A stretch of 64,000 nucleotides of DNA from Okibacterium sp. HSC-33S16 (GCF_024171565.1 NZ_JALJZZ010000007.1:124001-188000); one strand, 5' to 3'. Counted from the stretch's first letter, positions 1 through 64,000 are shown. A program made the numbers and translations. The notes: a model not told the origin generated them from the sequence alone.

Positions 1-755
1 CCCCGCACGCCGACGAACGCTGGATGGCGTCCTACATGGACATGGTCACCGTACTCATGTGCACGTTCATCGTGCTCTTCGGCATGTCGACCGTCGACCA
101 GGCCAAGTTCGAGGAGCTGCGCAATTCGCTGGCGACCGGTTTCGGTGTCACCGAGTCTGAGTTCGCGGATACAGCGGACGGCATCGTCGTCGAAGCGGAG
201 AAAGTCGACGAAGAAGGTGAAAGCCTCACCGACCTTGATCTCGCCCAGGCAGAACTCGACGATCTCGTTGCGCTTCGAGAAAAGATCAAATCGAACCTCG
301 ACGCGCAGGGCCTGGGTGGTGCAGTCCAGTTCGAGATCGGTGAGCGCGGCCTCACCGTCCGCCTCGTGAGCACCGAAACGTTTTTCGAATCGAACAGCGA
401 CACTCTGAGTGCCAGCGTCGTCACTGTGCTTGACGCCGTAGCGCCGCCGCTCGCCGAAGTGGAGTATCACATTTCGGTCGAAGGTCATGCCGACTATCGC
501 GAGCCGAGTGGACCATTCCCGACAAACTGGGAACTCTCATCCGGCCGTTCCGTTCAGGTTCTTCGACACCTCGTTGAGCAATGTGCTCTTCCTGCTGAGA
601 GGGTCGCCTCGGTCGGTTTCGGCTCCGCGCAACCTCTGACCGCCGGGGCGACACCGGACGAACTCGCCCTCAACCGGCGCGTTGACGTGGTCGCACTGTC
701 TGACCAACCCGAGTCGGTCCGTTCTCTCCTGCCGGAGCTGGCCGCCAAGCAATAG
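1..755 (+). CDS. motB: Flagellar motor stator protein MotB (5' end outside window)
   Basis: MotB anchors the MotA/MotB proton channel to peptidoglycan. The reading frame is open from base 3, and residues HADERW precede the first in-window ATG at 24, so the true start lies to the left. The single transmembrane helix follows at once (SYMDMVTVLM, with the Asp expected to carry protons). After a periplasmic linker comes an OmpA/MotB peptidoglycan-binding domain with EGHAD, SSGRS and NRRVDVV motifs. A MotA gene should lie just upstream. fliM follows within 60 bases, so it heads or joins the flagellar operon. The identification is firm and only the N-terminus is missing. Confidence 0.93.
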   Translation, partial: PHADERWMASYMDMVTVLMCTFIVLFGMSTVDQAKFEELRNSLATGFGVTESEFADTADGIVVEAEKVDEEGESLTDLDLAQAELDDLVALREKIKSNLDAQGLGGAVQFEIGERGLTVRLVSTETFFESNSDTLSASVVTVLDAVAPPLAEVEYHISVEGHADYREPSGPFPTNWELSSGRSVQVLRHLVEQCALPAERVASVGFGSAQPLTAGATPDELALNRRVDVVALSDQPESVRSLLPELAAKQ

Positions 756-811
756 TTCGGGATCTCGGCGCTCCGCTAACCCCCATGGGTTCGCAGCCGA
801 TAGTGCTTTGT

Positions 812-1711
812 GTGACGGTCCAGAAACAAGCATCATTCAGCGTGCCCGAGAAGCCGGTAAGTGTCTACGACTTCCGCCGCCCGACGACGCTTGCCCGGGA
901 ACACTCGCGTGTGCTCGAACTTGCCTGCGAGACGTTCGCACGGCAATGGGGAACCCAGTTGACCGCGAAGGTTCGCGCCTGGTCACAGGTCACCTTCGAC
1001 AGTGTGTTGATGCAGACCTACGATGACTACGCATCATCGCTTCCCAACACCACGGCAATGGTGCTCTGCACGCTCGCCGGCCCGTCGCCCAAAGCAGTCA
1101 TTCAGTTTCCGACCAGCGCAGCGCTCAGCTGGATCGATCGCATGCTCGGTGGCACACGCAACACTCCTGCTCCCGAGCGACGATTCACCGCGGTTGAACA
1201 GGCGCTGATCCGGCAGCTGATGGATGACGCCCTCGACGACCTGCTGTACTCGTTTGGTGCCATGCTGACCACGCCAATCGCCGTCGACTCGATCCACTAC
1301 AACTCGCAGTTCGCCCAAGCCGCCGCGCCGTCTGAGCTGATGATCGTTGCCGGCTTCACGATTCAGGTCGGAGAGCACAGCGCACCGGCCACGGTCGCGA
1401 TTCCGGCCGAAGCGTTGCTCAGCCAGCTGGGCGACACGGCGGTCGTGGACACCCCGGCCGAATTCACCGCGTCGCTCAAGGGCCAGCTCAGCCAGGTACC
1501 CGTAGACGTTTCGGTTCAACTGGCGTCCGCCGACGTGCGCCCCGGCGTCATTCTCGGCCTTGCGGTTGGCGACGTCCTTTCCCTTCCCCACCCTCAACAC
1601 CGGCCGCTCGACGTCACCGTCGGCGGTCAGCCCCTCGCCCGCGCAGCGATGGGAGCAAACGGCTCCCGCTTGGCGTGTGTCGTAGTCGAAACTCAGGAGA
1701 TCAGCCGATGA
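812..1711 (+). CDS. fliM: Flagellar motor switch protein FliM
   Basis: FliM is the C-ring switch protein that binds CheY-P and sets rotation direction. The VYDFRRPTTLAREHSR segment near the N-terminus and a middle CheC-like domain are typical, followed by a C-terminal SpoA-type domain. I prefer the GTG at 812, giving MTVQ as in other actinobacterial FliM proteins. An in-frame ATG at 785 adds nine residues, and neither start has a convincing Shine-Dalgarno sequence. The stop overlaps the fliN start (ATGA), which implies translational coupling. At about 299 residues the length is normal. Confidence 0.92.
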   Translation: MTVQKQASFSVPEKPVSVYDFRRPTTLAREHSRVLELACETFARQWGTQLTAKVRAWSQVTFDSVLMQTYDDYASSLPNTTAMVLCTLAGPSPKAVIQFPTSAALSWIDRMLGGTRNTPAPERRFTAVEQALIRQLMDDALDDLLYSFGAMLTTPIAVDSIHYNSQFAQAAAPSELMIVAGFTIQVGEHSAPATVAIPAEALLSQLGDTAVVDTPAEFTASLKGQLSQVPVDVSVQLASADVRPGVILGLAVGDVLSLPHPQHRPLDVTVGGQPLARAAMGANGSRLACVVVETQEISR

Positions 1712-2412
1712 CCATCACTCAGACTCAGCTCCGCTCAGCCGCTGACGCCGCGGCCGCTCTGTTGCCGACCATGCCGGCTCTTCGGGCCATCCAGGGCTAC
1801 GACCGTGAGTCGATCGGTGATCACGCCCGGTCGGCGACGGTTGCCACGCTGGTCGGCGCGCCATCCGCCGATTTCGCGCTCATCCTGGTTGACCCGGATG
1901 CCCTCACGGTTGCCGCTGGCAGCGACTCCCCGCTGATTTCGGCACTGGACATCGTTCGTCCAGCGCTTGACGCGGCATCCGCTGCTTTCGGTGCGGGGGT
2001 ACTGGGCGAGTCCCGCAGAGAAGACGCCTCGGCACTGTTCGCAGACGAAGATACCGTTGTGTTCGCCCTCGCTGGCGATGCAGGCACCGCGGGCTGGTTC
2101 GCCATCCGGGTGCGTGAGCACGGCACCCTCGGTGCGTCGGCCGCCCCGACGACCACTGCCGTCGGCAAACTCAATCGCATCAACAATGTCGAAATGGCGC
2201 TCACGGTTGAGATCGGCCGCACCCGCATGTCGGTGCGGGATGTGCTAGCCCTCGAGCCGGGCGGAATCATCGAACTCGATCGGTCGGCGGGCGCTCCGGC
2301 TGACGTTCTGCTGAACGGTCGACTCATCGCCCACGGCGAGGTCGTTGTTGTTGACCAGGACTACGCCGTTCGCATCACCCAGATCCTCGACGTTGCCGAC
2401 GGCCAACTCTAA
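1708..2412 (+). CDS. fliN: Flagellar motor switch protein FliN
   Basis: FliN is a C-ring component that works with FliM and FliG in torque generation and as a docking site for export substrates. The C-terminal 75 residues form a SpoA/FliN domain: MALTVEIGRT, then DVLALEPGGIIELD, then NGRLIAHGEVVVVD. The first 150 residues form a longer N-terminal region than enterobacterial FliN (137 residues in total) and resemble a weak CheC-like or FliY-type extension. The ATG at 1708 is supported by CAGGAG eight bases upstream and by overlap with the fliM stop. It is followed directly by fliO with no spacer. Confidence 0.92.
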   Translation: MTITQTQLRSAADAAAALLPTMPALRAIQGYDRESIGDHARSATVATLVGAPSADFALILVDPDALTVAAGSDSPLISALDIVRPALDAASAAFGAGVLGESRREDASALFADEDTVVFALAGDAGTAGWFAIRVREHGTLGASAAPTTTAVGKLNRINNVEMALTVEIGRTRMSVRDVLALEPGGIIELDRSAGAPADVLLNGRLIAHGEVVVVDQDYAVRITQILDVADGQL

Positions 2413-2880
2413 ATGGACACCCTGTTCGTGGCGCTTCGCGTCATCCTCTCGCTTGCGGCCGTGCTCGGCCTGCTCTGGTATGCCCAGCGCCGCCTCACGC
2501 GTGGAAAGTCTCGCAGCAAGGCCGCCGAGCTTGTGACGGTTGTCGGGCGCCAAGGCATCGGCCTGAAAGCCTCGGTTGTTGTCGTCGACGTTGACGGCAA
2601 GCGGTTTTTGCTCGGCGTCACCGAGCACGCGGTGAACGTGCTGCACAGCGACGATGTACCCGCCCTCGAAACCGCGACGACCGCAGAGGTGACCTCGGAG
2701 TCACCCGCGAAGTCCTTCGCGAACACGCTCGCGGAAGTGACGGACATCAGCGGCGCAGCGACCGCTCCAACGGCTCCCCTTCGGCCGCGCAAGCACCAGC
2801 CGTCGGTACAGGCATCCGGTTCCATTCTTTCTCCGTCCACCTGGAAACAGACGGCCGCTGCTCTTCGACAGATCCGTTGA
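2413..2880 (+). CDS. fliO: Flagellar biosynthesis protein FliO
   Basis: FliO assists assembly of the FliP pore in the flagellar type III export gate. The protein is 155 residues. One N-terminal transmembrane helix (about residues 4-22) is followed by a basic stretch and a small cytoplasmic domain with ELVTVVGRQGIG and KRFLLGVT motifs typical of the family. The ATG follows the fliN stop directly, and the TGA overlaps the ATG of fliP. The C-terminal third is low-complexity and probably disordered. FliO is the least conserved export-gate protein, so position between fliN and fliP adds much of the support. Confidence 0.88.
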   Translation: MDTLFVALRVILSLAAVLGLLWYAQRRLTRGKSRSKAAELVTVVGRQGIGLKASVVVVDVDGKRFLLGVTEHAVNVLHSDDVPALETATTAEVTSESPAKSFANTLAEVTDISGAATAPTAPLRPRKHQPSVQASGSILSPSTWKQTAAALRQIR

Positions 2881-3719
2881 TGACCGCCCGCCCGACGCCG
2901 ACCGTGTCTCGGCACGTGCAGCGTCGTGTCGTGCTTGCCGTTGTCACTCTCGCCCTCATTGTCGTCTTTCTCCTGATCGCGCCGACGGTCTCACACGCGG
3001 TACCGGTTGACCCGACACCGCCGACCGACCCCACGAACCCGAGTGATCCGGGGGACGTGACCGTCGATATTAACGGCATCAACGGCACACCGTCGGCCGC
3101 CGTTTTGACGCTCGTCGGAATCACATTGCTGTCGGTGGCACCGGCACTGCTCTTGATGATGACGTCGTTCACCAAGATTTTCGTGGTTCTGGCGATGACC
3201 AGGAACGCGCTGTCGCTGCCGTCGATCCCACCCAACCAGGTGCTTGCCGGCCTCGCGCTCTTCCTGTCGCTGTTCATCATGGCGCCGGTGTTGACCGACA
3301 TCAACACCCTCGCCGTCCAGCCCTACCTGGGCGGCTCACTGTCGTTCACCGACGCGCTCGACCTGGGCTCGGGGCCGCTTCGCGACTTCATGCTCGCCCA
3401 CACCCGCGAAGAAGACCTCGCCCTGATGACGCGGGCGGCTGATCAGCCCAATCCTGAGAACGCGGATGCTGTTCCGCTCCTGACCCTGATTCCAGCGTTC
3501 ATGATCTCTGAACTACGCGCCGCCTTCATCATCGGTTTCGTAATCTTCGTGCCGTTCCTCGTCATCGACCTTGTCGTGGCCGCGGCCCTGATGTCGATGG
3601 GCATGATGATGCTCCCGCCCGTAATGATCTCGCTCCCGTTCAAAATTTTGCTGTTCATCCTTGTCGACGGCTGGGGTCTCATCATCACCTCGCTTATCTC
3701 GAGCTATGGGGCCGGCTAA
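2880..3719 (+). CDS. fliP: Flagellar export gate protein FliP
   Basis: FliP forms the pentameric core of the FliPQR export channel. The 279-residue product starts with a cleavable signal peptide (hydrophobic residues about 17-35 ending near SHA), then a Pro/Asp-rich linker, then the conserved membrane core with TSFTKIFVVL, PPNQVLAGLALFLS and LLTLIPAFMISELRAAF, all classic FliP motifs. ATG at 2880 overlaps the fliO stop; a TTG one codon upstream is less likely. The stop overlaps the fliQ start by one base. Confidence 0.96.
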   Translation: MTARPTPTVSRHVQRRVVLAVVTLALIVVFLLIAPTVSHAVPVDPTPPTDPTNPSDPGDVTVDINGINGTPSAAVLTLVGITLLSVAPALLLMMTSFTKIFVVLAMTRNALSLPSIPPNQVLAGLALFLSLFIMAPVLTDINTLAVQPYLGGSLSFTDALDLGSGPLRDFMLAHTREEDLALMTRAADQPNPENADAVPLLTLIPAFMISELRAAFIIGFVIFVPFLVIDLVVAAALMSMGMMMLPPVMISLPFKILLFILVDGWGLIITSLISSYGAG

Positions 3720-3994
3720 TGGACTCCAATTCCGTTCTCGACATCGCGATGCAGGGCCTCATCGTCGCGGCCAAGCTTTCTGCGCCCATCCTCGTCACCG
3801 CCCTCGTGGTGGGCTTCGCGGTCTCACTCGTCCAATCGATCACGCAGATCCAGGAGGTCACGCTTTCCTTCGTGCCTAAAGCGATCGCGGTCGCGCTGGC
3901 CCTCCTTGTTGCCGGGCACTGGATGATCGCCGAAATCGTCTCGTTCACCCACCGAATGTTCGACATGATCCCGTCACTGTTGAACGGCGGCTGA
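3719..3994 (+). CDS. fliQ: Flagellar export gate protein FliQ
   Basis: FliQ is a two-helix membrane protein that packs around FliP/FliR in the export gate. The 91-residue length is the family norm. The core ILVTALVVGFAVSLVQSITQIQE followed by LSFVPK is diagnostic (split here at the conserved QEVTLSFVPK). The start overlaps the fliP stop by one base, and fliR starts one base after the stop. Two transmembrane segments lie at about residues 15-40 and 52-78. Confidence 0.96.
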   Translation: MDSNSVLDIAMQGLIVAAKLSAPILVTALVVGFAVSLVQSITQIQEVTLSFVPKAIAVALALLVAGHWMIAEIVSFTHRMFDMIPSLLNGG

Positions 3995-3995
3995 G

Positions 3996-4754
3996 ATGGC
4001 GTTCACACTGGACTTTCCTTGGATCGAAGCTGTTTTGCTTGCCAGCGTCCGCATGGTGGCCTTTCTGGTCATCGCACCGCCGTTCTCCTACGGCGCGATT
4101 CCGGTGCGGGTCAAAGGCATGCTTGGCGTGGCACTTGCCCTCGCGGTCTCCCCACGCCTGACACCGGGTTACGAGTCCTTCGACACCGGCCCCTTCATCG
4201 GGGCGCTCATCGCGGAAATCCTCATTGGAGCGGTTCTCGGTTTCCTGGTGATGCTGGTGTTCGCGGCTGTGCAGTCCGCTGGCAACCTGATCGACATGTT
4301 CGGCGGATTCCAGATGGCACAGGGATTCGACCCACAGTCAATGATCAACGGTGCCCAGTTTTCCCGTCTCTTCCACATGACGGCCCTTGCCCTGCTTTTC
4401 GCCTCCGGCGGCTACCAGCTCATCTTCGGTGGCCTGATCCGCACCTTCACCGCGCTACCGCTGGGCGGAATGATCGATCTCACGGCGCCGGCCCAGGCGA
4501 TGACCACCGGCGTAACCCAGATGTTCCTCGCCGCGGTCCAGATCGCGGGCCCTCTGCTCGTCGTTCTGTTTCTCGCCGACGCCGGGCTCGGCCTACTCAC
4601 CCGTGTCGCTCCCGCGCTCAACGCGTTCGCACTCGGCTTCCCACTCAAGATCTTCTTAACGCTTACCCTCGTCACCGTCACCTTTGTGGCCCTGCCGCAG
4701 CTGGTCTCCTCACTGACCGGCGATGCCCTGCGCCAACTCACGGGGGTGAGGTAA
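3996..4754 (+). CDS. fliR: Flagellar export gate protein FliR
   Basis: FliR completes the FliPQR channel and docks FlhB. The 252-residue protein has about six predicted membrane helices with the family's AQGFDPQS and ALGFPLKIFLTL motifs. The ATG lies one base after the fliQ stop, and the TAA overlaps the flhB ATG, so the whole fliN-flhB run is translationally coupled. Length and motifs are normal. Confidence 0.95.
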   Translation: MAFTLDFPWIEAVLLASVRMVAFLVIAPPFSYGAIPVRVKGMLGVALALAVSPRLTPGYESFDTGPFIGALIAEILIGAVLGFLVMLVFAAVQSAGNLIDMFGGFQMAQGFDPQSMINGAQFSRLFHMTALALLFASGGYQLIFGGLIRTFTALPLGGMIDLTAPAQAMTTGVTQMFLAAVQIAGPLLVVLFLADAGLGLLTRVAPALNAFALGFPLKIFLTLTLVTVTFVALPQLVSSLTGDALRQLTGVR

Positions 4755-5854
4755 TGGCCGAGAACGATTCAGGGGAACGTACCGAGCAAGCGACCGAAAA
4801 GCGGATGAAGGAAGTCCGCGAAAAGGGACAACTCTCCAAGTCGCAGGACCTCACGGCCTGGCTGGGCATCGGCGCCGCTGCGCTCATGATGCCGGCGACC
4901 ATGGGCCTGGCCGCCGACGCCGGAACACTGCAGCTATTTCGGATCGGTGCTATCGCATCTCAGCCCGACCCAAATGTAGCGCTGGGCACGCTTGGACTCG
5001 GCTTGTCCTCCCTCATGTCCAGCCTCGCACCCCTCCTCGCCGTGGTTGGCGTAGTCGTGCTTGCCGGTGCCGCCGCCCAGGGCGTTCACCTCAAAAAGTT
5101 CACCGGAAAGTACGAACAGTTCAACCTCGTCACCGGCATGAAACGTGTTTTCGGAATGCAGGCGCTGTGGCAGGGCGCCAAAGCTCTCCTGAAGACCATC
5201 GTCGTCGGCGTCGTTCTCTATCTGGTCATCCAGGGCCTCATGCCTCTGCTTATGGGCACAGGCGGGCTGTCGGTCTCTGCGGTGGTGCAGGCCGCTGCGG
5301 CAGGAACCGGCTCACTTCTCCAGTCGGCCGTCGCGGCCGGGCTGATCCTCGCCGCTGCAGACGTGTTCGTGGTCATGCGCCGCAACCAGAAACGCACTCG
5401 GATGACGAAGAAAGAAGTGCGGGACGAGAGCAAGAGCTCCGAGGGTGACCCGCTGATCAAATCGCAACGCCGGTCCCGGCAGCTTGCCATGAGCCGCAAC
5501 CGCATGATTGCGGCGATCGCCGATGCCGATGTCGTCCTGGTGAACCCCACACACGTCGCCGTCGCCCTGAAATACGAGCCCGGCAAATCCGCCCCCCGTG
5601 TCGTTGCCAAGGGCGCAGGAACCATCGCAGCCCGTATCCGGGCCGAGGCGGAGACCCAAAACGTGCCGATGGTGCAAGACATTCCGCTGGCCCGTGCACT
5701 GCACGCGGCCTGCGACCTCGGCCAGGAAATCCCCGTTGACCTCTATAACGCCGTCGCTCGCGTTCTCATGTTCGTCATGGCGCTTCGACGCCGTGGCTCA
5801 GCCAGTGGGATGCACACCATGACTTCTTCAGTTCTCAGCCCAGGAGGCGCCTGA
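4754..5854 (+). CDS. flhB: Flagellar export switch protein FlhB
   Basis: FlhB switches the export apparatus from rod/hook to filament substrates through self-cleavage. The product is 366 residues. It opens with ERTEQATEKRMKEVREKGQLSKSQ, split here as the hallmark basic N-terminus, followed by four membrane helices and a cytoplasmic domain. The autocleavage motif NPTH is intact at residues 264-267. The ATG at 4754 overlaps the fliR stop. The frame stays open upstream through fliR, but that extension has no FlhB character. An AGGAGG at 5842-5847 near the 3' end serves flhA. Confidence 0.96.
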   Translation: MAENDSGERTEQATEKRMKEVREKGQLSKSQDLTAWLGIGAAALMMPATMGLAADAGTLQLFRIGAIASQPDPNVALGTLGLGLSSLMSSLAPLLAVVGVVVLAGAAAQGVHLKKFTGKYEQFNLVTGMKRVFGMQALWQGAKALLKTIVVGVVLYLVIQGLMPLLMGTGGLSVSAVVQAAAAGTGSLLQSAVAAGLILAAADVFVVMRRNQKRTRMTKKEVRDESKSSEGDPLIKSQRRSRQLAMSRNRMIAAIADADVVLVNPTHVAVALKYEPGKSAPRVVAKGAGTIAARIRAEAETQNVPMVQDIPLARALHAACDLGQEIPVDLYNAVARVLMFVMALRRRGSASGMHTMTSSVLSPGGA

Positions 5855-5855
5855 C

Positions 5856-7907
5856 GTGAACCGTAACCTTCCCAAGATCGCCGTTCCCCTCGGTGTGGTC
5901 GGCATCCTCATGTTGCTGATCGTGCCGGTGGCCGCCGGACTGCTCGATGTCCTCATCATCGTGAACATCCTCTTCGCGCTCGTCATCCTGCTCACCACCA
6001 TGTTCGTGCGCAAGCCGCTCGACTTCTCGGTGTTCCCGTCGCTCCTCCTCGTCGCTACCCTGTTTCGGCTGGGCCTCAACGTCGCCTCGACACGCCTGGT
6101 CTTGGGCGAAGGCTACGCCGGCCACGTCATCGAAGCCTTCGGCAACGTTGCGGTCGGCGGCTCCATCGTCATCGGCGCAGTGGTGTTCCTCATCCTCGTG
6201 GTGATCCAATTCGTTGTGGTCACCAAGGGTGCGGAACGTGTCGCTGAGGTCGGCGCACGATTCACGCTCGACGCGATGCCCGGTAAGCAGATGGCGATCG
6301 ACGCCGACCTCAACGCCGGCCTCATTACCGACACCCAGGCGCGAGAACGCCGGGCCGAAGTCTCTGCCGAGGCCGACTTCTACGGCGCGATGGACGGTGC
6401 ATCCAAGTTCGTCAAGGGTGACGCAATCGCCGGCATTATCATCATCATCATCAATGTCGTCGGCGGCATCGCGATTGGCATGTTGCAGAACGGCATGGAG
6501 ATCGGTGAAGCGGTCAGCACCTACACCCTCCTGACCATCGGCGATGGGCTCGTCACCCAAATCCCAGCACTCCTCATGGCGGTTTCTACCGGCATGATCG
6601 TCACTCGTTCCAACGCCGAATCCGACATGGGCTCCACGGCATCCGCCCAGCTCTCCCAGTCGCGAAACGCGTTGATGATTGCTGGCGGCGCCGCCATCGC
6701 AATGGCGCTGATTCCCGGAATGCCTGTGCTGCCGTTCATTGGCGTCGGCCTGTTCCTGCTTTTCGCCGCCCAGCGCATCAAGACGTCGGAAGCAGCCAAG
6801 AAGGCATCGGCAGAACAGGCAGAACTCGCGGAAAACGCGCCGGCTCCCGAAACGACGGAAGAACTGATGGAGCGGATGCGTGTGCACGCATTGGAGATTC
6901 TGCTTGCGCCAGACGTCGTCAACATCGTTTCCGGATCCTCGGACGACCTGCTCGCGCGGGTGCGCGCGCTCCGCCGCACGATCGCGATGGACCTCGGCAT
7001 CATCGTGCCTCCGGTTCGCACGAGGGACAGTGTCGACCTGCCCTCCTCCACTTACGTCATTCGGATTTCCGGAGTCGAGGCCGGGCGCGGGCTGGCACCA
7101 TCCGGCAAGGTGCTGGCACTGGGCGACGCTCTCGACAACCTGCCAGGGCAGGTCACTATCGAGCCGGTCTTCGGCCTCGCCGGCAAGTGGATTCCGCAGG
7201 AGATGCGGCACAGCGCAGAAATGACAGGTGCAACAGTGATTGACCGCGTCTCGGTCGTGGTCACCCACCTGTCATCCATCATCACCGGCAACGCGGCCCG
7301 CCTGCTCACCCGCGAGGACGTGAGGCAGCTCACCGACAGCATCAAGCAGGTGAACCCATCTGCCGTCGACGAGCTGACGCCCGCACTGCTCAGCCTCGCC
7401 GAGGTACAGCGCGTGTTGCAGGGTCTTCTCGCGGAGCAGATCCCCATCAATGACCTCGCCCGCATCTACGAGGCACTTGCGCTGCGGGCCAAGGTGTCGA
7501 CCGACCCCGAAGGGCTGATCGAGGCAGCGCGCCAGTCGCTGGGCCCGGCCCTCACCAGCCAATACCTCGACGGCCGCATACTTCGTGTGATCATGATCGA
7601 CCCGACGCTCGAGCAGTCCATGCTCGAGGCAATGCGTCCGTCAGAACTCGGCACCCAGATTCTGCTTGACCAGGGCCGGATCGAATCGGTCTTCACTTCG
7701 CTGAAGGGCGCCGTCGCGCGCGCAGAGGCTAATGGTCACTCCGCAGTGCTGGTCTGCGCACCGGCGTTGCGACCGGCCATCCGGCGCCTGGTCTCGAGCC
7801 AGTCCAACGGCCTCCCGGTACTCTCTTACCAGGAAGCCGGAGCAGCTAACGTCGACATCGAAACAGTGGGAGTGATCGGCAATGCCGAACCGATTTCAGC
7901 GAACTGA
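5856..7907 (+). CDS. flhA: Flagellar export protein FlhA
   Basis: FlhA is the energy-converting subunit of the flagellar type III secretion gate. It uses the proton motive force and docks chaperone-substrate complexes. The 683-residue protein has a membrane half with about eight helices (including VASTRLVL and the GDAIAGIIIIIIN segment) and a C-terminal cytoplasmic domain with PVRIRD-like VPPVRTRDS and EIARVLQ-like motifs. The GTG start is one base after the flhB stop and is preceded by a perfect AGGAGG eight bases upstream. The last 26 bases overlap the next gene. Confidence 0.96.
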   Translation: MNRNLPKIAVPLGVVGILMLLIVPVAAGLLDVLIIVNILFALVILLTTMFVRKPLDFSVFPSLLLVATLFRLGLNVASTRLVLGEGYAGHVIEAFGNVAVGGSIVIGAVVFLILVVIQFVVVTKGAERVAEVGARFTLDAMPGKQMAIDADLNAGLITDTQARERRAEVSAEADFYGAMDGASKFVKGDAIAGIIIIIINVVGGIAIGMLQNGMEIGEAVSTYTLLTIGDGLVTQIPALLMAVSTGMIVTRSNAESDMGSTASAQLSQSRNALMIAGGAAIAMALIPGMPVLPFIGVGLFLLFAAQRIKTSEAAKKASAEQAELAENAPAPETTEELMERMRVHALEILLAPDVVNIVSGSSDDLLARVRALRRTIAMDLGIIVPPVRTRDSVDLPSSTYVIRISGVEAGRGLAPSGKVLALGDALDNLPGQVTIEPVFGLAGKWIPQEMRHSAEMTGATVIDRVSVVVTHLSSIITGNAARLLTREDVRQLTDSIKQVNPSAVDELTPALLSLAEVQRVLQGLLAEQIPINDLARIYEALALRAKVSTDPEGLIEAARQSLGPALTSQYLDGRILRVIMIDPTLEQSMLEAMRPSELGTQILLDQGRIESVFTSLKGAVARAEANGHSAVLVCAPALRPAIRRLVSSQSNGLPVLSYQEAGAANVDIETVGVIGNAEPISAN

Positions 7908-8628
7908 CCCGCCCACGGTACCGACGGTGCCTGGCGCCGCGATGGCCGCACTACTCGACTCCGTAGACGGCGCGGAACGCAAGCTCTACACAGAGCAGGC
8001 CCAGGCCGAACCGGTTTCGCCGGGCGGCCACGCTTTCGCGCAGGTACTGGATGACCTCACCGCAAACCTGGACACGGCGTCCCCCGTGCTTCCGCCGCTC
8101 TATCGACGTCGCCCGGCCGCGCCAGCACCGCTGTCGGCTCCCGGTGACCTGGTTCTCGTGATCGGTGCCCCAGTGGATGCGCTCGCTGTCGTGCGATCGA
8201 TGGCGGCGGCCTCGGATGCCGTGGAGATCGCGGTCGCCGGTACCGTTGAGAACACCGGAGCCCCGCGAGTGGATGACCGCCGCACCGCCGTGCGCGCCCG
8301 AGCCATGGGCGTGCAGAACTCAAGCCCTGTGTTTGTCGCATACGGACTTGACCGCGGGCCGAGCCCGGCACCGGGCTGGGCCGACACCGTGGGCAGCATC
8401 TCACCCGACCAGGTCTGGGTGGCCATTGACGCCGGGCGCAAGCCGGACGACACGGCGGCCTGGGTCAACACGGTGGCCGCACTCATTCCGGTGGACGCCG
8501 TGGCCGTGGAGGGCAGTGCTTTCACGACGAGCCCCGAAACCGTCGAGCAACTCAACCTGCCGATCGGCTGGGTCGACGGCCGGACGGCTCGTCCGGCCCC
8601 GGCACAGCGACCCGTATGGGATAGTTGA
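7882..8628 (+). CDS. Flagellar-locus hypothetical protein, possible degenerate FlhF/SRP-type NTPase
   Basis: A 248-residue protein that I cannot name with certainty. Its place between flhA and csrA is where flhF sits in many bacteria. Residues 88-107 read GDLVLVIGAPVDALAVVRSM, which has the beta strand and glycine of a P-loop but lacks the GK[S/T] needed to bind phosphate. Near the C-terminus QVWVAIDAGRK and LNLPIGWVDG recall the G4/G5 region and the Pro-rich end of SRP-type GTPases. The N-terminal 85 residues are Pro/Ala-rich and probably unstructured. It overlaps flhA by 26 bases and ends 3 bases before csrA, so it is translated with the export operon. An independent flagellar accessory protein is the alternative. 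Confidence 0.6.
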   Translation: MPNRFQRTDPPTVPTVPGAAMAALLDSVDGAERKLYTEQAQAEPVSPGGHAFAQVLDDLTANLDTASPVLPPLYRRRPAAPAPLSAPGDLVLVIGAPVDALAVVRSMAAASDAVEIAVAGTVENTGAPRVDDRRTAVRARAMGVQNSSPVFVAYGLDRGPSPAPGWADTVGSISPDQVWVAIDAGRKPDDTAAWVNTVAALIPVDAVAVEGSAFTTSPETVEQLNLPIGWVDGRTARPAPAQRPVWDS

Positions 8629-8631
8629 CCG

Positions 8632-8874
8632 GTGCTAGTTCTCACGCGTAAACCCGGTGAGCGGGTTCTGATCGGCGACGATATCGTGGTGACGTTCCTC
8701 GAATCGCGCGGCGACAGCATCCGTATCGGAATTGATGCGCCATCGGGCGTTCGGATTCAGCGACACGAGATCGTTGAAGCGGTCACCGAAGCCAACCGCG
8801 CGGCGACCGAGGCCGACACGTCGGCCGAGGACCGTATCAAGGCGGCGCTCGGCTACATCCCGACCGCCGACTGA
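8632..8874 (+). CDS. csrA: Carbon storage regulator CsrA, flagellar-type
   Basis: CsrA is a homodimeric RNA-binding protein that represses translation by binding GGA motifs over ribosome-binding sites. In flagellated Gram-positives it controls flagellin synthesis and is held inactive by FliW. The 80 residues begin MLVLTRKPGERVLIG, the standard first strand and loop, and contain the RIGIDAPSGVRIQRHEI core with the RNA-contact basic residues. The tail is about 15 residues longer than E. coli CsrA (61). It starts at GTG three bases after the preceding gene and ends the rightward flagellar operon, 8 bases from the end of the convergent fliW. Confidence 0.95.
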   Translation: MLVLTRKPGERVLIGDDIVVTFLESRGDSIRIGIDAPSGVRIQRHEIVEAVTEANRAATEADTSAEDRIKAALGYIPTAD

Positions 8875-8882
8875 CGGGGGTC

Positions 8883-9266
8883 TTAGGCGGCGTTCGCGAG
8901 CTCGGCCTTGATCGGCCAGTCCTGGCCTTCGAGAATCAGCTGTGCGCAGCCGCCGGTTGTCATGTTCACCACGATGGGTGCCATGAGGTTGACGGTCGTC
9001 TTCTCGTTCGCGGCCGGATTGACCACCACGAGCACCGAGGCGTCCTCGGGCTTCTGCAGCGCGAGCAGCTCGCACTGCTGGTCGGTGATGGTGGGCTGGT
9101 AGCTGGGCAGGTGCACGGCGGCATCAAGCACGAACAGGCGGGGGCCGCCCTCAGCTGCAGCGGTCACCGTGTAGAGGCCTGGTGCACCCTCGATCTCTAC
9201 CAACAGAAAGTCGACGAAAGGTTCAAGGCCCGGAGGCGAGACGAGGAACCGAAGTGGTGCGCTCAT
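8883..9266 (-). CDS. fliW: Flagellar assembly factor FliW
   Basis: FliW binds flagellin and, when freed, CsrA, forming the partner switch that matches flagellin translation to filament export. The 127-residue product shows the family's FLLVEIEGAPGLYTV-like core, VLVVVNPAANEKTTVNLMAP and a C-terminal hydrophobic strand. It is somewhat shorter than B. subtilis FliW. The start overlaps the end of flgL by 4 bases, so it is the last gene of the flgN-flgK-flgL-fliW operon, as in other Gram-positive bacteria. It is convergent with csrA. Confidence 0.92.
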   Translation of the reverse strand: MSAPLRFLVSPPGLEPFVDFLLVEIEGAPGLYTVTAAAEGGPRLFVLDAAVHLPSYQPTITDQQCELLALQKPEDASVLVVVNPAANEKTTVNLMAPIVVNMTTGGCAQLILEGQDWPIKAELANAA

Positions 9267-10147
9267 CGGAGGAAGTCCATCAGGGTGGGCTGGAGCACCC
9301 GCGCGGTAACCGCCAGAGCGGTCTGGTAGGAGACCTGCTGCACCTGCAGATCGAGCACAGTCTTCGCCAAGTCGATGTCTTCAACGTTGGACCGCTCGGA
9401 CTCGAGCGAAACAGATTTCTCCACGTTGACCTCCCCGGCCCTCAGGATTTCGGCGTGGCGCGCACCGATGGTGGCGTGCTGGCCGAGCACGGCTTCGTGG
9501 TGCGCGTCAATGGCGGTGAGGTGACTACCGATGTTCGTTCCGTTTCGCAGGTCGCTGACGATGTTTTTGACCAAGGCGAAAACGGAGTCGTCACCGACAC
9601 CGAACGCGGCCGCGCCGTCGGCGTCGACACGCACAGTGGTTCCGGAACTGACGCGCCGTTCAACCGTCGCGCCGGGCTGGCCAGTGAAATCAAAAGCTGC
9701 CGTGAAGGCGGCGCCCGCATCGGAATTGCCCGCGAAGACGGAGCGACCCAGGTAGCTGGTGTTTGCCTCGCTGAGCAGCTCTGATTGCAGGCTTTCGAGT
9801 TCGAGTGCGATTGCTTCCTTGGCAGGTGCCGACAGGGCACCATCGTTGGCACCCTTCACCGTGAGGTCACGGATCTTGATGAGAAGCGCGGAGGAATTGG
9901 AGAGAGCGGAGTCGACTGTTGTCAACCAGGCGTTGCCGTCACTGATATTTCGGCCGTATTGCACGGTTGCCCGCTGTTCGGAACGGATCGCCATTGCGCT
10001 TGCCGCCGCTGTGGGATCGTCGGACGGCCGGTTGATGAGCTTCTGGCTTGAGGCTTGCTCCTGCAGCTTGGCCATCTGGCTCATGTTCGACTGCAGGTTG
10101 GTGAGCGCTGAGCGCATCATGGTCTGATTCGTCACACGGTTAATCAC
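9263..10147 (-). CDS. flgL: Flagellar hook-associated protein 3 FlgL
   Basis: FlgL is the second hook-filament junction protein. The 294 residues have flagellin-like terminal helices. The N-terminus begins with INRVTNQTMMRSALTNLQ, and residues 30-50 read EQASSQKLINRPSDDPTAA, close to flagellin. The C-terminal helix contains SNVEDIDLAKTVLDLQ and ends near VLQPTLMDFL. The start is a GTG with AGGTAG upstream, three bases after the flgK stop. The 3' end overlaps fliW by 4 bases. Confidence 0.94.
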   Translation of the reverse strand: MINRVTNQTMMRSALTNLQSNMSQMAKLQEQASSQKLINRPSDDPTAAASAMAIRSEQRATVQYGRNISDGNAWLTTVDSALSNSSALLIKIRDLTVKGANDGALSAPAKEAIALELESLQSELLSEANTSYLGRSVFAGNSDAGAAFTAAFDFTGQPGATVERRVSSGTTVRVDADGAAAFGVGDDSVFALVKNIVSDLRNGTNIGSHLTAIDAHHEAVLGQHATIGARHAEILRAGEVNVEKSVSLESERSNVEDIDLAKTVLDLQVQQVSYQTALAVTARVLQPTLMDFLR

Positions 10148-10150
10148 GAT

Positions 10151-11572
10151 CTACCTCCCCACGATTCCGGTGCGGTTAATGAGTGTGTCCAGCATCTCGT
10201 CTACCGCGGTCATCACGCGGGCGGCACCCTGATAGGCCGACTGGAACATCACCAGGCTGACGTTTTCCTCGTCGAGGTCGACGGTGGCATTCGCCAACTG
10301 GGCGCTGGAGGCGGATCCCGCAGCAAGTTCGGCCAGTGCCGCCTGCTGCAGTTCGGTGCGGGCCACTACTCCGGTACGGGTGACGAAGCTGGTCCAGATC
10401 TTGTCGGGTGCTCCGGCTGATGTTCCGATTTGGGCGATGGCGTCCGCATTGGATCCATCGAGCCCACCCTTACCGGGTGCACCAGCAGCGAGGTCGCCGA
10501 CATCCTTCGGCACCACACTGATGCTCCGCGCGGCAGGACCGGTGCCAAGTGAGAAGAAGTCGCCGCCCGGGGCACCCGACTTGGTCTCACCGGTACGGTG
10601 AATCGCGTTGACTTGGCCGGCAAGTGAGAGGGCGAGGTCGTTGTAGGACTCGGCGGCTTCAGCGATGGATCCGCCGGTTCCCGAGGCGTTAGCTGGCGCG
10701 AGCATCGACAATGCGCCGGCAATCTCGCCACCGCCGAGCGCCACTGCGCTGCCCGGACGCTTGGCCCATTCGAGCCGCACCGGGCTGTCGGTCGCGCCGT
10801 CCATCTGAAAGGAGCCGGTGACCGTGATGGGATTGGCGGTGTCGCCCGTGACCAGGGCGTTGCCGGCGATGAGTACATCGACCGTTCCGTCGGGACGCTC
10901 GGCGACCGTGGCTCCGGTGAGAGCAGCCATTGTCGTCGTCAGTGCGCTTCGCTGGTCGAGGAGTTCGTTCACCGAGCCACCTGCAGCAAGAGTTGAACGA
11001 ATAGTGACGTTGAGGTTCGCCACTTGGGTTGCCGCGGAATTCAATTCATCCGCCATACCGCCCAATTCGCTTCGCACCTGCGTCCACTGAGCGTCGATTT
11101 CGTTGTAGCCGCGCGCGATTTGCGAGACCAGCACGCCCGCCTGTTCAAGCACGACGCCGCCGGACGCTGCGACGCCGGAGCTGTTCGCCAGCCCCTGCCA
11201 CGACGCCCAGAATTCCTGCATTTGTGCCGAGAGCCCGTTCTTGCCTGGCTCACGGAGCGAGTCTTCAATTCCGCTCATGACGTTGGCGCGTACTGCGGAG
11301 TACCCTGCGACGCCCGCTGTCGTGCGCACACGCGCGTCGAGATACACGTTCCCGAGTCGGGCGATTGAGTCGACCGACACGCCACCGCCGACACGGGGTG
11401 CCCCCGCGAGGGGGCCGACGTGGCCCAACGAGCCAATCGCGCTGGTGGTCACTCGCTGACGCGTGTACCCGACCGTGTTCGAGTTGGCGATGTTCTGACC
11501 GACTACATCAAGGCTCTGCCGCGCCGCGGCCAGTCCGGTGTACGCGGTGTTCAATCCACTGAAAGTACTCAT
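10151..11572 (-). CDS. flgK: Flagellar hook-associated protein 1 FlgK
   Basis: FlgK is the first hook-filament junction protein. The product is 473 residues from ATG at 11572. An upstream in-frame extension to 11632 overlaps flgN and has no FlgK character. The N-terminal D0 region (STFSGLNTAYTGLAAAR, then VVGQNIANSNTVGYTRQ) and the C-terminal D0 region (VDLDEENVSLVMFQSAYQ) are diagnostic. The middle carries a variable domain. It is preceded by flgN (7-base gap) and followed by flgL (3-base gap). Confidence 0.95.
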   Translation of the reverse strand: MSTFSGLNTAYTGLAAARQSLDVVGQNIANSNTVGYTRQRVTTSAIGSLGHVGPLAGAPRVGGGVSVDSIARLGNVYLDARVRTTAGVAGYSAVRANVMSGIEDSLREPGKNGLSAQMQEFWASWQGLANSSGVAASGGVVLEQAGVLVSQIARGYNEIDAQWTQVRSELGGMADELNSAATQVANLNVTIRSTLAAGGSVNELLDQRSALTTTMAALTGATVAERPDGTVDVLIAGNALVTGDTANPITVTGSFQMDGATDSPVRLEWAKRPGSAVALGGGEIAGALSMLAPANASGTGGSIAEAAESYNDLALSLAGQVNAIHRTGETKSGAPGGDFFSLGTGPAARSISVVPKDVGDLAAGAPGKGGLDGSNADAIAQIGTSAGAPDKIWTSFVTRTGVVARTELQQAALAELAAGSASSAQLANATVDLDEENVSLVMFQSAYQGAARVMTAVDEMLDTLINRTGIVGR

Positions 11573-11579
11573 TTGGCTC

Positions 11580-12140
11580 TTACAGGTCCCTGTCGAAGAT
11601 GCGAGCAGAAGCAGCCGACCCGTCGGACTCACCGTTCGCGGTGTAAACGCCGGCCTCCGGCGTCGTTTGCGCGAGTGTCTCCTGGGTCGATCGAGCCGCC
11701 GCTCTAAGCATTTGTTCGTTGGCGTCCCGAAGCGATTTGATGTCGGTAGTGAACTGGGTCAGCGCCTGCAAGTGGTCGGAGAAGATCTCGGCCCACGGCC
11801 CCGCTGGAGCGTTCTCTATCAAGTGCCGCAGAGTGGCGTTCTCCGGCGTTCCCCACTCCCGGGCTACGACGGTGACCTCGACGCTGCGGGCGAGTCCTAC
11901 TTCGCGCAGGCTCTCGACCACTTGCTCGATCTCGGTCGTGGCTTGGTGCAACCATTTCGTCTTGCCCGTCGTGAGCAGCAGTTGCTCCACCTCAAGCTTG
12001 AAGACCACGAGCTCGAGCAACTCCCTCTCTCGCCAAATCAGCGCTGAGAGTTCGTTTGCGCCCATGTCTTCCAACTTCCAGGGTCTGTCTGTCCAGGCAC
12101 TCAGTCTGCTGGGCAGGAGCGCGATGTCGGGTTCGCTCAT
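11580..12140 (-). CDS. flgN: Flagellar export chaperone FlgN-like protein
   Basis: FlgN chaperones FlgK and FlgL to the export gate. The 186-residue product is largely helical and carries the family signature of a central ERELLELVVFKLEVEQLL helix, plus a long C-terminal helix that usually binds the hook-associated proteins. Sequence conservation in this family is low, so the position directly before flgK is important support. It is the first flagellar gene of the leftward operon. The 107-base gap separating it from the M23 peptidase gene probably contains its promoter. Confidence 0.85.
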   Translation of the reverse strand: MSEPDIALLPSRLSAWTDRPWKLEDMGANELSALIWRERELLELVVFKLEVEQLLLTTGKTKWLHQATTEIEQVVESLREVGLARSVEVTVVAREWGTPENATLRHLIENAPAGPWAEIFSDHLQALTQFTTDIKSLRDANEQMLRAAARSTQETLAQTTPEAGVYTANGESDGSAASARIFDRDL

Positions 12141-12247
12141 TTGCGGCCGCTCCTCGTTAGTCTTTTTCGACTATCGGCGGAGGTATCGTCCATGTTAGGA
12201 CGACTGGGCAGTTGAGCACACGAGTTCGGCGGCTGATGGCCGTTGAA

Positions 12248-13234
12248 CTACAGCCGAAGGCCGCGGCTCGCGAGGTACGGGACCGGGCTGGTGAAGCTGC
12301 CGTTGATGCCGATCTTGAGGTCAAGGTGGCATGCGGTGACCACACCGGTCGCGCCGACACCGGCCACCACCGTTCCCGCCTCAATGAGGTCGCCCACCGA
12401 GACCTTGAACGACCCGGTCGAAAGGTGGCCATAGATGGAGGCCACTCCATTGCCGTGATCAACCACGACGCGGTTTCCGTAGCTGCCCGCGTTGCCCGTG
12501 AAGGTGACACGGCCCGCCGAGACCGCCTTGACCGGGGTGCCACAGCTCGTCCCGAAGTCGATTCCATCATGGAACGAGTTGGAGCAGCCCGCACCGTTGC
12601 AAATGAGTCCGCGGGGACCATACGGCGAAGAGATCGACGCGGCGACCGGACGAATCCAGGTGTCGCTCTTCCCGGTCAGGAAGGCGGCGAGCTCGGGATC
12701 CGACGTGCTGTACGGGTATCCGCCCGACCCCCTGGATCCCATGGATCCGCTAGACCCACTCGACGCCTTCGCCTGGGCGGCGCGAGCAGCGGCGGCAGCC
12801 TGCGCGGCAGCAGCGGCCGCGGCAGCCTTCGCGGCCGAGAGTTCTTCGACGGTCGTGGCCGAGTAACTGTCGCGCGCAACGCTCTCGCCAGCCCAATCGT
12901 TCACAATTAACGACTGCGCGCCGGTGTCGTAGACCGGGGCGGTGGTTGCCGCCGGGGTGGTCTCGAAGGCATATGCCGGCAAGGCAATGGTGCCGAAAAT
13001 ACCGGGCACGACAAGCGCCACAATCACCATCGAACGGATGCTTCGCCACCTCGATGCGACCGTCGTGCGTGACACTGTCGGTGCGGCCGATTCACTGCGC
13101 GCTGCTCGCGCGCTTCGGCGGGCGTGACCGGTTGTCGACGCCTGGGCCGCACGGCGGACGCTCGCCCGCGTGGGGAAGGGGTTACCGGCCGATGGGTCGA
13201 TGGAACCGCTCTCACGGGCGACGTTCTCGGACAT
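12248..13234 (-). CDS. Secreted or membrane-anchored M23 peptidase with altered HxH motif
   Basis: A 328-residue LytM-like endopeptidase predicted to cut peptidoglycan cross-links outside the membrane. From ATG at 13234: a basic cytoplasmic N-terminus, a signal anchor or signal peptide at about residues 68-88, a poly-Ala helical stretch (135-155), a Gly/Ser linker and an M23 domain (195-320). The HxxxD zinc ligands (H222, D226) and the catalytic YGH (H270) are present. The usual HLH motif reads HLD at 303-305, so the third zinc ligand is Asp. It lies upstream of flgN on the same strand, so a role in opening the wall for flagella is possible but not shown. The start at 13279 is less likely. 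Confidence 0.85.
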   Translation of the reverse strand: MSENVARESGSIDPSAGNPFPTRASVRRAAQASTTGHARRSARAARSESAAPTVSRTTVASRWRSIRSMVIVALVVPGIFGTIALPAYAFETTPAATTAPVYDTGAQSLIVNDWAGESVARDSYSATTVEELSAAKAAAAAAAAQAAAAARAAQAKASSGSSGSMGSRGSGGYPYSTSDPELAAFLTGKSDTWIRPVAASISSPYGPRGLICNGAGCSNSFHDGIDFGTSCGTPVKAVSAGRVTFTGNAGSYGNRVVVDHGNGVASIYGHLSTGSFKVSVGDLIEAGTVVAGVGATGVVTACHLDLKIGINGSFTSPVPYLASRGLRL

Positions 13235-13433
13235 TCGATCTCCAGCCTTGCGGCAGCTCCAAAGCACACCGGGCGGCAATTCTTCGGCGGGTGACGAGGG
13301 CGATGGGGCACCACTCGTCGAACGGGTTCATTCGAGACTAATCGCTTTGGCTGGGAATTCCACTCCCCGAGCGAGGGGCTGTGGAAAGAGCGTTCCGATT
13401 CGATCACTGTGGAGTGCCTATCATTGGACAGAC

Positions 13434-13790
13434 ATGGTTACGCGTAGAGAAGCCGCACAGCGACTGGACATTCCGCTCGAAATGGCGGTTCGCCACGGCA
13501 TTCCGGCCCGGTTATCGGAAGAAGAACTCACCGAGCTCGACACCACCCCTCCGGCCTGGCTCGTACAGTCCCGGGCGAACCGTACGGGCAAGAAAGCGGT
13601 GTGGGTTTCGCTCACCTGCGACGTCTGCGGATACACCGAGACCACCCGTCCCAAGAAATGGTGGCCCTCGTACACCTACCTCACCTGCTCGCACCATGAC
13701 CCTGACGAATTGCCGGCTCCGGCGGCAGGGAAGAGCCGCACCGAGGTCGACGGCATCGGCGACGGCTTCATCGCAATCGTCGACGAATAG
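13434..13790 (+). CDS. Conserved hypothetical protein with DUF5997-like N-terminus and Cys/His pairs
   Basis: A 118-residue soluble protein. The first 50 residues (TRREAAQRLDIPLEMAV, then LTELDTTPPAWLVQSR) resemble the actinobacterial DUF5997 repeat, which looks like a small helical DNA- or protein-binding unit. This match is from memory and unconfirmed. The second half contains CDVCGYTET and TCSHHDPDE, two Cys/His pairs about 25 residues apart that could bind zinc. It diverges from the M23 peptidase across a 199-base gap. The stop is about 60 bases before the operator of the next gene. No function is known to me. Confidence 0.6.
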   Translation: MVTRREAAQRLDIPLEMAVRHGIPARLSEEELTELDTTPPAWLVQSRANRTGKKAVWVSLTCDVCGYTETTRPKKWWPSYTYLTCSHHDPDELPAPAAGKSRTEVDGIGDGFIAIVDE

Positions 13791-13852
13791 GGCTCATCGC
13801 CGCGGTCCCGCGAGCTGCATTTGCGCTTTATCACGGAACAGATCGACCGTTG

Positions 13853-13868
13853 TCGGACACGTGTCCGA
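13853..13868. promoter_or_regulatory. Perfect 16-bp palindrome, likely TetR operator
   Basis: TCGGACACGTGTCCGA is a perfect palindrome centred at 13860/13861. A -10-like TAGACT lies at 13876-13881 and the TetR-type gene starts at 13888, so bound repressor would cover the -35 region. Autoregulation by the neighbouring TetR protein is the simplest reading. Confidence 0.75.
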
Positions 13869-13887
13869 GAAGTGGTAGACTGGCTTG

Positions 13888-14505
13888 ATGTTGCGCTCAG
13901 AAGCCCCCGTAGAGGCGGAGCGCTCTCTCAAATCTGATCCCCGCGCCGAGAAGACCCGCCGGGCGATCTTCTCCGCGGTCGAGTCGCTGACCACCGCGCA
14001 ACGAACTCCCATCACCGTGAGCGATATCGTGCGAACGGCATCGATCAGCCGCAGTTCGTTCTACGCGCATTTCAGTGGCCTCGACGACCTGGCCCGCGAA
14101 TATCTGCACGTCCAGCTCGCGGAAGTGCGAGCATCCGTTGCCCTTTTGGTTCGCACCGATTCCGCCGACAGGCAGGACGCCGCCCAGCACAGCTACCGTC
14201 GCCTGCTCACCCACATGGTGAAGCACTATCCGGTGTACGCGAATGTGCTCGACCTCTCGCTGTCGCGCGGCGCCTATGACGAAGTGGTGCACGGCTACGC
14301 GAGCCTCTGGCTGGACTCCATCGATACGTTGGGTGGCCTGCCGATCGGCCCTCGCCCCGAACTCACCGCGACGTTCGTTGCTGGCGGGGCGCTCACCCTG
14401 ATCGGGTCAACCCTCAAAGGCCGGGTCTCCGTCTCAGACGACGACCTGGTGGACGAACTCGCACAACTTTTGCCTGCCACCCTGCTCGAAACCCAGTTTT
14501 GCTGA
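13888..14505 (+). CDS. TetR family transcriptional regulator
   Basis: A 205-residue one-component repressor. The N-terminal HTH spans about residues 18-65, with the recognition region ITVSDIVRTASISRSSFYAHFSG, split here as TVSDIVRTASIS and RSSFYAHF. The C-terminal ligand domain is not diagnostic. ATG at 13888 is preferred over a TTG one codon upstream. A 16-bp palindrome sits 20 bases before the start. No divergent efflux or enzyme gene is attached, and the next gene is carD 85 bases downstream on the same strand, so targets are probably elsewhere. Confidence 0.88.
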   Translation: MLRSEAPVEAERSLKSDPRAEKTRRAIFSAVESLTTAQRTPITVSDIVRTASISRSSFYAHFSGLDDLAREYLHVQLAEVRASVALLVRTDSADRQDAAQHSYRRLLTHMVKHYPVYANVLDLSLSRGAYDEVVHGYASLWLDSIDTLGGLPIGPRPELTATFVAGGALTLIGSTLKGRVSVSDDDLVDELAQLLPATLLETQFC

Positions 14506-14547
14506 CTCCCCGACCGGTCGCTTCCCGCGCCGACCGGCACCAACGCC

Positions 14548-14564
14548 GTCCTTCGTTGAAGGAC
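14548..14564 (+). promoter_or_regulatory. Small hairpin in the carD leader
   Basis: GTCCTTC-GTT-GAAGGAC forms a perfect 7-bp stem 27 bases before the carD start and is followed by an A-rich AAAAAAGAGG ribosome-binding region. It lacks a T-run, so it could be a weak terminator of the tetR transcript or a structure in the carD 5' leader. Confidence 0.35.
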
Positions 14565-14590
14565 CGATTGAAAAAAGAGGTACACCGGAA

Positions 14591-15103
14591 ATGAATTTCA
14601 CCGTCGGAGAAACACTCGTCTACCCTCACCACGGCGCGGTCACCATCACCGAAATCTCCACTCGGCTGATCAAGGGCGTTGAAAAGAAGGTCATGACGCT
14701 CAGCGCTCACACCAGCGAGCTCGTCATTAAGCTGCCCATCGACAACACTGAGCTCGTCGGCGTTCGCGACGTCATCGATGCCGCTGGCGTTCAGGCCGTC
14801 TCAGACGTGCTGCGCGAGCCGTTCGTCGAGGAGCCAGGCAACTGGTCGCGCCGCTACAAGGCGAACCAGGAGAAGATGGCCAGCGGCAGTGTCTACCGTG
14901 TCGCCGAAGTTGTTCGCGACCTGTGGCGCCGCGACCAGGACCACGGTGTCTCGGCCGGTGAAAAGCGACTGCTGATGAAGGCACGCCAGATCCTTGAGTC
15001 CGAGCTGGCCCTCGCGCAGAAGTTCACCCCCGAGGAAGCATCCGCTGCTCTCGAGGAAGTCCTCGCCAGCGCCCACGGCACAGCGGCGGTCGCCCAGGCG
15101 TAA
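14591..15103 (+). CDS. carD: CarD family RNA-polymerase-binding regulator
   Basis: CarD binds the RNA polymerase beta lobe and stabilizes open complexes at rRNA and many other promoters. The 170 residues match actinobacterial CarD (about 160) in order: an N-terminal Tudor-like RID (FTVGETLVYPHHGAVTI, then LIKGVEKKVMTL) and a helical C-terminal DNA-binding domain (NWSRRYKANQEKM, then LRRRDQD-like VRDLWRRDQDHGVSAGEKRLL with the conserved minor-groove Trp). It has a good ribosome site (AAGAGG) and ends 20 bases before a long hairpin. The identification is firm. Confidence 0.95.
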   Translation: MNFTVGETLVYPHHGAVTITEISTRLIKGVEKKVMTLSAHTSELVIKLPIDNTELVGVRDVIDAAGVQAVSDVLREPFVEEPGNWSRRYKANQEKMASGSVYRVAEVVRDLWRRDQDHGVSAGEKRLLMKARQILESELALAQKFTPEEASAALEEVLASAHGTAAVAQA

Positions 15104-15121
15104 CCGCTTCTTTCGCATAGC

Positions 15122-15167
15122 CGATCCGGTCGGCTCACCGCAACCATGCGGCGAGCCGACCGGATCG
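15122..15167 (+). terminator. Long hairpin downstream of carD
   Basis: A perfect 15-bp stem pairs CGATCCGGTCGGCTC at 15122-15136 with GAGCCGACCGGATCG at 15153-15167. A further CCGC/GCGG pair forms inside the loop. No T-run follows, which is common for high-GC actinobacterial terminators. Confidence 0.7.
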
Positions 15168-15249
15168 CTGCGTTCGGTGCGGCACCATGGAGTCGAAGCG
15201 GCATTCGCTTCCCGGCCGGGTGCCGGATCTCACAGGGCAGCAGGGAACG

Positions 15250-16410
15250 ATGCGCAGAAACCGCAAGCAGGTCTTGGAAGACGCTCGAAACCTCAAACCT
15301 GATATCGCCATTCAAACGGGCGGCGACGCGCCGGGGTTCAGCATCAACGCCTTCCGCATCGGCTTGGTCGGCGGGCTCGGTGTTCTCGCCGCGCTCGTCA
15401 TTGGCGGCATCGTCACCCAGCTCGGCACTGTCCTGATTTACATCGGTGTTGCGCTCTTTCTCTCGCTGGGTCTCGATCCCCTTGTCACCTGGCTGGAAAA
15501 GCGGATGCCACGTGCGATCGCCATTCTCCTCGTCGTTGTTGCCGTCCTCGGAGTTTTTGCCGGTCTGCTCTTCGCGGTCGTTCCGGTCCTCGTCACCCAG
15601 ATCGGCAACCTGGTCGAGGACCTTCCCCGCCTCGAACAGGAGCTGACCAACAGCACCTTGATTAAAGACGTGCAGAACGCACTCGGCGGCGCGTTCAGCA
15701 TCGACGAAACAATTTCCAACGGCGTCACATTCGTGAGCGACCCGAAGAACCTGCTCGCCATCGGAGGCGGCCTGGCCGCGGTCGGTGCCGGTGTAGCGAG
15801 CGGCGTCACCGGGGCGACCATCGTGGTCATCCTCACCCTGTACTTCCTCGCCTCGCTCCGCTCGATGAAAGGCATCACCTACCGGTTCGTCCCGGCATAC
15901 CGCCGCGTGCGTTTCGCACAGATTACCGAGGAGATCACGAGCGCCGTCGGGCGATACGTCGTTGGCCAGGTATCCCTCGCCCTCTGCAACGGCATCCTCA
16001 GCCTCATCTTCCTGTCGATCATCGGGGCGCCGCTGCCGTTCCTGCTCGCCGTTATCGCGTTCCTTGGCTCACTGATTCCCCTCGTTGGTACCTTGACGGC
16101 CTCAATCATCAACACCCTCATCTGCCTGTTCGTTTCGCCGATCACCGCGCTGATCGCCGGAATCTACTACCTGATTTACATGCAAATCGAGGCCTACGTG
16201 CTGAGCCCGCGCATCATGAACCGCGCTGTCGCCGTCCCCGGAGCGATCGTCGTCATCGCGGCCGTCGCTGGCGGCGCGATCGGCGGCATCCTCGGCGCGC
16301 TCGTTGCCATTCCGGTTGCAGCGTCCGGCATCATCATCGTTCAGAAGGTCGTCTTTCCCTTGCAGGATGCAAAGGAGACACCGGCAGGGCCCGGCGCTAC
16401 CGCCAAGTAA
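15250..16410 (+). CDS. AI-2E family transporter
   Basis: A 386-residue polytopic membrane protein of the AI-2E/YdiK/PerM superfamily. Substrates vary and are mostly unknown (autoinducer-2 export and Na+/H+ antiport have been reported for members). About eight helices are visible, with a long extracytoplasmic loop between helices 3 and 4 and the conserved helical hairpins near LSIIGAPLPFLLAVIAFLGSLIPLVG, split here at the PLP and LIPLVGT motifs. ATG at 15250 is preferred: CAGCAGGGA lies five bases upstream. An in-frame ATG at 15187 would add 21 residues and overlap the terminator region. It is monocistronic as far as visible. Confidence 0.87.
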   Translation: MRRNRKQVLEDARNLKPDIAIQTGGDAPGFSINAFRIGLVGGLGVLAALVIGGIVTQLGTVLIYIGVALFLSLGLDPLVTWLEKRMPRAIAILLVVVAVLGVFAGLLFAVVPVLVTQIGNLVEDLPRLEQELTNSTLIKDVQNALGGAFSIDETISNGVTFVSDPKNLLAIGGGLAAVGAGVASGVTGATIVVILTLYFLASLRSMKGITYRFVPAYRRVRFAQITEEITSAVGRYVVGQVSLALCNGILSLIFLSIIGAPLPFLLAVIAFLGSLIPLVGTLTASIINTLICLFVSPITALIAGIYYLIYMQIEAYVLSPRIMNRAVAVPGAIVVIAAVAGGAIGGILGALVAIPVAASGIIIVQKVVFPLQDAKETPAGPGATAK

Positions 16411-16505
16411 CGACGGCCCCAGGCCGAAGGACCCCTTGACCTCCCGCACGGCGCGGAGAAAGATTCTCCGGAGATCCCCCACCGGCAACCTGCGGAGTAA
16501 CGTCC

Positions 16506-17885
16506 ATGACCACCGTCGATCCATCTCCCATTCACCCTGACGCTGTCGCCGACCTCAAGCAATCACTCGCCGGCTCCGTAGTTCTTCCCGGCGATCCCGA
16601 GTACGAGTCTGCGGCGACCGTTTACGGCACCGTCTACGGCGCCACAGCCGCACCCGCTCTCGTGGCACAGGTCTCCGACGCTGACGACGTTGGAGTGGCC
16701 GTCGCGTTTGCTCGATCACACGGGCTGGAACTCTCCGTCCGCAGTGGTGGACACAGCGGCAGCGGTTTCAGCACGAACGTCGGTGGAGTAGTCATCGATC
16801 TGCGTCGACTGAACAGCGTTGAGATCATTGACCCGGTCCGTCGACTCGTCCGAATCGGGGCAGGGGCCACCTGGGGCCAGGTCGCCGCCACATTGGACGG
16901 TTCCGGGCTTGCTCTGTCCTCCGGCGACACGACGTCCGTCGGGGTGGGCGGGCTCAGCCTTGGTGGCGGCATCGGTTGGATGGTGCGCACGTGCGGCCTC
17001 GCTCTCGACAGCGTGGTGGAAGCAACGATCGTCACGGCAGGAAGCGAGGTGCTTCGGGTCAGCGCAGACGAACACCCGGAGCTGTTCTGGGCGATCCGTG
17101 GTGGAGGGGGCAACTTCGGGGTTGTGACAAGCTTCACCTTCCACGCGCGCTCACTGTCACGCGTTTTCTCCGGAACACTGCAGTTCGGCGATGCAGACCT
17201 CGCCGAACTGCTGGCCGGCTGGCGTGATGTGATGCGAGCAGCGCCCGATGAGCTCAACACCACGTTCCTGGCCATGCCCGCGTTTCCGGGCATGCCCGGT
17301 GGCGTACAGGTCCTGGTGTGCTTCGCCGGGGACGATGCTGTCGCAGCTGAGGCCGCTCTTGCTCCTCTCCGTGACCTGCCCGGGCTCACGAGCGATGACG
17401 TTGCGGCTCACCCTTACGTCGACCTCCTCGAGGAGGCCCACCCGCCCGAGGGCATGACGATCATCGGGCACAACGCCTTCGCTCGAGAACTGACCGATGA
17501 AGCTTTGGGCGACCTCGCGTCGATGTACGCCGAGTTGGGCGGCTCGGTCCTCATGATTCGCAGTTTGGGAGGCGCCTTTAGCCGGGTGCCGAACGACGCA
17601 ACGGCCTTTGGCTTCCGGGACAGCGAAGCTCTGATCATCTCGGTGGCGTTCCTCCCACCAGACGGACCGGCCGAGGCTGGCTCACGCGTGCGTGACCTCT
17701 GGCAACACGTCTCCCCTCATCTGCAGGGCACGTACGCCGGCTTCTCCAGCGCGCCGGGTGGTGAGGAGCCAGCACTCCTTTACTCGCCTGACACTCTGTC
17801 GCGACTCATGAGCCTCAAGCGCACGTACGATCCGGAGAACCTGTTTCGGCGCAACCACAACATCCCGCCCGACCTGGCGCGCTAG
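16506..17885 (+). CDS. FAD-binding oxidoreductase, berberine-bridge-enzyme type
   Basis: A 459-residue flavin oxidase/dehydrogenase. The PCMH-type FAD domain spans about residues 40-215. RSGGHS at 79-84 puts the His that covalently links FAD at 83. The position that holds a second, Cys link in bicovalent members (just before VGVGGLSLGGGIG) is Thr/Ser, so single covalent attachment is expected. The BBE C-terminal segment ends with YDPENLFRRNHNI. Relatives oxidize sugars, alkaloids or polyketides, and the substrate here cannot be read. It is convergent with an MFS gene (20-base gap). A second BBE domain occurs in the fusion protein at 25584. Confidence 0.88.
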   Translation: MTTVDPSPIHPDAVADLKQSLAGSVVLPGDPEYESAATVYGTVYGATAAPALVAQVSDADDVGVAVAFARSHGLELSVRSGGHSGSGFSTNVGGVVIDLRRLNSVEIIDPVRRLVRIGAGATWGQVAATLDGSGLALSSGDTTSVGVGGLSLGGGIGWMVRTCGLALDSVVEATIVTAGSEVLRVSADEHPELFWAIRGGGGNFGVVTSFTFHARSLSRVFSGTLQFGDADLAELLAGWRDVMRAAPDELNTTFLAMPAFPGMPGGVQVLVCFAGDDAVAAEAALAPLRDLPGLTSDDVAAHPYVDLLEEAHPPEGMTIIGHNAFARELTDEALGDLASMYAELGGSVLMIRSLGGAFSRVPNDATAFGFRDSEALIISVAFLPPDGPAEAGSRVRDLWQHVSPHLQGTYAGFSSAPGGEEPALLYSPDTLSRLMSLKRTYDPENLFRRNHNIPPDLAR

Positions 17886-17905
17886 CACGGCCGGGCAGGA
17901 GCCGA

Positions 17906-19297
17906 TCAGGAGGTCGGTTCCTCCTGCCTGGGTATGTCCGTCCCCCGGAGGGATGCGCCTGCGGTTTCCGGAACGAAAAGCAGTGCGACGAAACCAACAG
18001 CACATGCAGCCATCATGTAGAACGCCGGAATGAGCAGATTGCCGGTGGACTGGATGAGTGCTTCGTTGACGAGGGGAGCTGTTCCTCCGAAGAGCGCGGT
18101 GGCGACGTTGTAGGTGATCGCAAAACCGGCGAAGCGCACCTGAGTGGGGAACATCGCGGGAAAGGTCGCTGAAATCGTCGAGAGCTGCAAGACGTACAGC
18201 ACTCCGAGGATCGCGAAGCCAACCAGCGCGCCGAGGAATCCTGTGCCCATCAACAGGTAGAGGGGAATCGCGCCGATGAAGAGCCCGACGACCGATACTC
18301 GCCACATCGGCTTCCGTCCAACGCGGTCGGAGAGGCGGCCCGCGAAGGGGATAAGGGCCATCATGACGAGTTCACCGACAAGGATGAGCGCCAGCGACGC
18401 ACTCGCGTCCAGCCCAATCTGGGTCTCCAGGTAGGTCGGCATGTAGCTGATGAGTGTGTAGTTTGCGACGTTGAGGGCGATGACCAGTCCCGCCATCGAG
18501 ACCAACGGACGCCAGTAGTGGGCGAACAACTCTCGGAGCCCCGAACGAGCGCTCGGCTCCATCTCGTGCTGTTCTTCGACCTCGCGGAACACCGGCGAGT
18601 CTTCGAGCTTGCTGCGAAGATAAACGCCGATCAATCCCAGCGGACCCGCGAGGAGGAACGGGATTCGCCAGCCCCACTCGGTCATGGTGTCCTCGCCGAG
18701 CAGCAACTGCAGAGCGAGGACAACGGCGGTTCCCAGAACAAAACCGCCGAGGGTGCCGAACTCGAGGAAGCTGCCGAAGAACCCGCGCTTCTTGTCGGGT
18801 GAATACTCGGCCATGAACGTCGCCGCTCCGCCGTACTCTCCACCGGTCGAGAAACCCTGAATGAGTCGCATGAGGATCAGCAGGATGGGTGCCCAGATGC
18901 CGATCGCGTCGTACGTGGGCAACAGGCCAATCGCGAACGTCGCACCGGCCATCAGAATGATCGTGAGCGCGAGAATCGCCTTGCGGCCGATCCGGTCGCC
19001 GAGGGGACCCCAGACCAGACCACCCAGCGGGCGCACCAGGAACGAGATGGCGAATGTGGCGAGGGCGAAGACGGTTCCGCCGGGAAAGAAGTTTGCGGTG
19101 ATGTAGGTGACGGCGACCGCGTACACACCGTAGTCAAACCACTCGGTCGCGTTTCCGATCGCCGACGCCGCGATCGCCTTGCGGATCGTGCGGCGCCCCT
19201 CGGTGGTTCCAGTTTCCGGCGGCGCGAACTCTGCCGCCGGGTCCTCGGGCAGGTTGGTGTTGTTGGGGCCGGTCGACATCACAGCACTGCGCCGCAT
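17906..19297 (-). CDS. MFS metabolite:H+ symporter (ProP/ShiA type)
   Basis: A 463-residue, 12-helix transporter of the major facilitator superfamily. The ASAIGNATEWFDYGVYA motif in helix 1 and the GPLGDRIGRK loop motif place it in the metabolite:H+ symporter family with ProP, KgtP and ShiA. The conserved GGEYGGAATFMAEY segment supports this. The transported compound is unknown; betaine/proline, dicarboxylates and shikimate are possible. ATG at 19297 is used, and an ATG six codons later at 19279 is equally possible since neither has a strong ribosome site. Confidence 0.87.
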   Translation of the reverse strand: MRRSAVMSTGPNNTNLPEDPAAEFAPPETGTTEGRRTIRKAIAASAIGNATEWFDYGVYAVAVTYITANFFPGGTVFALATFAISFLVRPLGGLVWGPLGDRIGRKAILALTIILMAGATFAIGLLPTYDAIGIWAPILLILMRLIQGFSTGGEYGGAATFMAEYSPDKKRGFFGSFLEFGTLGGFVLGTAVVLALQLLLGEDTMTEWGWRIPFLLAGPLGLIGVYLRSKLEDSPVFREVEEQHEMEPSARSGLRELFAHYWRPLVSMAGLVIALNVANYTLISYMPTYLETQIGLDASASLALILVGELVMMALIPFAGRLSDRVGRKPMWRVSVVGLFIGAIPLYLLMGTGFLGALVGFAILGVLYVLQLSTISATFPAMFPTQVRFAGFAITYNVATALFGGTAPLVNEALIQSTGNLLIPAFYMMAACAVGFVALLFVPETAGASLRGTDIPRQEEPTS

Positions 19298-19438
19298 GTT
19301 CTGGGGATGGACGGCTGTGCTGCGGTGAAAATGAACATTCAGCGAGGATAAATGTGCACTTAAAGGGTCGCAACCCCCCGCTGCATCGAGGCTCTCATCA
19401 CCGGACCGAGGTAAAATTCAGCCCTCGCGTAGCGGAAC

Positions 19439-20893
19439 TCAGGCGCCGTCGACCGTTCCCTCTGCCTGGCGACGCGCACGCCTGGTCAACGGTCCGGGCT
19501 CTACGGGCGATGGTGACGGCACACTCGGCGACGCGCTCGAGGATGTGGAACGCGGTGCCGGTGGAGACGCTGGCGAGTGGTTCAGGCCAGCCGCCCACGA
19601 GACGCTGGGCGGTCGATTGATCGACGCGACAGCATCCGTTTTCGTCTCGTCAGAATGAGCGTGAGCCTCAACCTTCTCCGCGGTCGAACTGGAGCCGACC
19701 GCTTTCACGACGAGAACGGCGATGGCGGTGGTCACCGGAATCGCCAGCACGAGACCGATCGACCCAACGAGGGTGCGCACGATTTCTTCGGCAAGCTCAC
19801 CACTCGAGATGGTCTCCAGGAATGGGCGGTCCTGGAGGGACAGCAGGATGAGGAGAGGAAGCGCGGCACCGGCGTAGGCGAAAACGATCGTGTACACCGT
19901 GGAGGCGATGTGGTCGCGTCCGACCCGCATCGCGCCGGCGAAGAGCCGACGTGCGCTCGATTCCGGTGCAAGTTCGTGCATCTCCCAGACCGCGGATGAC
20001 TGAGTGATGGTGACATCGTTGAGCACACCGAGTCCCGAAATGATGAGTCCGCAGAGCAGAATGCCCGACAGCGAGATCGAGTCGGTGGCGTAAGCCAGCG
20101 TGTAGTCGGCATCATCGTTGAGACCGGTGAGGTTGGCGGCTCCGGTGGCCCAGGCCGCCACCAGGGAGGTTGTCACCAGGCCGAAGATCGTGCCGAGCAA
20201 CGCGGTCGAGGTGCGGGCGGAGAACCCGTGCGCGAAGTACAGCACGGCGATCATGATGACGCTCGACCCCACCAGCCCGAGAAGAAGCGGCGGTTTCCCT
20301 TCGACGAGACCGGGCAGAATGAAATTCGCGACAACCAGGTAGGCGCCGAGCAGTCCGAGCAGCGCACGGAGCCCACGCCAGCGCGCGACAAGTATGACCA
20401 CGAGGGCATATACCGCCGCCAGAACACCCATGGGCACGGTTCGCACGAAGTCGATGAACGAATAGCGTGCCTCTGGACTCTCCGCTCGCTCCCCCAAATC
20501 GATGAAGCGGATGCGATCGCCCACCTTCACGGTCACCTCACGACCGATCTCAGGCGGCACTTCTACTGAGACGGAGTCACCGCCCCGATCGGTGACGAGG
20601 CGCGTCACCACACAGGTTTGTCCCTCCGGGGCGTTCGCGGAGGGGTAGAGACACGGAGCGACGGTAGTGCTTTCCACCGTTCCGACCTGGAACCCACCGC
20701 CCACTGCCGTCGCGTAGGGGTTGCCTACCTCGACGTTCTCGCTCGCACCGCTCGGCCACAGCAGCGCCATGCCCACGAGCGTCACGAGGGCCAGCGGAAT
20801 CAGGATGGCGGCCAGCAGGCGGTTCGCACGCTGCCGGATGGCCAGGGCATCGGTGCTGGGAGGGCCAGAGGGTGCCGCGTGCGAGTGTGACAT
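19439..20893 (-). CDS. YibE/F family membrane protein
   Basis: A 484-residue protein with a short cytoplasmic N-terminus, one helix (about residues 28-47), an extracytoplasmic beta-rich domain (60-160) and a cluster of about seven helices (165-400), then a Pro/Ser-rich tail. The motifs SGLGVLNDVTITQSSAVWE and GRDHIASTVYTIVFAYAGAALP, each cited in part, are the signature of the YibE/F family. The molecular role is not established. It ends about 15 bases downstream of the next gene's stop on the same strand, so the MFS gene at 20908 may be cotranscribed. Confidence 0.87.
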   Translation of the reverse strand: MSHSHAAPSGPPSTDALAIRQRANRLLAAILIPLALVTLVGMALLWPSGASENVEVGNPYATAVGGGFQVGTVESTTVAPCLYPSANAPEGQTCVVTRLVTDRGGDSVSVEVPPEIGREVTVKVGDRIRFIDLGERAESPEARYSFIDFVRTVPMGVLAAVYALVVILVARWRGLRALLGLLGAYLVVANFILPGLVEGKPPLLLGLVGSSVIMIAVLYFAHGFSARTSTALLGTIFGLVTTSLVAAWATGAANLTGLNDDADYTLAYATDSISLSGILLCGLIISGLGVLNDVTITQSSAVWEMHELAPESSARRLFAGAMRVGRDHIASTVYTIVFAYAGAALPLLILLSLQDRPFLETISSGELAEEIVRTLVGSIGLVLAIPVTTAIAVLVVKAVGSSSTAEKVEAHAHSDETKTDAVASINRPPSVSWAAGLNHSPASPPAPRSTSSSASPSVPSPSPVEPGPLTRRARRQAEGTVDGA

Positions 20894-20907
20894 GGAGTCG
20901 ACCCGGC

Positions 20908-22128
20908 TCAGGCCGCGAGCAGCCGGCGAGCCCGCGACGCACGCATGACATCCGTTCCCACGGTGAGAACGAAGGCGATTCCGACGAACAGCACGAGCGT
21001 GCCCGGCAGTGACTCGATACCCCGGCTGTCGAGGAGGAGCCCGCCCACGAGCGCACCGCCACCGATACCCACATTGAATGCGGTGGTCTGCAGCGCGGCC
21101 GCAAGGTCACGCGTTCGGAATGAGGCGGTGTGAAGCATCCGTGTCTGAAGCATTGCGGGGATACCACCGAACGCCGTGCCCCAGACAACGATGGCGACCG
21201 TCACGACAACCGAGTTGGCCGACCAGATTGCCAGCGAGAGGACGGTGGCCATGACGCCGAGGAGGGCGATCGCGAATCCTCGCTTCGGGAATCGGTCTGA
21301 CGCGAAGCCAGCGAGCACCAGGCCGATCGCTCCCGCACCGCCGTAGAGGAAGAGCAGGAACGGAACGCTCGACTCATCAAACCCAGCCGCGTTGATGAGC
21401 CACGGCGCGATGTAGGTGTAGTAAATGTTCTGTCCGGTGATGAGAATCACGATGACGACACAGAGCAGCACAATTCCGCGCATGCTGCGGTCCTTGCGCA
21501 GTGGCAGCGGGATTTCCCCAGTCTTGAGCACGACGTGGTGATTGACCGGAGGGAGGAACTTCATAACGGCGAGCGCGAGCAGTGCGATGACAACCGCGAT
21601 GATGCCGAATGCCACGCGCCAGCCCAGCCCGTGACCAAGCGCCGTTCCGACCGGAACCCCGAGCACGAACGCCGCCGACCCGCCGCCAGCGGTGATGGCG
21701 ACGGCCTTGCCCAATTGCTGCTTCGGAACGAGATGCGCCGCGTACGCCGCAACGACAGCCCAGAACAGCCCGTGCGCCAGTCCGCCGAGCACACGAGCAC
21801 CGACGAGCACTTCATAGGTGGGAGCAACGGCGGCCAGCACGTTGGCGAGGGCCAGCACAAGCAGCACCACAACGACGAGCCCCTTCCGCGAGTACCGGCG
21901 GGTGAGCGCCGCGAGCGGAGTGGTCGCAATCACCACCGTTCCGGCGAACACACTGACCAAAAAGCCCGCCGTCGACAGGCTGACGTCGAGGTCGCCGGCC
22001 ATCTCCGGCAACAGCCCTGTGGGCAGGAATTCGCTCGTCACCGAGATGAAGATGGCACCGGCAAGAGTGAGCAGACCGATCCACGGGAAGGCGGGCAGTA
22101 CGGCAGAGGGGTTCGTTGATGTGGACAC
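20908..22128 (-). CDS. MFS drug/sugar efflux transporter (AraJ type)
   Basis: A 406-residue, 12-helix MFS exporter of the DHA1 class. Motifs include SEFLPTGLLPEMAGDLDVS in helix 1, a GARVLGGLAHGLFWAVVAAYA segment and an A-rich helix 11. This pattern matches arabinose/drug efflux permeases such as AraJ and YdhP. The substrate is unknown. It is transcribed toward yibE/F with a 14-base gap. The 177-base gap to the divergent DUF1801 gene probably holds both promoters; no clear operator was seen there. Confidence 0.88.
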   Translation of the reverse strand: MSTSTNPSAVLPAFPWIGLLTLAGAIFISVTSEFLPTGLLPEMAGDLDVSLSTAGFLVSVFAGTVVIATTPLAALTRRYSRKGLVVVVLLVLALANVLAAVAPTYEVLVGARVLGGLAHGLFWAVVAAYAAHLVPKQQLGKAVAITAGGGSAAFVLGVPVGTALGHGLGWRVAFGIIAVVIALLALAVMKFLPPVNHHVVLKTGEIPLPLRKDRSMRGIVLLCVVIVILITGQNIYYTYIAPWLINAAGFDESSVPFLLFLYGGAGAIGLVLAGFASDRFPKRGFAIALLGVMATVLSLAIWSANSVVVTVAIVVWGTAFGGIPAMLQTRMLHTASFRTRDLAAALQTTAFNVGIGGGALVGGLLLDSRGIESLPGTLVLFVGIAFVLTVGTDVMRASRARRLLAA

Positions 22129-22305
22129 AGGCGTCGCCGATCGAGGTCATGAGCAAGAAGTACGTGCCGACGTCGATGTGCGGCGTGCGAGTGCCAAGTT
22201 TATTCGAGCCGTTGTCCCGATCCGTCAGTTTTCAAGAAGCGGATGCCGTCGGCCGGTTCCTAACATGAGGTTCAGTACCGAAATTTCACAAGGAAGGACA
22301 GGACC

Positions 22306-22770
22306 ATGGCAACCAAAGACAGCAGAGTGTCAGATACCCAGGACGGGTTTTCCGCCGAGGAACGCGAGGCCATGAAGGAGCGTGCCCGGGAGTTGAAGGC
22401 TGAGGCTCGTCGCGGTGAGCGTGATGCCAAAGCGCGCGAGAAGGGCGAGGCCGACTTGCTGCAGAAGCTCGCCGAGATGTCCGAGACCGACCGGGCTCTG
22501 ATCGAGCCCTTGCACGCCCTCATCATGAGGACCGTGCCGGAGCTCTTGCCCAAGACCTGGTACGGCATGCCCGCTTACGCCAAGGATGGCGACGTGCTCT
22601 GCTTCGTGCAGCCCGCCGATAAGTTCGGCACCCGCTACACCACCCTCGGTTTCAACGATCCGGCCATGCTCGACGACGGCGCCATGTGGGCGACAACGTT
22701 CGCCCTGACCGCACTCACCCCCGAGGCAGAGGACCGAATTGTCGCGCTCCTGCACAAGGCAATGGGCTGA
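22306..22770 (+). CDS. DUF1801-like protein with charged N-terminal helix
   Basis: A 154-residue protein. Residues about 12-65 are a highly charged helix (EEREAMKERARELKAEARRG and onward), likely a coiled coil. Residues 65-150 form a DUF1801/YdhG-type fold with ELLPKTWYGMPAYAKDGDVLCF and the YTTLGFND strand. Relatives bind iron or small ligands in a few cases, but the family function is unclear. AAGGAAGGAC precedes ATG at 22306. It is a single gene facing the hypothetical at 22789. Confidence 0.82.
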   Translation: MATKDSRVSDTQDGFSAEEREAMKERARELKAEARRGERDAKAREKGEADLLQKLAEMSETDRALIEPLHALIMRTVPELLPKTWYGMPAYAKDGDVLCFVQPADKFGTRYTTLGFNDPAMLDDGAMWATTFALTALTPEAEDRIVALLHKAMG

Positions 22771-22788
22771 ACGAACGGCAGGCGGTTG

Positions 22789-23250
22789 TCAGCGTCCCGA
22801 CGCGAGCAGCTTGATGACCCGATCCGGTGAGTGAAGAAGCTCCCGAGACGCAGGGTCATCGACCAGGCGGCTGAGAAGGGCCGACGCGGCCCGCACACTG
22901 CGTGTCCAGTATCCGCCGACGTGGTGCCGGGTCACGGGCATTAGCACCGGTTCCGCACCCGCCACGCCCACCGTCAGCGTGCCGTCTTCGAGGTCTTCAC
23001 CGAGGTTCCAGTCCGCAAAGACCGCCCCCAGCGCACCGAGCACCACCGTTGATACGAGCCCGGGCAGTCGAAAACGGGTCTCCGGCACCTCCAGCTGCAC
23101 GCTCGTTACCCGCGACCAGTCAAGGATGAGAGGCTGCTCCCGGAATCGACGAAGAATGAGAGCGGATGCCGTCAGCTCGGCATGGTGACCGCCTGCGTCT
23201 CCGAGAACGAGGGTGGTTCCCCTCGTCTCGAGCGGTCCGAATCGGCTCAT
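22789..23250 (-). CDS. Hypothetical protein, PH-like beta-rich
   Basis: A 153-residue protein not recognized by name. The start at 23250 gives MSRFGPLETRGTTLVLGD. The upstream open extension to 23370 is Arg-rich and overlaps the divergent promoter region, so it is unlikely to be coding. The pattern of alternating hydrophobic strands (TTLVLGD, ALILRRF, PLILDWSRVTSVQLEVP) and one hydrophobic segment (LVSTVVLGALGAVFA) suggests a PH-like membrane-associated domain. It diverges from the alcohol dehydrogenase across 134 bases. Confidence 0.6.
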   Translation of the reverse strand: MSRFGPLETRGTTLVLGDAGGHHAELTASALILRRFREQPLILDWSRVTSVQLEVPETRFRLPGLVSTVVLGALGAVFADWNLGEDLEDGTLTVGVAGAEPVLMPVTRHHVGGYWTRSVRAASALLSRLVDDPASRELLHSPDRVIKLLASGR

Positions 23251-23384
23251 GAATCCCAGCCTAGCGATGGATGGTGGGCGCCGCCGAGCCCGCCTATATC
23301 CCCGGGCTCCGGGTGAGACAAGCCCCTGTCGCTCACCGGGACGGGATGTGATTCTGTCTTCACGGAACAACGACGGGAGTACAA

Positions 23385-24530
23385 ATGCGAGCGATGGTGT
23401 ACCGGGGACCGTACAAGGTCCGCGTCGAAGAGAAGGACATACCGCCGATCGAGCACCCCAACGACGCGATCGTGCGGGTCACCCTCGCGGCGATCTGCGG
23501 CTCAGACCTTCACCTCTACCACGGCATGATGCCCGACACCCGGGTGGGGATGACCTTCGGCCACGAGTTCATCGGGGTTGTCGAACAGGTCGGCTCGTCG
23601 GTGCAAAACCTCAAGGTGGGCGACCGCGTGATGGTGCCATTCAACATTTACTGCGGCTCGTGCTACTTCTGTGTTCGCGGGCTTTACTCCAATTGCCACA
23701 ACGTCAACCCCAACGCGACCGCTGTCGGCGGCATCTATGGCTACTCGCACACCTGCGGCGGGTACGACGGCGGCCAGTCTGAGTACGTTCGCGTTCCGTT
23801 CGCCGATGTCGGCCCGTCGATCATTCCGGACTGGCTGGACGACGAAGATGCACTCATGTGCACCGACGCACTGTCCACCGGGTACTTCGGAGCGCAGCTG
23901 GGTGACATCAGCGAAGGAGACACCGTAGCGGTCTTCGGCGCGGGGCCCGTCGGCCTCTTCGCCGCGAAGTCAGCGTGGCTCATGGGCGCCGGCCGGGTCA
24001 TCGTCATTGACCAGCTCGAGTATCGCCTTGAGAAGGCCCGCAGCTTTGCCCAGGCCGAAACCCGCAACTTCGCCGAATACGACGACATCGTCGTTGAAAT
24101 GAAGAAGACCACCGACTACCTCGGTGCAGACGTTGTCATTGACGCGGTCGGTGCTGAAGCCGACGGCAACTTCACCCAGCACGTGACGGCCGCGAAGTTC
24201 AAGCTGCAGGGCGGATCACCCATTGCGCTCAACTGGGCCATCGACTCGGTCCGCAAGGGCGGAACCGTGTCGGTGATGGGCGCATACGGGCCAATGTTCA
24301 GTGCCGTCAAGTTCGGCGATGCCATGAACAAGGGTCTGACGCTCCGGATGAACCAGGCCCCGGTGAAACGCCAGTGGCCGCGACTGTTTGAACACATCCA
24401 GAACGGTTACCTGAAACCGAACGACATCGTCACCCACCGCATCCCGCTCGAACATATTGCCGAGGGGTACCACATGTTCTCAGCGAAACTCGATAACTGC
24501 ATCAAGCCGGTCATCGTCCCGAACGCCTGA
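23385..24530 (+). CDS. Zinc-dependent alcohol/aldehyde dehydrogenase (FDH/ADH family)
   Basis: A 381-residue medium-chain dehydrogenase. The catalytic zinc site is formed by C38 and H60-E61 (GHE), and the structural zinc site by C90, C93, C96 and C104. The Rossmann fold (VAVFGAGPVGLFAAKSAWLMG) begins near residue 183. The insert with AEYDDIVVEMKK and a long loop resembles glutathione-independent formaldehyde dehydrogenases and related threonine/alcohol dehydrogenases. The substrate is not decided by sequence. A ribosome site (CGACGGGAG) supports ATG at 23385. It forms a two-gene operon with the hypothetical gene 16 bases downstream. Confidence 0.9.
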   Translation: MRAMVYRGPYKVRVEEKDIPPIEHPNDAIVRVTLAAICGSDLHLYHGMMPDTRVGMTFGHEFIGVVEQVGSSVQNLKVGDRVMVPFNIYCGSCYFCVRGLYSNCHNVNPNATAVGGIYGYSHTCGGYDGGQSEYVRVPFADVGPSIIPDWLDDEDALMCTDALSTGYFGAQLGDISEGDTVAVFGAGPVGLFAAKSAWLMGAGRVIVIDQLEYRLEKARSFAQAETRNFAEYDDIVVEMKKTTDYLGADVVIDAVGAEADGNFTQHVTAAKFKLQGGSPIALNWAIDSVRKGGTVSVMGAYGPMFSAVKFGDAMNKGLTLRMNQAPVKRQWPRLFEHIQNGYLKPNDIVTHRIPLEHIAEGYHMFSAKLDNCIKPVIVPNA

Positions 24531-24546
24531 CAGGAAGGTCTGAACT

Positions 24547-25113
24547 ATGCCGTACACAGCGAACCAGCCTCCACGTGCGGAGTCGAACGATGAGCTTCGT
24601 GCACGCATCCCTGGCTGGGGTGCCGATCTCGATCCGAAAGACCGACCGTCGGTTCCGCGCGAACGATTCGATCCGGGCGCAACCGGTGCGCACTGGGAGT
24701 TCCCCGACCGCCAGGAGGAGAAGTGGCCGCGCGAACGCTCGATTGAGCATAAGTTCCTCACCCCGGTCTTCGGAACCTCGTCTCCACCGAAAGGGTTGTC
24801 TGGGGTGCTGCGCAAGTTTGCCTACGCGACGTACAGCGAAGGCCGAGCTGCGCACTGGCTCATCCTCCTGGGCGCCGACCGGGTGGACGCGATTGAGAGC
24901 CACCTGAAGTCGTTCCTCACCACGCGACCCGACAACCCCATCACCGAGACGGGCGTGCTGAGCGAGTTTCACCGCAATGGCTTCTCGTCGCGGTTCGGCC
25001 GGAAGCGTGTGGACCTTCACCACCAGTGGATCGACCCGATCCTCGTGGCCGGACCGTGGATCGCGGCAGTGTGTGCGATCGTCTGGGGAGCCAGGGCACT
25101 CGCGAAGCGCTAA
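24547..25113 (+). CDS. Hypothetical protein with C-terminal membrane anchor
   Basis: A 188-residue protein. Residues 1-75 are Pro/Arg-rich and charged. The middle has helices around LSGVLRKFAYATYSEGRAAHW. One transmembrane helix lies at about residues 166-184 (PILVAGPWIAAVCAIVWGA), followed by a short basic tail, so most of the protein should sit on one side of the membrane, probably the cytoplasm. AGGAAGG precedes the ATG. The 16-base spacing to the dehydrogenase suggests a joint function, possibly membrane recruitment. It is convergent with the HxlR gene, 4 bases apart. Confidence 0.68.
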   Translation: MPYTANQPPRAESNDELRARIPGWGADLDPKDRPSVPRERFDPGATGAHWEFPDRQEEKWPRERSIEHKFLTPVFGTSSPPKGLSGVLRKFAYATYSEGRAAHWLILLGADRVDAIESHLKSFLTTRPDNPITETGVLSEFHRNGFSSRFGRKRVDLHHQWIDPILVAGPWIAAVCAIVWGARALAKR

Positions 25114-25117
25114 CCCG

Positions 25118-25474
25118 TCAGGCGCTCTGCGCCTTCGGCGCGCGGTCCGCCCGCTCCCGGCTCCAGAGAACGAGCGGGCGCATGAGGGCAATCAGGCGCC
25201 TGCCGTCATCAGTCGGGGTGTAGCTGATCGTCACGGGCGTCGTCGGTGTCACGTCCCGCCCGATCAACCCGTCGGCTTCAAGTTCGCGCAGACGGGCGGC
25301 GAGCAGGCGGTCTGAGATTCCGTCCACGCTGTCCCGGTACTCCGAGAAACGACGCGCGCCCCTGGCTCCGGCGAGGAGGATTGCCGCGTTCCACTTGCGC
25401 CCGGCAAGCTCGACCGCGGCCTGGAATTGACGACACTCGTCGTCATTGATGTGTTCGAAGCTCGTTCCGCGCAT
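25118..25474 (-). CDS. HxlR/DUF24 family transcriptional regulator
   Basis: A 118-residue winged-helix regulator. The family core is present: GRKWNAAIL, then RRFSEYRDSVDGISDRLLAARLREL, split here as two motifs, then the wing YTPTDDGRRL. Cys14 sits where MarR/DUF24 sensors such as YodB, CatR and HypR have their redox- or quinone-reactive Cys. A perfect inverted repeat lies 9 bases upstream of its start, in the gap shared with the divergent flavoenzyme operon. It therefore probably regulates itself and the two LLM genes in response to an electrophile or oxidant; this is inference. Confidence 0.87.
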   Translation of the reverse strand: MRGTSFEHINDDECRQFQAAVELAGRKWNAAILLAGARGARRFSEYRDSVDGISDRLLAARLRELEADGLIGRDVTPTTPVTISYTPTDDGRRLIALMRPLVLWSRERADRAPKAQSA

Positions 25475-25482
25475 TCGTCCTC

Positions 25483-25499
25483 ACTAACTTTCAGTTAGT
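25483..25499. promoter_or_regulatory. Inverted repeat, likely HxlR operator
   Basis: ACTAACT-TTC-AGTTAGT is a perfect 7+3+7 inverted repeat in the 109-base gap between the HxlR gene and the divergent LLM-BBE fusion gene. It lies next to the HxlR start and far enough from the fusion start to overlap its promoter. DUF24-type regulators bind sites of this size and AT-rich composition. Confidence 0.75.
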
Positions 25500-25583
25500 A
25501 GCTTACGCCTCGTTGGTGGACTCGGCAAATATCGACCACACTGAGGACATGCATGCCCACTCCATCGTCGTCGGCCCGGCATC

Positions 25584-27827
25584 GTGAGCCCCACCCGTAA
25601 GGTGACCTTCGGGCTGGCGCTCACACCGTCCGCCACTCATCCCGAGCACACCATTGCCCAGGCGCAACTCGGCGAGCGCAGCGGGTTTGACCTCGTCACC
25701 CTGCTCCGCGCCCCTGGGCAGGTGGTTGACGGGTGGACACTCCTGTCCTGGATTGCTGGAAGCACCGAGCGCATTGGTCTCCTCGGCCAGCTCGCCTGCC
25801 TTCCTTCCGAGATGCCCACGGTAACCGCGGGTGCCGCCGCGAGCCTCGACCTGCTCTCGCAGGGGCGGCTCACCCTGGCCATCACGAGCGACGAACCGTC
25901 AGACGACAACCAGCATCCCGTCGAAGGTGTGGAGGAGACCCTCGACATCATCCGCCGGATGTGGGCGATTGGCGAGCCAGGAACCGTGCGGTACACCGGA
26001 AACGTCCACCGCGTCGACGGTGCCCAGCGCGGACCGGCACCGGCGCACGACGTTCCGCTCCTCATTACTGGCGACAGTCCCGAGCTTCTTCGCCTGGCCG
26101 GCGAAAAGTCCGACGGCTGGCTCTCGGAGATCAACGGCTCATCACTCGACAGGTTCATCGCGGGAAGCACCTTGATCGGCCACACGGCCGTCGCCAACGG
26201 GCGCGACCCGCGCGAAGTGCCGAAGATCGTGACGATCCGTGGGACGTTCGCCGACACGCGGGGCGGTTTCCTTCACGGCCGAAGTGCCGACTGGGTCGAC
26301 GACCTGCTTCCGCTCATCGTGGATCACGGCGTCACAACGCTCCTTCTCGCCACCGAGGAGAACGCCGTCCTCCAGCAGTTTGCCGAGGAGGTCGCTCCTC
26401 GGCTCCGTGACGCTGCATCTTCGCTGTTACCGGCCCAGACACGAACCGGCCGCCTGCGAAAGTCGACGGCGATCGCCCAACGGCGCAGCGGCATCCGTTA
26501 TGACGACGTTCCTGACCTTCTGGTTGACTCCGCGATTGAGCCCGGGGATTTCGATTTTCCCCGGGTCAAGTCGACGTATCTGCGCGGCGGCTCGCCCGGC
26601 CTCGTTCTGCGGACGCGTACGGTCGACGAGGTCGTTGCCGCGCTCGGCTTTGCCCGCGAACACCCCCACCTTCCGCTCTCGATCCGGAGCGGAGGGCACG
26701 GCATCAGCGGCCGGTCAACCAATGACGGCGGGATCGTGATCAACCTCAGCCTCATGAATCGCATCGACGTGCTCGACGAAGCCACCCGACGGGTACGCAT
26801 TGAGCCGGGAGCGCGATGGATGGACGTTGCTGCCGCACTACAACCGTACGGCTGGGCACTGACGTCAGGTGACTATGGCGGCGTGGGCGTCGGCGGCCTC
26901 GCCACCGCCGGAGGTATCGGCTTCCTGGGCCGAGGGCACGGCCTCACCATTGACCACCTGCGTGCGGTCGACATGGTGCTCGCCGACGGATCCCGGGTAC
27001 GCGCGAGCGACACCGAGAATACTGAGCTGTTCTGGGCAGTGCGCGGTGCCGGCGCGAACTTCGGCATCGTCACCGCCTTCGAATTCGAAGTCGACGAGGT
27101 GGGCGACGTCGGGTGGGCACAACTGGGTCTCGACGCCACAGACACCGCGGAATTCCTCGAGAAGTGGGGCCACACGAGCGAAGCAGCGCCCCGCGACACC
27201 ACGAGCTTCCTGATCATGGGACCGCCGCGTCACGGTCAACCCGCCCTCGCGCAGCTGATGGCCATGGTCGACTCAGCGAACCCCGACACCATCATCGAGC
27301 GGCTCCAGCCGTTCGCGAACATCTCGCCGCTGTACAGCCAATCCGTGCAGCTGATGCCGTACGCCGCAGTAATGGCCAACGCACAGGGCGAGTCGAACGG
27401 TGGCCAGGGCGAACCGGTCACCCGCAGCGGGCTGCTCGATCACATCACTCCCGAGTTCGCGGCTGCCGCTGCACGCCTGATCTCGAGCGGCACTGTGTAT
27501 TTCTTCCAGATTCGAGCGGTCGGTGGCGCTATTTCCGATATCGATGCGGATGCCACAGCGTACGCACATCGGTCGGCGAACTTTTCCGTTGTGGCGTTCG
27601 GTTCACACCGCCAGCGCCTCGACGCCGCGTGGGAGGAGCTCTATCCGTTCTTCACCGGTGCGTACCTGAGTTTTGAGACCGATCCTCGACCCGAGCGACT
27701 CACCGACGCGTTCCCGCCGGCGACCCTGGCCCGATTGCGCGAGGTGAAGGCGCGGCTTGACCCGGATTCGGTCTTCCGCGACAACTTCCCGATCTCCATC
27801 CCGACGCTCACGGAGGCGACCTCATGA
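25584..27827 (+). CDS. LLM (luciferase-like) domain fused to BBE-type FAD oxidoreductase
   Basis: A 747-residue fusion. Residues about 6-275 are a luciferase-like monooxygenase domain (DGWTLLSWIAGSTERIGL, AASLDLLSQGR, HRVDGAQRGPAPAHD). Residues about 310-747 are a complete PCMH/BBE flavo-oxidase: RSGGHG at 368-373 with the covalent-FAD His at 372, VGVGGLATAGGIGF, ELFWAVRGAGANFGIVTAF and the C-terminal DPDSVFRDNFPI. In the LLM part the glycine-rich cofactor loop is replaced by TLAITSDEPSDD (residues 97-108), so that half may not bind flavin or F420. The start is GTG at 25584. The next gene, a single LLM enzyme, overlaps by ATGA. Regulation by the divergent HxlR is likely. The substrate is unknown. 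Confidence 0.88.
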   Translation: MSPTRKVTFGLALTPSATHPEHTIAQAQLGERSGFDLVTLLRAPGQVVDGWTLLSWIAGSTERIGLLGQLACLPSEMPTVTAGAAASLDLLSQGRLTLAITSDEPSDDNQHPVEGVEETLDIIRRMWAIGEPGTVRYTGNVHRVDGAQRGPAPAHDVPLLITGDSPELLRLAGEKSDGWLSEINGSSLDRFIAGSTLIGHTAVANGRDPREVPKIVTIRGTFADTRGGFLHGRSADWVDDLLPLIVDHGVTTLLLATEENAVLQQFAEEVAPRLRDAASSLLPAQTRTGRLRKSTAIAQRRSGIRYDDVPDLLVDSAIEPGDFDFPRVKSTYLRGGSPGLVLRTRTVDEVVAALGFAREHPHLPLSIRSGGHGISGRSTNDGGIVINLSLMNRIDVLDEATRRVRIEPGARWMDVAAALQPYGWALTSGDYGGVGVGGLATAGGIGFLGRGHGLTIDHLRAVDMVLADGSRVRASDTENTELFWAVRGAGANFGIVTAFEFEVDEVGDVGWAQLGLDATDTAEFLEKWGHTSEAAPRDTTSFLIMGPPRHGQPALAQLMAMVDSANPDTIIERLQPFANISPLYSQSVQLMPYAAVMANAQGESNGGQGEPVTRSGLLDHITPEFAAAAARLISSGTVYFFQIRAVGGAISDIDADATAYAHRSANFSVVAFGSHRQRLDAAWEELYPFFTGAYLSFETDPRPERLTDAFPPATLARLREVKARLDPDSVFRDNFPISIPTLTEATS

Positions 27828-28717
27828 TCGACTACGGACACGACCTGCTATTCGGCGCATTCATCACGCCCACGAACAGTCCGCCGATGCACGCCGTCGA
27901 TATGGCGATCGCCGCCGACCGCGCCGGGCTCGACCTGGCAACGTTTCAGGACCATCCCTACCAACCGTCATTTCACGACACCTGGACCCTCCTGTCATAC
28001 GCCGCGGCTCGAACCGAGCGCATCCGCCTGAGCGGCAACGTGCTCAACCTCCCCCTGCGTGACCCAGCGGTCCTTGCCCGGAGCGCCGCAAGTCTCGACC
28101 TGCTCAGCGGTGGGCGATTCGAGCTCGGCATCGGCGCCGGTGGCTTCTGGGACGCGATCGAAGCCATGGGCGGCAGGCGGCTCACACCCGGCCAGTCGAT
28201 CGAAGCTCTCGAAGAAGCGATCCGGATCTTCCGCGGAATCTGGGCGACGGATGCCACGGGGCGGCTGGTCGTGGACGGTTCCTTTTATCGCGTGAACGGC
28301 GCGAAACGCGGACCGAAGCCCGCGCATGACATTGGCGTGTGGGTTGGCGCGTACAAACCGCGGATCCTGCGAATGACCGGCCGTGCGGCCGATGGCTGGC
28401 TGCCTTCTCTGGCCTACCTGCCCGGTGGGCCGCGGGACCTGACGGCGATGAACGCGCACATCGATGAGGGAGCAACCCGTGCCGGCCGGGATCCTCGATC
28501 GATCCGGCGCCTGCTCAATATCTCCGGGCAGTTCTCGGCGACCGGGCGGGGGCTGCTCGTCGGTCCGCCCGAGCAATGGGTGGACCAGCTCACCGGCATC
28601 GCACTCGAGTACGGCATCTCGGGCTTCATTGTGACCGCAGACGATGAGGCGACGATTCAGTTGTTTGCCGAGGTGGCCGCCGGCGTCCGTCGACAGGTCG
28701 CGGCCGAGCGCGGCTGA
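27824..28717 (+). CDS. LLM class flavin/F420-dependent oxidoreductase
   Basis: A 297-residue TIM-barrel enzyme of the bacterial luciferase-like superfamily, using FMNH2 or F420H2. The cofactor loop ELGIGAGGFWDAIEAMGG is intact near residues 100-117. It shares many motifs with the N-terminal half of the preceding fusion protein: DTWTLLSYAAARTERIRL, AASLDLLSGGR, YRVNGAKRGPKPAHD and QWVDQL. This points to a tandem duplication. Its ATG overlaps the fusion stop (ATGA), so the two are cotranslated and may form a heteromer. It is convergent with a TetR gene 18 bases away. Confidence 0.89.
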   Translation: MIDYGHDLLFGAFITPTNSPPMHAVDMAIAADRAGLDLATFQDHPYQPSFHDTWTLLSYAAARTERIRLSGNVLNLPLRDPAVLARSAASLDLLSGGRFELGIGAGGFWDAIEAMGGRRLTPGQSIEALEEAIRIFRGIWATDATGRLVVDGSFYRVNGAKRGPKPAHDIGVWVGAYKPRILRMTGRAADGWLPSLAYLPGGPRDLTAMNAHIDEGATRAGRDPRSIRRLLNISGQFSATGRGLLVGPPEQWVDQLTGIALEYGISGFIVTADDEATIQLFAEVAAGVRRQVAAERG

Positions 28718-28735
28718 GGACAGTTTCGCTCGCCG

Positions 28736-29293
28736 TCAGTTCGCGCTGAAGGCACGTGCGAAGAGCGCGACCGCTCGTTCACCGACGGCGACTCGCTCAT
28801 CGGCGTCAGTTCGCGCCAGGACCCCGGCGAGCATCGACACGGCAAGCAAGACGTCATCGACTGTGACATGGGTGCCGATCGCACCTGCCGCTCGTTCCCG
28901 CTCAACCTCGCGCGCGACCATCCCGGCGAGCCGGTCACCCAGGTGGACGACGCGCTCGTCATGGGAGTGTGCCCAGATCAGATCGATGAGTGCTGTCGCG
29001 ACGACCGCCTGGTCAATCACCCGCTCCAAGAGGTCAGCCATTGAGCTGTCCGGCCGGTCGATGAACTCCTCAAGCTGAGTGAGGTTCTCGTCGAACACCG
29101 CGACCGCCAGCGATGTCCGGTCGGGGAAGTGCCGATAGAGACTTCCCTGGCCGACTCCCGCGCGCCGGGCAACGGCACTGAGCGGGGCGGACAGCCCTTC
29201 AGCCGTGAACACCTCGCGTGCGGCGGCGATGAGCGCCCGTCGATTCTCGGGTCCAGCACTGGGACCACGATTTGCTTTCGACGTCGGTGACAC
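28736..29293 (-). CDS. TetR family transcriptional regulator
   Basis: A 185-residue repressor. The HTH lies at about residues 18-62, with ALIAAAREVFTAEGLSA, then the recognition helix RAGVGQGSLYRHFPDRTSL. The C-terminal domain resembles SACE_7040-type TetR proteins. It diverges from the SDR gene, and an inverted repeat with 9-bp arms fills the shared promoter at 29307-29328, so the SDR is the expected target. Confidence 0.9.
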   Translation of the reverse strand: MSPTSKANRGPSAGPENRRALIAAAREVFTAEGLSAPLSAVARRAGVGQGSLYRHFPDRTSLAVAVFDENLTQLEEFIDRPDSSMADLLERVIDQAVVATALIDLIWAHSHDERVVHLGDRLAGMVAREVERERAAGAIGTHVTVDDVLLAVSMLAGVLARTDADERVAVGERAVALFARAFSAN

Positions 29294-29306
29294 GGGTGTA
29301 GCCTAC

Positions 29307-29328
29307 AACCGGACAGCGTTGTCCGGTT
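29307..29328. promoter_or_regulatory. 9+4+9 inverted repeat, likely TetR operator for the SDR gene
   Basis: Arms AACCGGACA (29307-29315) and TGTCCGGTT (29320-29328) are perfect complements around GCGT. The site lies 14 bases from the tetR start and 25 bases from the SDR start, so one bound dimer could control both. Confidence 0.8.
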
Positions 29329-29352
29329 TTGCGCAGAGAAGAAAGAGAACCC

Positions 29353-30402
29353 ATGACCACACCACTTACCGCCGACTCCACCATCGGCACCTGGATCGAC
29401 CACCCCGTCGGAGGAGCGGTCCTCGGCCAGATGCTCTCGGCAGGAGGGCAGACGCCTGACGCCCTCCGCCCGGTCAGCGCTTTGCCGCTCAAGCAGCTCG
29501 TCAAGCTCAGCCAGGGCGCCTTCAGCGAGGAAATGCTCGATGGCCTGGTTGCACGAGTCGCTGCCGACCCCGCCTCACAGTCCGACTCTGATGACGCTGA
29601 CGCTGACGCTCAGTCCCCTGAAGCTCCGGTTGTTCGCCCCGAGTGGGTCGAACGCATCAGCACCGGCCGCTTCACCGGAAAGACGGTCATCGTGACCGGC
29701 GCCGGCTCGGGCATCGGCCGCGCGACCGCGTCTCGGGTCGCCCGCGAAGGCGGACGGGTCGTCGCTGTTGACATTTCGAGTGAGCGCCTCAGCGAGTTCG
29801 CCGCCGAACTGCCCGACGCCGACATCGTGACCGTCGTCGCCGACATCACCGATGACGCCGCCATTGCGGCCATCGTCGAAGCATCAGGTGACACTATTGA
29901 CGCTCTCGCGAACGTTGCCGGGATCATGGACGACATGACACCGGTCCACGAGATCTCCGACTCGGTATGGAAGCGCGTCTTCGCGATCAACGTCGACGGC
30001 ACCATGAAACTCATGCGCGCTGTCGTTCCATCCATGCTCGCGCGAGGCGTTGGCTCTATCGTCAACGTCGCTTCCGAAGCCGGCCTCCGCGGTTCGGCCG
30101 CTGGTGCCGCATACACCGCGTCAAAGCACGCTGTGATCGGGCTCACCAAGTCGAGCGCATTCATGTACGGTCCCAGCGGCCTCCGTGTGAATGCTGTCGC
30201 CCCGGGCGCCGTCATCACCAACATCCAGGCGACGTTCGCTTCCCCGCTCGGAGCCGGCCGTGTACAGACTGCGATGGCCATCATGCCGACCCCGGTTGAA
30301 GGCGACGCACTCGCCGCGTCCATTTCCTTCCTCCTCAGCGACGACGGCGTGAACGTCAACGGTGTGGTCCTGGCCAGCGATGGTGGTTGGTCAGCAGCGT
30401 AA
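29353..30402 (+). CDS. Short-chain dehydrogenase with extra N-terminal domain
   Basis: A 349-residue SDR. Residues about 105-349 are a classical SDR: TGAGSGIG (NAD(P) binding), NVAG, catalytic Ser in NVASEAG, YTASK (Tyr and Lys) and the VAPGAV segment. The first 70 residues (TIGTWIDHPVGGAVLGQML, then LPLKQLVKLSQGAFSEEMLDGLV) form a helical domain that I have seen appended to other actinobacterial enzymes, followed by an acidic Asp/Ser linker. ATG at 29353 is preferred over a TTG at 29329 because AGAAAGAGAACC lies just upstream. Divergent TetR control is likely. The substrate is unknown. Confidence 0.88.
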   Translation: MTTPLTADSTIGTWIDHPVGGAVLGQMLSAGGQTPDALRPVSALPLKQLVKLSQGAFSEEMLDGLVARVAADPASQSDSDDADADAQSPEAPVVRPEWVERISTGRFTGKTVIVTGAGSGIGRATASRVAREGGRVVAVDISSERLSEFAAELPDADIVTVVADITDDAAIAAIVEASGDTIDALANVAGIMDDMTPVHEISDSVWKRVFAINVDGTMKLMRAVVPSMLARGVGSIVNVASEAGLRGSAAGAAYTASKHAVIGLTKSSAFMYGPSGLRVNAVAPGAVITNIQATFASPLGAGRVQTAMAIMPTPVEGDALAASISFLLSDDGVNVNGVVLASDGGWSAA

Positions 30403-30407
30403 GAAAA

Positions 30408-30441
30408 TGTGCCGGTCCGCGGCTAATTGTGGACCGGCACA
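30408..30441 (+). terminator. Hairpin terminator after the SDR gene
   Basis: TGTGCCGGTCC at 30408-30418 pairs perfectly with GGACCGGCACA at 30431-30441 around a 12-base loop. It starts six bases after the SDR stop. There is no clear T-run. Confidence 0.7.
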
Positions 30442-30509
30442 GTCCCTCCCTGAGTATTGGATGGGCGCCCCGTAGGCTTTTGGATATTCAGTGTGTAAGC
30501 TCGACCCTC

Positions 30510-31205
30510 GTGTTCGGCAAAGTAAAGTCACATTCGTCATCTCAGACGGACTCAGCGGTCATCGACCGTGAGTCCCCCGCTGTGGATTGGGACGCGTTTC
30601 GCGTCAACATCGAGGCAGCGCCTCGTGCTCGCGCTGGGTCGTCCTACGCTGAGGCGACTCCCCGGGTCCTCGTTCTCGGCGACGACGGTGGAACGTTCGA
30701 CGCCATCGTCAGCGAATTATCTGAGCACGGCGTCGACACTGTCCGTGCGAGCGAAATCGCGGCCTGCGCCGCGTCCCTGAACGAACACGAGGCCACGGGA
30801 GTGGTCCTCACCGTCGACACGGCAAGTCTCGCTGACCGGCGTGCCCGCAAGGAGTTCGCGACAACTCTGTCAGGCACCCTGCACAGGCTTTTGCCCCTGT
30901 TGGCGCAGCCCGCGCAGGTTCTCGTGCTCGCGCGCGGGGCCGATGTCTCCCTTAAGTCTCGCCTGGACAAAGAAGTAGTGTCGGTTATCACCCGCACGAG
31001 CCGTCAGGCGACAAACGAGTACGGGATGAACCTCAGCATCAACGCCGTGGATATCACCGGCGATGTCGATGCCGCACTGGTCGCCCACCGCGCCGCCGAG
31101 CTGTTCAACGGACGGGAAGAAGTCTCCACGGGCGAGGTGCTGGACTACTCCGAGATCGAGGCGCAGTCCATCGGCTGTGCGCTCGCGTTGCGCTTCGTCT
31201 ACTGA
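30510..31205 (+). CDS. Hypothetical Rossmann-like protein lacking catalytic motifs
   Basis: A 231-residue protein with no confident family. After a polar 50-residue N-terminus comes VLVLGDDGGTFDAIVSEL, a beta-alpha-beta start, then alternating strands and helices through ATGVVLTVDTASL, LAQPAQVLVLARG and a helix VVSVITRTSRQ. The pattern resembles the degenerate first domain of high-molecular-weight FabG-type reductases, which lack YxxxK, but here it stands alone. GTG at 30510 (MFGKVKSH) is chosen because the upstream open stretch covers the SDR terminator. It ends 107 bases before the DUF2243 operon. Confidence 0.6.
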   Translation: MFGKVKSHSSSQTDSAVIDRESPAVDWDAFRVNIEAAPRARAGSSYAEATPRVLVLGDDGGTFDAIVSELSEHGVDTVRASEIAACAASLNEHEATGVVLTVDTASLADRRARKEFATTLSGTLHRLLPLLAQPAQVLVLARGADVSLKSRLDKEVVSVITRTSRQATNEYGMNLSINAVDITGDVDAALVAHRAAELFNGREEVSTGEVLDYSEIEAQSIGCALALRFVY

Positions 31206-31274
31206 TTCCTCTCCACGTCCGCTAACAGATCCGGTACGGGATCGGAACACCTTTTTTTCTTCTGCATGAAGATC

Positions 31275-31288
31275 GAGAGTTAACTCTC
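31275..31288. promoter_or_regulatory. Perfect 14-bp palindrome upstream of DUF2243-ctaG operon
   Basis: GAGAGTTAACTCTC is a perfect palindrome ending 25 bases before the start of the DUF2243 gene. A run of seven T residues (31252-31258) lies just upstream, probably the end of the previous transcript. The palindrome is a candidate operator, with no adjacent regulator gene to assign it to. Confidence 0.55.
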
Positions 31289-31312
31289 CAGTCTTTGCAC
31301 AGGGAGGGAAGC

Positions 31313-31810
31313 ATGGCATCCACCCACTCGGCAGTTCCGCCGCCGGAACGCGTCGCAGCTCGCGACGCCCGCTCAGCGCAGAACGCCTGGTCAGGAGTGC
31401 TCTTCGGGGTGGGTCTGATCGCCTTCTGTGACGAGGCGGTCTTCCACCAGTTGTTGCACTGGCACCACTTCTATGATCGATCCACTCCCGATGTGGGGCT
31501 CGTCTCGGATGGCGTTTTTCATGCGATCAGCTGGTTCGCCACGATTGCCGGCCTCTTCCTCTTCGCCGACCTGAGACGACGAGGCGCCCTGTCGCCCCTG
31601 CGATGGTGGGGCGGTGTCCTGGTCGGTGCCGGAGCTTTTCAGCTGTACGACGGAACCATCCAACACAAGGTGCTCGGGCTCCACCAGATTCGATATGTTC
31701 CCAATCTGCTGGTCTATGACCTGATCTGGAACATCACCGCGGCTCTCATGCTGGCCGCGGGAATCATTGTGCTCGTTTATACGCGCCGACGGGCGCCTTC
31801 GGCGAAGTAG
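31313..31810 (+). CDS. DUF2243 membrane protein
   Basis: A 165-residue integral membrane protein with four helices (about residues 28-46, 65-85, 95-115 and 132-152). The conserved GLIAFCDEAVFHQLLHWHHFYD motif between helix 1 and the first loop, shown here in part as FHQLLHWHH, is rich in His and could bind a metal or haem. ATG at 31313 has AGGGAGGGAA upstream. It is followed 7 bases later by a ctaG-like gene; the pairing is frequent in bacteria but its function is not established. Involvement in copper/haem delivery to an oxidase is an inference from context. Confidence 0.85.
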   Translation: MASTHSAVPPPERVAARDARSAQNAWSGVLFGVGLIAFCDEAVFHQLLHWHHFYDRSTPDVGLVSDGVFHAISWFATIAGLFLFADLRRRGALSPLRWWGGVLVGAGAFQLYDGTIQHKVLGLHQIRYVPNLLVYDLIWNITAALMLAAGIIVLVYTRRRAPSAK

Positions 31811-31817
31811 GGACGCA

Positions 31818-32612
31818 GTGCATTCGCACGGTGGGAACGGGCTCCTATCGCTCGACACCATGCTCGGCCTGGCCGTTCTCGGCGTTGCGAGCCTCTACCT
31901 CGCCGGGACGGTTGTCACACGTCGACGGGGACGGCCGTGGCGGCGTATGCGAACCGCCTCATGGCTGCTGGGAGTGGGGACGATCGGTGTCGTGATGATC
32001 GGCCCGTTGGCGGTTGCGGCTCATGAGAGCTTTCCCGCTCATATGCTGGGGCACCTTCTGGCAGGGATGGTCGCGCCCCTGTTCCTCGTCGCTGGGACAC
32101 CGGTGACGCTGGCACTGCGAGCACTGGACAGCCGGCAGGCTCGCGTTCTCTCGCGTCTCCTCCGCAGCCGCCCCGCTCGAACTGTTGCCCACCCGGTGAC
32201 AGCGGCAATCATCAACGTCGGAAGCCTGTGGCTGCTCTACCGCACTCCCCTCGCCGAGGTCATGTTCTCGAGCGCGTTTGTCCACTCCCTCATCACCGTG
32301 CACTTCGTCCTGGCCGGATACCTGTTCGTCGCTTCACTCGTCGGCCAGGACCCCAACCCCCATCGCGCGAGCTTTCCGGTCCGAGCCGGCGCCCTCGTCG
32401 CCGCACTCGCGGGCCACAGCATCCTGGCGAAGTACCTGGTGGCCCATCCGCCCTCCGGAACCACCGCAGCCGAGGCCGAGGTGGGCGGCATGCTCATGTA
32501 TTACGGAGGGGACATCGCGGATGCTGTTCTCATCATTGTTCTCTGCCTTCAGTGGTACCGCGCGGCCGGCAAACGCCTGACACCCGTCACCGCGCGCTTA
32601 GCCGACGGATGA
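31818..32612 (+). CDS. CtaG-family (caa3-type) cytochrome c oxidase assembly protein
   Basis: A 264-residue, seven-helix membrane protein of the caa3_CtaG family, thought to help assemble the copper site of haem-copper oxidases. His residues expected in metal handling occur in AHESFPAHMLGHLL, SAFVHSLITVHF and AGHSILAKYLVAH. GTG at 31818 (MHSHGG) lies 7 bases after the DUF2243 stop and is preceded by AAGTAGGGA, so the two genes form an operon. No oxidase genes lie nearby. Confidence 0.85.
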   Translation: MHSHGGNGLLSLDTMLGLAVLGVASLYLAGTVVTRRRGRPWRRMRTASWLLGVGTIGVVMIGPLAVAAHESFPAHMLGHLLAGMVAPLFLVAGTPVTLALRALDSRQARVLSRLLRSRPARTVAHPVTAAIINVGSLWLLYRTPLAEVMFSSAFVHSLITVHFVLAGYLFVASLVGQDPNPHRASFPVRAGALVAALAGHSILAKYLVAHPPSGTTAAEAEVGGMLMYYGGDIADAVLIIVLCLQWYRAAGKRLTPVTARLADG

Positions 32613-32657
32613 CCTAATCTCCCGTGTCGCCTCGAGCCCGACCGTGCGGACCGCTCG

Positions 32658-33023
32658 TCAGGCGCGATCGTGCAGGGTGATGCGGTATCCGTCTGGATCT
32701 TCGAAGGTGAACGTCAGTCCGAAGGGACCGCTCACCAGTGGCGAAATGATCGGAACACCGACGCCGTGGAGCCGGTCATGGATACCTTGCACGGCGTCCG
32801 CGTGCATCCAGACACTCACCCCGACTCCCAATTGCGAAACAGAGCTCAGATCGGTGCCCGGCATTGCCTCCCTCACGGCGAAGCTTGCCGGACGCGTGTC
32901 GAAGACAACGGCCTGAGGCGGTCCGGCCTGTCGGGCAAAACCGAGGTACGCCTCGTAGAAGGCAGCCGAACGCTCGAGGTCGCGCACCTGAAGTGAAATA
33001 AAACCGGGTCCGGAAACGGACAT
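32658..33023 (-). CDS. VOC family protein (glyoxalase/bleomycin-resistance fold)
   Basis: A 121-residue single-domain VOC protein with two beta-alpha-beta-beta-beta units: FISLQVRDLERSAAFYEAYLGF at the start and TFTFEDPDGYRITLHD at the end. The metal-binding His/Glu set is not complete in obvious form. It is divergent from a MarR gene across a 59-base gap filled with two inverted repeats, which points to MarR control. Relatives detoxify electrophiles or bind drugs. Confidence 0.85.
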   Translation of the reverse strand: MSVSGPGFISLQVRDLERSAAFYEAYLGFARQAGPPQAVVFDTRPASFAVREAMPGTDLSSVSQLGVGVSVWMHADAVQGIHDRLHGVGVPIISPLVSGPFGLTFTFEDPDGYRITLHDRA

Positions 33024-33040
33024 AAGAACTCCTTGTCGAG

Positions 33041-33056
33041 TGTCAGAAAACTGACA
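33041..33056. promoter_or_regulatory. MarR operator, site 1
   Basis: TGTCAG-AAAA-CTGACA is a perfect 6+4+6 inverted repeat in the gap between VOC and marR genes, 17 bases from the VOC start. A near-copy lies 27 bases away. Confidence 0.8.
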
Positions 33057-33067
33057 TCGCCATACTA

Positions 33068-33083
33068 TGTCAGAATGTTGACA
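33068..33083. promoter_or_regulatory. MarR operator, site 2, overlapping the marR start codon
   Basis: TGTCAG-AATG-TTGACA repeats site 1 with one mismatch in the arms. Its last base is the A of the marR ATG. Occupancy would block both marR transcription and, at the DNA level, the start region. Confidence 0.78.
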
Positions 33084-33547
33084 TGGCGCAAGGTGAAACT
33101 ATCAACCTCGAAACCTCTCTCGGTTACCTGCTGAAGGAAGCCGCCAGTGCGCTCCGCTCGGCGATGGAGGATGTTCTCCGTCCGCTCGGCATGAACGTAA
33201 CCCACTACTCCTGTCTCGAACTGCTGGCCCAGCGACCCGGGCTGTCGAATTCAGAGCTGGCTCGAGGTGCTTTCGTCTCGAGACAGTCCATGAACGTTCT
33301 CCTGCAGTCGATGGAACGAGACGGCTTTGTCGTGCGGGCCGAGGAGGCGCCGACCGGTCGCGCGCTCCCGACGCAGCTAACGCAGGCGGGCAGGAAGCGG
33401 CTGGCTGCGGCGAGCGCCGCCGTACGCGGTGTCGAACTCCGAATGAACTCCACCCTCGATGCCGCAGAGCAGGACCAGTTGCGCGCTCTGTTGACGCGCT
33501 GTGCCACATCGTTGCGACAACACGCCCAACCCTCGACCGGTTCATAA
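33083..33547 (+). CDS. MarR family transcriptional regulator
   Basis: A 154-residue winged-helix repressor. The helix-turn-helix and wing are seen in LSNSELARGAFVSRQSMNVLL, then VVRAEEAPTGRALPTQLTQAG, each cited in part. The ATG at 33083 lies inside the second of two inverted repeats. Together with the divergent VOC gene this is a typical small ligand-response module. It is followed 40 bases later by an AraC/VOC pair on the same strand. Confidence 0.89.
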   Translation: MAQGETINLETSLGYLLKEAASALRSAMEDVLRPLGMNVTHYSCLELLAQRPGLSNSELARGAFVSRQSMNVLLQSMERDGFVVRAEEAPTGRALPTQLTQAGRKRLAAASAAVRGVELRMNSTLDAAEQDQLRALLTRCATSLRQHAQPSTGS

Positions 33548-33587
33548 CCTCTGGACAGCCCGACCGCCGCATGGCACGATCGGGCCT

Positions 33588-34037
33588 GTGACACGCAAAA
33601 CCGCCGACACACAGCGCCTGCTCGATCTGGCGCAATTGCGTCGCGTCCGCGATCGGATTGATCGGGAGTACGCTCGACCCCTCGATGTCGAGTCACTTGC
33701 CCGGGGTGTCCACATGTCTGCCGGGCATTTGAGCCGACAGTTTCGGATGGCGTTTGGCGAGTCGCCATACTCCTACCTCATGACCCGGCGAATCGAGCGG
33801 GCGATGGCTCTGCTGCGGACGAGCGACCTGAGCGTAACGGACATCTGTTTTGCGGTGGGATGTTCCTCCCTGGGAACATTCAGCACGCGATTCACCGAAC
33901 TGGTCGGCGTGCCTCCGACGATCTACCGTTCCCACAACGCCGGGACACCCCTGACGATGGCACCCTGCGTTGTGAAGCAGGTCACGAGACCGGTCAGGAA
34001 TCGAGAAGCGAAGCCCCTGCAGTCGGAACTAGCGTGA
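33588..34037 (+). CDS. AraC family regulator, HTH-only
   Basis: A 149-residue protein consisting mainly of the double HTH of the AraC/XylS family (about residues 20-115): LARGVHMSAGHLSRQFR, then SVTDICFAVGCSSLGTFSTRF and GVPPTIYR. No ligand-binding domain is present, so any signal must act through another protein or on a C-terminal 30-residue tail. GTG at 33588 is preferred because the frame upstream runs into the marR 3' end. The stop overlaps the VOC gene start (GTGA). This AraC-VOC pairing is common in actinobacteria. Confidence 0.83.
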   Translation: MTRKTADTQRLLDLAQLRRVRDRIDREYARPLDVESLARGVHMSAGHLSRQFRMAFGESPYSYLMTRRIERAMALLRTSDLSVTDICFAVGCSSLGTFSTRFTELVGVPPTIYRSHNAGTPLTMAPCVVKQVTRPVRNREAKPLQSELA

Positions 34038-34453
34038 CGAACATGAACATCACCATTCACCAGTCCTTTCTCCCCCACACCGATGCCGATGCATCACTCG
34101 CGTTCTATCGGGACGTCCTCGGCTTCGAAATTCGCAACGACGTCGGCTACCAGAACATGCGATGGATCACCGTTGGACCACCTAACCAGCCGGATACCTC
34201 CATCGTGTTGATGCCACCCACGGCGGCTCCCGGTCTCACCGAGGAGGAGGCTCGAACACTTCTCGACCTCATCGCCAAGGGCAGCTACTTCGGCGTCAAC
34301 CTGGCGACCCACAACCTCGACGAGGCATTCGCCGAGGTGGAAGCGGGAGGCGCAGAAGTGGTGCAGGAACCGACTGATCAGCCGTACGGCATCCGTGATT
34401 GTGCATTTCGTGATCCTGCAGGCAATTTGATTCGCATGCAGGAACTGTCTTAA
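34034..34453 (+). CDS. VOC family protein coupled to AraC regulator
   Basis: A 139-residue glyoxalase-fold protein: SFLPHTDADASLAFYRDVLGF at the start and DCAFRDPAGNLIRMQEL at the end, with GYQNMRWITVGPP between. Start is GTG at 34034, overlapping the araC stop (GTGA); ATG at 34043 is an alternative. The tight coupling suggests that the protein and the regulator share a ligand. The substrate is unknown. Confidence 0.85.
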   Translation: MTNMNITIHQSFLPHTDADASLAFYRDVLGFEIRNDVGYQNMRWITVGPPNQPDTSIVLMPPTAAPGLTEEEARTLLDLIAKGSYFGVNLATHNLDEAFAEVEAGGAEVVQEPTDQPYGIRDCAFRDPAGNLIRMQELS

Positions 34454-34529
34454 CCCTTCGCCACCGACGTATGCTCGGGACTGTCCACGCCACGACCAGC
34501 TACTCTCGCGGGTCGCAAACACGCTTCCG

Positions 34530-36935
34530 ATGGGACGACACAGAGTGAGCATCGCTACTGAAACCAGCAACAACGCCGCCGAGACGCACCCGGCTGACCG
34601 CCATGACCTCATTCGCGTGCAGGGTGCTCGGGTCAACAACCTCAAGGACATTAGTCTCGTCCTGCCCAAGCGCCGACTCACGGTCTTTACCGGACTGTCG
34701 GGATCCGGGAAGAGTTCGCTGGTCTTCGGAACCATCGCCGCAGAGTCGCAGCGCATGATCAACGAGACCTACAGTGCATTCGTCCAGGGGTTCATGCCCA
34801 ACCTGGCGAGGCCAGACGTCGACGTGCTTGAGGGCCTCACGACCGCCATCATCGTCGACCAGGAACGAATGGGCGCCAACTCGCGGTCGACGGTCGGCAC
34901 CGCGACGGATGTCAACGCCATGTTGCGCATCATCTTCAGCCGGTTGGGCCAGCCGCATGTGGGCTCACCGCAGGCGTTCTCGTTCAACGTCGCATCGATC
35001 AGCGGTGCCGGAGCCGTCACGGTGGAGCGCGGGGGCAGGACAACCAAGGAGCGGCGCGACTTCGAGATCACCGGAGGAATGTGCCCGCGGTGTGAAGGTA
35101 TGGGGACAGTCAACGACATCGACCGCACCCAGCTTTACGACGAGTCAAAATCGCTGAGCCAGGGCGCCCTCACCATTCCCGGATACACCGCCGACGGCTG
35201 GGGAGTAAAGATCTACAGCGGATCGGGATTCTTCGATCCGGACAAGCCGATTCGGGATTTCTCGAAACGTGAACTCGATGATTTTCTCTACAAAGAGCCG
35301 GTGAAGGTCAAAATCGGCGACATCAACATGACGTACGAGGGGCTGATCCCCCGGATTCAGAAGTCGCTGCTCTCCAAGGATCGCGAAGCCATGCAGCCGC
35401 ACATCCGGGCATTCGTCGATCGCGCCGTGACGTTCACTGTGTGCCCGGAGTGCAACGGGACCCGGCTCAATGAGGGAGCGCGCTCGTCTCGCGTCGCAGG
35501 AATCAACATCGCCGAGGCGTGTGCCATGCAGATCAGCGATCTGGCGGCCTGGGTGCGAAAGCTCGACGAGCCGTCGGTGGCACCCCTGCTGGTCGCACTT
35601 CAGGAAACACTCGACTCGTTCGTCACTATTGGTCTCGGCTACCTGTCGCTCGACCGACCGGCGGGAACACTGTCGGGTGGTGAAGCGCAGCGGACCAAGA
35701 TGATCCGCCACCTCGGCTCGTCCCTCACCGACGTGACCTACGTCTTCGATGAGCCCTCCATCGGATTGCACCCCCACGACATCCAGCGGATGAACGAGCT
35801 CCTGCTTCGGCTGCGTGACAAGGGCAACACGGTCCTCGTCGTTGAACACAAACCGGAGATGATCGCGATCGCGGACCACGTCGTCGATCTCGGACCGGGT
35901 GCCGGAACCACGGGCGGAACCATCTGCTTCGAAGGGACCCTCGACGCGCTGCGCGAGAGCGACACCCTGACCGGACGCCACCTGGCTGATCGCGTCGCTC
36001 TGAAATCGGCCGTGAGAAAGCCCACCGGTGTCCTCCCGGTTCGTTCTGCGACGAAGCACAACCTCAAGGGCGTGGATGTCGACATCCCACTGGGGCTGCT
36101 CGTGGTCGTCACCGGAGTGGCTGGGTCGGGCAAGAGTTCGCTCGTGCATGGCTCGCTGCCGGCAAATTCCGGCGTGGTCTCCATTGACCAAGGCGCCATC
36201 CGCGGATCCCGTCGAAGCAACCCAGCGACATACACCGGGATGCTCGAACCCATCCGTAAGGCGTTTGCAAAGGCAAACGGCGTGAAGCCGGCACTCTTCA
36301 GCTCCAACTCCGAGGGTGCATGCCCCAACTGCAATGGAGCGGGCGTGATCTATACCGACCTCGGCATGATGGCAACTGTTGAGTCACCGTGCGAAGTATG
36401 CGAGGGCAAAAGATTCCAGGCATCCGTTCTCGAATATCGACTCGGTGGACGTGCCATCAGCGAGGTGCTCGGCATGTCGGTGCTCGAGGCCGAGGATTTC
36501 TTCCGCTCCGGCGACGCACGCACCCCGGCCGCTCACGTCGTACTGGAACGCCTGGTCGACGTCGGGCTCGGGTACCTGAGCCTCGGACAGCCGCTCACCA
36601 CACTGTCGGGCGGCGAGCGCCAGAGACTGAAGCTGGCCACGCAAATGGGCGAGAAGGGGGGAATCTACGTGCTCGACGAACCCACCACCGGGCTGCACCT
36701 CGCCGACGTGGAGAACCTCCTCGGCCTGATGGACCGCCTCGTTGAGTCCGGCAAGTCCGTCATTGTGGTGGAGCATCACCAAGCGGTGATGGCGCACGCT
36801 GACTGGATTATCGACCTGGGCCCGGGTGCCGGGCATGACGGCGGCCGGATCGTCTTCGAGGGAACTCCAGCGGACCTCGTCGCTCAACGCTCGACCGTGA
36901 CCGGTGAACACCTGGCAGCATACGTCGGCGCGTAA
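34530..36935 (+). CDS. Class II UvrA-like excinuclease ABC subunit
   Basis: An 801-residue UvrA paralogue (true UvrA is about 950). It has two ABC ATPase modules: Walker A GLSGSGKS at residues 55-62 and GVAGSGKS in the second half, and signature LSGGE motifs in each. Zinc-binding Cys pairs (CPRCEG, CPECNG, CPNCNG/CEVCEG) are kept. The shortness and the spacing after the first Walker A fit class II UvrA, which lacks the UvrB-binding domain. Members protect producers of DNA-damaging antibiotics (DrrC type) or act in UvrB-independent tolerance. No uvrB or antibiotic cluster is nearby. ATG at 34530 or GTG at 34548. Confidence 0.9.
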   Translation: MGRHRVSIATETSNNAAETHPADRHDLIRVQGARVNNLKDISLVLPKRRLTVFTGLSGSGKSSLVFGTIAAESQRMINETYSAFVQGFMPNLARPDVDVLEGLTTAIIVDQERMGANSRSTVGTATDVNAMLRIIFSRLGQPHVGSPQAFSFNVASISGAGAVTVERGGRTTKERRDFEITGGMCPRCEGMGTVNDIDRTQLYDESKSLSQGALTIPGYTADGWGVKIYSGSGFFDPDKPIRDFSKRELDDFLYKEPVKVKIGDINMTYEGLIPRIQKSLLSKDREAMQPHIRAFVDRAVTFTVCPECNGTRLNEGARSSRVAGINIAEACAMQISDLAAWVRKLDEPSVAPLLVALQETLDSFVTIGLGYLSLDRPAGTLSGGEAQRTKMIRHLGSSLTDVTYVFDEPSIGLHPHDIQRMNELLLRLRDKGNTVLVVEHKPEMIAIADHVVDLGPGAGTTGGTICFEGTLDALRESDTLTGRHLADRVALKSAVRKPTGVLPVRSATKHNLKGVDVDIPLGLLVVVTGVAGSGKSSLVHGSLPANSGVVSIDQGAIRGSRRSNPATYTGMLEPIRKAFAKANGVKPALFSSNSEGACPNCNGAGVIYTDLGMMATVESPCEVCEGKRFQASVLEYRLGGRAISEVLGMSVLEAEDFFRSGDARTPAAHVVLERLVDVGLGYLSLGQPLTTLSGGERQRLKLATQMGEKGGIYVLDEPTTGLHLADVENLLGLMDRLVESGKSVIVVEHHQAVMAHADWIIDLGPGAGHDGGRIVFEGTPADLVAQRSTVTGEHLAAYVGA

Positions 36936-36955
36936 CCGATGGTCGCGGTGCTCTG

Positions 36956-37594
36956 CTAGAACTCCGCGCCTTGAATGAGGAACACCACAAGAAGCCATCC
37001 GGCGACCATCGAGCCGGTGAACCAGATCACCCAGCCGAGGATGCGGTTGGCCAGGATGAGTTTCCACGCTCCCGTCCGATTAGCCAGGGCGTACTCCTCC
37101 GCACGCACATAACTGCGACCGTAAATCCATGCGGCATTGACGGCGATCTCGAGCGCGCTCAAGATCGCCGCTAGACCGTAGAGGAAGATCAGCCCGCCGT
37201 AGAGTTCCTCGTCTAGCCACGGCTCGAGCAGTGTTTCAGCGAGGATCACGAGGCCAAGCACGCCAAGTACAGCGCCATTCATCAACGACCAACGCTGTGA
37301 TCGGCCACCGAAGGTGACGAAGGAGGCGTGAACCTCAGAGTCGCCGGTTTCGGCGAGCGCTGCCCGAGCAGACCGGCGCATGCGCACGATGATGACCGTG
37401 GCGATCACGGTGTAAGGGATCGCGATACTGACGAGGAGGAACGCGATCGGAAGCATGGCGATCACCGCGAACACCCCACCGAGGCCGAGGATGACCGCGA
37501 GTGAAACGTACCCGATGACGGATCGCGTCCAGCTCTCCGGCGCAGCAACCGGTCTCCCGGGAACGGCTTTGGGGAGCACTGGGCTGTTCGTCAC
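36956..37594 (-). CDS. Hypothetical integral membrane protein
   Basis: A 212-residue protein not recognized. About five transmembrane helices are seen (near residues 28-58, 60-72, 104-122, 132-152 and 180-208), with a cytoplasmic loop containing ALAETGDSEVHASF. No catalytic motif is evident. It is convergent with the class II UvrA gene (21-base gap) and lies 42 bases downstream of pdxY on the same strand, so cotranscription is possible. Confidence 0.62.
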   Translation of the reverse strand: MTNSPVLPKAVPGRPVAAPESWTRSVIGYVSLAVILGLGGVFAVIAMLPIAFLLVSIAIPYTVIATVIIVRMRRSARAALAETGDSEVHASFVTFGGRSQRWSLMNGAVLGVLGLVILAETLLEPWLDEELYGGLIFLYGLAAILSALEIAVNAAWIYGRSYVRAEEYALANRTGAWKLILANRILGWVIWFTGSMVAGWLLVVFLIQGAEF

Positions 37595-37636
37595 GCGTTA
37601 GTCGTCGCTGACAAGGCGCGGCCGTCTGCCGGCGGA

Positions 37637-38491
37637 CTAGCCGACACGCTGAGCCGTGAACTGCATGCGCGGGTTGGCATAGAACTCTTGCGCCTCGATG
37701 AGCCTGAGCTCGCGCTGGCCCGAGTGATAGGTCATCTCCACCAGGTCGAAGACACTGGATGCGGTGCGCTCGAGGGCCAGGGCTGCGTCTTTCGTCGAGC
37801 CGTAATGCGCCGCGAAGAGAGCGGCGGTCACGTCGCCCGATCCGTTGGCTTTGAACGGAAGCAACGGTGTCGTTACGAGCCACTTGCCCGAGTCGTCGAC
37901 AACGAGCATTTCGATGGTGTCTGGCTCACGGTCGGGGCGCTCGACACTCGTGACCAGCACGGTCGACGGGCCCATCGCGCGTGCAAGGTCCACCGAGTCG
38001 AGCGTTGACTCCAGGGAGGACGGCTCGGTGCCGGTGAGGTAACCGAGTTCGAACTGGTTGGGCGTGATGATGTCAGCGACCGGAACCACCCGGTCGCGCA
38101 AGAGGTCGGGAATCTCGGGTGCCACGAAGCACCCTGATTTTGCGTTTCCCATCACCGGGTCGCAGGCGTACAGGGCCGACGGGTTAGCCGCCTTCACCCG
38201 CTGCACCGCGTCGACGATGACGTCGCCGATTCCGACGCCACCCTGGTAGCCGGAGAGAACGACGTCGATCTGCGGGAAGGCGCCTCTCTCTTCAACCCCA
38301 GTGATGACATCCGCTACCTGACCGGGATCGATCAGAGGCCCGCGCCAGGCACCGTACCCGGTGTGATTCGAAAAATTGACCGTATAGACGGGGATGACCT
38401 CGACGCCGATGCGCTGGAGCGGAAAGACGGCGGCCGAGTTTCCGACGTGGCCATAGGCAACAGCGGACTGGATAGAGAGAATCTGCACCAT
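37637..38491 (-). CDS. pdxY: Pyridoxal kinase PdxY
   Basis: PdxY phosphorylates pyridoxal to PLP in the vitamin B6 salvage pathway. The 284-residue product is a ribokinase-like fold: ILSIQSAVAYGHVGNSAA at the start, YACDPVMGN, ITPNQFELGYLTG and the catalytic GSGD anion hole (D220). Length equals E. coli PdxY (287). It follows the racemase gene (67-base gap) on the same strand; both enzymes touch amino-acid and cofactor metabolism but the racemase type here is PLP-independent. Confidence 0.93.
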   Translation of the reverse strand: MVQILSIQSAVAYGHVGNSAAVFPLQRIGVEVIPVYTVNFSNHTGYGAWRGPLIDPGQVADVITGVEERGAFPQIDVVLSGYQGGVGIGDVIVDAVQRVKAANPSALYACDPVMGNAKSGCFVAPEIPDLLRDRVVPVADIITPNQFELGYLTGTEPSSLESTLDSVDLARAMGPSTVLVTSVERPDREPDTIEMLVVDDSGKWLVTTPLLPFKANGSGDVTAALFAAHYGSTKDAALALERTASSVFDLVEMTYHSGQRELRLIEAQEFYANPRMQFTAQRVG

Positions 38492-38557
38492 CTCACACTA
38501 ATCACCGATCGGCGTTCTGTCCCTCTTCGACGGCGTCAGTTCGCCGCGCGAGAGAAA

Positions 38558-39253
38558 CTATTCCACGCTCAAGGCCAGATCGACGGCAGCCTCAACGTGA
38601 AGACGTGTGGTCGGAAAGACAGGAACCGAGCTGTCCTCGGCCCTCACGAGCAGCTCGATCTCCGTGCAACCCAGAATGATTCCCTGGGCGCCCTGGTCCA
38701 CAAGCTGCGCGATGATGGCCCGATACTCCTCCCTCGATTCCTGCCGAACGATCCCGTGGACCAGCTCGTCGTAGATGACGCGATGAACGATCTGGCGAGC
38801 GGATGCCTCTGGCACCGTCACGTCGATACCGAACGTCGCGAGACGGTCGCGATAAAAATCCTGCTCCATCGTGAAGGACGTGCCGAGGAGCCCGACGTGG
38901 CTGAGTCCGGCACGTTGGATGGAGGCACCGGCAGCAGCGGCGATGTGCAAAACCGGAATCGTCACGGCGTTTTCGATAACCCCGATCACCGCGTGCATCG
39001 TATTGGTGCAGAGCACAAGCATGTCCGCGCCGGCATATTCGAGTGCGCGGGCACGACTCGCGAGCAACTCCCCGGCTTCGTCCCACTGACCCGACGACTG
39101 GAACGCCTCGATGTCGGCGAAATCGACCGAGTCGAGCAGAACCCGTGCCGAGTGAAAGCCGCCCATTCGCACTGAAACGAGCTCGTTGGCCAACCGGTAG
39201 TACTCGGCAGTCGACTCCCAGCTCATGCCGCCGAGCATCCCGATAGTTTTCAT
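38558..39253 (-). CDS. Aspartate/glutamate racemase family protein
   Basis: A 231-residue PLP-independent amino-acid racemase. The two catalytic Cys of the two-base mechanism are C82 (LCTNTMH) and C196 (LGCTEIE). The N-terminal GMLGGMSWESTAEYY is typical of aspartate racemases (YgeA type). Whether aspartate, glutamate or another amino acid is the substrate cannot be decided. It precedes pdxY in a probable operon. A small hydrophobic ORF lies just upstream. Confidence 0.9.
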   Translation of the reverse strand: MKTIGMLGGMSWESTAEYYRLANELVSVRMGGFHSARVLLDSVDFADIEAFQSSGQWDEAGELLASRARALEYAGADMLVLCTNTMHAVIGVIENAVTIPVLHIAAAAGASIQRAGLSHVGLLGTSFTMEQDFYRDRLATFGIDVTVPEASARQIVHRVIYDELVHGIVRQESREEYRAIIAQLVDQGAQGIILGCTEIELLVRAEDSSVPVFPTTRLHVEAAVDLALSVE

Positions 39254-39280
39254 GACGACTCCTTCCGTAGACGACCGAGC

Positions 39281-39475
39281 CTATGGCTCCTCGGCGACCC
39301 CTGCCGCAACCGACTCGGGCACTTCTCCGGGTGCGTACTTCGCCAGTCGCTCGCAGATCGCAACCGCGCTGTGCCCGGCGACTACGAGAAGCCCGATCCG
39401 GGGTACACCGGCCGCGATTGCCAGCACAAGAACGAGCGCCGACCATTGGGATCCAGGACGCGCGTTCCTGAACAC
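39281..39475 (-). CDS. Possible small hydrophobic protein
   Basis: A 64-codon frame from GTG at 39475 with GGAG 11 bases upstream. It would encode one transmembrane helix (ALVLVLAIAAGVPRIGLLVVAG) and a charged tail. Third codon positions are mostly G or C, as in real genes here. It ends 27 bases before the racemase start on the same strand. I do not recognize a family, so this could be a chance ORF in a 268-base intergenic stretch. Confidence 0.35.
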   Translation of the reverse strand: MFRNARPGSQWSALVLVLAIAAGVPRIGLLVVAGHSAVAICERLAKYAPGEVPESVAAGVAEEP

Positions 39476-39521
39476 CGGAAGATGCTCCGGTCAGTGACGT
39501 ACCTCTCTCTTAGTAGTGGGA

Positions 39522-40547
39522 CTACTCCGAGCGAAAGTGAGATCCCGAAGCGAAAATATTCAGACCCATCGCGCGCGACAGATATGCGGTCGCAATCTGC
39601 CCTTGAACGCTGTTGCCGGCAAGGTCGAGCCGCGGTGCGTACGAACCGATACCGACCTTGCCCGGTGCGACGGTGATGAGACCGCCGGAGACCCCCGATT
39701 TTCCCGGCAGCCCGATGTCGAACAGCCATTCCCCCGACGCCTCATACAGTCCGCTCGCTGCCAGAACCGCGAGTGTGTCACGGCAGACCGTCGCAGATAC
39801 GACGCGTTCGCCCGTCACCGGATTTACCCCACCATCAGCGAGGGTCGCCGCCATGGCCGCGAGGTCCCGGGCGTCGACCGAAAGCGAGCATTGGCGCGTA
39901 TAGACGTCGACGACGTCGAGCGGGTCGCGTTCGATCCGGTCATAACTCGCGAGCAACTGCGCGATCGCCCGGTTTCTGAGGTTGGTGTGGGACTCGGACT
40001 CATACACTTCGTCGTCCATCCGAAGGTCTCGACCGGCGAACAGTGACAGTCCCTCTCGAACGGCCTCCCATTGCTCATCCGCTGTTCGCCCCGGCACGAG
40101 TGCGGTGGTGGCGAGCGCGCCCGCGTTCACCATGGGGTTCATCGGGTGGCCGTCATTTAGCTCGATTGCCACCACAGAGTTGAATGCAAGCCCCGTGTTG
40201 TTGACGCCAACGATCTCGAGGGCGCGCTCGTGCCCAATCGCTTCGCAGACGAGCGCGAATACAAAAGCCTTGGAGATCGACTGAATGGAGAACTGACGTC
40301 GGGTGTCGCCCAGTTCATGGAGTCCACCGGACACATCGGCGATGCAGAGTCCAAATGCTTCAGGGTCGGCCCGGGAGAGAATCGGGATGTAGTGAGCGAC
40401 CGTTCCCTCGGAGTGCTTCGACGCGTGTGCGAATGCTTCGGCCAGGAGAGCGTTGATGCGGGAATCGGATGGTGGCGCACCGGTTGCTACCGCCTGCTCG
40501 ATTCCTGCAACGTCCAGTTCCACGGCGCCCTCCAAGGGTGCACTCAC
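39522..40547 (-). CDS. glsA: Glutaminase A
   Basis: Hydrolyses L-glutamine to glutamate and ammonia in the cytoplasm. The 341-residue product has the beta-lactamase-like fold with the catalytic SxxK (S90-I-S-K93) inside FSIQSISKAF, plus GVNNTGLAFNS, NPMVNAGALA and LPGKSGVSGG motifs. The start is uncertain: GTG at 40547 (MSAPLEG) gives a family-like N-terminus, while a TTG at 40613 adds 22 non-conserved residues. No STAS domain is attached. It stands alone on the minus strand. Confidence 0.92.
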   Translation of the reverse strand: MSAPLEGAVELDVAGIEQAVATGAPPSDSRINALLAEAFAHASKHSEGTVAHYIPILSRADPEAFGLCIADVSGGLHELGDTRRQFSIQSISKAFVFALVCEAIGHERALEIVGVNNTGLAFNSVVAIELNDGHPMNPMVNAGALATTALVPGRTADEQWEAVREGLSLFAGRDLRMDDEVYESESHTNLRNRAIAQLLASYDRIERDPLDVVDVYTRQCSLSVDARDLAAMAATLADGGVNPVTGERVVSATVCRDTLAVLAASGLYEASGEWLFDIGLPGKSGVSGGLITVAPGKVGIGSYAPRLDLAGNSVQGQIATAYLSRAMGLNIFASGSHFRSE

Positions 40548-40755
40548 GTGCGACTGATCTGAACCTAGTCGATCCCAGCCGGGGTGGACAGAGTGGACAA
40601 GGATCCCGCACAAGCTCCCGGTCAGGACGTCCCCAGGTGACCCAGTTCTCCGCTTCAGAATGTCAGCGAAGACGCAAGCGGTTCCACCCCGAACTGGAGG
40701 CTATCCGACGGCACGGTGAATGGCTTCACTGAAGACAGTATTGAGGGGAGTCACC

Positions 40756-40812
40756 GTGGATTCTGAGGAGAGCATTCGACCGCACGCTCAGCCGACGAGG
40801 TGCACCTCGTGA
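40756..40812 (+). CDS. 18-codon leader ORF coupled to the next gene
   Basis: GTG at 40756 has a strong ribosome site (GAGGGGAG) at the right distance. The frame encodes MDSEESIRPHAQPTRCTS and stops at TGA 40810-40812, which overlaps the GTG of the downstream membrane-protein gene (GTGA). That gene has only a weak ribosome site of its own, so translation of this short ORF probably delivers ribosomes to it. Too short to assign a product. Confidence 0.5.
   Translation: MDSEESIRPHAQPTRCTS
40797..40808. promoter_or_regulatory. 12-bp palindrome covering the ribosome site of the 40809 gene
   Basis: GAGGTGCACCTC is a perfect palindrome directly before the GTG at 40809 and contains the only AGG element. 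In RNA it could mask that site until ribosomes translating the 18-codon leader melt it. Confidence 0.4.
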
Positions 40813-41192
40813 TCCCCCTGGGTGTTGCGCTTCTCGCTGTCGGTCTCACGGTTTCCGTTGGATCCGGCATCCTGGAGACTCAAGCGGCGGGTCGTCAGCG
40901 AATATCTCTTTGGCCCAATCGCCGTGGCTACCGACGCCCGCGATCGACCGCCATTACGGGGTGGGTCGCCGGTTTGCTGGTCGGAGTGGGGGCCGTGATC
41001 TTCATCGTCGTCTGGGGACCAGCTGCGCTCTACCTGGCAGGCTTTGTCGTACTGCCGCGTCTGTTGGTGGTCGCCATCCACAATAGGGACGTTCGGGTGC
41101 GACAAATCGCGCGTGGGCCACTGAACAGCGGTGCGCCGGGCCGCACCACGAGTCACACCAGGCCGGAGGCGGCCGATTCTCCGAACACCTGA
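40809..41192 (+). CDS. Hypothetical small membrane protein
   Basis: A 127-residue protein with two to three transmembrane helices: about residues 2-20 (IPLGVALLAVGLTVSVG), 50-68 and 70-88. A basic loop (RISLWPNRRGYRRPRST) lies between the first two. No family is recognized. Start GTG at 40809 overlaps the stop of an 18-codon leader; GTG at 40800 is an in-frame alternative. Convergent with the VOC gene at 41244. Confidence 0.6.
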   Translation: MIPLGVALLAVGLTVSVGSGILETQAAGRQRISLWPNRRGYRRPRSTAITGWVAGLLVGVGAVIFIVVWGPAALYLAGFVVLPRLLVVAIHNRDVRVRQIARGPLNSGAPGRTTSHTRPEAADSPNT

Positions 41193-41243
41193 ATACCGCG
41201 GATGTGATCGCTGTCCACGGGCCGACGTTGGCCGTGACACGGC

Positions 41244-41633
41244 TCAGTCCTCGGTTCGCATCCTGGTGGGCCGGGAGAACAGGTTGACGAGGTTTCCGTC
41301 GGGATCCCGAAAGAGCGTCGAGCGATTGCCCCACGGCATGGTGGTGGGTTCAAGCACGATGTCGTCAAGCTCGTCGCGGAGACGAGCGAAATCTGCGTCG
41401 ACGTCGCTGACGAGGAACTCGACGATAACGGAATTGTTGCGCTCTGGCTGAGGGGCTGCGTCCCCCAACACGGCGACGGTGGCGGTGCTTCCGATCGCCA
41501 GAGCGCCGGTGGCAGTACGGATTTCGGCGAAGATCGGTGCCGGCCGTTCTGCGGTCACGCCCGTGACCTTCTCATAGAAGCGGGCCAGGCGATCGACATT
41601 GTTCGTGATGATGCGGATGGATGCGAATTCCAT
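41244..41633 (-). CDS. VOC family protein
   Basis: A 129-residue glyoxalase-fold protein. It opens FASIRIITNNVDRLARFYEKVTG and ends TLFRDPDGNLVNLFSRP, two matching halves of the fold. The WYL regulator lies 77 bases upstream on the same strand, forming a probable regulator-enzyme operon. Substrate unknown; relatives bind or modify small electrophiles and antibiotics. Confidence 0.86.
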   Translation of the reverse strand: MEFASIRIITNNVDRLARFYEKVTGVTAERPAPIFAEIRTATGALAIGSTATVAVLGDAAPQPERNNSVIVEFLVSDVDADFARLRDELDDIVLEPTTMPWGNRSTLFRDPDGNLVNLFSRPTRMRTED

Positions 41634-41710
41634 GGGGTTCCCTTCAATCGGACCAGTTGTGCTGGATCACTCCATGGTCGCAACGCCTGGCGACACCGTC
41701 CTGTCGGTGA

Positions 41711-42418
41711 TTAAGGACGTGTGCTCTCTTCGCCGATCGATGTGAGGTCACCGAATGGGATAGTCAGATCCTCGACTCGCAGGGTGCGCGCTGGGCTTCT
41801 CTCCTCAGTGGGGTCGGCCCGCGCGATGCGATCAGCGCGGAACGCGCGGACGCCGCATCGAAGCCGGCACCATGCGATGAGGTACCAGGTGCGGCCCCGG
41901 ACGATGTATCCCATCGGCTCAACAGGCCGAGACGTTTCAACTCCGTGACGATCCTGGTACAGGATTCGGAGTACACGACCCTCGCGTAAAGCACCGGCCA
42001 GGACGGCGGGCACTCCTGCCCTCGGGCCGTCACTTAAGAGGTGCACGCGAGTGGCGAGTTCAACCGTCTCGGCGAGCTTCCGATCATCGGTCACCGCTGT
42101 GACTTTGCGCAGGGCTGACCTCGCAGCGTCGGTAAATGGGCTGTTCGTCAACATCTCCAACGAAACCATGATCGCAAGGGCCTCATCGACAGTGAAACTG
42201 AGGGGTGCCAGGGTGTGCGAGGTATCGAGACAATACCCGCCGGTGCGGCCGGGTTCCGCCCAGATCGGTACGCCCGAAATTTGAAGCGCTGTGAGATCTC
42301 GCTCAATGGTGCGCGAACTAACCTCGAACCGTGCGGCGAGCCACCGAGCACTTCGCGGCCGCGGTGCGACGGCGCGCAGTTCTTCCACAAGCGAATACAA
42401 ACGGTCTGTGCGGTTCAC
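41711..42418 (-). CDS. HTH/WYL-domain transcriptional regulator (YafY type)
   Basis: A 235-residue regulator with an N-terminal winged HTH (RLYSLVEELRAVAPRPRSAR, then FEVSSRTIERDLTALQISGVP) and a C-terminal WYL domain (GYIVRGRTWYLIAWCRLR with the W-Y-L triad). WYL domains sense ligands or nucleic acid. The protein is shorter than many PafBC-type members (about 320), lacking the WCX extension. It is followed by the VOC gene, its likely target. The 5' gap to the tRNA-Leu terminator is about 60 bases. Confidence 0.88.
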   Translation of the reverse strand: MNRTDRLYSLVEELRAVAPRPRSARWLAARFEVSSRTIERDLTALQISGVPIWAEPGRTGGYCLDTSHTLAPLSFTVDEALAIMVSLEMLTNSPFTDAARSALRKVTAVTDDRKLAETVELATRVHLLSDGPRAGVPAVLAGALREGRVLRILYQDRHGVETSRPVEPMGYIVRGRTWYLIAWCRLRCGVRAFRADRIARADPTEERSPARTLRVEDLTIPFGDLTSIGEESTRP

Positions 42419-42477
42419 CCTCTGACCCTAGAGGGTCCCAGGTAAGTGCGGAACGCTCTGAACAACACCGTGAAATG

Positions 42478-42504
42478 ACAAAAGGCCACCGAAATTCGAT
42501 GGCC
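42478..42504 (-). terminator. Terminator of tRNA-Leu
   Basis: Read on the minus strand, AGGCCA and TGGCCT arms with an inner CGAA/TTCG pairing form a hairpin followed by TTTTGTCATTT. It lies 30 bases beyond the tRNA 3' end. Confidence 0.75.
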
Positions 42505-42533
42505 TGTCATTGAGAATCTAAACTACCCCACTG

Positions 42534-42617
42534 TGCGCGAGGGGGGACTTGAACCCCCACGCCCTTTCGAGCACTGGCACCTGAAGCCAGCGCGTCTGCC
42601 AATTCCGCCACTCGCGC
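42534..42617 (-). tRNA. tRNA-Leu (anticodon CAG)
   Basis: On the minus strand the 84-nt sequence has the acceptor stem GCGCGAG/CTCGCGC, discriminator A, the anticodon stem-loop CTGGC-TTCAGGT-GCCAG (anticodon CAG), a long variable arm as in class II tRNAs and the T-arm GGGGGTTCAAGTCCCCC. CCA is not encoded. It reads CUG leucine codons, common in this genome. Confidence 0.95.
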
Positions 42618-42810
42618 AGTGTTGCGACATGCGAGCATGTCAACTCAGCGAGATTAGCATGACCCGACGCCAATCGCCATTCGAGGGCCACCCACGAGCT
42701 CCTGATCCGCGCCGTTCCGCGCCACCGACGCGCCCCGACACCCGTTTGAGTGGCACTCACAGCCCCGCCCACTAACATGTGCATAGCCATTTGACGCGAT
42801 CGGGAGACCT

Positions 42811-43557
42811 GTGGGCATTCTGGACAACTTCGAGAAAGGTCTCGAACGTGCCGTAAACGGTGCGTTCGCCAAGACCTTCCGTTCGGGGCTGCAACCGGTC
42901 GAAATCACCTCCGCTCTCAAGCGCGAAGTCGATACCAAAGCGGCGGTCGTCAGCCGCGAGCGCATCCTCGCTCCGAACCAGTTTGTCGTGCACATGTCGG
43001 CATCGGATTACGAGCGGATGACCGCGATCGGACCGGCGCTCATTGACGAGCTGACCGGCCTTCTTCAAAAGCATGCGAAGAATCAGGGTTATTCCTTCGC
43101 CGGTGGAATCAGCATCCGTTTGAAGTCTGATCCTTCGCTCAGTGACGGAATGCTGTCTGTCGACTCCGTAAACGTAAAGGGTGCGGTGTCGTGGACTCCC
43201 GTTCTCGACATCGGTGGCAAGCGCCACCCGCTGGTGAAAAGCCGCACGATCATCGGTCGGGGAAGCGATGCCGACATCACCATTGATGACTCGGGAACCA
43301 GCCGCAAACACGTCGAAATCCTGTGGGACGGCGAGCGCGCCCAGGCCCGTGACCTGGGCTCAACCAACGGCTCCACGCTCAACGGCCAGCCGTTCAGCCA
43401 GGCCGCCCTCGACCCCGACTCGGTCGTTCAGATCGGCCGAACGCGTATTGTGTTCCGAGTGTTGGCACAGGCTTCGACCAGAAATTCCCCGGCAAAACTC
43501 GACGATTCGACCCGGGCATACGAAGCCGGCGACGGATTTTGGGGGCCCGCCCGGTGA
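42811..43557 (+). CDS. fhaA: FhaA: DUF3662 and FHA domain protein
   Basis: FhaA binds phosphothreonine proteins in the PknB pathway that controls peptidoglycan synthesis (for example MviN/MurJ in mycobacteria). The 248 residues contain DUF3662 (1-115: ILDNFEKGLERAVNGAFAK) and a C-terminal FHA domain (about 160-240: IIGRGSDADITIDD, SRKH, DLGSTNG). Mycobacterial FhaA is about 525 residues because of a long linker, which is short here. GTG start with GGGAGACC upstream. It opens the seven-gene fhaA-pknB operon and overlaps fhaB by 4 bases. Confidence 0.94.
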   Translation: MGILDNFEKGLERAVNGAFAKTFRSGLQPVEITSALKREVDTKAAVVSRERILAPNQFVVHMSASDYERMTAIGPALIDELTGLLQKHAKNQGYSFAGGISIRLKSDPSLSDGMLSVDSVNVKGAVSWTPVLDIGGKRHPLVKSRTIIGRGSDADITIDDSGTSRKHVEILWDGERAQARDLGSTNGSTLNGQPFSQAALDPDSVVQIGRTRIVFRVLAQASTRNSPAKLDDSTRAYEAGDGFWGPAR

Positions 43558-44099
43558 GTGAACTCACATTGCTGATCCTCCGGATCGGCTTCCTGCTTTT
43601 ATTGTGGTTCTTCGTTTTCGCAATCGTCTACGCGTTGCGGTCAGACCTCTTCGGTGCATCGAACCGAAAGAACACCGCAGCACCCGCGGCTTCCCCGGCT
43701 CCAGCCCCCAGTGCGGCACCCCGTGCACCGGCTGTTCCTCCCCGCTCGGCCGCTCCACCCCCCGTGCTCCCCACTCCCGCGCGCAAGCACGAGAAGGCGA
43801 CCATCCACAACGTCAGCCGCCTCGTGATCACCGCGGGCCCCAAGGAGGGTCTTGAAGTTTCACTCGGCCGCGACCCGCTGACCATCGGTCGGTCGCCTGA
43901 CTCCGGCCTCGTCATTCGCGACGATTACACCTCCACCCACCACGCCAAACTCCTGCTCTGGAACGAAGAGTGGATGATCCAGGACCTGGACTCCACCAAC
44001 GGCACTTTCCTTGGCGGCAAGCGCATCAGTTCACCGACGCAGATCACGCTCGGCACCCCGATCAAGGTCGGCGCGACCAGTTTTGAACTGCGGCGGTAG
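43554..44099 (+). CDS. fhaB: FhaB/FipA: membrane-anchored FHA protein
   Basis: A 181-residue protein with one N-terminal transmembrane helix (about residues 5-28), a Pro/Ala-rich linker (40-80) and a C-terminal FHA domain (100-175: LTIGRSPDSGLVIRDDYTSTHHAKL, split here, and DLDSTNGTFLGG). In mycobacteria the homologue FipA recruits phosphorylated division proteins. The start is GTG at 43554, overlapping the fhaA stop. pstP starts 3 bases after its end. Confidence 0.94.
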   Translation: MSELTLLILRIGFLLLLWFFVFAIVYALRSDLFGASNRKNTAAPAASPAPAPSAAPRAPAVPPRSAAPPPVLPTPARKHEKATIHNVSRLVITAGPKEGLEVSLGRDPLTIGRSPDSGLVIRDDYTSTHHAKLLLWNEEWMIQDLDSTNGTFLGGKRISSPTQITLGTPIKVGATSFELRR

Positions 44100-44102
44100 A
44101 CG

Positions 44103-45365
44103 ATGACGAAAGCGGGCGACTCAGCGGCCCTCTCCCATGTGGGAAAGATCCGCTCAAACAATCAGGACTCCGGTTACGCCGGTTCACACCTGTTTGTCGT
44201 CGCCGACGGCATGGGTGGGCATGCAGGTGGCGACGTGGCATCCGCTATCGCTTTGAAAAGAATTATTGAAGCGGATGCTGTGTACACCAGCGCGCAGGAC
44301 GCCGAAGCGGCCCTGCAATCCGCGATTATTGCCGCGAACAACGAGCTCGCTGACGCTGTCTTTGAGCATCCCGAACTCGGCGGCATGGGTACGACCGTTG
44401 ACGCCATTGCCGCGGTGGGCGATGAGATTGCCATCGCGCACATTGGTGACTCACGCATCTACCTGCTCCGTGACGGCGAGCTGAGCCAGATCACGACCGA
44501 CCACACCTTCGTGCAGCGCCTCGTCGATTCGGGCCGCATCACCGAGGAAGAGGCGATGGTGCACCCGCGCCGCTCGGTGCTCATGCGAGTGCTCGGCGAC
44601 GTCGACTCGAACCCCGAGATCGACACCATGGTGATGGGAACCCACCCGGGTGACCGCTGGATGCTCTGTTCCGACGGGCTGTCCGGTGTCGTCGAAAAGG
44701 ACGCCATCGAGGCGACCCTGGCCCAGGATCTGCCCGCACGGCAGGTCGGTGAGCAGCTCATCCGCAAGGCACTCGACGGAGGAGCGCCCGACAACGTCAC
44801 GGTCGTGATTTACGACGTCGGCGTTGAGCGGTCCGCAAACGCACAGACGCCGGTCATCGTCGGATCGGCCTCGCGACCCCTCGCCTACCAAAACGAGGCG
44901 CCCAAACGAACGGGCCTGCTGCCGTCACTCCGACTGCATGCCGCACGCCCCAACCCGCTGGCATCGAGCCACTTTGAGCCCGCCTCAGAGGACTACCTCG
45001 ACGAGCTCATCGAAGAGGACGCTCGCCGTGCGCGCCGCCGCCGACTGACCTGGCTCGTCGGAACCATCACCCTCGTGCTCGCGCTCGTCCTCGCCGGTCT
45101 CCTCGGCTACGCCTGGACGCAGTCCCGCTACTTTGTCGGGGCAGACACCAACACCGTCGTCATCTTCCAGGGCATCCAACAAGACATCGGGCCGTTCAGT
45201 TTGTCGCACGAGTACAAGGACACCGGCATTCCCGTTTCCCTGCTCTCGACATACGACCGACAGCAGGTCGAGCAGACCCTCAGTGCGTCGTCGCTCGAGG
45301 AGGCGGAAGAGATCGTGTCTCGGCTCCGAACAACGACGTCACAGGACGAAGAGGGCGGCGAATGA
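44103..45365 (+). CDS. pstP: PP2C-type Ser/Thr phosphatase PstP
   Basis: PstP reverses phosphorylation by PknA and PknB. The 420-residue product has a PP2C catalytic domain (1-240) with metal ligands in NNQD (D22), ADGMGGHAGGD (D35), HIGDSR, DGLSGV and the late DNVTVV motif. A transmembrane helix is at about residues 315-340, then a 75-residue extracellular tail. That order matches M. tuberculosis PstP. Its stop overlaps the rodA ATG by 4 bases. Confidence 0.95.
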   Translation: MTKAGDSAALSHVGKIRSNNQDSGYAGSHLFVVADGMGGHAGGDVASAIALKRIIEADAVYTSAQDAEAALQSAIIAANNELADAVFEHPELGGMGTTVDAIAAVGDEIAIAHIGDSRIYLLRDGELSQITTDHTFVQRLVDSGRITEEEAMVHPRRSVLMRVLGDVDSNPEIDTMVMGTHPGDRWMLCSDGLSGVVEKDAIEATLAQDLPARQVGEQLIRKALDGGAPDNVTVVIYDVGVERSANAQTPVIVGSASRPLAYQNEAPKRTGLLPSLRLHAARPNPLASSHFEPASEDYLDELIEEDARRARRRRLTWLVGTITLVLALVLAGLLGYAWTQSRYFVGADTNTVVIFQGIQQDIGPFSLSHEYKDTGIPVSLLSTYDRQQVEQTLSASSLEEAEEIVSRLRTTTSQDEEGGE

Positions 45366-46774
45366 CGAACACCACCACTCCGTCATCGACCGACTCTTTC
45401 GCCCCGGACACCGGCGTGCTGCGCACCATGCGCAAACTGCACCTTCCCCAGAAGCTCCGCAACCGTGAACTCGCCCTCCTGCTCTTCGCCTGCGTGATCA
45501 ACTCGGTCGCCATCGTTCTTGTGCAGCTCGGTGCCACGGGAGCCGTTGACCTCGATCTCGTGTACCTCGGGGCCGGGCTCTCCGCGCTCGTCATCGGGCT
45601 TCACGTCTGCTTGCGCTATGTGGCGCCGAAGGCAGATCCGCTTCTCCTTCCGACCGCCACTGTGCTCAATGGGCTCGGCATCGCGATGATCTACCGCATC
45701 GATCTCGCCAAGGGGCTCGTGGGCTGGAGTGCGGCGTCGACCCGCCAGATCACCTGGTCAGCCGTCGCCATCATCGCGGCGATCGTCGTCATCCTTGTGA
45801 TCCGCAACTACCGGGTCCTCTTCCGCTACACCTACGTCTTCGGCGCGCTCGCTTTCGTTCTCCTGCTCCTCCCTCTGGTTCCGGGCATCGGCCGCGAGGT
45901 CAGCGGGGCACGGGTGTGGATCAGCCTGGGTGGGCTCGGCAGCTTCCAGCCCGGTGAGATCGCCAAGATTGCCCTCGCGGTGTTCTTCGCGGGATACCTG
46001 GTGCGCACACGTGACAGCCTGTCTATGGTTGGCAAGAAGTTCCTCGGCATACGCTTCCCCCGGTTGCGCGACCTTGGCCCCATCCTCGTGGTCTGGGCCC
46101 TGTCCATGCTCATCATCGTGTTCCAGCACGACATGGGAACCGCTCTTCTCTACTTCGGCTTGTTCACCGTGATGCTCTACATCGCCACAGGCCGCCTGAG
46201 CTGGATCCTCATCGGCTTCGCCCTCTTCGGCGGTGGAGCGTTTTTCGCGGCGCAAACTCTGACCTATGTGCAGGGACGTTTCCAGAACTGGCTGGATGCG
46301 TTCAGCCCCCAGGTCTATGACGCCAGCGGCGGCAGCTACCAGTTGGTTCAGGGAATCTTCGGGCTCGCACAGGGCGGGTTGATCGGTACGGGCCTCGGAC
46401 AGGGGCGGCCACAACTCACACCGCTGTCCCAGAGCGACTACATCATCGCGAGCCTCGGCGAAGAGCTGGGACTTGCCGGCCTGTTCGCGATTCTCGGGCT
46501 GTATTTGCTGTTCGTTTCACGTGGCATCCGCATCGGCTTCGCCGGTCAAGATGACTTTGGCAAGCTCTTTGCCATCGGCCTCGCCTTCACCGTTGCCCTG
46601 CAGGTCTTCATCATGGTCGGCGGCGTGACTCGTGTGATTCCGCTCACCGGCCTGACGACGCCATTCCTCGCAGCAGGTGGTTCGTCACTTGTCGCGAACT
46701 GGATCATCGTCGCGCTGCTTCTTCGGGTGAGCGACAGCATTAAGACCGGCCCTGCATCGGAGGTGTCAGCATGA
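45362..46774 (+). CDS. rodA: SEDS peptidoglycan glycosyltransferase RodA/FtsW family
   Basis: Polymerizes glycan strands from lipid II together with the class B PBP encoded next. The 470-residue membrane protein has about twelve helices. The catalytic Asp region is in VFQHDMGTALLYF, and SEDS signatures SGARVWISLGGLGSFQPGEIAKI and SDYIIASLGEELG are present (cited in part). Position between pstP and pbpA identifies it as the elongation-type RodA of the actinobacterial cluster. ATGA overlaps occur on both sides. Confidence 0.94.
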   Translation: MTNTTTPSSTDSFAPDTGVLRTMRKLHLPQKLRNRELALLLFACVINSVAIVLVQLGATGAVDLDLVYLGAGLSALVIGLHVCLRYVAPKADPLLLPTATVLNGLGIAMIYRIDLAKGLVGWSAASTRQITWSAVAIIAAIVVILVIRNYRVLFRYTYVFGALAFVLLLLPLVPGIGREVSGARVWISLGGLGSFQPGEIAKIALAVFFAGYLVRTRDSLSMVGKKFLGIRFPRLRDLGPILVVWALSMLIIVFQHDMGTALLYFGLFTVMLYIATGRLSWILIGFALFGGGAFFAAQTLTYVQGRFQNWLDAFSPQVYDASGGSYQLVQGIFGLAQGGLIGTGLGQGRPQLTPLSQSDYIIASLGEELGLAGLFAILGLYLLFVSRGIRIGFAGQDDFGKLFAIGLAFTVALQVFIMVGGVTRVIPLTGLTTPFLAAGGSSLVANWIIVALLLRVSDSIKTGPASEVSA

Positions 46775-48225
46775 ATCGTGAACTCAAACGAGTGAGCATT
46801 GTCGTGCTCGCCATGTTCGCCGCACTTTTCCTGTCCACCACGGTCATCCAGGTGGCACAAGCCGACGCTTTGCGCCTCGACCCACGCAACACCAGGGCCC
46901 TCTACGACAGCTATGACACCGAGCGGGGCCCGATCCTGGCCGGAGGCACAGTCATCGCCCAGTCGGTACCGACCGGTGACCAGTACGCGTTCCAGCGCCA
47001 GTATCCACAAGGCGAGTTGTACGCGCCCGTTACCGGTTACTTCAGCCCGACACAGGGTTCAGCCGGCATCGAGCAGTACATGAACGACTACCTTTCCGGA
47101 ACCTCTAACACTCAGTTCCTGGACACCATCAACCGCATCGTCGCTGGTCAGGCACCCAAGGGTGCCGCGGTCGAGGTCACCATTGATCCGGTCGTCCAGC
47201 AGGCCGCGTTCGATGCGCTCGGAGATCGTCAGGGTGGTGTCGTCGCCATTGAACCTGCGACCGGACGGATCCTTGCCATGGTGAGCACGCCGACATACGA
47301 CCCCAACGTCTTGGCTAGTCACGATTCCAAGGCCGTGATTGACGCTTACAAGACGCTGGAATCCGACGATCTCAAGCCCCTGTCGAACCGCGCAACAAGC
47401 GGTGACATGAACCCTCCGGGCTCGTCATTCAAGATCATCGTTGCGGCAGCTGCCTTAGCCAGCGGTGACTACACACCGGAGAGCGAGTTCCCGAACCCCG
47501 TGAGTTTGCAACTCCCGGGGAGTAGCTCGGAAGTATTCAACTGGACACGGGCTGCCTGCGGGCCCGGCGAAACGGTGACCCTCCGCGAGGCCATTCGCCA
47601 AAGTTGTAATGTGCCGATGGCTGAACTTGCCATCCAACTCGGCGACGACGCTATTCGCGAGCAAGCTGAGAAGTTCGGCTTCAACTCCGAGATATCGGTG
47701 CCGTTTCCTGCGGGCAAGAGCATTTACCCATCCAAGCTTGATGACGCGCAAACCGGTTTGACCGGTTTCGGTCAGTATGAGGTTCGCGCCACTCCGCTGC
47801 AGATGGCCATGACATCCGCGGCAATCGGCAATGACGGAGACCTCATGGCACCCACCCTGATCGATCGCGTTACCGGGCGAAACCTCGAGGTCCTGTCGAG
47901 CTTTGAGCCGGAAGTCATGACCGAAACGCTCAATGAAGAGAGCTGTGTCGCCTTGACCGAGATGATGATCAACAGTGTCTCTGACGGGCAATCCAACGGT
48001 GCAAGAATAGAGGGGGTCGATGTGGCTGGAAAGACCGGAACAGCGCAGAACGGCACGGGCGAACCATATTCACTGTGGTTCACCGGCTTTGCGCCAGCGG
48101 ACAACCCTGAAGTCGCGGTCGCGGTCGTCGTCGAGAACGATGGAAACCTCGGGCATCACAGCTCGGGCAACATCGTGGCCGCTCCCATAGCCAAGAAAGT
48201 CATAGAGGCGGTGCTGAACAAATGA
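46771..48225 (+). CDS. pbpA: Class B penicillin-binding protein PbpA
   Basis: A transpeptidase that cross-links glycan made by RodA. The 484 residues have an N-terminal membrane anchor (8-30), a dimerization/pedestal part (50-150) and the transpeptidase domain with the three active-site motifs: SxxK at S218-K221 (PGSSFK), SCN at 278-280 and KTG in AGKTGTAQ. Length is equal to mycobacterial PbpA (491). It overlaps both neighbours by 4 bases. Confidence 0.95.
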   Translation: MNRELKRVSIVVLAMFAALFLSTTVIQVAQADALRLDPRNTRALYDSYDTERGPILAGGTVIAQSVPTGDQYAFQRQYPQGELYAPVTGYFSPTQGSAGIEQYMNDYLSGTSNTQFLDTINRIVAGQAPKGAAVEVTIDPVVQQAAFDALGDRQGGVVAIEPATGRILAMVSTPTYDPNVLASHDSKAVIDAYKTLESDDLKPLSNRATSGDMNPPGSSFKIIVAAAALASGDYTPESEFPNPVSLQLPGSSSEVFNWTRAACGPGETVTLREAIRQSCNVPMAELAIQLGDDAIREQAEKFGFNSEISVPFPAGKSIYPSKLDDAQTGLTGFGQYEVRATPLQMAMTSAAIGNDGDLMAPTLIDRVTGRNLEVLSSFEPEVMTETLNEESCVALTEMMINSVSDGQSNGARIEGVDVAGKTGTAQNGTGEPYSLWFTGFAPADNPEVAVAVVVENDGNLGHHSSGNIVAAPIAKKVIEAVLNK

Positions 48226-49952
48226 GACCCACAGCAGGGGCCACCTTCGGGGGCCGCTACGAGCTCGAGTCCCGTATTGCTATCGGTGGCATGGGCGAAG
48301 TGTGGAATGCCACCGACCTGGTCATCGGGCGCAACGTCGCCATCAAGATCCTCAAGGATGAGTATCTAGGTGATCCCAACTTCCTCGAACGCTTCCGCAC
48401 CGAAGCGCGGCACGCCGCACTGGTGAACCACGAGGGCATCGCCAACGTCTTCGACTACGGCGAAGAGGAAGGCAGTGCCTTCCTGGTGATGGAGCTCGTT
48501 CCTGGCGAAGCACTCTCGACGATGCTCGAGCGCGAACACGTACTGTCGACCGACAAGGTCCTCGATTTCACCGCTCAAACCGCCGCCGCCCTGCAGGCCG
48601 CTCACGCGGCCGGGCTCGTGCACCGTGACATCAAACCGGGCAACCTGCTGATCACGCCGGACGGCAGAGTCAAGATCACTGACTTCGGCATCGCGCGCAT
48701 CGCCGACCAGGTCCCGTTGACGGCAACCGGCCAGGTCATGGGCACCGTCCAGTACCTCTCCCCTGAGCAGGCGTCTGGCCACGCGGCGTCACCGACAACA
48801 GACATCTACTCGCTCGGGATTGTCGCTTACGAATGTCTCGCGGGCAAGCGTCCGTTCACGGGCGAGTCGCAAGTCGCGATCGCCATGGCGCAGATCAACG
48901 AGACGCCCCCGCCGCTGCCCGTGACCGTGGCTGAACCGGTCCGCAACTTTGTGCTCTCCATGATCGCCAAGAACCCGGCCGACCGTCCCGCGTCCGCCGC
49001 ACATGTTGCTCGCGCCGCACAGGCGTTGCGCCGCGGCGACGTGAGTGCAGCGACCGTCGCGGTTCCCGCTGTCGCGGGGGATGCCTTGCCGACAGCCGCA
49101 ACGACGCTCCTGGAAGCCGACTCGGACGCCGCAACCACGCTTCTGGGAACGTCCAGCCTGAATGCAACCGAGGTCACGACGTCGACGGCCGAAGTTCCCA
49201 CAACGGGCAAGAAGAAGAGAAGTCCCTGGACCTGGCCTCTCATCGCTCTCATCGCAATCCTCGCTGTCGTACTCACGGGCACGGTTATCGCCCTGGTCAA
49301 TCAGAACGGCGATGACACCCCGACTGAAACGACGACGAGTGCGCCCGTCAAAACCACGGCGCCTCCGTCGAACACCCCAACGCCGACGCCCACCTCGAGC
49401 CTGATCCCGGTCAGTCAGGGCGACTTCGTCGGTCTGTCCTATGACGAGGCCGCCGCCAGGCTCTCCTCGCTCGGACTCGCCTCAGAACGGGTCGAAGGCA
49501 ATGCGGCAAGCTCGCAGGACGAAGTCGGGATCGTTTATGCGATCAACCCAGAGGGAAACCTCGAAAAGGGCCACATCGTCAAGGTCACCGTCTACAGCGC
49601 GATGGCTGAGATCCCGAATCCGACCGCCACACCGACGTTGTCCGGTGCAGCGTGTGATGACCCGTCGTGCACCGTTTTGAAGCCGGGTGCCGAGGTCACG
49701 GTCGACTGGGCCGCGTTCACCCGCTGCCCCGCGGGCATGCAGCAGCTCGGCTACCGCATTACCGTCACCGGTGGAACATCCCAGGCCGCTGGCGGAGCCG
49801 TGCAGTCCAACACCGCCAAGGTTACGGTCGGCACGACCGAAGGTCCGTTCAGCGTCACCTACAGTGCGTTCTGCGGTTCTGAAGAGACCGGTCAGTCCCC
49901 AGCCGCAAACGCCACAGTGAAAGCGGCACCCGCCACCGTGCCCGGTGAGTGA
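48222..49952 (+). CDS. pknA: Ser/Thr protein kinase PknA with one PASTA domain and C-terminal extension
   Basis: Transmembrane Hanks-type kinase controlling growth and division. The kinase domain (10-270) has the glycine loop IGGMGEV, K42, HRDIKPGN (D136) and DFG (154-156). An acidic/Thr-rich juxtamembrane stretch precedes one helix (337-360). The outside part has a Thr/Pro linker, one PASTA-like repeat (about 397-460: GLSYDEAAARLSSLGL) and a beta-rich domain (475-560) with three or four Cys. M. tuberculosis PknA (431 residues) has no PASTA, so the extracellular part is an elaboration. ATGA overlap with pbpA. Confidence 0.93.
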   Translation: MRPTAGATFGGRYELESRIAIGGMGEVWNATDLVIGRNVAIKILKDEYLGDPNFLERFRTEARHAALVNHEGIANVFDYGEEEGSAFLVMELVPGEALSTMLEREHVLSTDKVLDFTAQTAAALQAAHAAGLVHRDIKPGNLLITPDGRVKITDFGIARIADQVPLTATGQVMGTVQYLSPEQASGHAASPTTDIYSLGIVAYECLAGKRPFTGESQVAIAMAQINETPPPLPVTVAEPVRNFVLSMIAKNPADRPASAAHVARAAQALRRGDVSAATVAVPAVAGDALPTAATTLLEADSDAATTLLGTSSLNATEVTTSTAEVPTTGKKKRSPWTWPLIALIAILAVVLTGTVIALVNQNGDDTPTETTTSAPVKTTAPPSNTPTPTPTSSLIPVSQGDFVGLSYDEAAARLSSLGLASERVEGNAASSQDEVGIVYAINPEGNLEKGHIVKVTVYSAMAEIPNPTATPTLSGAACDDPSCTVLKPGAEVTVDWAAFTRCPAGMQQLGYRITVTGGTSQAAGGAVQSNTAKVTVGTTEGPFSVTYSAFCGSEETGQSPAANATVKAAPATVPGE

Positions 49953-50010
49953 GCAATCTTCAGCGACTAAGCTGTACCCAGTGAAATGTGACGGCTGAAG
50001 GAGTTCATGA

Positions 50011-51708
50011 GTGGCTGACGAACAACGCCTGCTCGCGGGGCGCTATCTCGTCGGCGACCTCATCGGTCGCGGTGGAATGGCCAACGTTTACCGCGGTACA
50101 GATACCAAACTTGGCCGCACCGTCGCCATCAAGATCCTGAAGGCCGATCTGGCGACAGACCCGGCTTTCCGCACGCGCTTTCGCCAGGAAGCACAGGCGG
50201 CGTCTCGAATGGCGCACCCCACCATCGTTCGCGTCTTTGATGCCGGCGAAGAGACCATCAAGACCAACGACGGTCGGGTGACGCGCGAGCCGTTCATCGT
50301 GATGGAGTTCGTTCACGGTGAGACACTCAAATCGGTGATCTCTGAAGGACCACTCGAGGCGTCGCGTGCTGTCACCATCGCCGAAGGCATCCTGACGGCA
50401 CTCGAATACTCTCACCGGGCCGGAGTCGTTCACCGCGACATCAAACCGGGCAACGTGATGATCACGCCAGAGGGCAACGTCAAGGTCATGGACTTCGGCA
50501 TCGCCCGTGCCGTATCTGACTCATCGTCGACGGTCGCGCAAACGACCGCGATCCTCGGTACGGCGTCCTACTTCTCTCCGGAACAGGCCAAGGGCGAAAC
50601 GGTCGACGCCCGCACCGATCTTTATTCAACCGGTGTTGTGCTCTTCGAGATGCTCACCGGTCGCGCGCCCTTCCGGGGCGATACAGCCGTGGCCGTCGCG
50701 TACCAGCATGTGAGCGAAACGGCCGTCAAGCCGTCGAGCGTGAACTCCAAGGTTTCGCCTGCCCTTGACACCGTCGTCATGCGCGCCCTCAAGAAGGACC
50801 GGTACGAGCGCTACCAGACCGCCGCCGAGTTCCGCGACGACGTCGAGCTGGCGGGCCAGGGCAAGATTCCCGTTCATCGCAATAACGAGGAGGTCGCAAC
50901 CGCTCTGTTCGGCCAGGCGCCCCACGTCGCCTCAAGCACCGAACAGGCCCTCCGTCAGCTGACCAGCGACGACTCCGTCACTCGCACGCAGCGCCGCCCA
51001 CCGGTGGTCTGGATCTGGGCCGGTATCGCCTCCATCGCCGTTGTGATGGTCGCCGTCATGATCTGGGTGCTTTCACTCGGTTCGGCACAACCGCTTCCGG
51101 CAGCCGCGCGCGCGGTCCCGGATCTCGTTGGGGTCAGCGAGCAAAGTGCCGTCGACACCCTCGCCGAGCTCGACCTCGTGGCGAGCGTGGTCAACGAGAT
51201 CAGCGCCGACGTCGACGAAGGCACCGTCATCCGCACCGATCCGGGTAAAGACAGCAAGGTTCCACCCAAGACGGTGGTCAGGGTCGTCGTATCAACCGGT
51301 GCGCCCACGGTTGCGGTGCCCGACGTCTCGAATAAGTCCACGGAGCAAGCTCAGGCTGATCTCGAGGCTGTCGGCTTGTCGGTCGGCGCAATTAACCGGC
51401 AGAACTCGCCAGACAAATCCACCGGCACCGTGCTCAGCACCGATCCCATCGCCGCCAGCGAGGTGGCTGAGGGCACGACGGTCAATCTCCTCGTCTCCAG
51501 CGGCCTCGTCACCATCCAGGACGTTCGTGGACAAAGCCTCAACGTGGCCACAGATCTTATGGAAGACCCGACAGTGGGCCTGACTGTGACTCCCAAACCC
51601 GACCCGACGTGTACGACCGAGCCCGGCAACCCGGTGACAAACCAGTCGCTCGCTCCGGGAGACGTTCCCCAGCAGTCCGAGATCGAGCTCACGTACTGCA
51701 CCGGCTAG
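50011..51708 (+). CDS. pknB: Ser/Thr protein kinase PknB with PASTA repeats
   Basis: Essential-type PASTA kinase that senses cell-wall fragments or lipid II. The 565 residues hold a kinase domain (11-275; K41, HRD at 141-143, DFG at 161-163, activation loop with TVAQTTAILGTASY), a juxtamembrane region, one helix (332-355) and three PASTA units (366-430, 434-498 and a degenerate third to 565). M. tuberculosis PknB has four. GTG at 50011 with GAAGGAG seven bases upstream. A 58-base gap from pknA; a strong hairpin follows 50 bases after the stop. Confidence 0.95.
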   Translation: MADEQRLLAGRYLVGDLIGRGGMANVYRGTDTKLGRTVAIKILKADLATDPAFRTRFRQEAQAASRMAHPTIVRVFDAGEETIKTNDGRVTREPFIVMEFVHGETLKSVISEGPLEASRAVTIAEGILTALEYSHRAGVVHRDIKPGNVMITPEGNVKVMDFGIARAVSDSSSTVAQTTAILGTASYFSPEQAKGETVDARTDLYSTGVVLFEMLTGRAPFRGDTAVAVAYQHVSETAVKPSSVNSKVSPALDTVVMRALKKDRYERYQTAAEFRDDVELAGQGKIPVHRNNEEVATALFGQAPHVASSTEQALRQLTSDDSVTRTQRRPPVVWIWAGIASIAVVMVAVMIWVLSLGSAQPLPAAARAVPDLVGVSEQSAVDTLAELDLVASVVNEISADVDEGTVIRTDPGKDSKVPPKTVVRVVVSTGAPTVAVPDVSNKSTEQAQADLEAVGLSVGAINRQNSPDKSTGTVLSTDPIAASEVAEGTTVNLLVSSGLVTIQDVRGQSLNVATDLMEDPTVGLTVTPKPDPTCTTEPGNPVTNQSLAPGDVPQQSEIELTYCTG

Positions 51709-51758
51709 GCCGGTTCGCCACCGTGCGAGAGCAGGCGAGCGGATGTCACGACAAACGA

Positions 51759-51796
51759 AAAACGGTGGCTGCGACGTCGGTCGCAGCCACCGTTTT
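51759..51796. terminator. 17-bp bidirectional terminator after pknB
   Basis: AAAACGGTGGCTGCGAC at 51759-51775 pairs perfectly with GTCGCAGCCACCGTTTT at 51780-51796 around GTCG. A/T-runs at both edges make it usable from both strands. It separates pknB from the convergent DUF3618 gene. Confidence 0.92.
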
Positions 51797-51809
51797 CTGT
51801 TGAACTGAC

Positions 51810-52484
51810 TTACCGCAGCGTGTCGTCCGATCCCGTCGGCGGCATGCCGCCACCATCCGGAGAGACGTAGCCCTCGGTGGAGTACGAGGCCGTGTCACCT
51901 GACGTGCCTGAACTACCTGACGACGAATCGTCGCCGCCACCACGGATGTCCTGGGTCTGCGACTTCGCGTCGTCCTTCACCTGCGAGACTGCGTCGGCTG
52001 CGGCACCTTTAACCGAATCCGCTGCGTCCATGGCAGGTTCCTTGAGGTCCTCGGCGACGCCCTTCGCGGTCTCCTTGAGGTTGTCGACCAGGGGCGCCGC
52101 TTTCTCCTTTGCCGTCTGGCCGAGCTGCTTCTCTCGACTCGACGCGGGGATCAGCGACGCGGCAAGCAATCCGACACCGAAGGCGATGACGCCAACGGCC
52201 ACGGGGTTGCCCTTGGCCTTACTCACCGCCGTGGACGGCATGCTTCCCGCGTGGGATGCTGCATCCCCGACGTGTGACGCGGCGTCACTGAGGTGTGATG
52301 TTGCGTTGTCTGCGACTCCCATAACGTTGTCCTTAATCTTCCTGCCGAATCCCTTGACCTTGTCGGTCTGGCGCTGAGCGATGCTCGACGGGCTCACCTT
52401 GTCGGCGAGGGCGTCGACGTCGTTACCGAGTTCACGGCGTGTTTCCTCGATCTCCTGACGGATTTCTTCGGGATTGTTCGTCAT
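51810..52484 (-). CDS. DUF3618 membrane protein
   Basis: A 224-residue protein. The N-terminal helix NPEEIRQEIEETRRELGNDVDALADKV is the DUF3618 signature (cited in part). It is followed by amphipathic helices with Ala-rich repeats, one transmembrane helix at about residues 95-115 (VAVGVIAFGVGLLAASLI) and a Ser/Gly/Thr-rich acidic tail. Such proteins accompany holin-like superfamily III proteins and are often envelope- or stress-linked; the mechanism is unknown. It is the last gene of a three-gene operon with 4-base overlaps. Confidence 0.87.
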   Translation of the reverse strand: MTNNPEEIRQEIEETRRELGNDVDALADKVSPSSIAQRQTDKVKGFGRKIKDNVMGVADNATSHLSDAASHVGDAASHAGSMPSTAVSKAKGNPVAVGVIAFGVGLLAASLIPASSREKQLGQTAKEKAAPLVDNLKETAKGVAEDLKEPAMDAADSVKGAAADAVSQVKDDAKSQTQDIRGGGDDSSSGSSGTSGDTASYSTEGYVSPDGGGMPPTGSDDTLR

Positions 52485-52894
52485 CTCTGGTCCTCACTTG
52501 TCTTGAATGCCTCGGGCACCTTCTTCAGAGTTTCTGCGGTCTTCGGTGCTCCGTTGATCTCTTCAACTTCCTTACGGCCGCGCATGGCAAGGATTCCGGC
52601 CACGATGCCCCAGATGACGGCGACGATGATCGCCGACCAGACATTGCCCATCAGGAGGCCGAGGCCCCACCAAAGGGCGATCGAGAGAAACAGCAGTGCG
52701 AGGAAGCCGGCGACTCCGGCTCCACCGAACATTCCGGCGCCCTTGCCTGCCTTTTTGGCCGACTGCGACAGTTCTGCCTTGGCGAGCTCCACTTCCTGCC
52801 GGAACAAGGTGGAAATGTCTTTCGACACCTCGCCGAGGAGCTGGCCCAGGGATTCCGATCTCCCGTTGGGATCGGGAACGTAGGGGTCAGTCAT
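52481..52894 (-). CDS. Phage-holin-family III/DUF1469 membrane protein
   Basis: A 137-residue protein annotated in relatives as putative actinobacterial holin or DUF1469. The N-terminal half (LGQLLGEVSKDISTLFRQEVELAKAEL) is an amphipathic helix, and two transmembrane helices follow (about 55-78 and 82-102). It is chromosomal with no lysis genes nearby, so a housekeeping envelope role is more likely than holin activity. Overlaps both neighbours by 4 bases. Confidence 0.86.
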   Translation of the reverse strand: MTDPYVPDPNGRSESLGQLLGEVSKDISTLFRQEVELAKAELSQSAKKAGKGAGMFGGAGVAGFLALLFLSIALWWGLGLLMGNVWSAIIVAVIWGIVAGILAMRGRKEVEEINGAPKTAETLKKVPEAFKTSEDQR

Positions 52895-53592
52895 CGAAGA
52901 TCACCGGTTTCCGTGTAACCGCCGGTGGCCGTCGTTCCGGGCTCGACCGTGCCGGTGCCCTCGGAGTAGATACCGTCGGCCGTCGTAGTGTCGGCGTAAC
53001 CCGGCGCAGCAACGTAACCGAGGTCCGCAGCGGTCGCATCGTAGGTCTGGGTGGGTGCCGCCGACGGAGTGGACGCTGCCGACGATGGTGCAGTGGAGTT
53101 GAACGTCGGTCCGCTTGTGGTCGAAGATGTGGTCGAGTCGTCTCCGCTGGTGAGCGACTTAGCCAGGCGACCGACGACGATGCCAGCGCCCGCTGCCAGG
53201 GCAATGAACACTCCGGGGCGCCGACGTGCGAACCGCTTGACGTCATCGAGCATGCCGGCCGGGTCGCTGTTTTCAAGCCATCCGGCAACGTCACCAACGC
53301 GGTTAGCGGCCTGGGACACCAGATTCGAGGCCATTCCGGAGTCCGATGAGTCAGCCATGCTGCGCAGCTGGTCACTGACGGTGCGGATGCCGCCCGCTGC
53401 GCGTTCTTGCTGGGTGGTGACTTGTCCGCTGAGCTGCGAACGTACTTCGCCGAACAGGTTCTTGGCCTGAGCGCCAACCTCCTGCTTGACGTTCGATGCG
53501 CCCTCCGCGGCGGTCGACGCAACGTGGCTTCCGGCTCCGCGAACGCGATCAGTGGTGGTTGTCTCGTCTGCACCTGCTGAGGTTTGGGTCAT
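52891..53592 (-). CDS. Hypothetical protein, first gene of DUF3618 operon
   Basis: A 233-residue protein rich in amphipathic helices. Residues 20-115 look like an apolipophorin- or LEA-like helical stretch (QEVGAQAKNLFGEVRSQLSG). One membrane helix lies near 127-145 (RPGVFIALAAGAGIVVGRLA). The last 80 residues are Thr/Ser/Ala/Tyr-rich and probably disordered. GGAGGAAGAATC gives a strong ribosome site for ATG at 53592. The operon order hypothetical-holin-like-DUF3618 recurs in actinobacteria. No enzymatic function is suggested. Confidence 0.75.
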   Translation of the reverse strand: MTQTSAGADETTTTDRVRGAGSHVASTAAEGASNVKQEVGAQAKNLFGEVRSQLSGQVTTQQERAAGGIRTVSDQLRSMADSSDSGMASNLVSQAANRVGDVAGWLENSDPAGMLDDVKRFARRRPGVFIALAAGAGIVVGRLAKSLTSGDDSTTSSTTSGPTFNSTAPSSAASTPSAAPTQTYDATAADLGYVAAPGYADTTTADGIYSEGTGTVEPGTTATGGYTETGDLR

Positions 53593-53695
53593 GATTCTTC
53601 CTCCTCCCAGGAGACCGAGTCGCTGTTCGGTGTTGAACGGCGACTGGTTGGTCTCGAGTCGTGGGAAGAGTCTCGCTCAGGTAACGGAGGCGCGA

Positions 53696-53716
53696 CAAGC
53701 CTCAACGTGAGGCTTG
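53696..53716 (-). terminator. 9+3+9 inverted repeat between trpG and the DUF3618 operon
   Basis: CAAGCCTCA-ACG-TGAGGCTTG lies 46 bases after the trpG stop on the minus strand and 104 bases before the start of the next operon. It probably terminates the trpG transcript, though it lacks a T-run. A smaller CCCC/GGGG hairpin lies between it and the stop. Confidence 0.5.
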
Positions 53717-53761
53717 ACACCCCGCAGATGGGGGAGTAGCGAACACCGTGACGGGCAGTCG

Positions 53762-54412
53762 TTAGGCGCGGCTGGGTTCGACCTGCATCAAAGGGGTGAG
53801 CCCCTTGGCTGTCTCCGCTGCCGCCGGCAGTCCGGCCGCGGCCAGCCAGTTGCCGAGCATGAGATAGCCGCCTTCGGTGAGGACACTCTCGGGATGGAAT
53901 TGCACGCCGAAGATGGGAGCGGTTGCGTGACGGAGGCCCATGATGACCCCGCCGGCTGTGTAACTCGTGACCTCGAGATCGTCCGGCACCGTGTCGGTGA
54001 CGACGGCAAGCGAGTGATACCGCGTGGCAGTGAACGGCTTCGGGACTCCCGAGTAGAACGCGCTGCCGTCATGCTCAACGAGTGAGGTCTTGCCGTGCAT
54101 CAGCTCTTCGGCATTCGTCACCGTTGCGCCGAACGCCTCAGCGATCGCCTGGTGCCCAAGACAGACCCCGAGCAACGGCGTGCCGGAGTCAAGGGCGGCG
54201 TGAACCACCGCAACGGAGACACCCGCGTCGGCCGGTGTTCCTGGCCCAGGTGAAACGAGAACGGCGTCATATTCGGAAAGACGCGCTGCAGCATCCGCTT
54301 TCTTAAAGGTGTCGTTACGAACGACGTCAGTTTCGGCACCCAACTGAAGCAGATACCCATTCAAGGTGTAGACGAAGCTGTCGTAGTTATCGATCACAAG
54401 TACTCGAGTCAC
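53762..54412 (-). CDS. pabA: Glutamine amidotransferase, anthranilate/ADC synthase component II
   Basis: Supplies ammonia from glutamine to anthranilate synthase (TrpE) or aminodeoxychorismate synthase (PabB). The 216-residue class I amidotransferase has VIDNYDSFVYTLNGYL, PGPGTP, the nucleophile C84 in GVCLGHQAIAEAFG and a late GVQFHPES. In actinobacteria this pknB-adjacent gene is usually annotated trpG/pabA and often serves both pathways. GTG start, 8 bases after the stop of the small membrane protein gene. Confidence 0.92.
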   Translation of the reverse strand: MTRVLVIDNYDSFVYTLNGYLLQLGAETDVVRNDTFKKADAAARLSEYDAVLVSPGPGTPADAGVSVAVVHAALDSGTPLLGVCLGHQAIAEAFGATVTNAEELMHGKTSLVEHDGSAFYSGVPKPFTATRYHSLAVVTDTVPDDLEVTSYTAGGVIMGLRHATAPIFGVQFHPESVLTEGGYLMLGNWLAAAGLPAAAETAKGLTPLMQVEPSRA

Positions 54413-54420
54413 GTCAGCCC

Positions 54421-54579
54421 CTACTCTTCAACGGTTACTTCCTGGGTATCGACGATGTCTTGCACCCATGGGAAGACCCAGGTCGCCAATACATACAAAA
54501 CTACCGCGATAATCACGATCATGATGATGATGCGAACCCAGACCGGTCCGGGGAGCGCGCGCCACAGTGCCGCATACAT
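54421..54579 (-). CDS. Conserved 52-residue membrane protein
   Basis: The minus-strand frame MYAALWRALPGPVWVR continues into one transmembrane helix (about residues 16-38, Ile/Val-rich) and an acidic tail ending EVTVEE. GGAGGG lies six bases before the ATG. It sits between the sortase gene (2-base gap) and pabA (8-base gap), a slot where similar small proteins occur in related genomes. Codons and start context look real. Function unknown; a link to sortase or to the wall machinery is a guess. Confidence 0.75.
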   Translation of the reverse strand: MYAALWRALPGPVWVRIIIMIVIIAVVLYVLATWVFPWVQDIVDTQEVTVEE

Positions 54580-54581
54580 TC

Positions 54582-55388
54582 TCAGCCCTCCAGCGGTTCA
54601 GTCAGGGCGGCAGGCGGGCCAGCCTCGGTTGGTGTCCAGGACTCAAAGACGCCGTACGCGACGATGCGCTCAGCCGTCGAGAAATACGGGTTGCAACTGG
54701 TGAGGGTGATGAAGGAGTCGGTTGCCTCGACACCGTCGGCCTGCGGCACAGGGTCGAGCACGCCGACTCCCGAAGGCTTCACGTATTCAGTGGAACGGTA
54801 ACGGTAGGTGTACCAGCCTTCGGGCACCTGGATGACAATGGCGTCGCCGACCTGGAGGCTACTGATGGCGTTGAGCGGCTTGCCATGCGTGTTGCGGTGA
54901 CCGGCGATCGCAAAGTTGCCGATCTCGCCCGGCATCTGCGTGTCGGGATAGTGACCGATTCCGAGGGGGTCGAGGGTACGTGCTTTTGTCACACCGCCCG
55001 CAAGCTTCGCCGCGTACTCGGGACCGAACCGGGGAACATGCATGACACCGAACGTTTCAGCGTCCTTGGGCTGGGGCAGTATGACCGGATCACCGTAATC
55101 CACAGGCTGTGGATGAGTTTCGTCGGGGCTGGGAACAGTTGTGGGCAGTGTTGATGCCCACTGTTTGCTGAGCTCTGCGGCCTCGTCGTCTTGCGCCGCA
55201 CGAACGATTGCGTCGTTCAGCCAGAGCTGCCAGACGAGGAAGAGCATGACCAAAACTCCGCCTGTGATCAGGAGTTCTCCGATCACGCCGATGACGCTGA
55301 TGCGGGACTTCGGCCGCGGTGATGCCCCCGAGGAACGCTTGCGTCGGTCTGCCCGGGTCTCTAACACGACGGGCTCGGTCGAAGGCAT
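54582..55388 (-). CDS. srtE: Class E sortase
   Basis: Cysteine transpeptidase that attaches LAxTG-type surface proteins to peptidoglycan. From ATG at 55388 (MPSTEP) the 268 residues have a basic N-terminus, one membrane anchor (about 32-55) and the sortase domain with H164 (AGHRNTHG), C232 (TLTSCNPYFS) and R241. The TLTSC and IAGHR signatures with Tyr after NP fit class E. An upstream in-frame extension to 55463 overlaps DnaA-box-like DNA and is unlikely coding. It is followed at 2 bases by the 52-residue membrane protein. Confidence 0.92.
   Translation of the reverse strand: MPSTEPVVLETRADRRKRSSGASPRPKSRISVIGVIGELLITGGVLVMLFLVWQLWLNDAIVRAAQDDEAAELSKQWASTLPTTVPSPDETHPQPVDYGDPVILPQPKDAETFGVMHVPRFGPEYAAKLAGGVTKARTLDPLGIGHYPDTQMPGEIGNFAIAGHRNTHGKPLNAISSLQVGDAIVIQVPEGWYTYRYRSTEYVKPSGVGVLDPVPQADGVEATDSFITLTSCNPYFSTAERIVAYGVFESWTPTEAGPPAALTEPLEG
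55098..55114. other. Inverted pair of DnaA-box-like sequences inside srtE
   Basis: ATCCACAG-G-CTGTGGAT is an 8+1+8 palindrome made of two DnaA-box cores facing each other, inside the sortase coding region. Single occurrence in coding DNA could be chance, but two further groups lie within 4 kb. Confidence 0.4.
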
Positions 55389-55423
55389 GCGGGCAATTCT
55401 ATCTGTCGGACATGACGGGGAGA

Positions 55424-55521
55424 TGTCCACACATTCCACTGGAGTTTCCACATTGTTATCCACAGGCTGGGGATAATTACACGGGTGTAATTGTCCACAG
55501 TGTTAATAAGGGTGTTAATAA
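55424..55521. other. DnaA-box cluster with AT-rich direct repeats between srtE and crgA
   Basis: The 234-base gap contains a consensus TTATCCACA at 55456-55464, the actinobacterial variant TTGTCCACA at 55491-55499, weaker TGTCCACAC and TTTCCACAT sites near 55424 and 55445, and a reverse TGGGGATAA at 55468-55476. Next to them GTGTTAATAA is repeated with a 12-base period at 55500 and 55512. Boxes plus AT-rich repeats resemble origin DNA, yet the true oriC is expected beyond gyrB, so a DnaA-binding control or titration site is the more likely role. Confidence 0.6.
55475..55492. promoter_or_regulatory. 8+2+8 inverted repeat upstream of srtE
   Basis: AATTACAC-GG-GTGTAATT is a perfect inverted repeat about 90 bases before the sortase start and between two DnaA boxes. 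It is a candidate operator for an unknown regulator. Confidence 0.5.
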
Positions 55522-55564
55522 CTTTTGACCCGGGCTTTTTTGTCATTCTTCGGTGAGACACAAA

Positions 55565-55607
55565 AACACCCGTCCCTCTGCCGCAAGGCGGTGGAGGAGC
55601 GGGTGTT
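55565..55607 (-). terminator. Terminator of crgA
   Basis: On the minus strand AACACCCG pairs with CGGGTGTT, with inner CTCC/GAGG-type and CCGC/CGG pairing, followed by a T-run (55562-55566 on the plus strand are A). It starts 16 bases after the crgA stop. Confidence 0.85.
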
Positions 55608-55622
55608 CGAGGTGAAGGGAGG

Positions 55623-55868
55623 CTAGCGCCAGCGCGTCGTCATGAGGAAGCCAATGAAGGCGATTCCGAACCCGACGACGATGTTCCAGGATTCGAGGGC
55701 GGCGATTGGCAGCGCGCCCTGGCTGACGTAGAACACGATGATCCAGATGAGTCCCACGAGCATGAAGCCGAACATCACCGGCTTGAACCACACTGGGTTG
55801 GGTGCCTGCTCGCCGGATCGTTGCGCGCTGGTGGGCGCCGGGGTGCTCTTCGTCTTCTCGCGTGCCAT
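55623..55868 (-). CDS. crgA: Cell division protein CrgA
   Basis: CrgA is a small actinobacterial divisome protein that recruits and stabilizes FtsI/FtsZ-linked complexes. The 81 residues have a basic N-terminus, two transmembrane helices (about 31-50 and 62-79) and the conserved NPVWFKPVMFGFMLVGLIWI segment (cited in part), ending near MTTRWR. ATG at 55868 (MAREKTK) is chosen; ATG two codons earlier is possible. It lies upstream of a strong terminator and next to the rhomboid gene, as in relatives. Confidence 0.93.
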   Translation of the reverse strand: MAREKTKSTPAPTSAQRSGEQAPNPVWFKPVMFGFMLVGLIWIIVFYVSQGALPIAALESWNIVVGFGIAFIGFLMTTRWR

Positions 55869-55914
55869 AGGCATGATTCTAGCCGGTCGAGCCTGAAGAC
55901 CGCGCCTGCTCGCC

Positions 55915-56763
55915 TTAGAGAACGAAGTGAACGAGGCTGAGAGCCACCAGGACAACAGCGAGAGCAGCAATAAGCACGGTCTGGAGACGCTTATGCCGGA
56001 GTCGACGGGTCTGATAGTAGATCAGCCCAACAAGTGCTCCACCGATCAATCCGCCAACGTGCGCCTGCCATGCCACGTTGGTGCCTGGAATGAACCCAAT
56101 GACGAGGTTGATGCCGACGAGAACCAGCAAGCCGTTCATATTGCCGCCCAACTTTCGTTGGATGACAAGGAAAGCGCCCATCAACCCGAAGATCGCACCC
56201 GATGCGCCCACCACGGCCTGGTTGGGCGCAGACAGGAACAGAACGCCCAGCGATCCCGCAAAAGCCGATATCACGTAGAGCGTCAGGAACCGTGCTCGGC
56301 CCAGCATCGGTTCGAGCGCTTGCCCGAAAAGCCACAGCGAGTACATGTTGAGTCCAACATGCAGAATGAAGTTCTGCGAGTGAACGAGCGCCGTCGTCAG
56401 CATGCGCCATGGCTCGAAGGCGAAAGGATATGAGTACAGTCCTGCGTACAGCAGTCGGTCGGTGATCCCCAGACCGGGAATCAGCTGTAGCAGGAAAACC
56501 AGGGCCGTCAGGGCGATGATGCTGTACGTGACGACGGGTTTCTCGGTCGACCGGCTGAAGAAGCCTGTGCGAGTTCGGGCGCGCGGCGCAGTTCCGCGCT
56601 GCTCCCTCATGCACTCAGGGCAAATAACACCAACAGCGCCCGGTGTCTGGCATTCGCCACACACGGTGCGACCGCACCGCTGGCAGAGCACAAAGCTCTG
56701 ACGGTCAGGGTGCCGATAACAAAAGTTGTTGCGCTGAACCGGGGGAGTGGAGTTAGAGGTCAT
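55915..56763 (-). CDS. Rhomboid family intramembrane serine protease with zinc-ribbon N-terminus
   Basis: A 282-residue membrane protease. The N-terminal 55 residues hold a B-box-like zinc-binding region (CYRH, CQRCGRTVCGEC, CPEC). Six to seven helices follow, with the catalytic Ser188 in GASGAIFG and His235 in QAHVGG, and the HVGLNMYSL motif (H135, N139) that forms the oxyanion region. It cleaves membrane proteins within helices; substrates are not known. Commonly found beside the cyclophilin gene, as here (24-base gap). Confidence 0.91.
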   Translation of the reverse strand: MTSNSTPPVQRNNFCYRHPDRQSFVLCQRCGRTVCGECQTPGAVGVICPECMREQRGTAPRARTRTGFFSRSTEKPVVTYSIIALTALVFLLQLIPGLGITDRLLYAGLYSYPFAFEPWRMLTTALVHSQNFILHVGLNMYSLWLFGQALEPMLGRARFLTLYVISAFAGSLGVLFLSAPNQAVVGASGAIFGLMGAFLVIQRKLGGNMNGLLVLVGINLVIGFIPGTNVAWQAHVGGLIGGALVGLIYYQTRRLRHKRLQTVLIAALAVVLVALSLVHFVL

Positions 56764-56787
56764 CTAATGACCGGCGGCGTCCGCTAG

Positions 56788-57330
56788 TTATACGGCGTCG
56801 ACCGTGACGCTCTCGATGACGATGTCGTCGAGGGGGCGGTCACGAGCATCACGGGGAACCTCAGCAAGCTTGTCGACGACCTTGCGGCTCGCCTCATCTT
56901 CGACTGCACCGAAGATGGTGTGCTTACCCTGCAGCCAGCTCGTCGGGCCAACGGTGATGAAGAACTGTGAACCATTGGTTCCGCGTCCACCGATTGATCC
57001 GGCGTTTGCCATTGCGAGCATGTATGGCTCGTTGAAGTTCAACTCAGAGTTGATCTCATCGTCGAACTTGTAGCCGGGTCCGCCTGTGCCGTTGCCGAGA
57101 GGGTCGCCGCCCTGGATCATGAATCCGGGAATGATGCGGTGGAAGATCACGCCGTTGTAGAGAGGTGTGCCCTTCTTGGACTCACCGGTCTTCTCATCGG
57201 TCCAGTCAATGTCACCGGTTGCGAGCCCAACGAAGTTCTTTACCGTCTTGGGGGCGTGGTCACCGAAAAGGTTGACCTTGATCTCTCCGTAGTTGGTTTG
57301 AAGGGTGGCTACAGCGGTGTGCTTTGACAT
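56788..57330 (-). CDS. ppiA: Peptidyl-prolyl cis-trans isomerase, cyclophilin type
   Basis: Catalyses proline isomerization during protein folding in the cytoplasm. The 180 residues are a complete cyclophilin: NYGEIKVNLFGDHAPKTVKNF at the start, YNGVIFHRIIPGFMIQGGD with the active-site Arg, and GSQFFIT. No signal peptide. It equals mycobacterial PpiA in location near the origin. A divergent promoter gap of about 105 bases lies upstream. Confidence 0.95.
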   Translation of the reverse strand: MSKHTAVATLQTNYGEIKVNLFGDHAPKTVKNFVGLATGDIDWTDEKTGESKKGTPLYNGVIFHRIIPGFMIQGGDPLGNGTGGPGYKFDDEINSELNFNEPYMLAMANAGSIGGRGTNGSQFFITVGPTSWLQGKHTIFGAVEDEASRKVVDKLAEVPRDARDRPLDDIVIESVTVDAV

Positions 57331-57435
57331 GTTCCCAATTCTTACACATCCGCTGAGCCTGTCAGGTGGCGTTCAGCCCATTCGGTGGCAAGATGGAGAC
57401 CTGTCGCGTTTAAACGAGATCAATGGAGGTCAGCG

Positions 57436-57966
57436 GTGAGCCTGTCACGCAAGCGTAAGAAGGAACTCAAGCGACTCAAGGGAGACGCGAACGACCTGTG
57501 GCGCGCCCAGCAGGAAATTCTCGACCACGCCAACCATGTCGCTCGCGAAGCGTCGAGGCAGCTGTCCGCTTACGGCCGTGAGCAGGTTGTGCCGTCTGTG
57601 GTGAACACGTATGAGAGCCGCGTCCAGCCCGTCGTCGAACGGGGTTACGCAGCTTCTCGCGGAATCGTCGATACGGCGAAGCACAGTCTGGACAAGGCAG
57701 TGCTCCCGGCAATCGGCGGGGTCGTTGGTTCTGTCCTGTCGATCAGTGACATCGCCAAGGACACTCGTGTTCGCTCGGCTCTCGAGCGGCTTCAGCACGC
57801 TACCAAGCCGGCGCCCAAGAAGAAGAGCACCAGCGCAGGCAATGTCATTGCCGTTGGCGTCGGTGTTCTGGCAGCTGCCGGAGTCGCATATGCGGTCTGG
57901 CAGACGTTCCGTGCCGACGACGAGCTGTGGGTAGCTGACGAAGAGCCGGCTCTGCCGAACCTCTAA
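57436..57966 (+). CDS. Conserved hypothetical membrane-anchored protein
   Basis: A 176-residue protein. Residues 1-15 are very basic (SLSRKRKKELKRLKG), then a long amphipathic helical stretch (20-115) and one transmembrane helix near 138-155 (AVGVGVLAAAGVAYAVW), followed by an acidic tail (DDELWVADEEPALPNL). GTG at 57436 with TGGAGGTC upstream is preferred; the frame is open to 57385 without gene-like sequence. Homologues appear next to ppiA in Microbacteriaceae. Function unknown. Confidence 0.75.
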   Translation: MSLSRKRKKELKRLKGDANDLWRAQQEILDHANHVAREASRQLSAYGREQVVPSVVNTYESRVQPVVERGYAASRGIVDTAKHSLDKAVLPAIGGVVGSVLSISDIAKDTRVRSALERLQHATKPAPKKKSTSAGNVIAVGVGVLAAAGVAYAVWQTFRADDELWVADEEPALPNL

Positions 57967-57979
57967 TTTCTCAGCATCG

Positions 57980-58011
57980 ATGGCCGGTCCCGAAAGGGGC
58001 CGGCCATTTTT
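57980..58011 (+). terminator. Rho-independent terminator
   Basis: ATGGCCGGTCCC (57980-57991), loop GAAA, and GGGGCCGGCCAT (57996-58007) with a G.T pair, then TTTTT. It closes the 57436 gene. Confidence 0.9.
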
Positions 58012-58094
58012 CGTTACGCTCTGTCGCTTGATCACTGGATCCAGCAGAATGGGCCACACCGGCTCTACACGCACCGCCGTTCCAGGAGGGCAGC

Positions 58095-58523
58095 ATGTCA
58101 GTTGCAAATTTGACCGAGCACGAGTCCCTTGCCCGACTGGCCGAAGCACCCGTCGGTCGCATCGTCACCGTCGTGGATGGCATTCCCTATATTCACCCGG
58201 TTTCGCACTCCGTCATCCAGGGATTCATCTACTTCCGCACTCTGCCCGGCGACAAGCTCGTGGGCATCGCCGTCAACGCGTCAGTCTTGTTCGAGGGCGA
58301 CGGGATCGAAGGTGATTCTGCCTGGAGCGTTATTGTGCGAGGAATGGCACGTCGCGTTGACGACGACCCCGATGAGTTTGGCCCCGTCGAGTCGCAGCTC
58401 CGAGCGCCCTTCGTCGGCGGTCGCCGCGAAGCCGTTGTCCGAATCGTGCCGCAGTCGATCACAGGCCGCCTGTTTACTCAGGAAGCGATCGAAGAGGGCG
58501 ACGTCACGGACCCGACAGACTAG
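58095..58523 (+). CDS. Pyridoxamine 5'-phosphate oxidase-like flavin-binding protein
   Basis: A 142-residue split-barrel protein of the PNPOx-like superfamily. Elements are LARLAEAPVGRIVTVVDGIPYIHPVSHSVIQGFIYFRT and later AWSVIVRGMARRVDD, cited in part. Such proteins bind FMN, F420 or haem and reduce or store cofactors; which one is not decided. Ribosome site GGAGGGCAGC precedes the ATG. The last 20 bases overlap the end of the convergent Nudix gene. Confidence 0.85.
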   Translation: MSVANLTEHESLARLAEAPVGRIVTVVDGIPYIHPVSHSVIQGFIYFRTLPGDKLVGIAVNASVLFEGDGIEGDSAWSVIVRGMARRVDDDPDEFGPVESQLRAPFVGGRREAVVRIVPQSITGRLFTQEAIEEGDVTDPTD

Positions 58524-58971
58524 GACTGTCAGTCGTTCCACGCCCGGTCTGCGGGCTCTCCAGCATGCCCAGCGCCACAGTGACTAGGCCGACCGTGTCG
58601 AGGTGTTTGAGAGAGGCGAGCGGATGCCACGCGGCAGCGTCGGTTGACCCCTCAAGCTCATCTGTGAGTTGCCCACCCGTGACATGGGCACGATAAACAA
58701 TCCGAAGGGCGTGGAGAGACGTTGCCGCCGACGGATCTAGCCGTTGTTCTGCCGGCACAACATAGGAGTGAATCCCGAGAAGTTCGTCAAGGTCGGCCGC
58801 ATAGCCGGTCTCCTCGAATATCTCGCGCACCGCCGCGTCGGCAGGGTCTTCGCCGGGATCTATGCCGCCGCCCGGTAACGTCCACCCGCTTCGCCCTCGT
58901 TCGTTCCAATGCGCGAGCAGGATCTCGCTGCCCTTGATGATGACGCCATATGCGGCCACGCGGATGTCCAT
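58504..58971 (-). CDS. Nudix hydrolase
   Basis: A 155-residue pyrophosphohydrolase. The Nudix box is complete: G35-x5-E41-x7-R49-E50-x2-E53-E54-x-G56. The substrate is not predictable; relatives hydrolyse oxidized nucleotides, NADH or ADP-ribose. Start ATG at 58971 (MDIRVAAYG) is favoured over ATG at 58998, which adds nine residues. It overlaps the PNPOx-like gene by 20 bases tail to tail. Confidence 0.88.
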   Translation of the reverse strand: MDIRVAAYGVIIKGSEILLAHWNERGRSGWTLPGGGIDPGEDPADAAVREIFEETGYAADLDELLGIHSYVVPAEQRLDPSAATSLHALRIVYRAHVTGGQLTDELEGSTDAAAWHPLASLKHLDTVGLVTVALGMLESPQTGRGTTDSPSLSGP

Positions 58972-59099
58972 GGGCCCAATGTACAGAGCGGTCCGCACAC
59001 ATGCTGGGAAGAAACCGTTCGCTTAACGACGGATGTTCGAAACGTTCGATGACGAGTGTGAATAACTCCCAGGTCGTTAACGCCCCACGATCTGGAGAT

Positions 59100-59131
59100 C
59101 TATCCACAGCTGTGGATACTCCTGTGGATAA
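59100..59131. other. Three DnaA-box-like sites including an 18-bp palindrome
   Basis: TATCCACAGCTGTGGATA at 59101-59118 is a perfect palindrome formed by two facing DnaA-box cores. A consensus box in reverse orientation, TGTGGATAA, follows at 59123-59131. The region is intergenic. Confidence 0.6.
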
Positions 59132-59411
59132 CTACATCGACGTAATTCGGCTCAGCCACCGTCGCTGTCGACTGAATCTCGAACGTTAATTCGGCTCGGT
59201 CGAGTGAGTACCACGGGCCGCACGAGGATAGCCTCAGAACCCCGACCAGCGACCGGGATGCGCGGCAGCGCAGAGTGCGTCTCAAGACGACGCAGGCGGG
59301 CGGTGAGCGCCATTGAAGGCGTCGCGGGGCCCGTCCGAGGCGGTGCCCCGCTGGGACCAGGAGCGAACTCACGCTGTCTGACCGATCCAACATTGCAGCG
59401 CAGATACGCAA

Positions 59412-59436
59412 AAAGCCCCGGCTGAGCCGGGGCTTT
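59412..59436. terminator. Terminator of tRNA-Ala (bidirectional form)
   Basis: AAAGCCCCGGC (59412-59422) pairs with GCCGGGGCTTT (59426-59436) around TGA. On the minus strand the stem is followed by TTTTT from the A-run at 59410-59414. Confidence 0.9.
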
Positions 59437-59443
59437 CGTTTTG

Positions 59444-59516
59444 TGGAGCCTAGGGGAATCGAACCCCTGACCTCCTGCTTGCAAAGCAGGCGCTCTACCA
59501 ATTGAGCTAAGGCCCC
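59444..59516 (-). tRNA. tRNA-Ala (anticodon TGC)
   Basis: On the minus strand: acceptor GGGGCCT with AGGCTCC and discriminator A, D-arm AGCTCAATTGGTAGAGC, anticodon stem-loop CCTGC-TTTGCAA-GCAGG and T-arm AGGGGTTCGATTCCCCT. Anticodon TGC. CCA is not encoded (CAC follows). Confidence 0.97.
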
Positions 59517-59553
59517 AATTACGGGAAGAAACTAGTGAAAATTTTCTCCCGAG

Positions 59554-59627
59554 TGGGGATACCAGGACTTGAACCTGGGACCTCTTCGTTATCAGCGAAG
59601 CGCTCTAACCGCCTGAGCTATATCCCC
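59554..59627 (-). tRNA. tRNA-Ile (anticodon GAT)
   Basis: On the minus strand: acceptor GGGGATA/TATCCCC, D-arm AGCTCAGGCGGTTAGAGC, anticodon stem-loop CTTCG-CTGATAA-CGAAG with anticodon GAT, and T-arm CCAGGTTCAAGTCCTGG. It lies 37 bases upstream of tRNA-Ala; the two are probably cotranscribed. The Ile-Ala order next to gyrA is typical of actinobacteria. Confidence 0.97.
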
Positions 59628-59705
59628 GTTTGGGCAGATTAGAGACTACCTGAGATCTGCCGATTTTTATAATCGAGCGGCTTTCGCCGCCCGATCATGG
59701 TCAAT

Positions 59706-60110
59706 TTAGTTGTTGGTGAAGCCGACGAGAAGACCACCGGTGATCTTCACGCTGAGGTTGTACAGCGCAGCAGAGAGCGCTCCGAGCGCGGTGACGACGA
59801 TGAGATCGAGGATCGCTACGACGACCGCAAAGCCCATGACGCGTCCCAGGTTGAAGATGGCGGTCAGATCATCACCGACGCCCGCAACGTCCTTGTACAG
59901 CCCGTTGATGTTCTCGAAGATGCCCGTGGTCTCCAACACCGTGTAGACGAGGAAAAAAACCACGATGGTGATGACGGCAAGGGCGATCGAGACCAGGAAT
60001 GACAGCTTGACCGCAGACCAGAAGTCGACGTAGACCAGCTTCAGTCGTACCTGCTTGCTCGTCGGCCGTTTTGTCGACTTCTTTGCCAGCTTCTCGGCAA
60101 CGCTACTCAT
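59706..60110 (-). CDS. DUF3566 membrane protein
   Basis: A 134-residue protein with a basic N-terminus, then two transmembrane helices (about residues 32-58 and 92-118). The start of the domain, VRLKLVYVDFWSAVKLSFLVS, is the DUF3566 signature. Found just downstream of gyrA in nearly all actinobacteria; possibly linked to division or wall growth, but its role is unproven. It begins 2 bases after the gyrA stop. Confidence 0.92.
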   Translation of the reverse strand: MSSVAEKLAKKSTKRPTSKQVRLKLVYVDFWSAVKLSFLVSIALAVITIVVFFLVYTVLETTGIFENINGLYKDVAGVGDDLTAIFNLGRVMGFAVVVAILDLIVVTALGALSAALYNLSVKITGGLLVGFTNN

Positions 60111-60112
60111 TC

Positions 60113-62701
60113 TTACTCTTTCTGCTCTGACTCGCCCTCGGCTGCTGCAATAACCTCTGCATCCGCCTCGGCGACAAGATTACGGTCAGTGTTCCTGGCC
60201 AGGGCGATAATGCGGTCGTCGTCTGCAAATCGTGCGAAGACGACACCCATTGTGTCCCTGCCCTTGGCCGGAACTTCGGCCACGGCAGACCTTACCACCT
60301 TGCCGCTGGCAAGAACCACAAGGACCTCGTCTTCCTCGCCGACGATCAAAGCGCCGGACAGGTGACCCCGGTCTTCGTTATATTTGCCCACCTTGATGCC
60401 CAGCCCACCACGGTTCTGCAGCCGGTACTGCTCGATCGAGGTACGTTTTGCATAACCGCCCTCCGTTGCGATGAACACGTATGCATCAGAATCGGGGTCT
60501 GCGGGAAGGACGGAAGCCGACAGCAATTCGTCGTCCTCACGGAAGTGCATACCGATCACGCCGGACGTGGAGCGGCCCATCGGACGCAGCGCTTCATCGC
60601 TCGCCGTAAAGCGAATGGACATGCCATGGCGGGACACCAGGAAGATGTCGCTGTCATTTTCGACGAGGAGCGCGCCGACCAGTTCGTCACCCTCGCGCAG
60701 GTTGATGGCGATGATTCCACCGGTGCGGTTGGTGTCGTACTCGCTCAGCGCGGTCTTCTTGACCAGTCCGTCGCGAGTCGCGAGAACCAGGTAGGTTGCT
60801 ACCCCGTAGTCGCGGATGTCGAGTATCTCTGCGATCTCTTCGTCCGGCTGCATAGCGAGCAGGTTGGCGACGTGTTGGCCCTTAGCATCGCGACCGGCTT
60901 CTTGCACTTCGTACGCCTTGGCGCGGTATACCCGGCCCTTGTTGGTGAAGAAGAGCAGCCAGTGGTGGGTCGTCGTGACGAAGAAGTGATCCACAACATC
61001 GTCTGCGCGAAGCTGGGCACCCTTGACGCCCTTGCCACCGCGGTGCTGTGACCGGTAGTTGTCACTCCGAGTGCGCTTGATGTAGCCGCCACGTGTGACG
61101 GAGATGACCATCTCTTCCTCGGGAATGAGGTCCTCGATGGACATGTCACCGTCGTATCCGAACATGATCTCGGTGCGGCGGTCGTCGCCATACTTTTCGA
61201 CGATTTCGGTGAGCTCTTCACTGACGATGGAACGCTGGCGCTGGGGATCAGCAAGGATCGCCTTGTACTCAGTGATCTCGAGCTCGATCTCATCGTGCTC
61301 GTCCATGATCTTCTGGCGCTCGAGAGCGGCGAGTCGACGCAGCTGCATATCGAGAATGGCGCGCGCCTGGAGCTCGTCGATGTCAAGAAGCTCGATCAGG
61401 CCGTCGCGTGCGTCCTCGACGGTCTTCGACCGACGGATGAGCGCGATGACCTCGTCCAGAGCGTCGAGCGCTTTAAGGTATCCGCGCAGAATGTGGGCGC
61501 GTTCCTCAGCCTTGGCCAATCGGTGCTGTGTGCGGCGAACGATGACATCGATCTGGTGTGCAGTCCACGCCGTGATGAAACCGTCGATCGCGAGGGTGCG
61601 AGGAATTCCGTCCACGATCGCCAGCATGTTGGCACCGAAGTTTTCCTGCAGCTGGGTGTGCTTGTACAGGTTGTTCAGAACAACCTTGGCGACCGCGTCA
61701 CGCTTGAGCACAATGACCAGGCGCTGTCCGGTCCGACCCGAGGTTTCATCCCGGATGTCGGCGATTCCGGAGATCTTGCCGTCCTTGACCATGTCGGCGA
61801 TCTTGATGGCAAGGTTGTCGGGGTTGACCTGATACGGCAGCTCGGTAACGACGAGGCAGGTGCGACCCTGGATTTCTTCGACGTTGACGACGGCGCGCAT
61901 AGTGATTGAGCCGCGGCCCGTGCTGTAGGCGTCGTGGATGCCCTTAGTACCGAGGATCTGCGCCCCGGTCGGGAAGTCCGGGCCCTTGATTCGCTGCATG
62001 AGCGCTTCGAGGAGTTCCTCGCGAGGTGCCTCGGGGTGAGCGAGGTGCCACAACGCACCCTCGGAAACCTCACGGAGGTTATGCGGCGGGATGTTCGTGG
62101 CCATACCGACAGCGATACCGACGGAACCGTTGACGAGGAGGTTCGGGAATCGAGCCGGCAGGACAGCCGGTTCCTGCGTGCGACCGTCGTAGTTGTCCTG
62201 GAAATCGACGGTGTCCTCATCGATGTCCCTGACCATTTCCATGGCGAGCGGAGCCATCTTGGTCTCGGTGTATCGCGGTGCGGCAGCACCGTCGTTTCCC
62301 GGGGACCCGAAGTTACCCTGGCCGAGGGCCAGCGGGTAACGCAGGCTCCAGGGCTGGACCAGTCGAACCAGAGCGTCGTAGATGGCAGAGTCACCGTGCG
62401 GGTGGAACTGCCCCATGACGTCTCCGACAACACGGGCGCACTTCGAGAATGCCTTGTCCGGACGGTATCCACCGTCGTACATCGCGTAGATGACCCGGCG
62501 GTGCACCGGTTTCATGCCGTCACGCACTTCGGGGAGCGCACGTCCGACGATGACGCTCATCGCGTAGTCGAGGTATGAGCGCTGCATCTCGAGCTGAAGG
62601 TCGACCTGGTCAATGCGACCGTGCACACCGTGATCGATGGGCGCTACAGCTGCCGTGGTCTCAGCAGCAATGTCGTCGCTGTTGTTCGTTTCGTCTGCCA
62701 T
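60113..62701 (-). CDS. gyrA: DNA gyrase subunit A
   Basis: Breaks and rejoins DNA in the A2B2 gyrase that introduces negative supercoils. The 862 residues have a winged-helix/tower domain with catalytic Tyr144 (PRYTETK), the quinolone-resistance region [10 protein letters not shown] with Ser105 and Asp109, coiled coil, and a six-bladed C-terminal beta-pinwheel with a GyrA-box-like QHRGGKG. The C-terminus is rich in Glu and Ala. gyrB lies 76 bases upstream on the same strand; DUF3566 follows after 2 bases. Confidence 0.97.
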
Positions 62702-62777
62702 CAGTCTTCTCTACTTGTCGGTCGGCGGTCTCGATGTGCTGGTTACGTCAGCGCGATGACGGGCTGTTCTGGCCCGC

Positions 62778-64000
<1,223 letters not shown>

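Follow-up and report, generated by a model that had tools for sequence, protein, structure and literature searches.

Is a protein that joins a luciferase-like (LLM) domain to a flavin oxidase a catalyst of two reactions, or has one of its halves taken up another role? The question is raised by an operon in the window, by which we mean the whole stretch of 64,000 nucleotides of Okibacterium sp. HSC-33S16 DNA analysed here. According to the original prediction, the fusion would let two flavin reactions run in series on one substrate.

The fusion gene and its relatives

The fusion gene (25584-27827, plus strand, GTG start) is one uninterrupted frame, with zero stops across 747 aa. Its N-terminal part is a degenerate LLM domain (residues 17-226, at 25632-26261, plus strand), which Pfam assigns to Bac_luciferase at 6.9e-28, with 98 bits against a cut-off of 27.9, so that it belongs to the barrel family. 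Residues ~320-747 (26541-27824, plus strand) form an EncM-like oxidase half of the BBE/VAO type, with FAD_binding_4 at residues 339-474 (3.7e-29) and BBE at residues 714-737 (1.7e-4), the latter a weak signature because its 22.0 bits lie barely above the cut-off of 20.6. AlphaFold2 (44 sequences) models the whole fusion as two confident domains (pLDDT 87.7, pTM 0.85), and the predicted barrel has a confident alpha/beta fold despite its erosion. In a fold search the modelled oxidase half matches EncM across the full oxidase fold (TM 0.83 by target length), followed by McrA, oligosaccharide oxidases and BBE itself; since this match covers the full fold, we regard the oxidase as complete. Frame, Pfam domains and fold match together bear out the first part of the original prediction, namely that an LLM domain and a complete BBE-type oxidase share one chain. 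Ahead of the gene there is a possible upstream reading frame of 12 codons (25553-25588, plus strand, ATG at 25553), the TGA stop of which overlaps the GTG start of the fusion (GTGA); no clear ribosome site was seen ahead of that GTG.

It could be objected that a frameshift or an assembly error merged two genes here. Nothing found at the window speaks in favour of this; a frameshifted relative (L088) shows that such errors or decay do occur, but the same junction is encoded by about 100 genomes, and we see next to no chance that the objection is right. No stop interrupts the best homologues, which can be aligned along their whole length; from this we conclude that the fusion is biological, and a merger or frameshift at the junction is ruled out by them. 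Frame changes interrupt the fusion copies of L088 (genome G013) and L087 (genome G189), which are broken or badly sequenced. In a genome of the same family, Microbacteriaceae (L051), the oxidase half is identical to that of Leifsonia flava (L013).

Full-length homologues are found in ~100 genomes, mostly of Actinomycetota, and also of Chloroflexota and Thermomicrobiota, with one on a contig binned as Bacteroidota. Among 199 relatives, about 36 carry full or nearly full-length homologues of 45-73% identity. In an even draw of 395 genomes from the same class, 56 match the fusion at E <= 1e-150, a few of these matches being partial. When 44 aligned homologues were searched with Pfam, Bac_luciferase was recognised in 43, FAD_binding_4 in 44 and BBE in 39. 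The idea that homologues might always be encoded as two separate proteins therefore fails: separate neighbouring LLM and BBE genes are clearly seen only in L014 and L089, and these split neighbours tie the two activities together. The claim that the system is new stands in one respect, as no paper describing an LLM-BBE fusion was found in the literature searched, and falls in another, as the architecture is common in actinobacterial genomes.

The regulator and the two catalysts

An HxlR/DUF24-type winged-helix regulator of 118 aa (25118-25474, minus strand; Pfam HxlR 1.8e-20, 73 bits against a cut-off of 20.8), with a single, N-terminal cysteine (Cys14), diverges from the fusion. Between them lies an operator-like palindrome, CTCACTAACTTTCAGTTAGTAGC (25480-25502), immediately ahead of the HxlR start codon and some 80 bp before the start of the fusion, and inside it the perfect 7+3+7 repeat ACTAACT-TTC-AGTTAGT (25483-25499); divergence, repeat and Cys14 are all as first described. 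By comparing upstream regions we found a conserved palindrome, GTCACTTAC-N5-GTAAGTGAC, of which the window site is the best match within 19 kb, as a divergent variant with 5/18 mismatches. This palindrome precedes the enzyme gene in 35 of 36 divergent-HxlR loci against 1 of 75 others, a site being counted when the best match of the whole stretch lay just upstream of the enzyme gene; the consensus was drawn from some of the same loci, and the control is the contrast with loci lacking HxlR. Because related loci have a conserved palindrome at this position, of which the window repeat is a variant, the repeat is more than a chance occurrence, and the proposed control of the fusion operon by HxlR, via this predicted operator, is in our opinion well supported.

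Divergent HxlR adjoins the fusion in 36 loci, and the N-terminal Cys is present in all listed HxlR proteins but one. The window regulator shares its family (MarR/DUF24) and the N-terminal Cys with HypR, YodB, CatR and HxlR, and differs from them in having its own palindrome. In HypR, YodB and CatR such a Cys serves to sense HOCl, quinones and diamide (PMC6943732). In the gene clustering around fusion loci the recurrent partners are HxlR-like (28 loci) or MarR-like (8) regulators, and no other widely recurrent neighbour that would point to a pathway was seen. A dedicated local regulator together with the lack of another widely conserved neighbour weakly suggests that this is an inducible unit for catabolism or detoxification and not one step within a large biosynthetic cluster. 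At loci without HxlR a MarR-type regulator often adjoins the fusion (L004, L006, L008, L051, L053 and others), which amounts to a regulator swap. The window operon is also adjoined by a divergent pair of TetR (28736-29293, minus strand) and short-chain dehydrogenase (29329-30402, plus strand) genes, the SDR-like protein having an N-terminal extension of ~100 aa; the pair flanks the other side of the fusion in two Herbiconiux loci (L015 and L016, 65-69%) and is found at 76-80% in a sister genome (L050).

The oxidase half shows no decay in the family, unlike the fused LLM. Its covalent-linkage (8-alpha) position, His372 (26697-26699), both oxygen gatekeepers, Gly429 (26868-26870) and Val434 (26883-26885), all encoded on the plus strand, and also Asp430 are conserved in 108 of 108 sequences, and in the same 108 position 431 is occupied by Tyr (86), His, Phe or Ser and in no case by Cys. 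In BBE-like enzymes Gly and Val at the two gatekeeper positions open an oxygen pocket, and a Cys two residues past the first gatekeeper forms a second flavin bond (PMC4898691). The protein thus has the FAD_binding_4 (PCMH) fold, the His linkage site and the oxidase-type gatekeepers of the BBE-like/VAO class, while the second (6-S-Cys) link, usual in most BBE-like members, is absent. This does not exclude membership, since mono-covalent members are known (PMC4898691). A bi-covalent flavin was considered and rejected for want of a Cys at position 431. From Gly429, Val434 and the missing Cys431 together we predict that the BBE half is a mono-covalent, O2-using FAD oxidase.

EncM, the enterocin FAD enzyme (PDB 3W8W, 4XLO), is the best match of this half in sequence (5e-56) as well as in fold, and has the same BBE/VAO fold and mono-covalent His position. 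It differs from the fusion in having no LLM domain, in using a flavin-N5-oxide, and in having Thr139 at the oxygen-pocket position where the fusion family has Val (Val434) in 108 of 108; EncM-type N5-oxide chemistry was rejected on account of this aligned Val. The T139V variant of EncM showed oxidase activity (PMC7662398). McrA, the mitomycin radical oxidase (PDB 9R43), belongs to the same fold class (TM 0.84 by target length) and, unlike the fusion oxidase, has no LLM partner. Two further EncM-like BBE oxidases lie on this contig, one unfused in the window (16506-17885, plus strand, sharing 37% identity with the fusion's oxidase half) and one outside it (G000:C7:44222-45433).

The second enzyme gene (27824-28717, plus strand) encodes a stand-alone LLM flavin oxidoreductase of 297 aa (Bac_luciferase 9.3e-50, 170 bits), and its start overlaps the fusion stop by 4 bases (ATGA), exactly as had been claimed. 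The protein has an intact Asp43-His44 (motif FQDHPYQP) and keeps 60 of 60 family-conserved residues, hence a barrel with an intact flavin site. The N-terminal LLM domains of most homologues are mostly 54-64% identical to this stand-alone enzyme, and only 35-44% identical to the window's own fused LLM. A recent local duplication was rejected as its source: most stand-alone copies form a clade of their own, common to Actinobacteria and Chloroflexota.

Which cofactor would the LLM use? The closest named relatives of both window LLM domains are F420-dependent enzymes (Fgd1, Mer and the Rv2161c group, TIGR03619), and His44 of the stand-alone enzyme aligns with His40 of Fgd1, where His40, Ser73, Val74 and Glu109 contribute to cofactor binding (PMC3859598). 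The window domains differ from this group in scoring 129 and 83 bits against the TIGR03619 cut-off of 167. Further, cofH/FbiC was not found in the own genome, nor in 28 of 40 fusion genomes (own included), and CofD had no match in the own genome, which is weak as a lone search. F420-dependent chemistry was rejected on the TIGR03619 scores and the cofH/FbiC result; the latter makes FMN the most likely cofactor of the LLM as judged from the genomes.

Erosion of the fused barrel

In the fused LLM of the window the active-site Asp-His is replaced by Arg42-Ala43 (Ala43 codon, 25710-25712); in the numbering of the stand-alone enzyme the changes are D43R, H44A, N72Q and V73L, and the 105-123 loop is lost. 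The intact flavin site, with its Asp-His motif, N-V pair and beta4 loop, is thus missing. Among 62 intact domains, 73 positions are conserved in 95% or more; the fused LLM retains 48 of these, against 68-73 in intact fusions. Of the 60 family-conserved residues it retains 37 (23 lost), against 55-60, and it is around the flavin site that the losses concentrate. Both the active-site His and the loops that contact the cofactor are kept by 82 intact fusions and by stand-alone relatives.

One may argue that both domains of the window protein are nevertheless active, and that two serial flavin reactions occur on one substrate in one chain. Both are indeed recognised by Pfam and fold confidently, and both halves keep their conserved residues in the 82 canonical fusions. 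Yet in the window domain the His is gone, as are the 105-123 loop and the N-V pair that contacts the flavin, and the stand-alone enzyme keeps every conserved residue; given the loss of Asp-His, of flavin-contacting loops and of 23 of 60 conserved residues, we find this reading very improbable, and the serial scheme of the original prediction is not supported for the window protein. Judged by its residues, the intact LLM catalyst at this locus is the product of the neighbouring gene. For the canonical fusions of other bacteria the two-reaction idea is possible.

When the window is compared with its nearest relative, the fused LLM has a dN of 0.367, which is 3.4 times that of the BBE half (0.107); the stand-alone LLM has a dN of 0.113. 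The dN/dS of the fused LLM, 0.245, is a rough ratio with synonymous sites near saturation, and implies a domain that is still constrained: relaxed, not free.

To place the window among its relatives, 105 fusion loci were classified, in a sample that includes 95 stretches from other genomes, and a stand-alone LLM was sought within each locus stretch, a few kb either side and less at contig ends. Within that range no stand-alone LLM was found for 75 fusions, all of which are intact. The fused LLM is eroded in 23 loci, and every one of these has an intact stand-alone LLM nearby in the same orientation; the two genes are adjacent everywhere except in L186 (1.2 kb away), and the 4-base overlap recurs in many of these loci. 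At seven loci both copies are intact (L157 = G764, L004, L005, L009, L059, L060, L062), from which it follows that a second LLM copy does not force loss; these seven are candidate pre-erosion intermediates. The association of erosion with a stand-alone copy has a Fisher p of 2e-17 with kinship ignored. On the oxidase-half tree there are 7 losses on the best tree, and strongly supported branches force at least 4; an independent-pairs test on the tree had too few pairs for a significant result.

The erosion is graded, from a full barrel through trimmed forms (about 700 aa) to a half barrel (about 650 aa). In the four extreme cases, L196-L199, the barrel is reduced to its first half, with alpha2/alpha3 still present, and a family profile recognises it at 1e-17 to 1e-25; even the most eroded of the 23 still hold about 200 barrel residues. 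In eroded domains retention peaks in helix alpha3 (0.82) and is poorest in the active-site loops (0.08-0.18), and the combined retention of alpha2 and alpha3, at rank 20 of 290 circular shifts, is only suggestive. No common new motif at the former active site was seen among independently eroded lineages.

What the eroded barrel may do

Dimers are common among LLM enzymes, and in LuxB the family has a homologue of LuxA without catalytic activity. The window resembles LuxA/LuxB in that a catalytic LLM barrel and a non-catalytic homologous barrel are encoded alongside each other; unlike LuxB, the non-catalytic barrel here is fused to a BBE oxidase, and its pairing would be by analogy. With a probability that we put at about 60%, the operon is an oxidase/LLM module switched by HxlR, whose fused barrel survives as a pseudoenzyme with a structural or docking function, most likely by pairing with the stand-alone LLM. 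The helices alpha2/alpha3 are presumably the pairing interface, as in luciferase structures. The MsuD paper describes other interfaces in one LLM enzyme, which counts against this assignment. We put docking forward as a hypothesis, because the statistical support for the two helices is modest.

The main rival to docking is passive decay: the eroded domain would be a mere vestige, decaying after the stand-alone LLM made it redundant, with no role other than not unfolding the oxidase. The graded series down to a half barrel and the raised dN of the fused LLM are what one would expect of it. However, dN/dS is still 0.18-0.25, the barrel folds confidently in the model, about 200 residues are kept even in the worst cases, and the stand-alone gene is always kept close by; we therefore consider passive decay unlikely, though it deserves to be taken seriously. 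Less probable again, in our opinion, is that the fused LLM was re-purposed for a different chemistry or ligand, as a new catalyst or an allosteric sensor. Such a role would agree with the persisting constraint, and with helix alpha3 and several stretches away from the active site having been retained, but independently eroded lineages share no new motif at the old active site and the extreme cases lose half the barrel.

On this model, the following picture can be drawn. The BBE half would carry out a mono-covalent, oxygen-reactive FAD oxidase step and the stand-alone enzyme the LLM step, both on linked steps of one small-molecule conversion, the LLM chemistry having moved out of the fusion in this lineage. 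The dead fused barrel would dock or stabilise the stand-alone LLM, most likely in a LuxB-LuxA-like manner, and so keep both catalysts sitting together; the eroded barrel would be retained because it still pairs with the LLM. HxlR would bind the palindrome and presumably repress in both directions, until a thiol-reactive or electrophilic signal, perhaps acting through Cys14, releases it, and the module would probably degrade or detoxify such a compound. It is possible, further, that this happened repeatedly: that the catalytic domain of a bifunctional enzyme was more than once turned into a dead LuxB-like docking subunit for its own stand-alone paralogue, giving a trans-assembled oxidase-LLM complex and a graded fossil series. 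This wider reading we hold tentatively, at somewhat less than even odds.

LLM-BBE fusions are a widespread and apparently uncharacterised family of flavoenzymes that physically joins covalent-FAD oxidase chemistry to LLM chemistry and comes with a regulated promoter. Annotating every such protein as a bifunctional luciferase-like monooxygenase is wrong for the eroded members. The family is a natural experiment on what becomes of a catalytic domain within a fusion once an intact copy is available in trans: the domain has lost its role independently at least four times, intermediates and half-barrel end points can be seen, and the active partner is next door each time.
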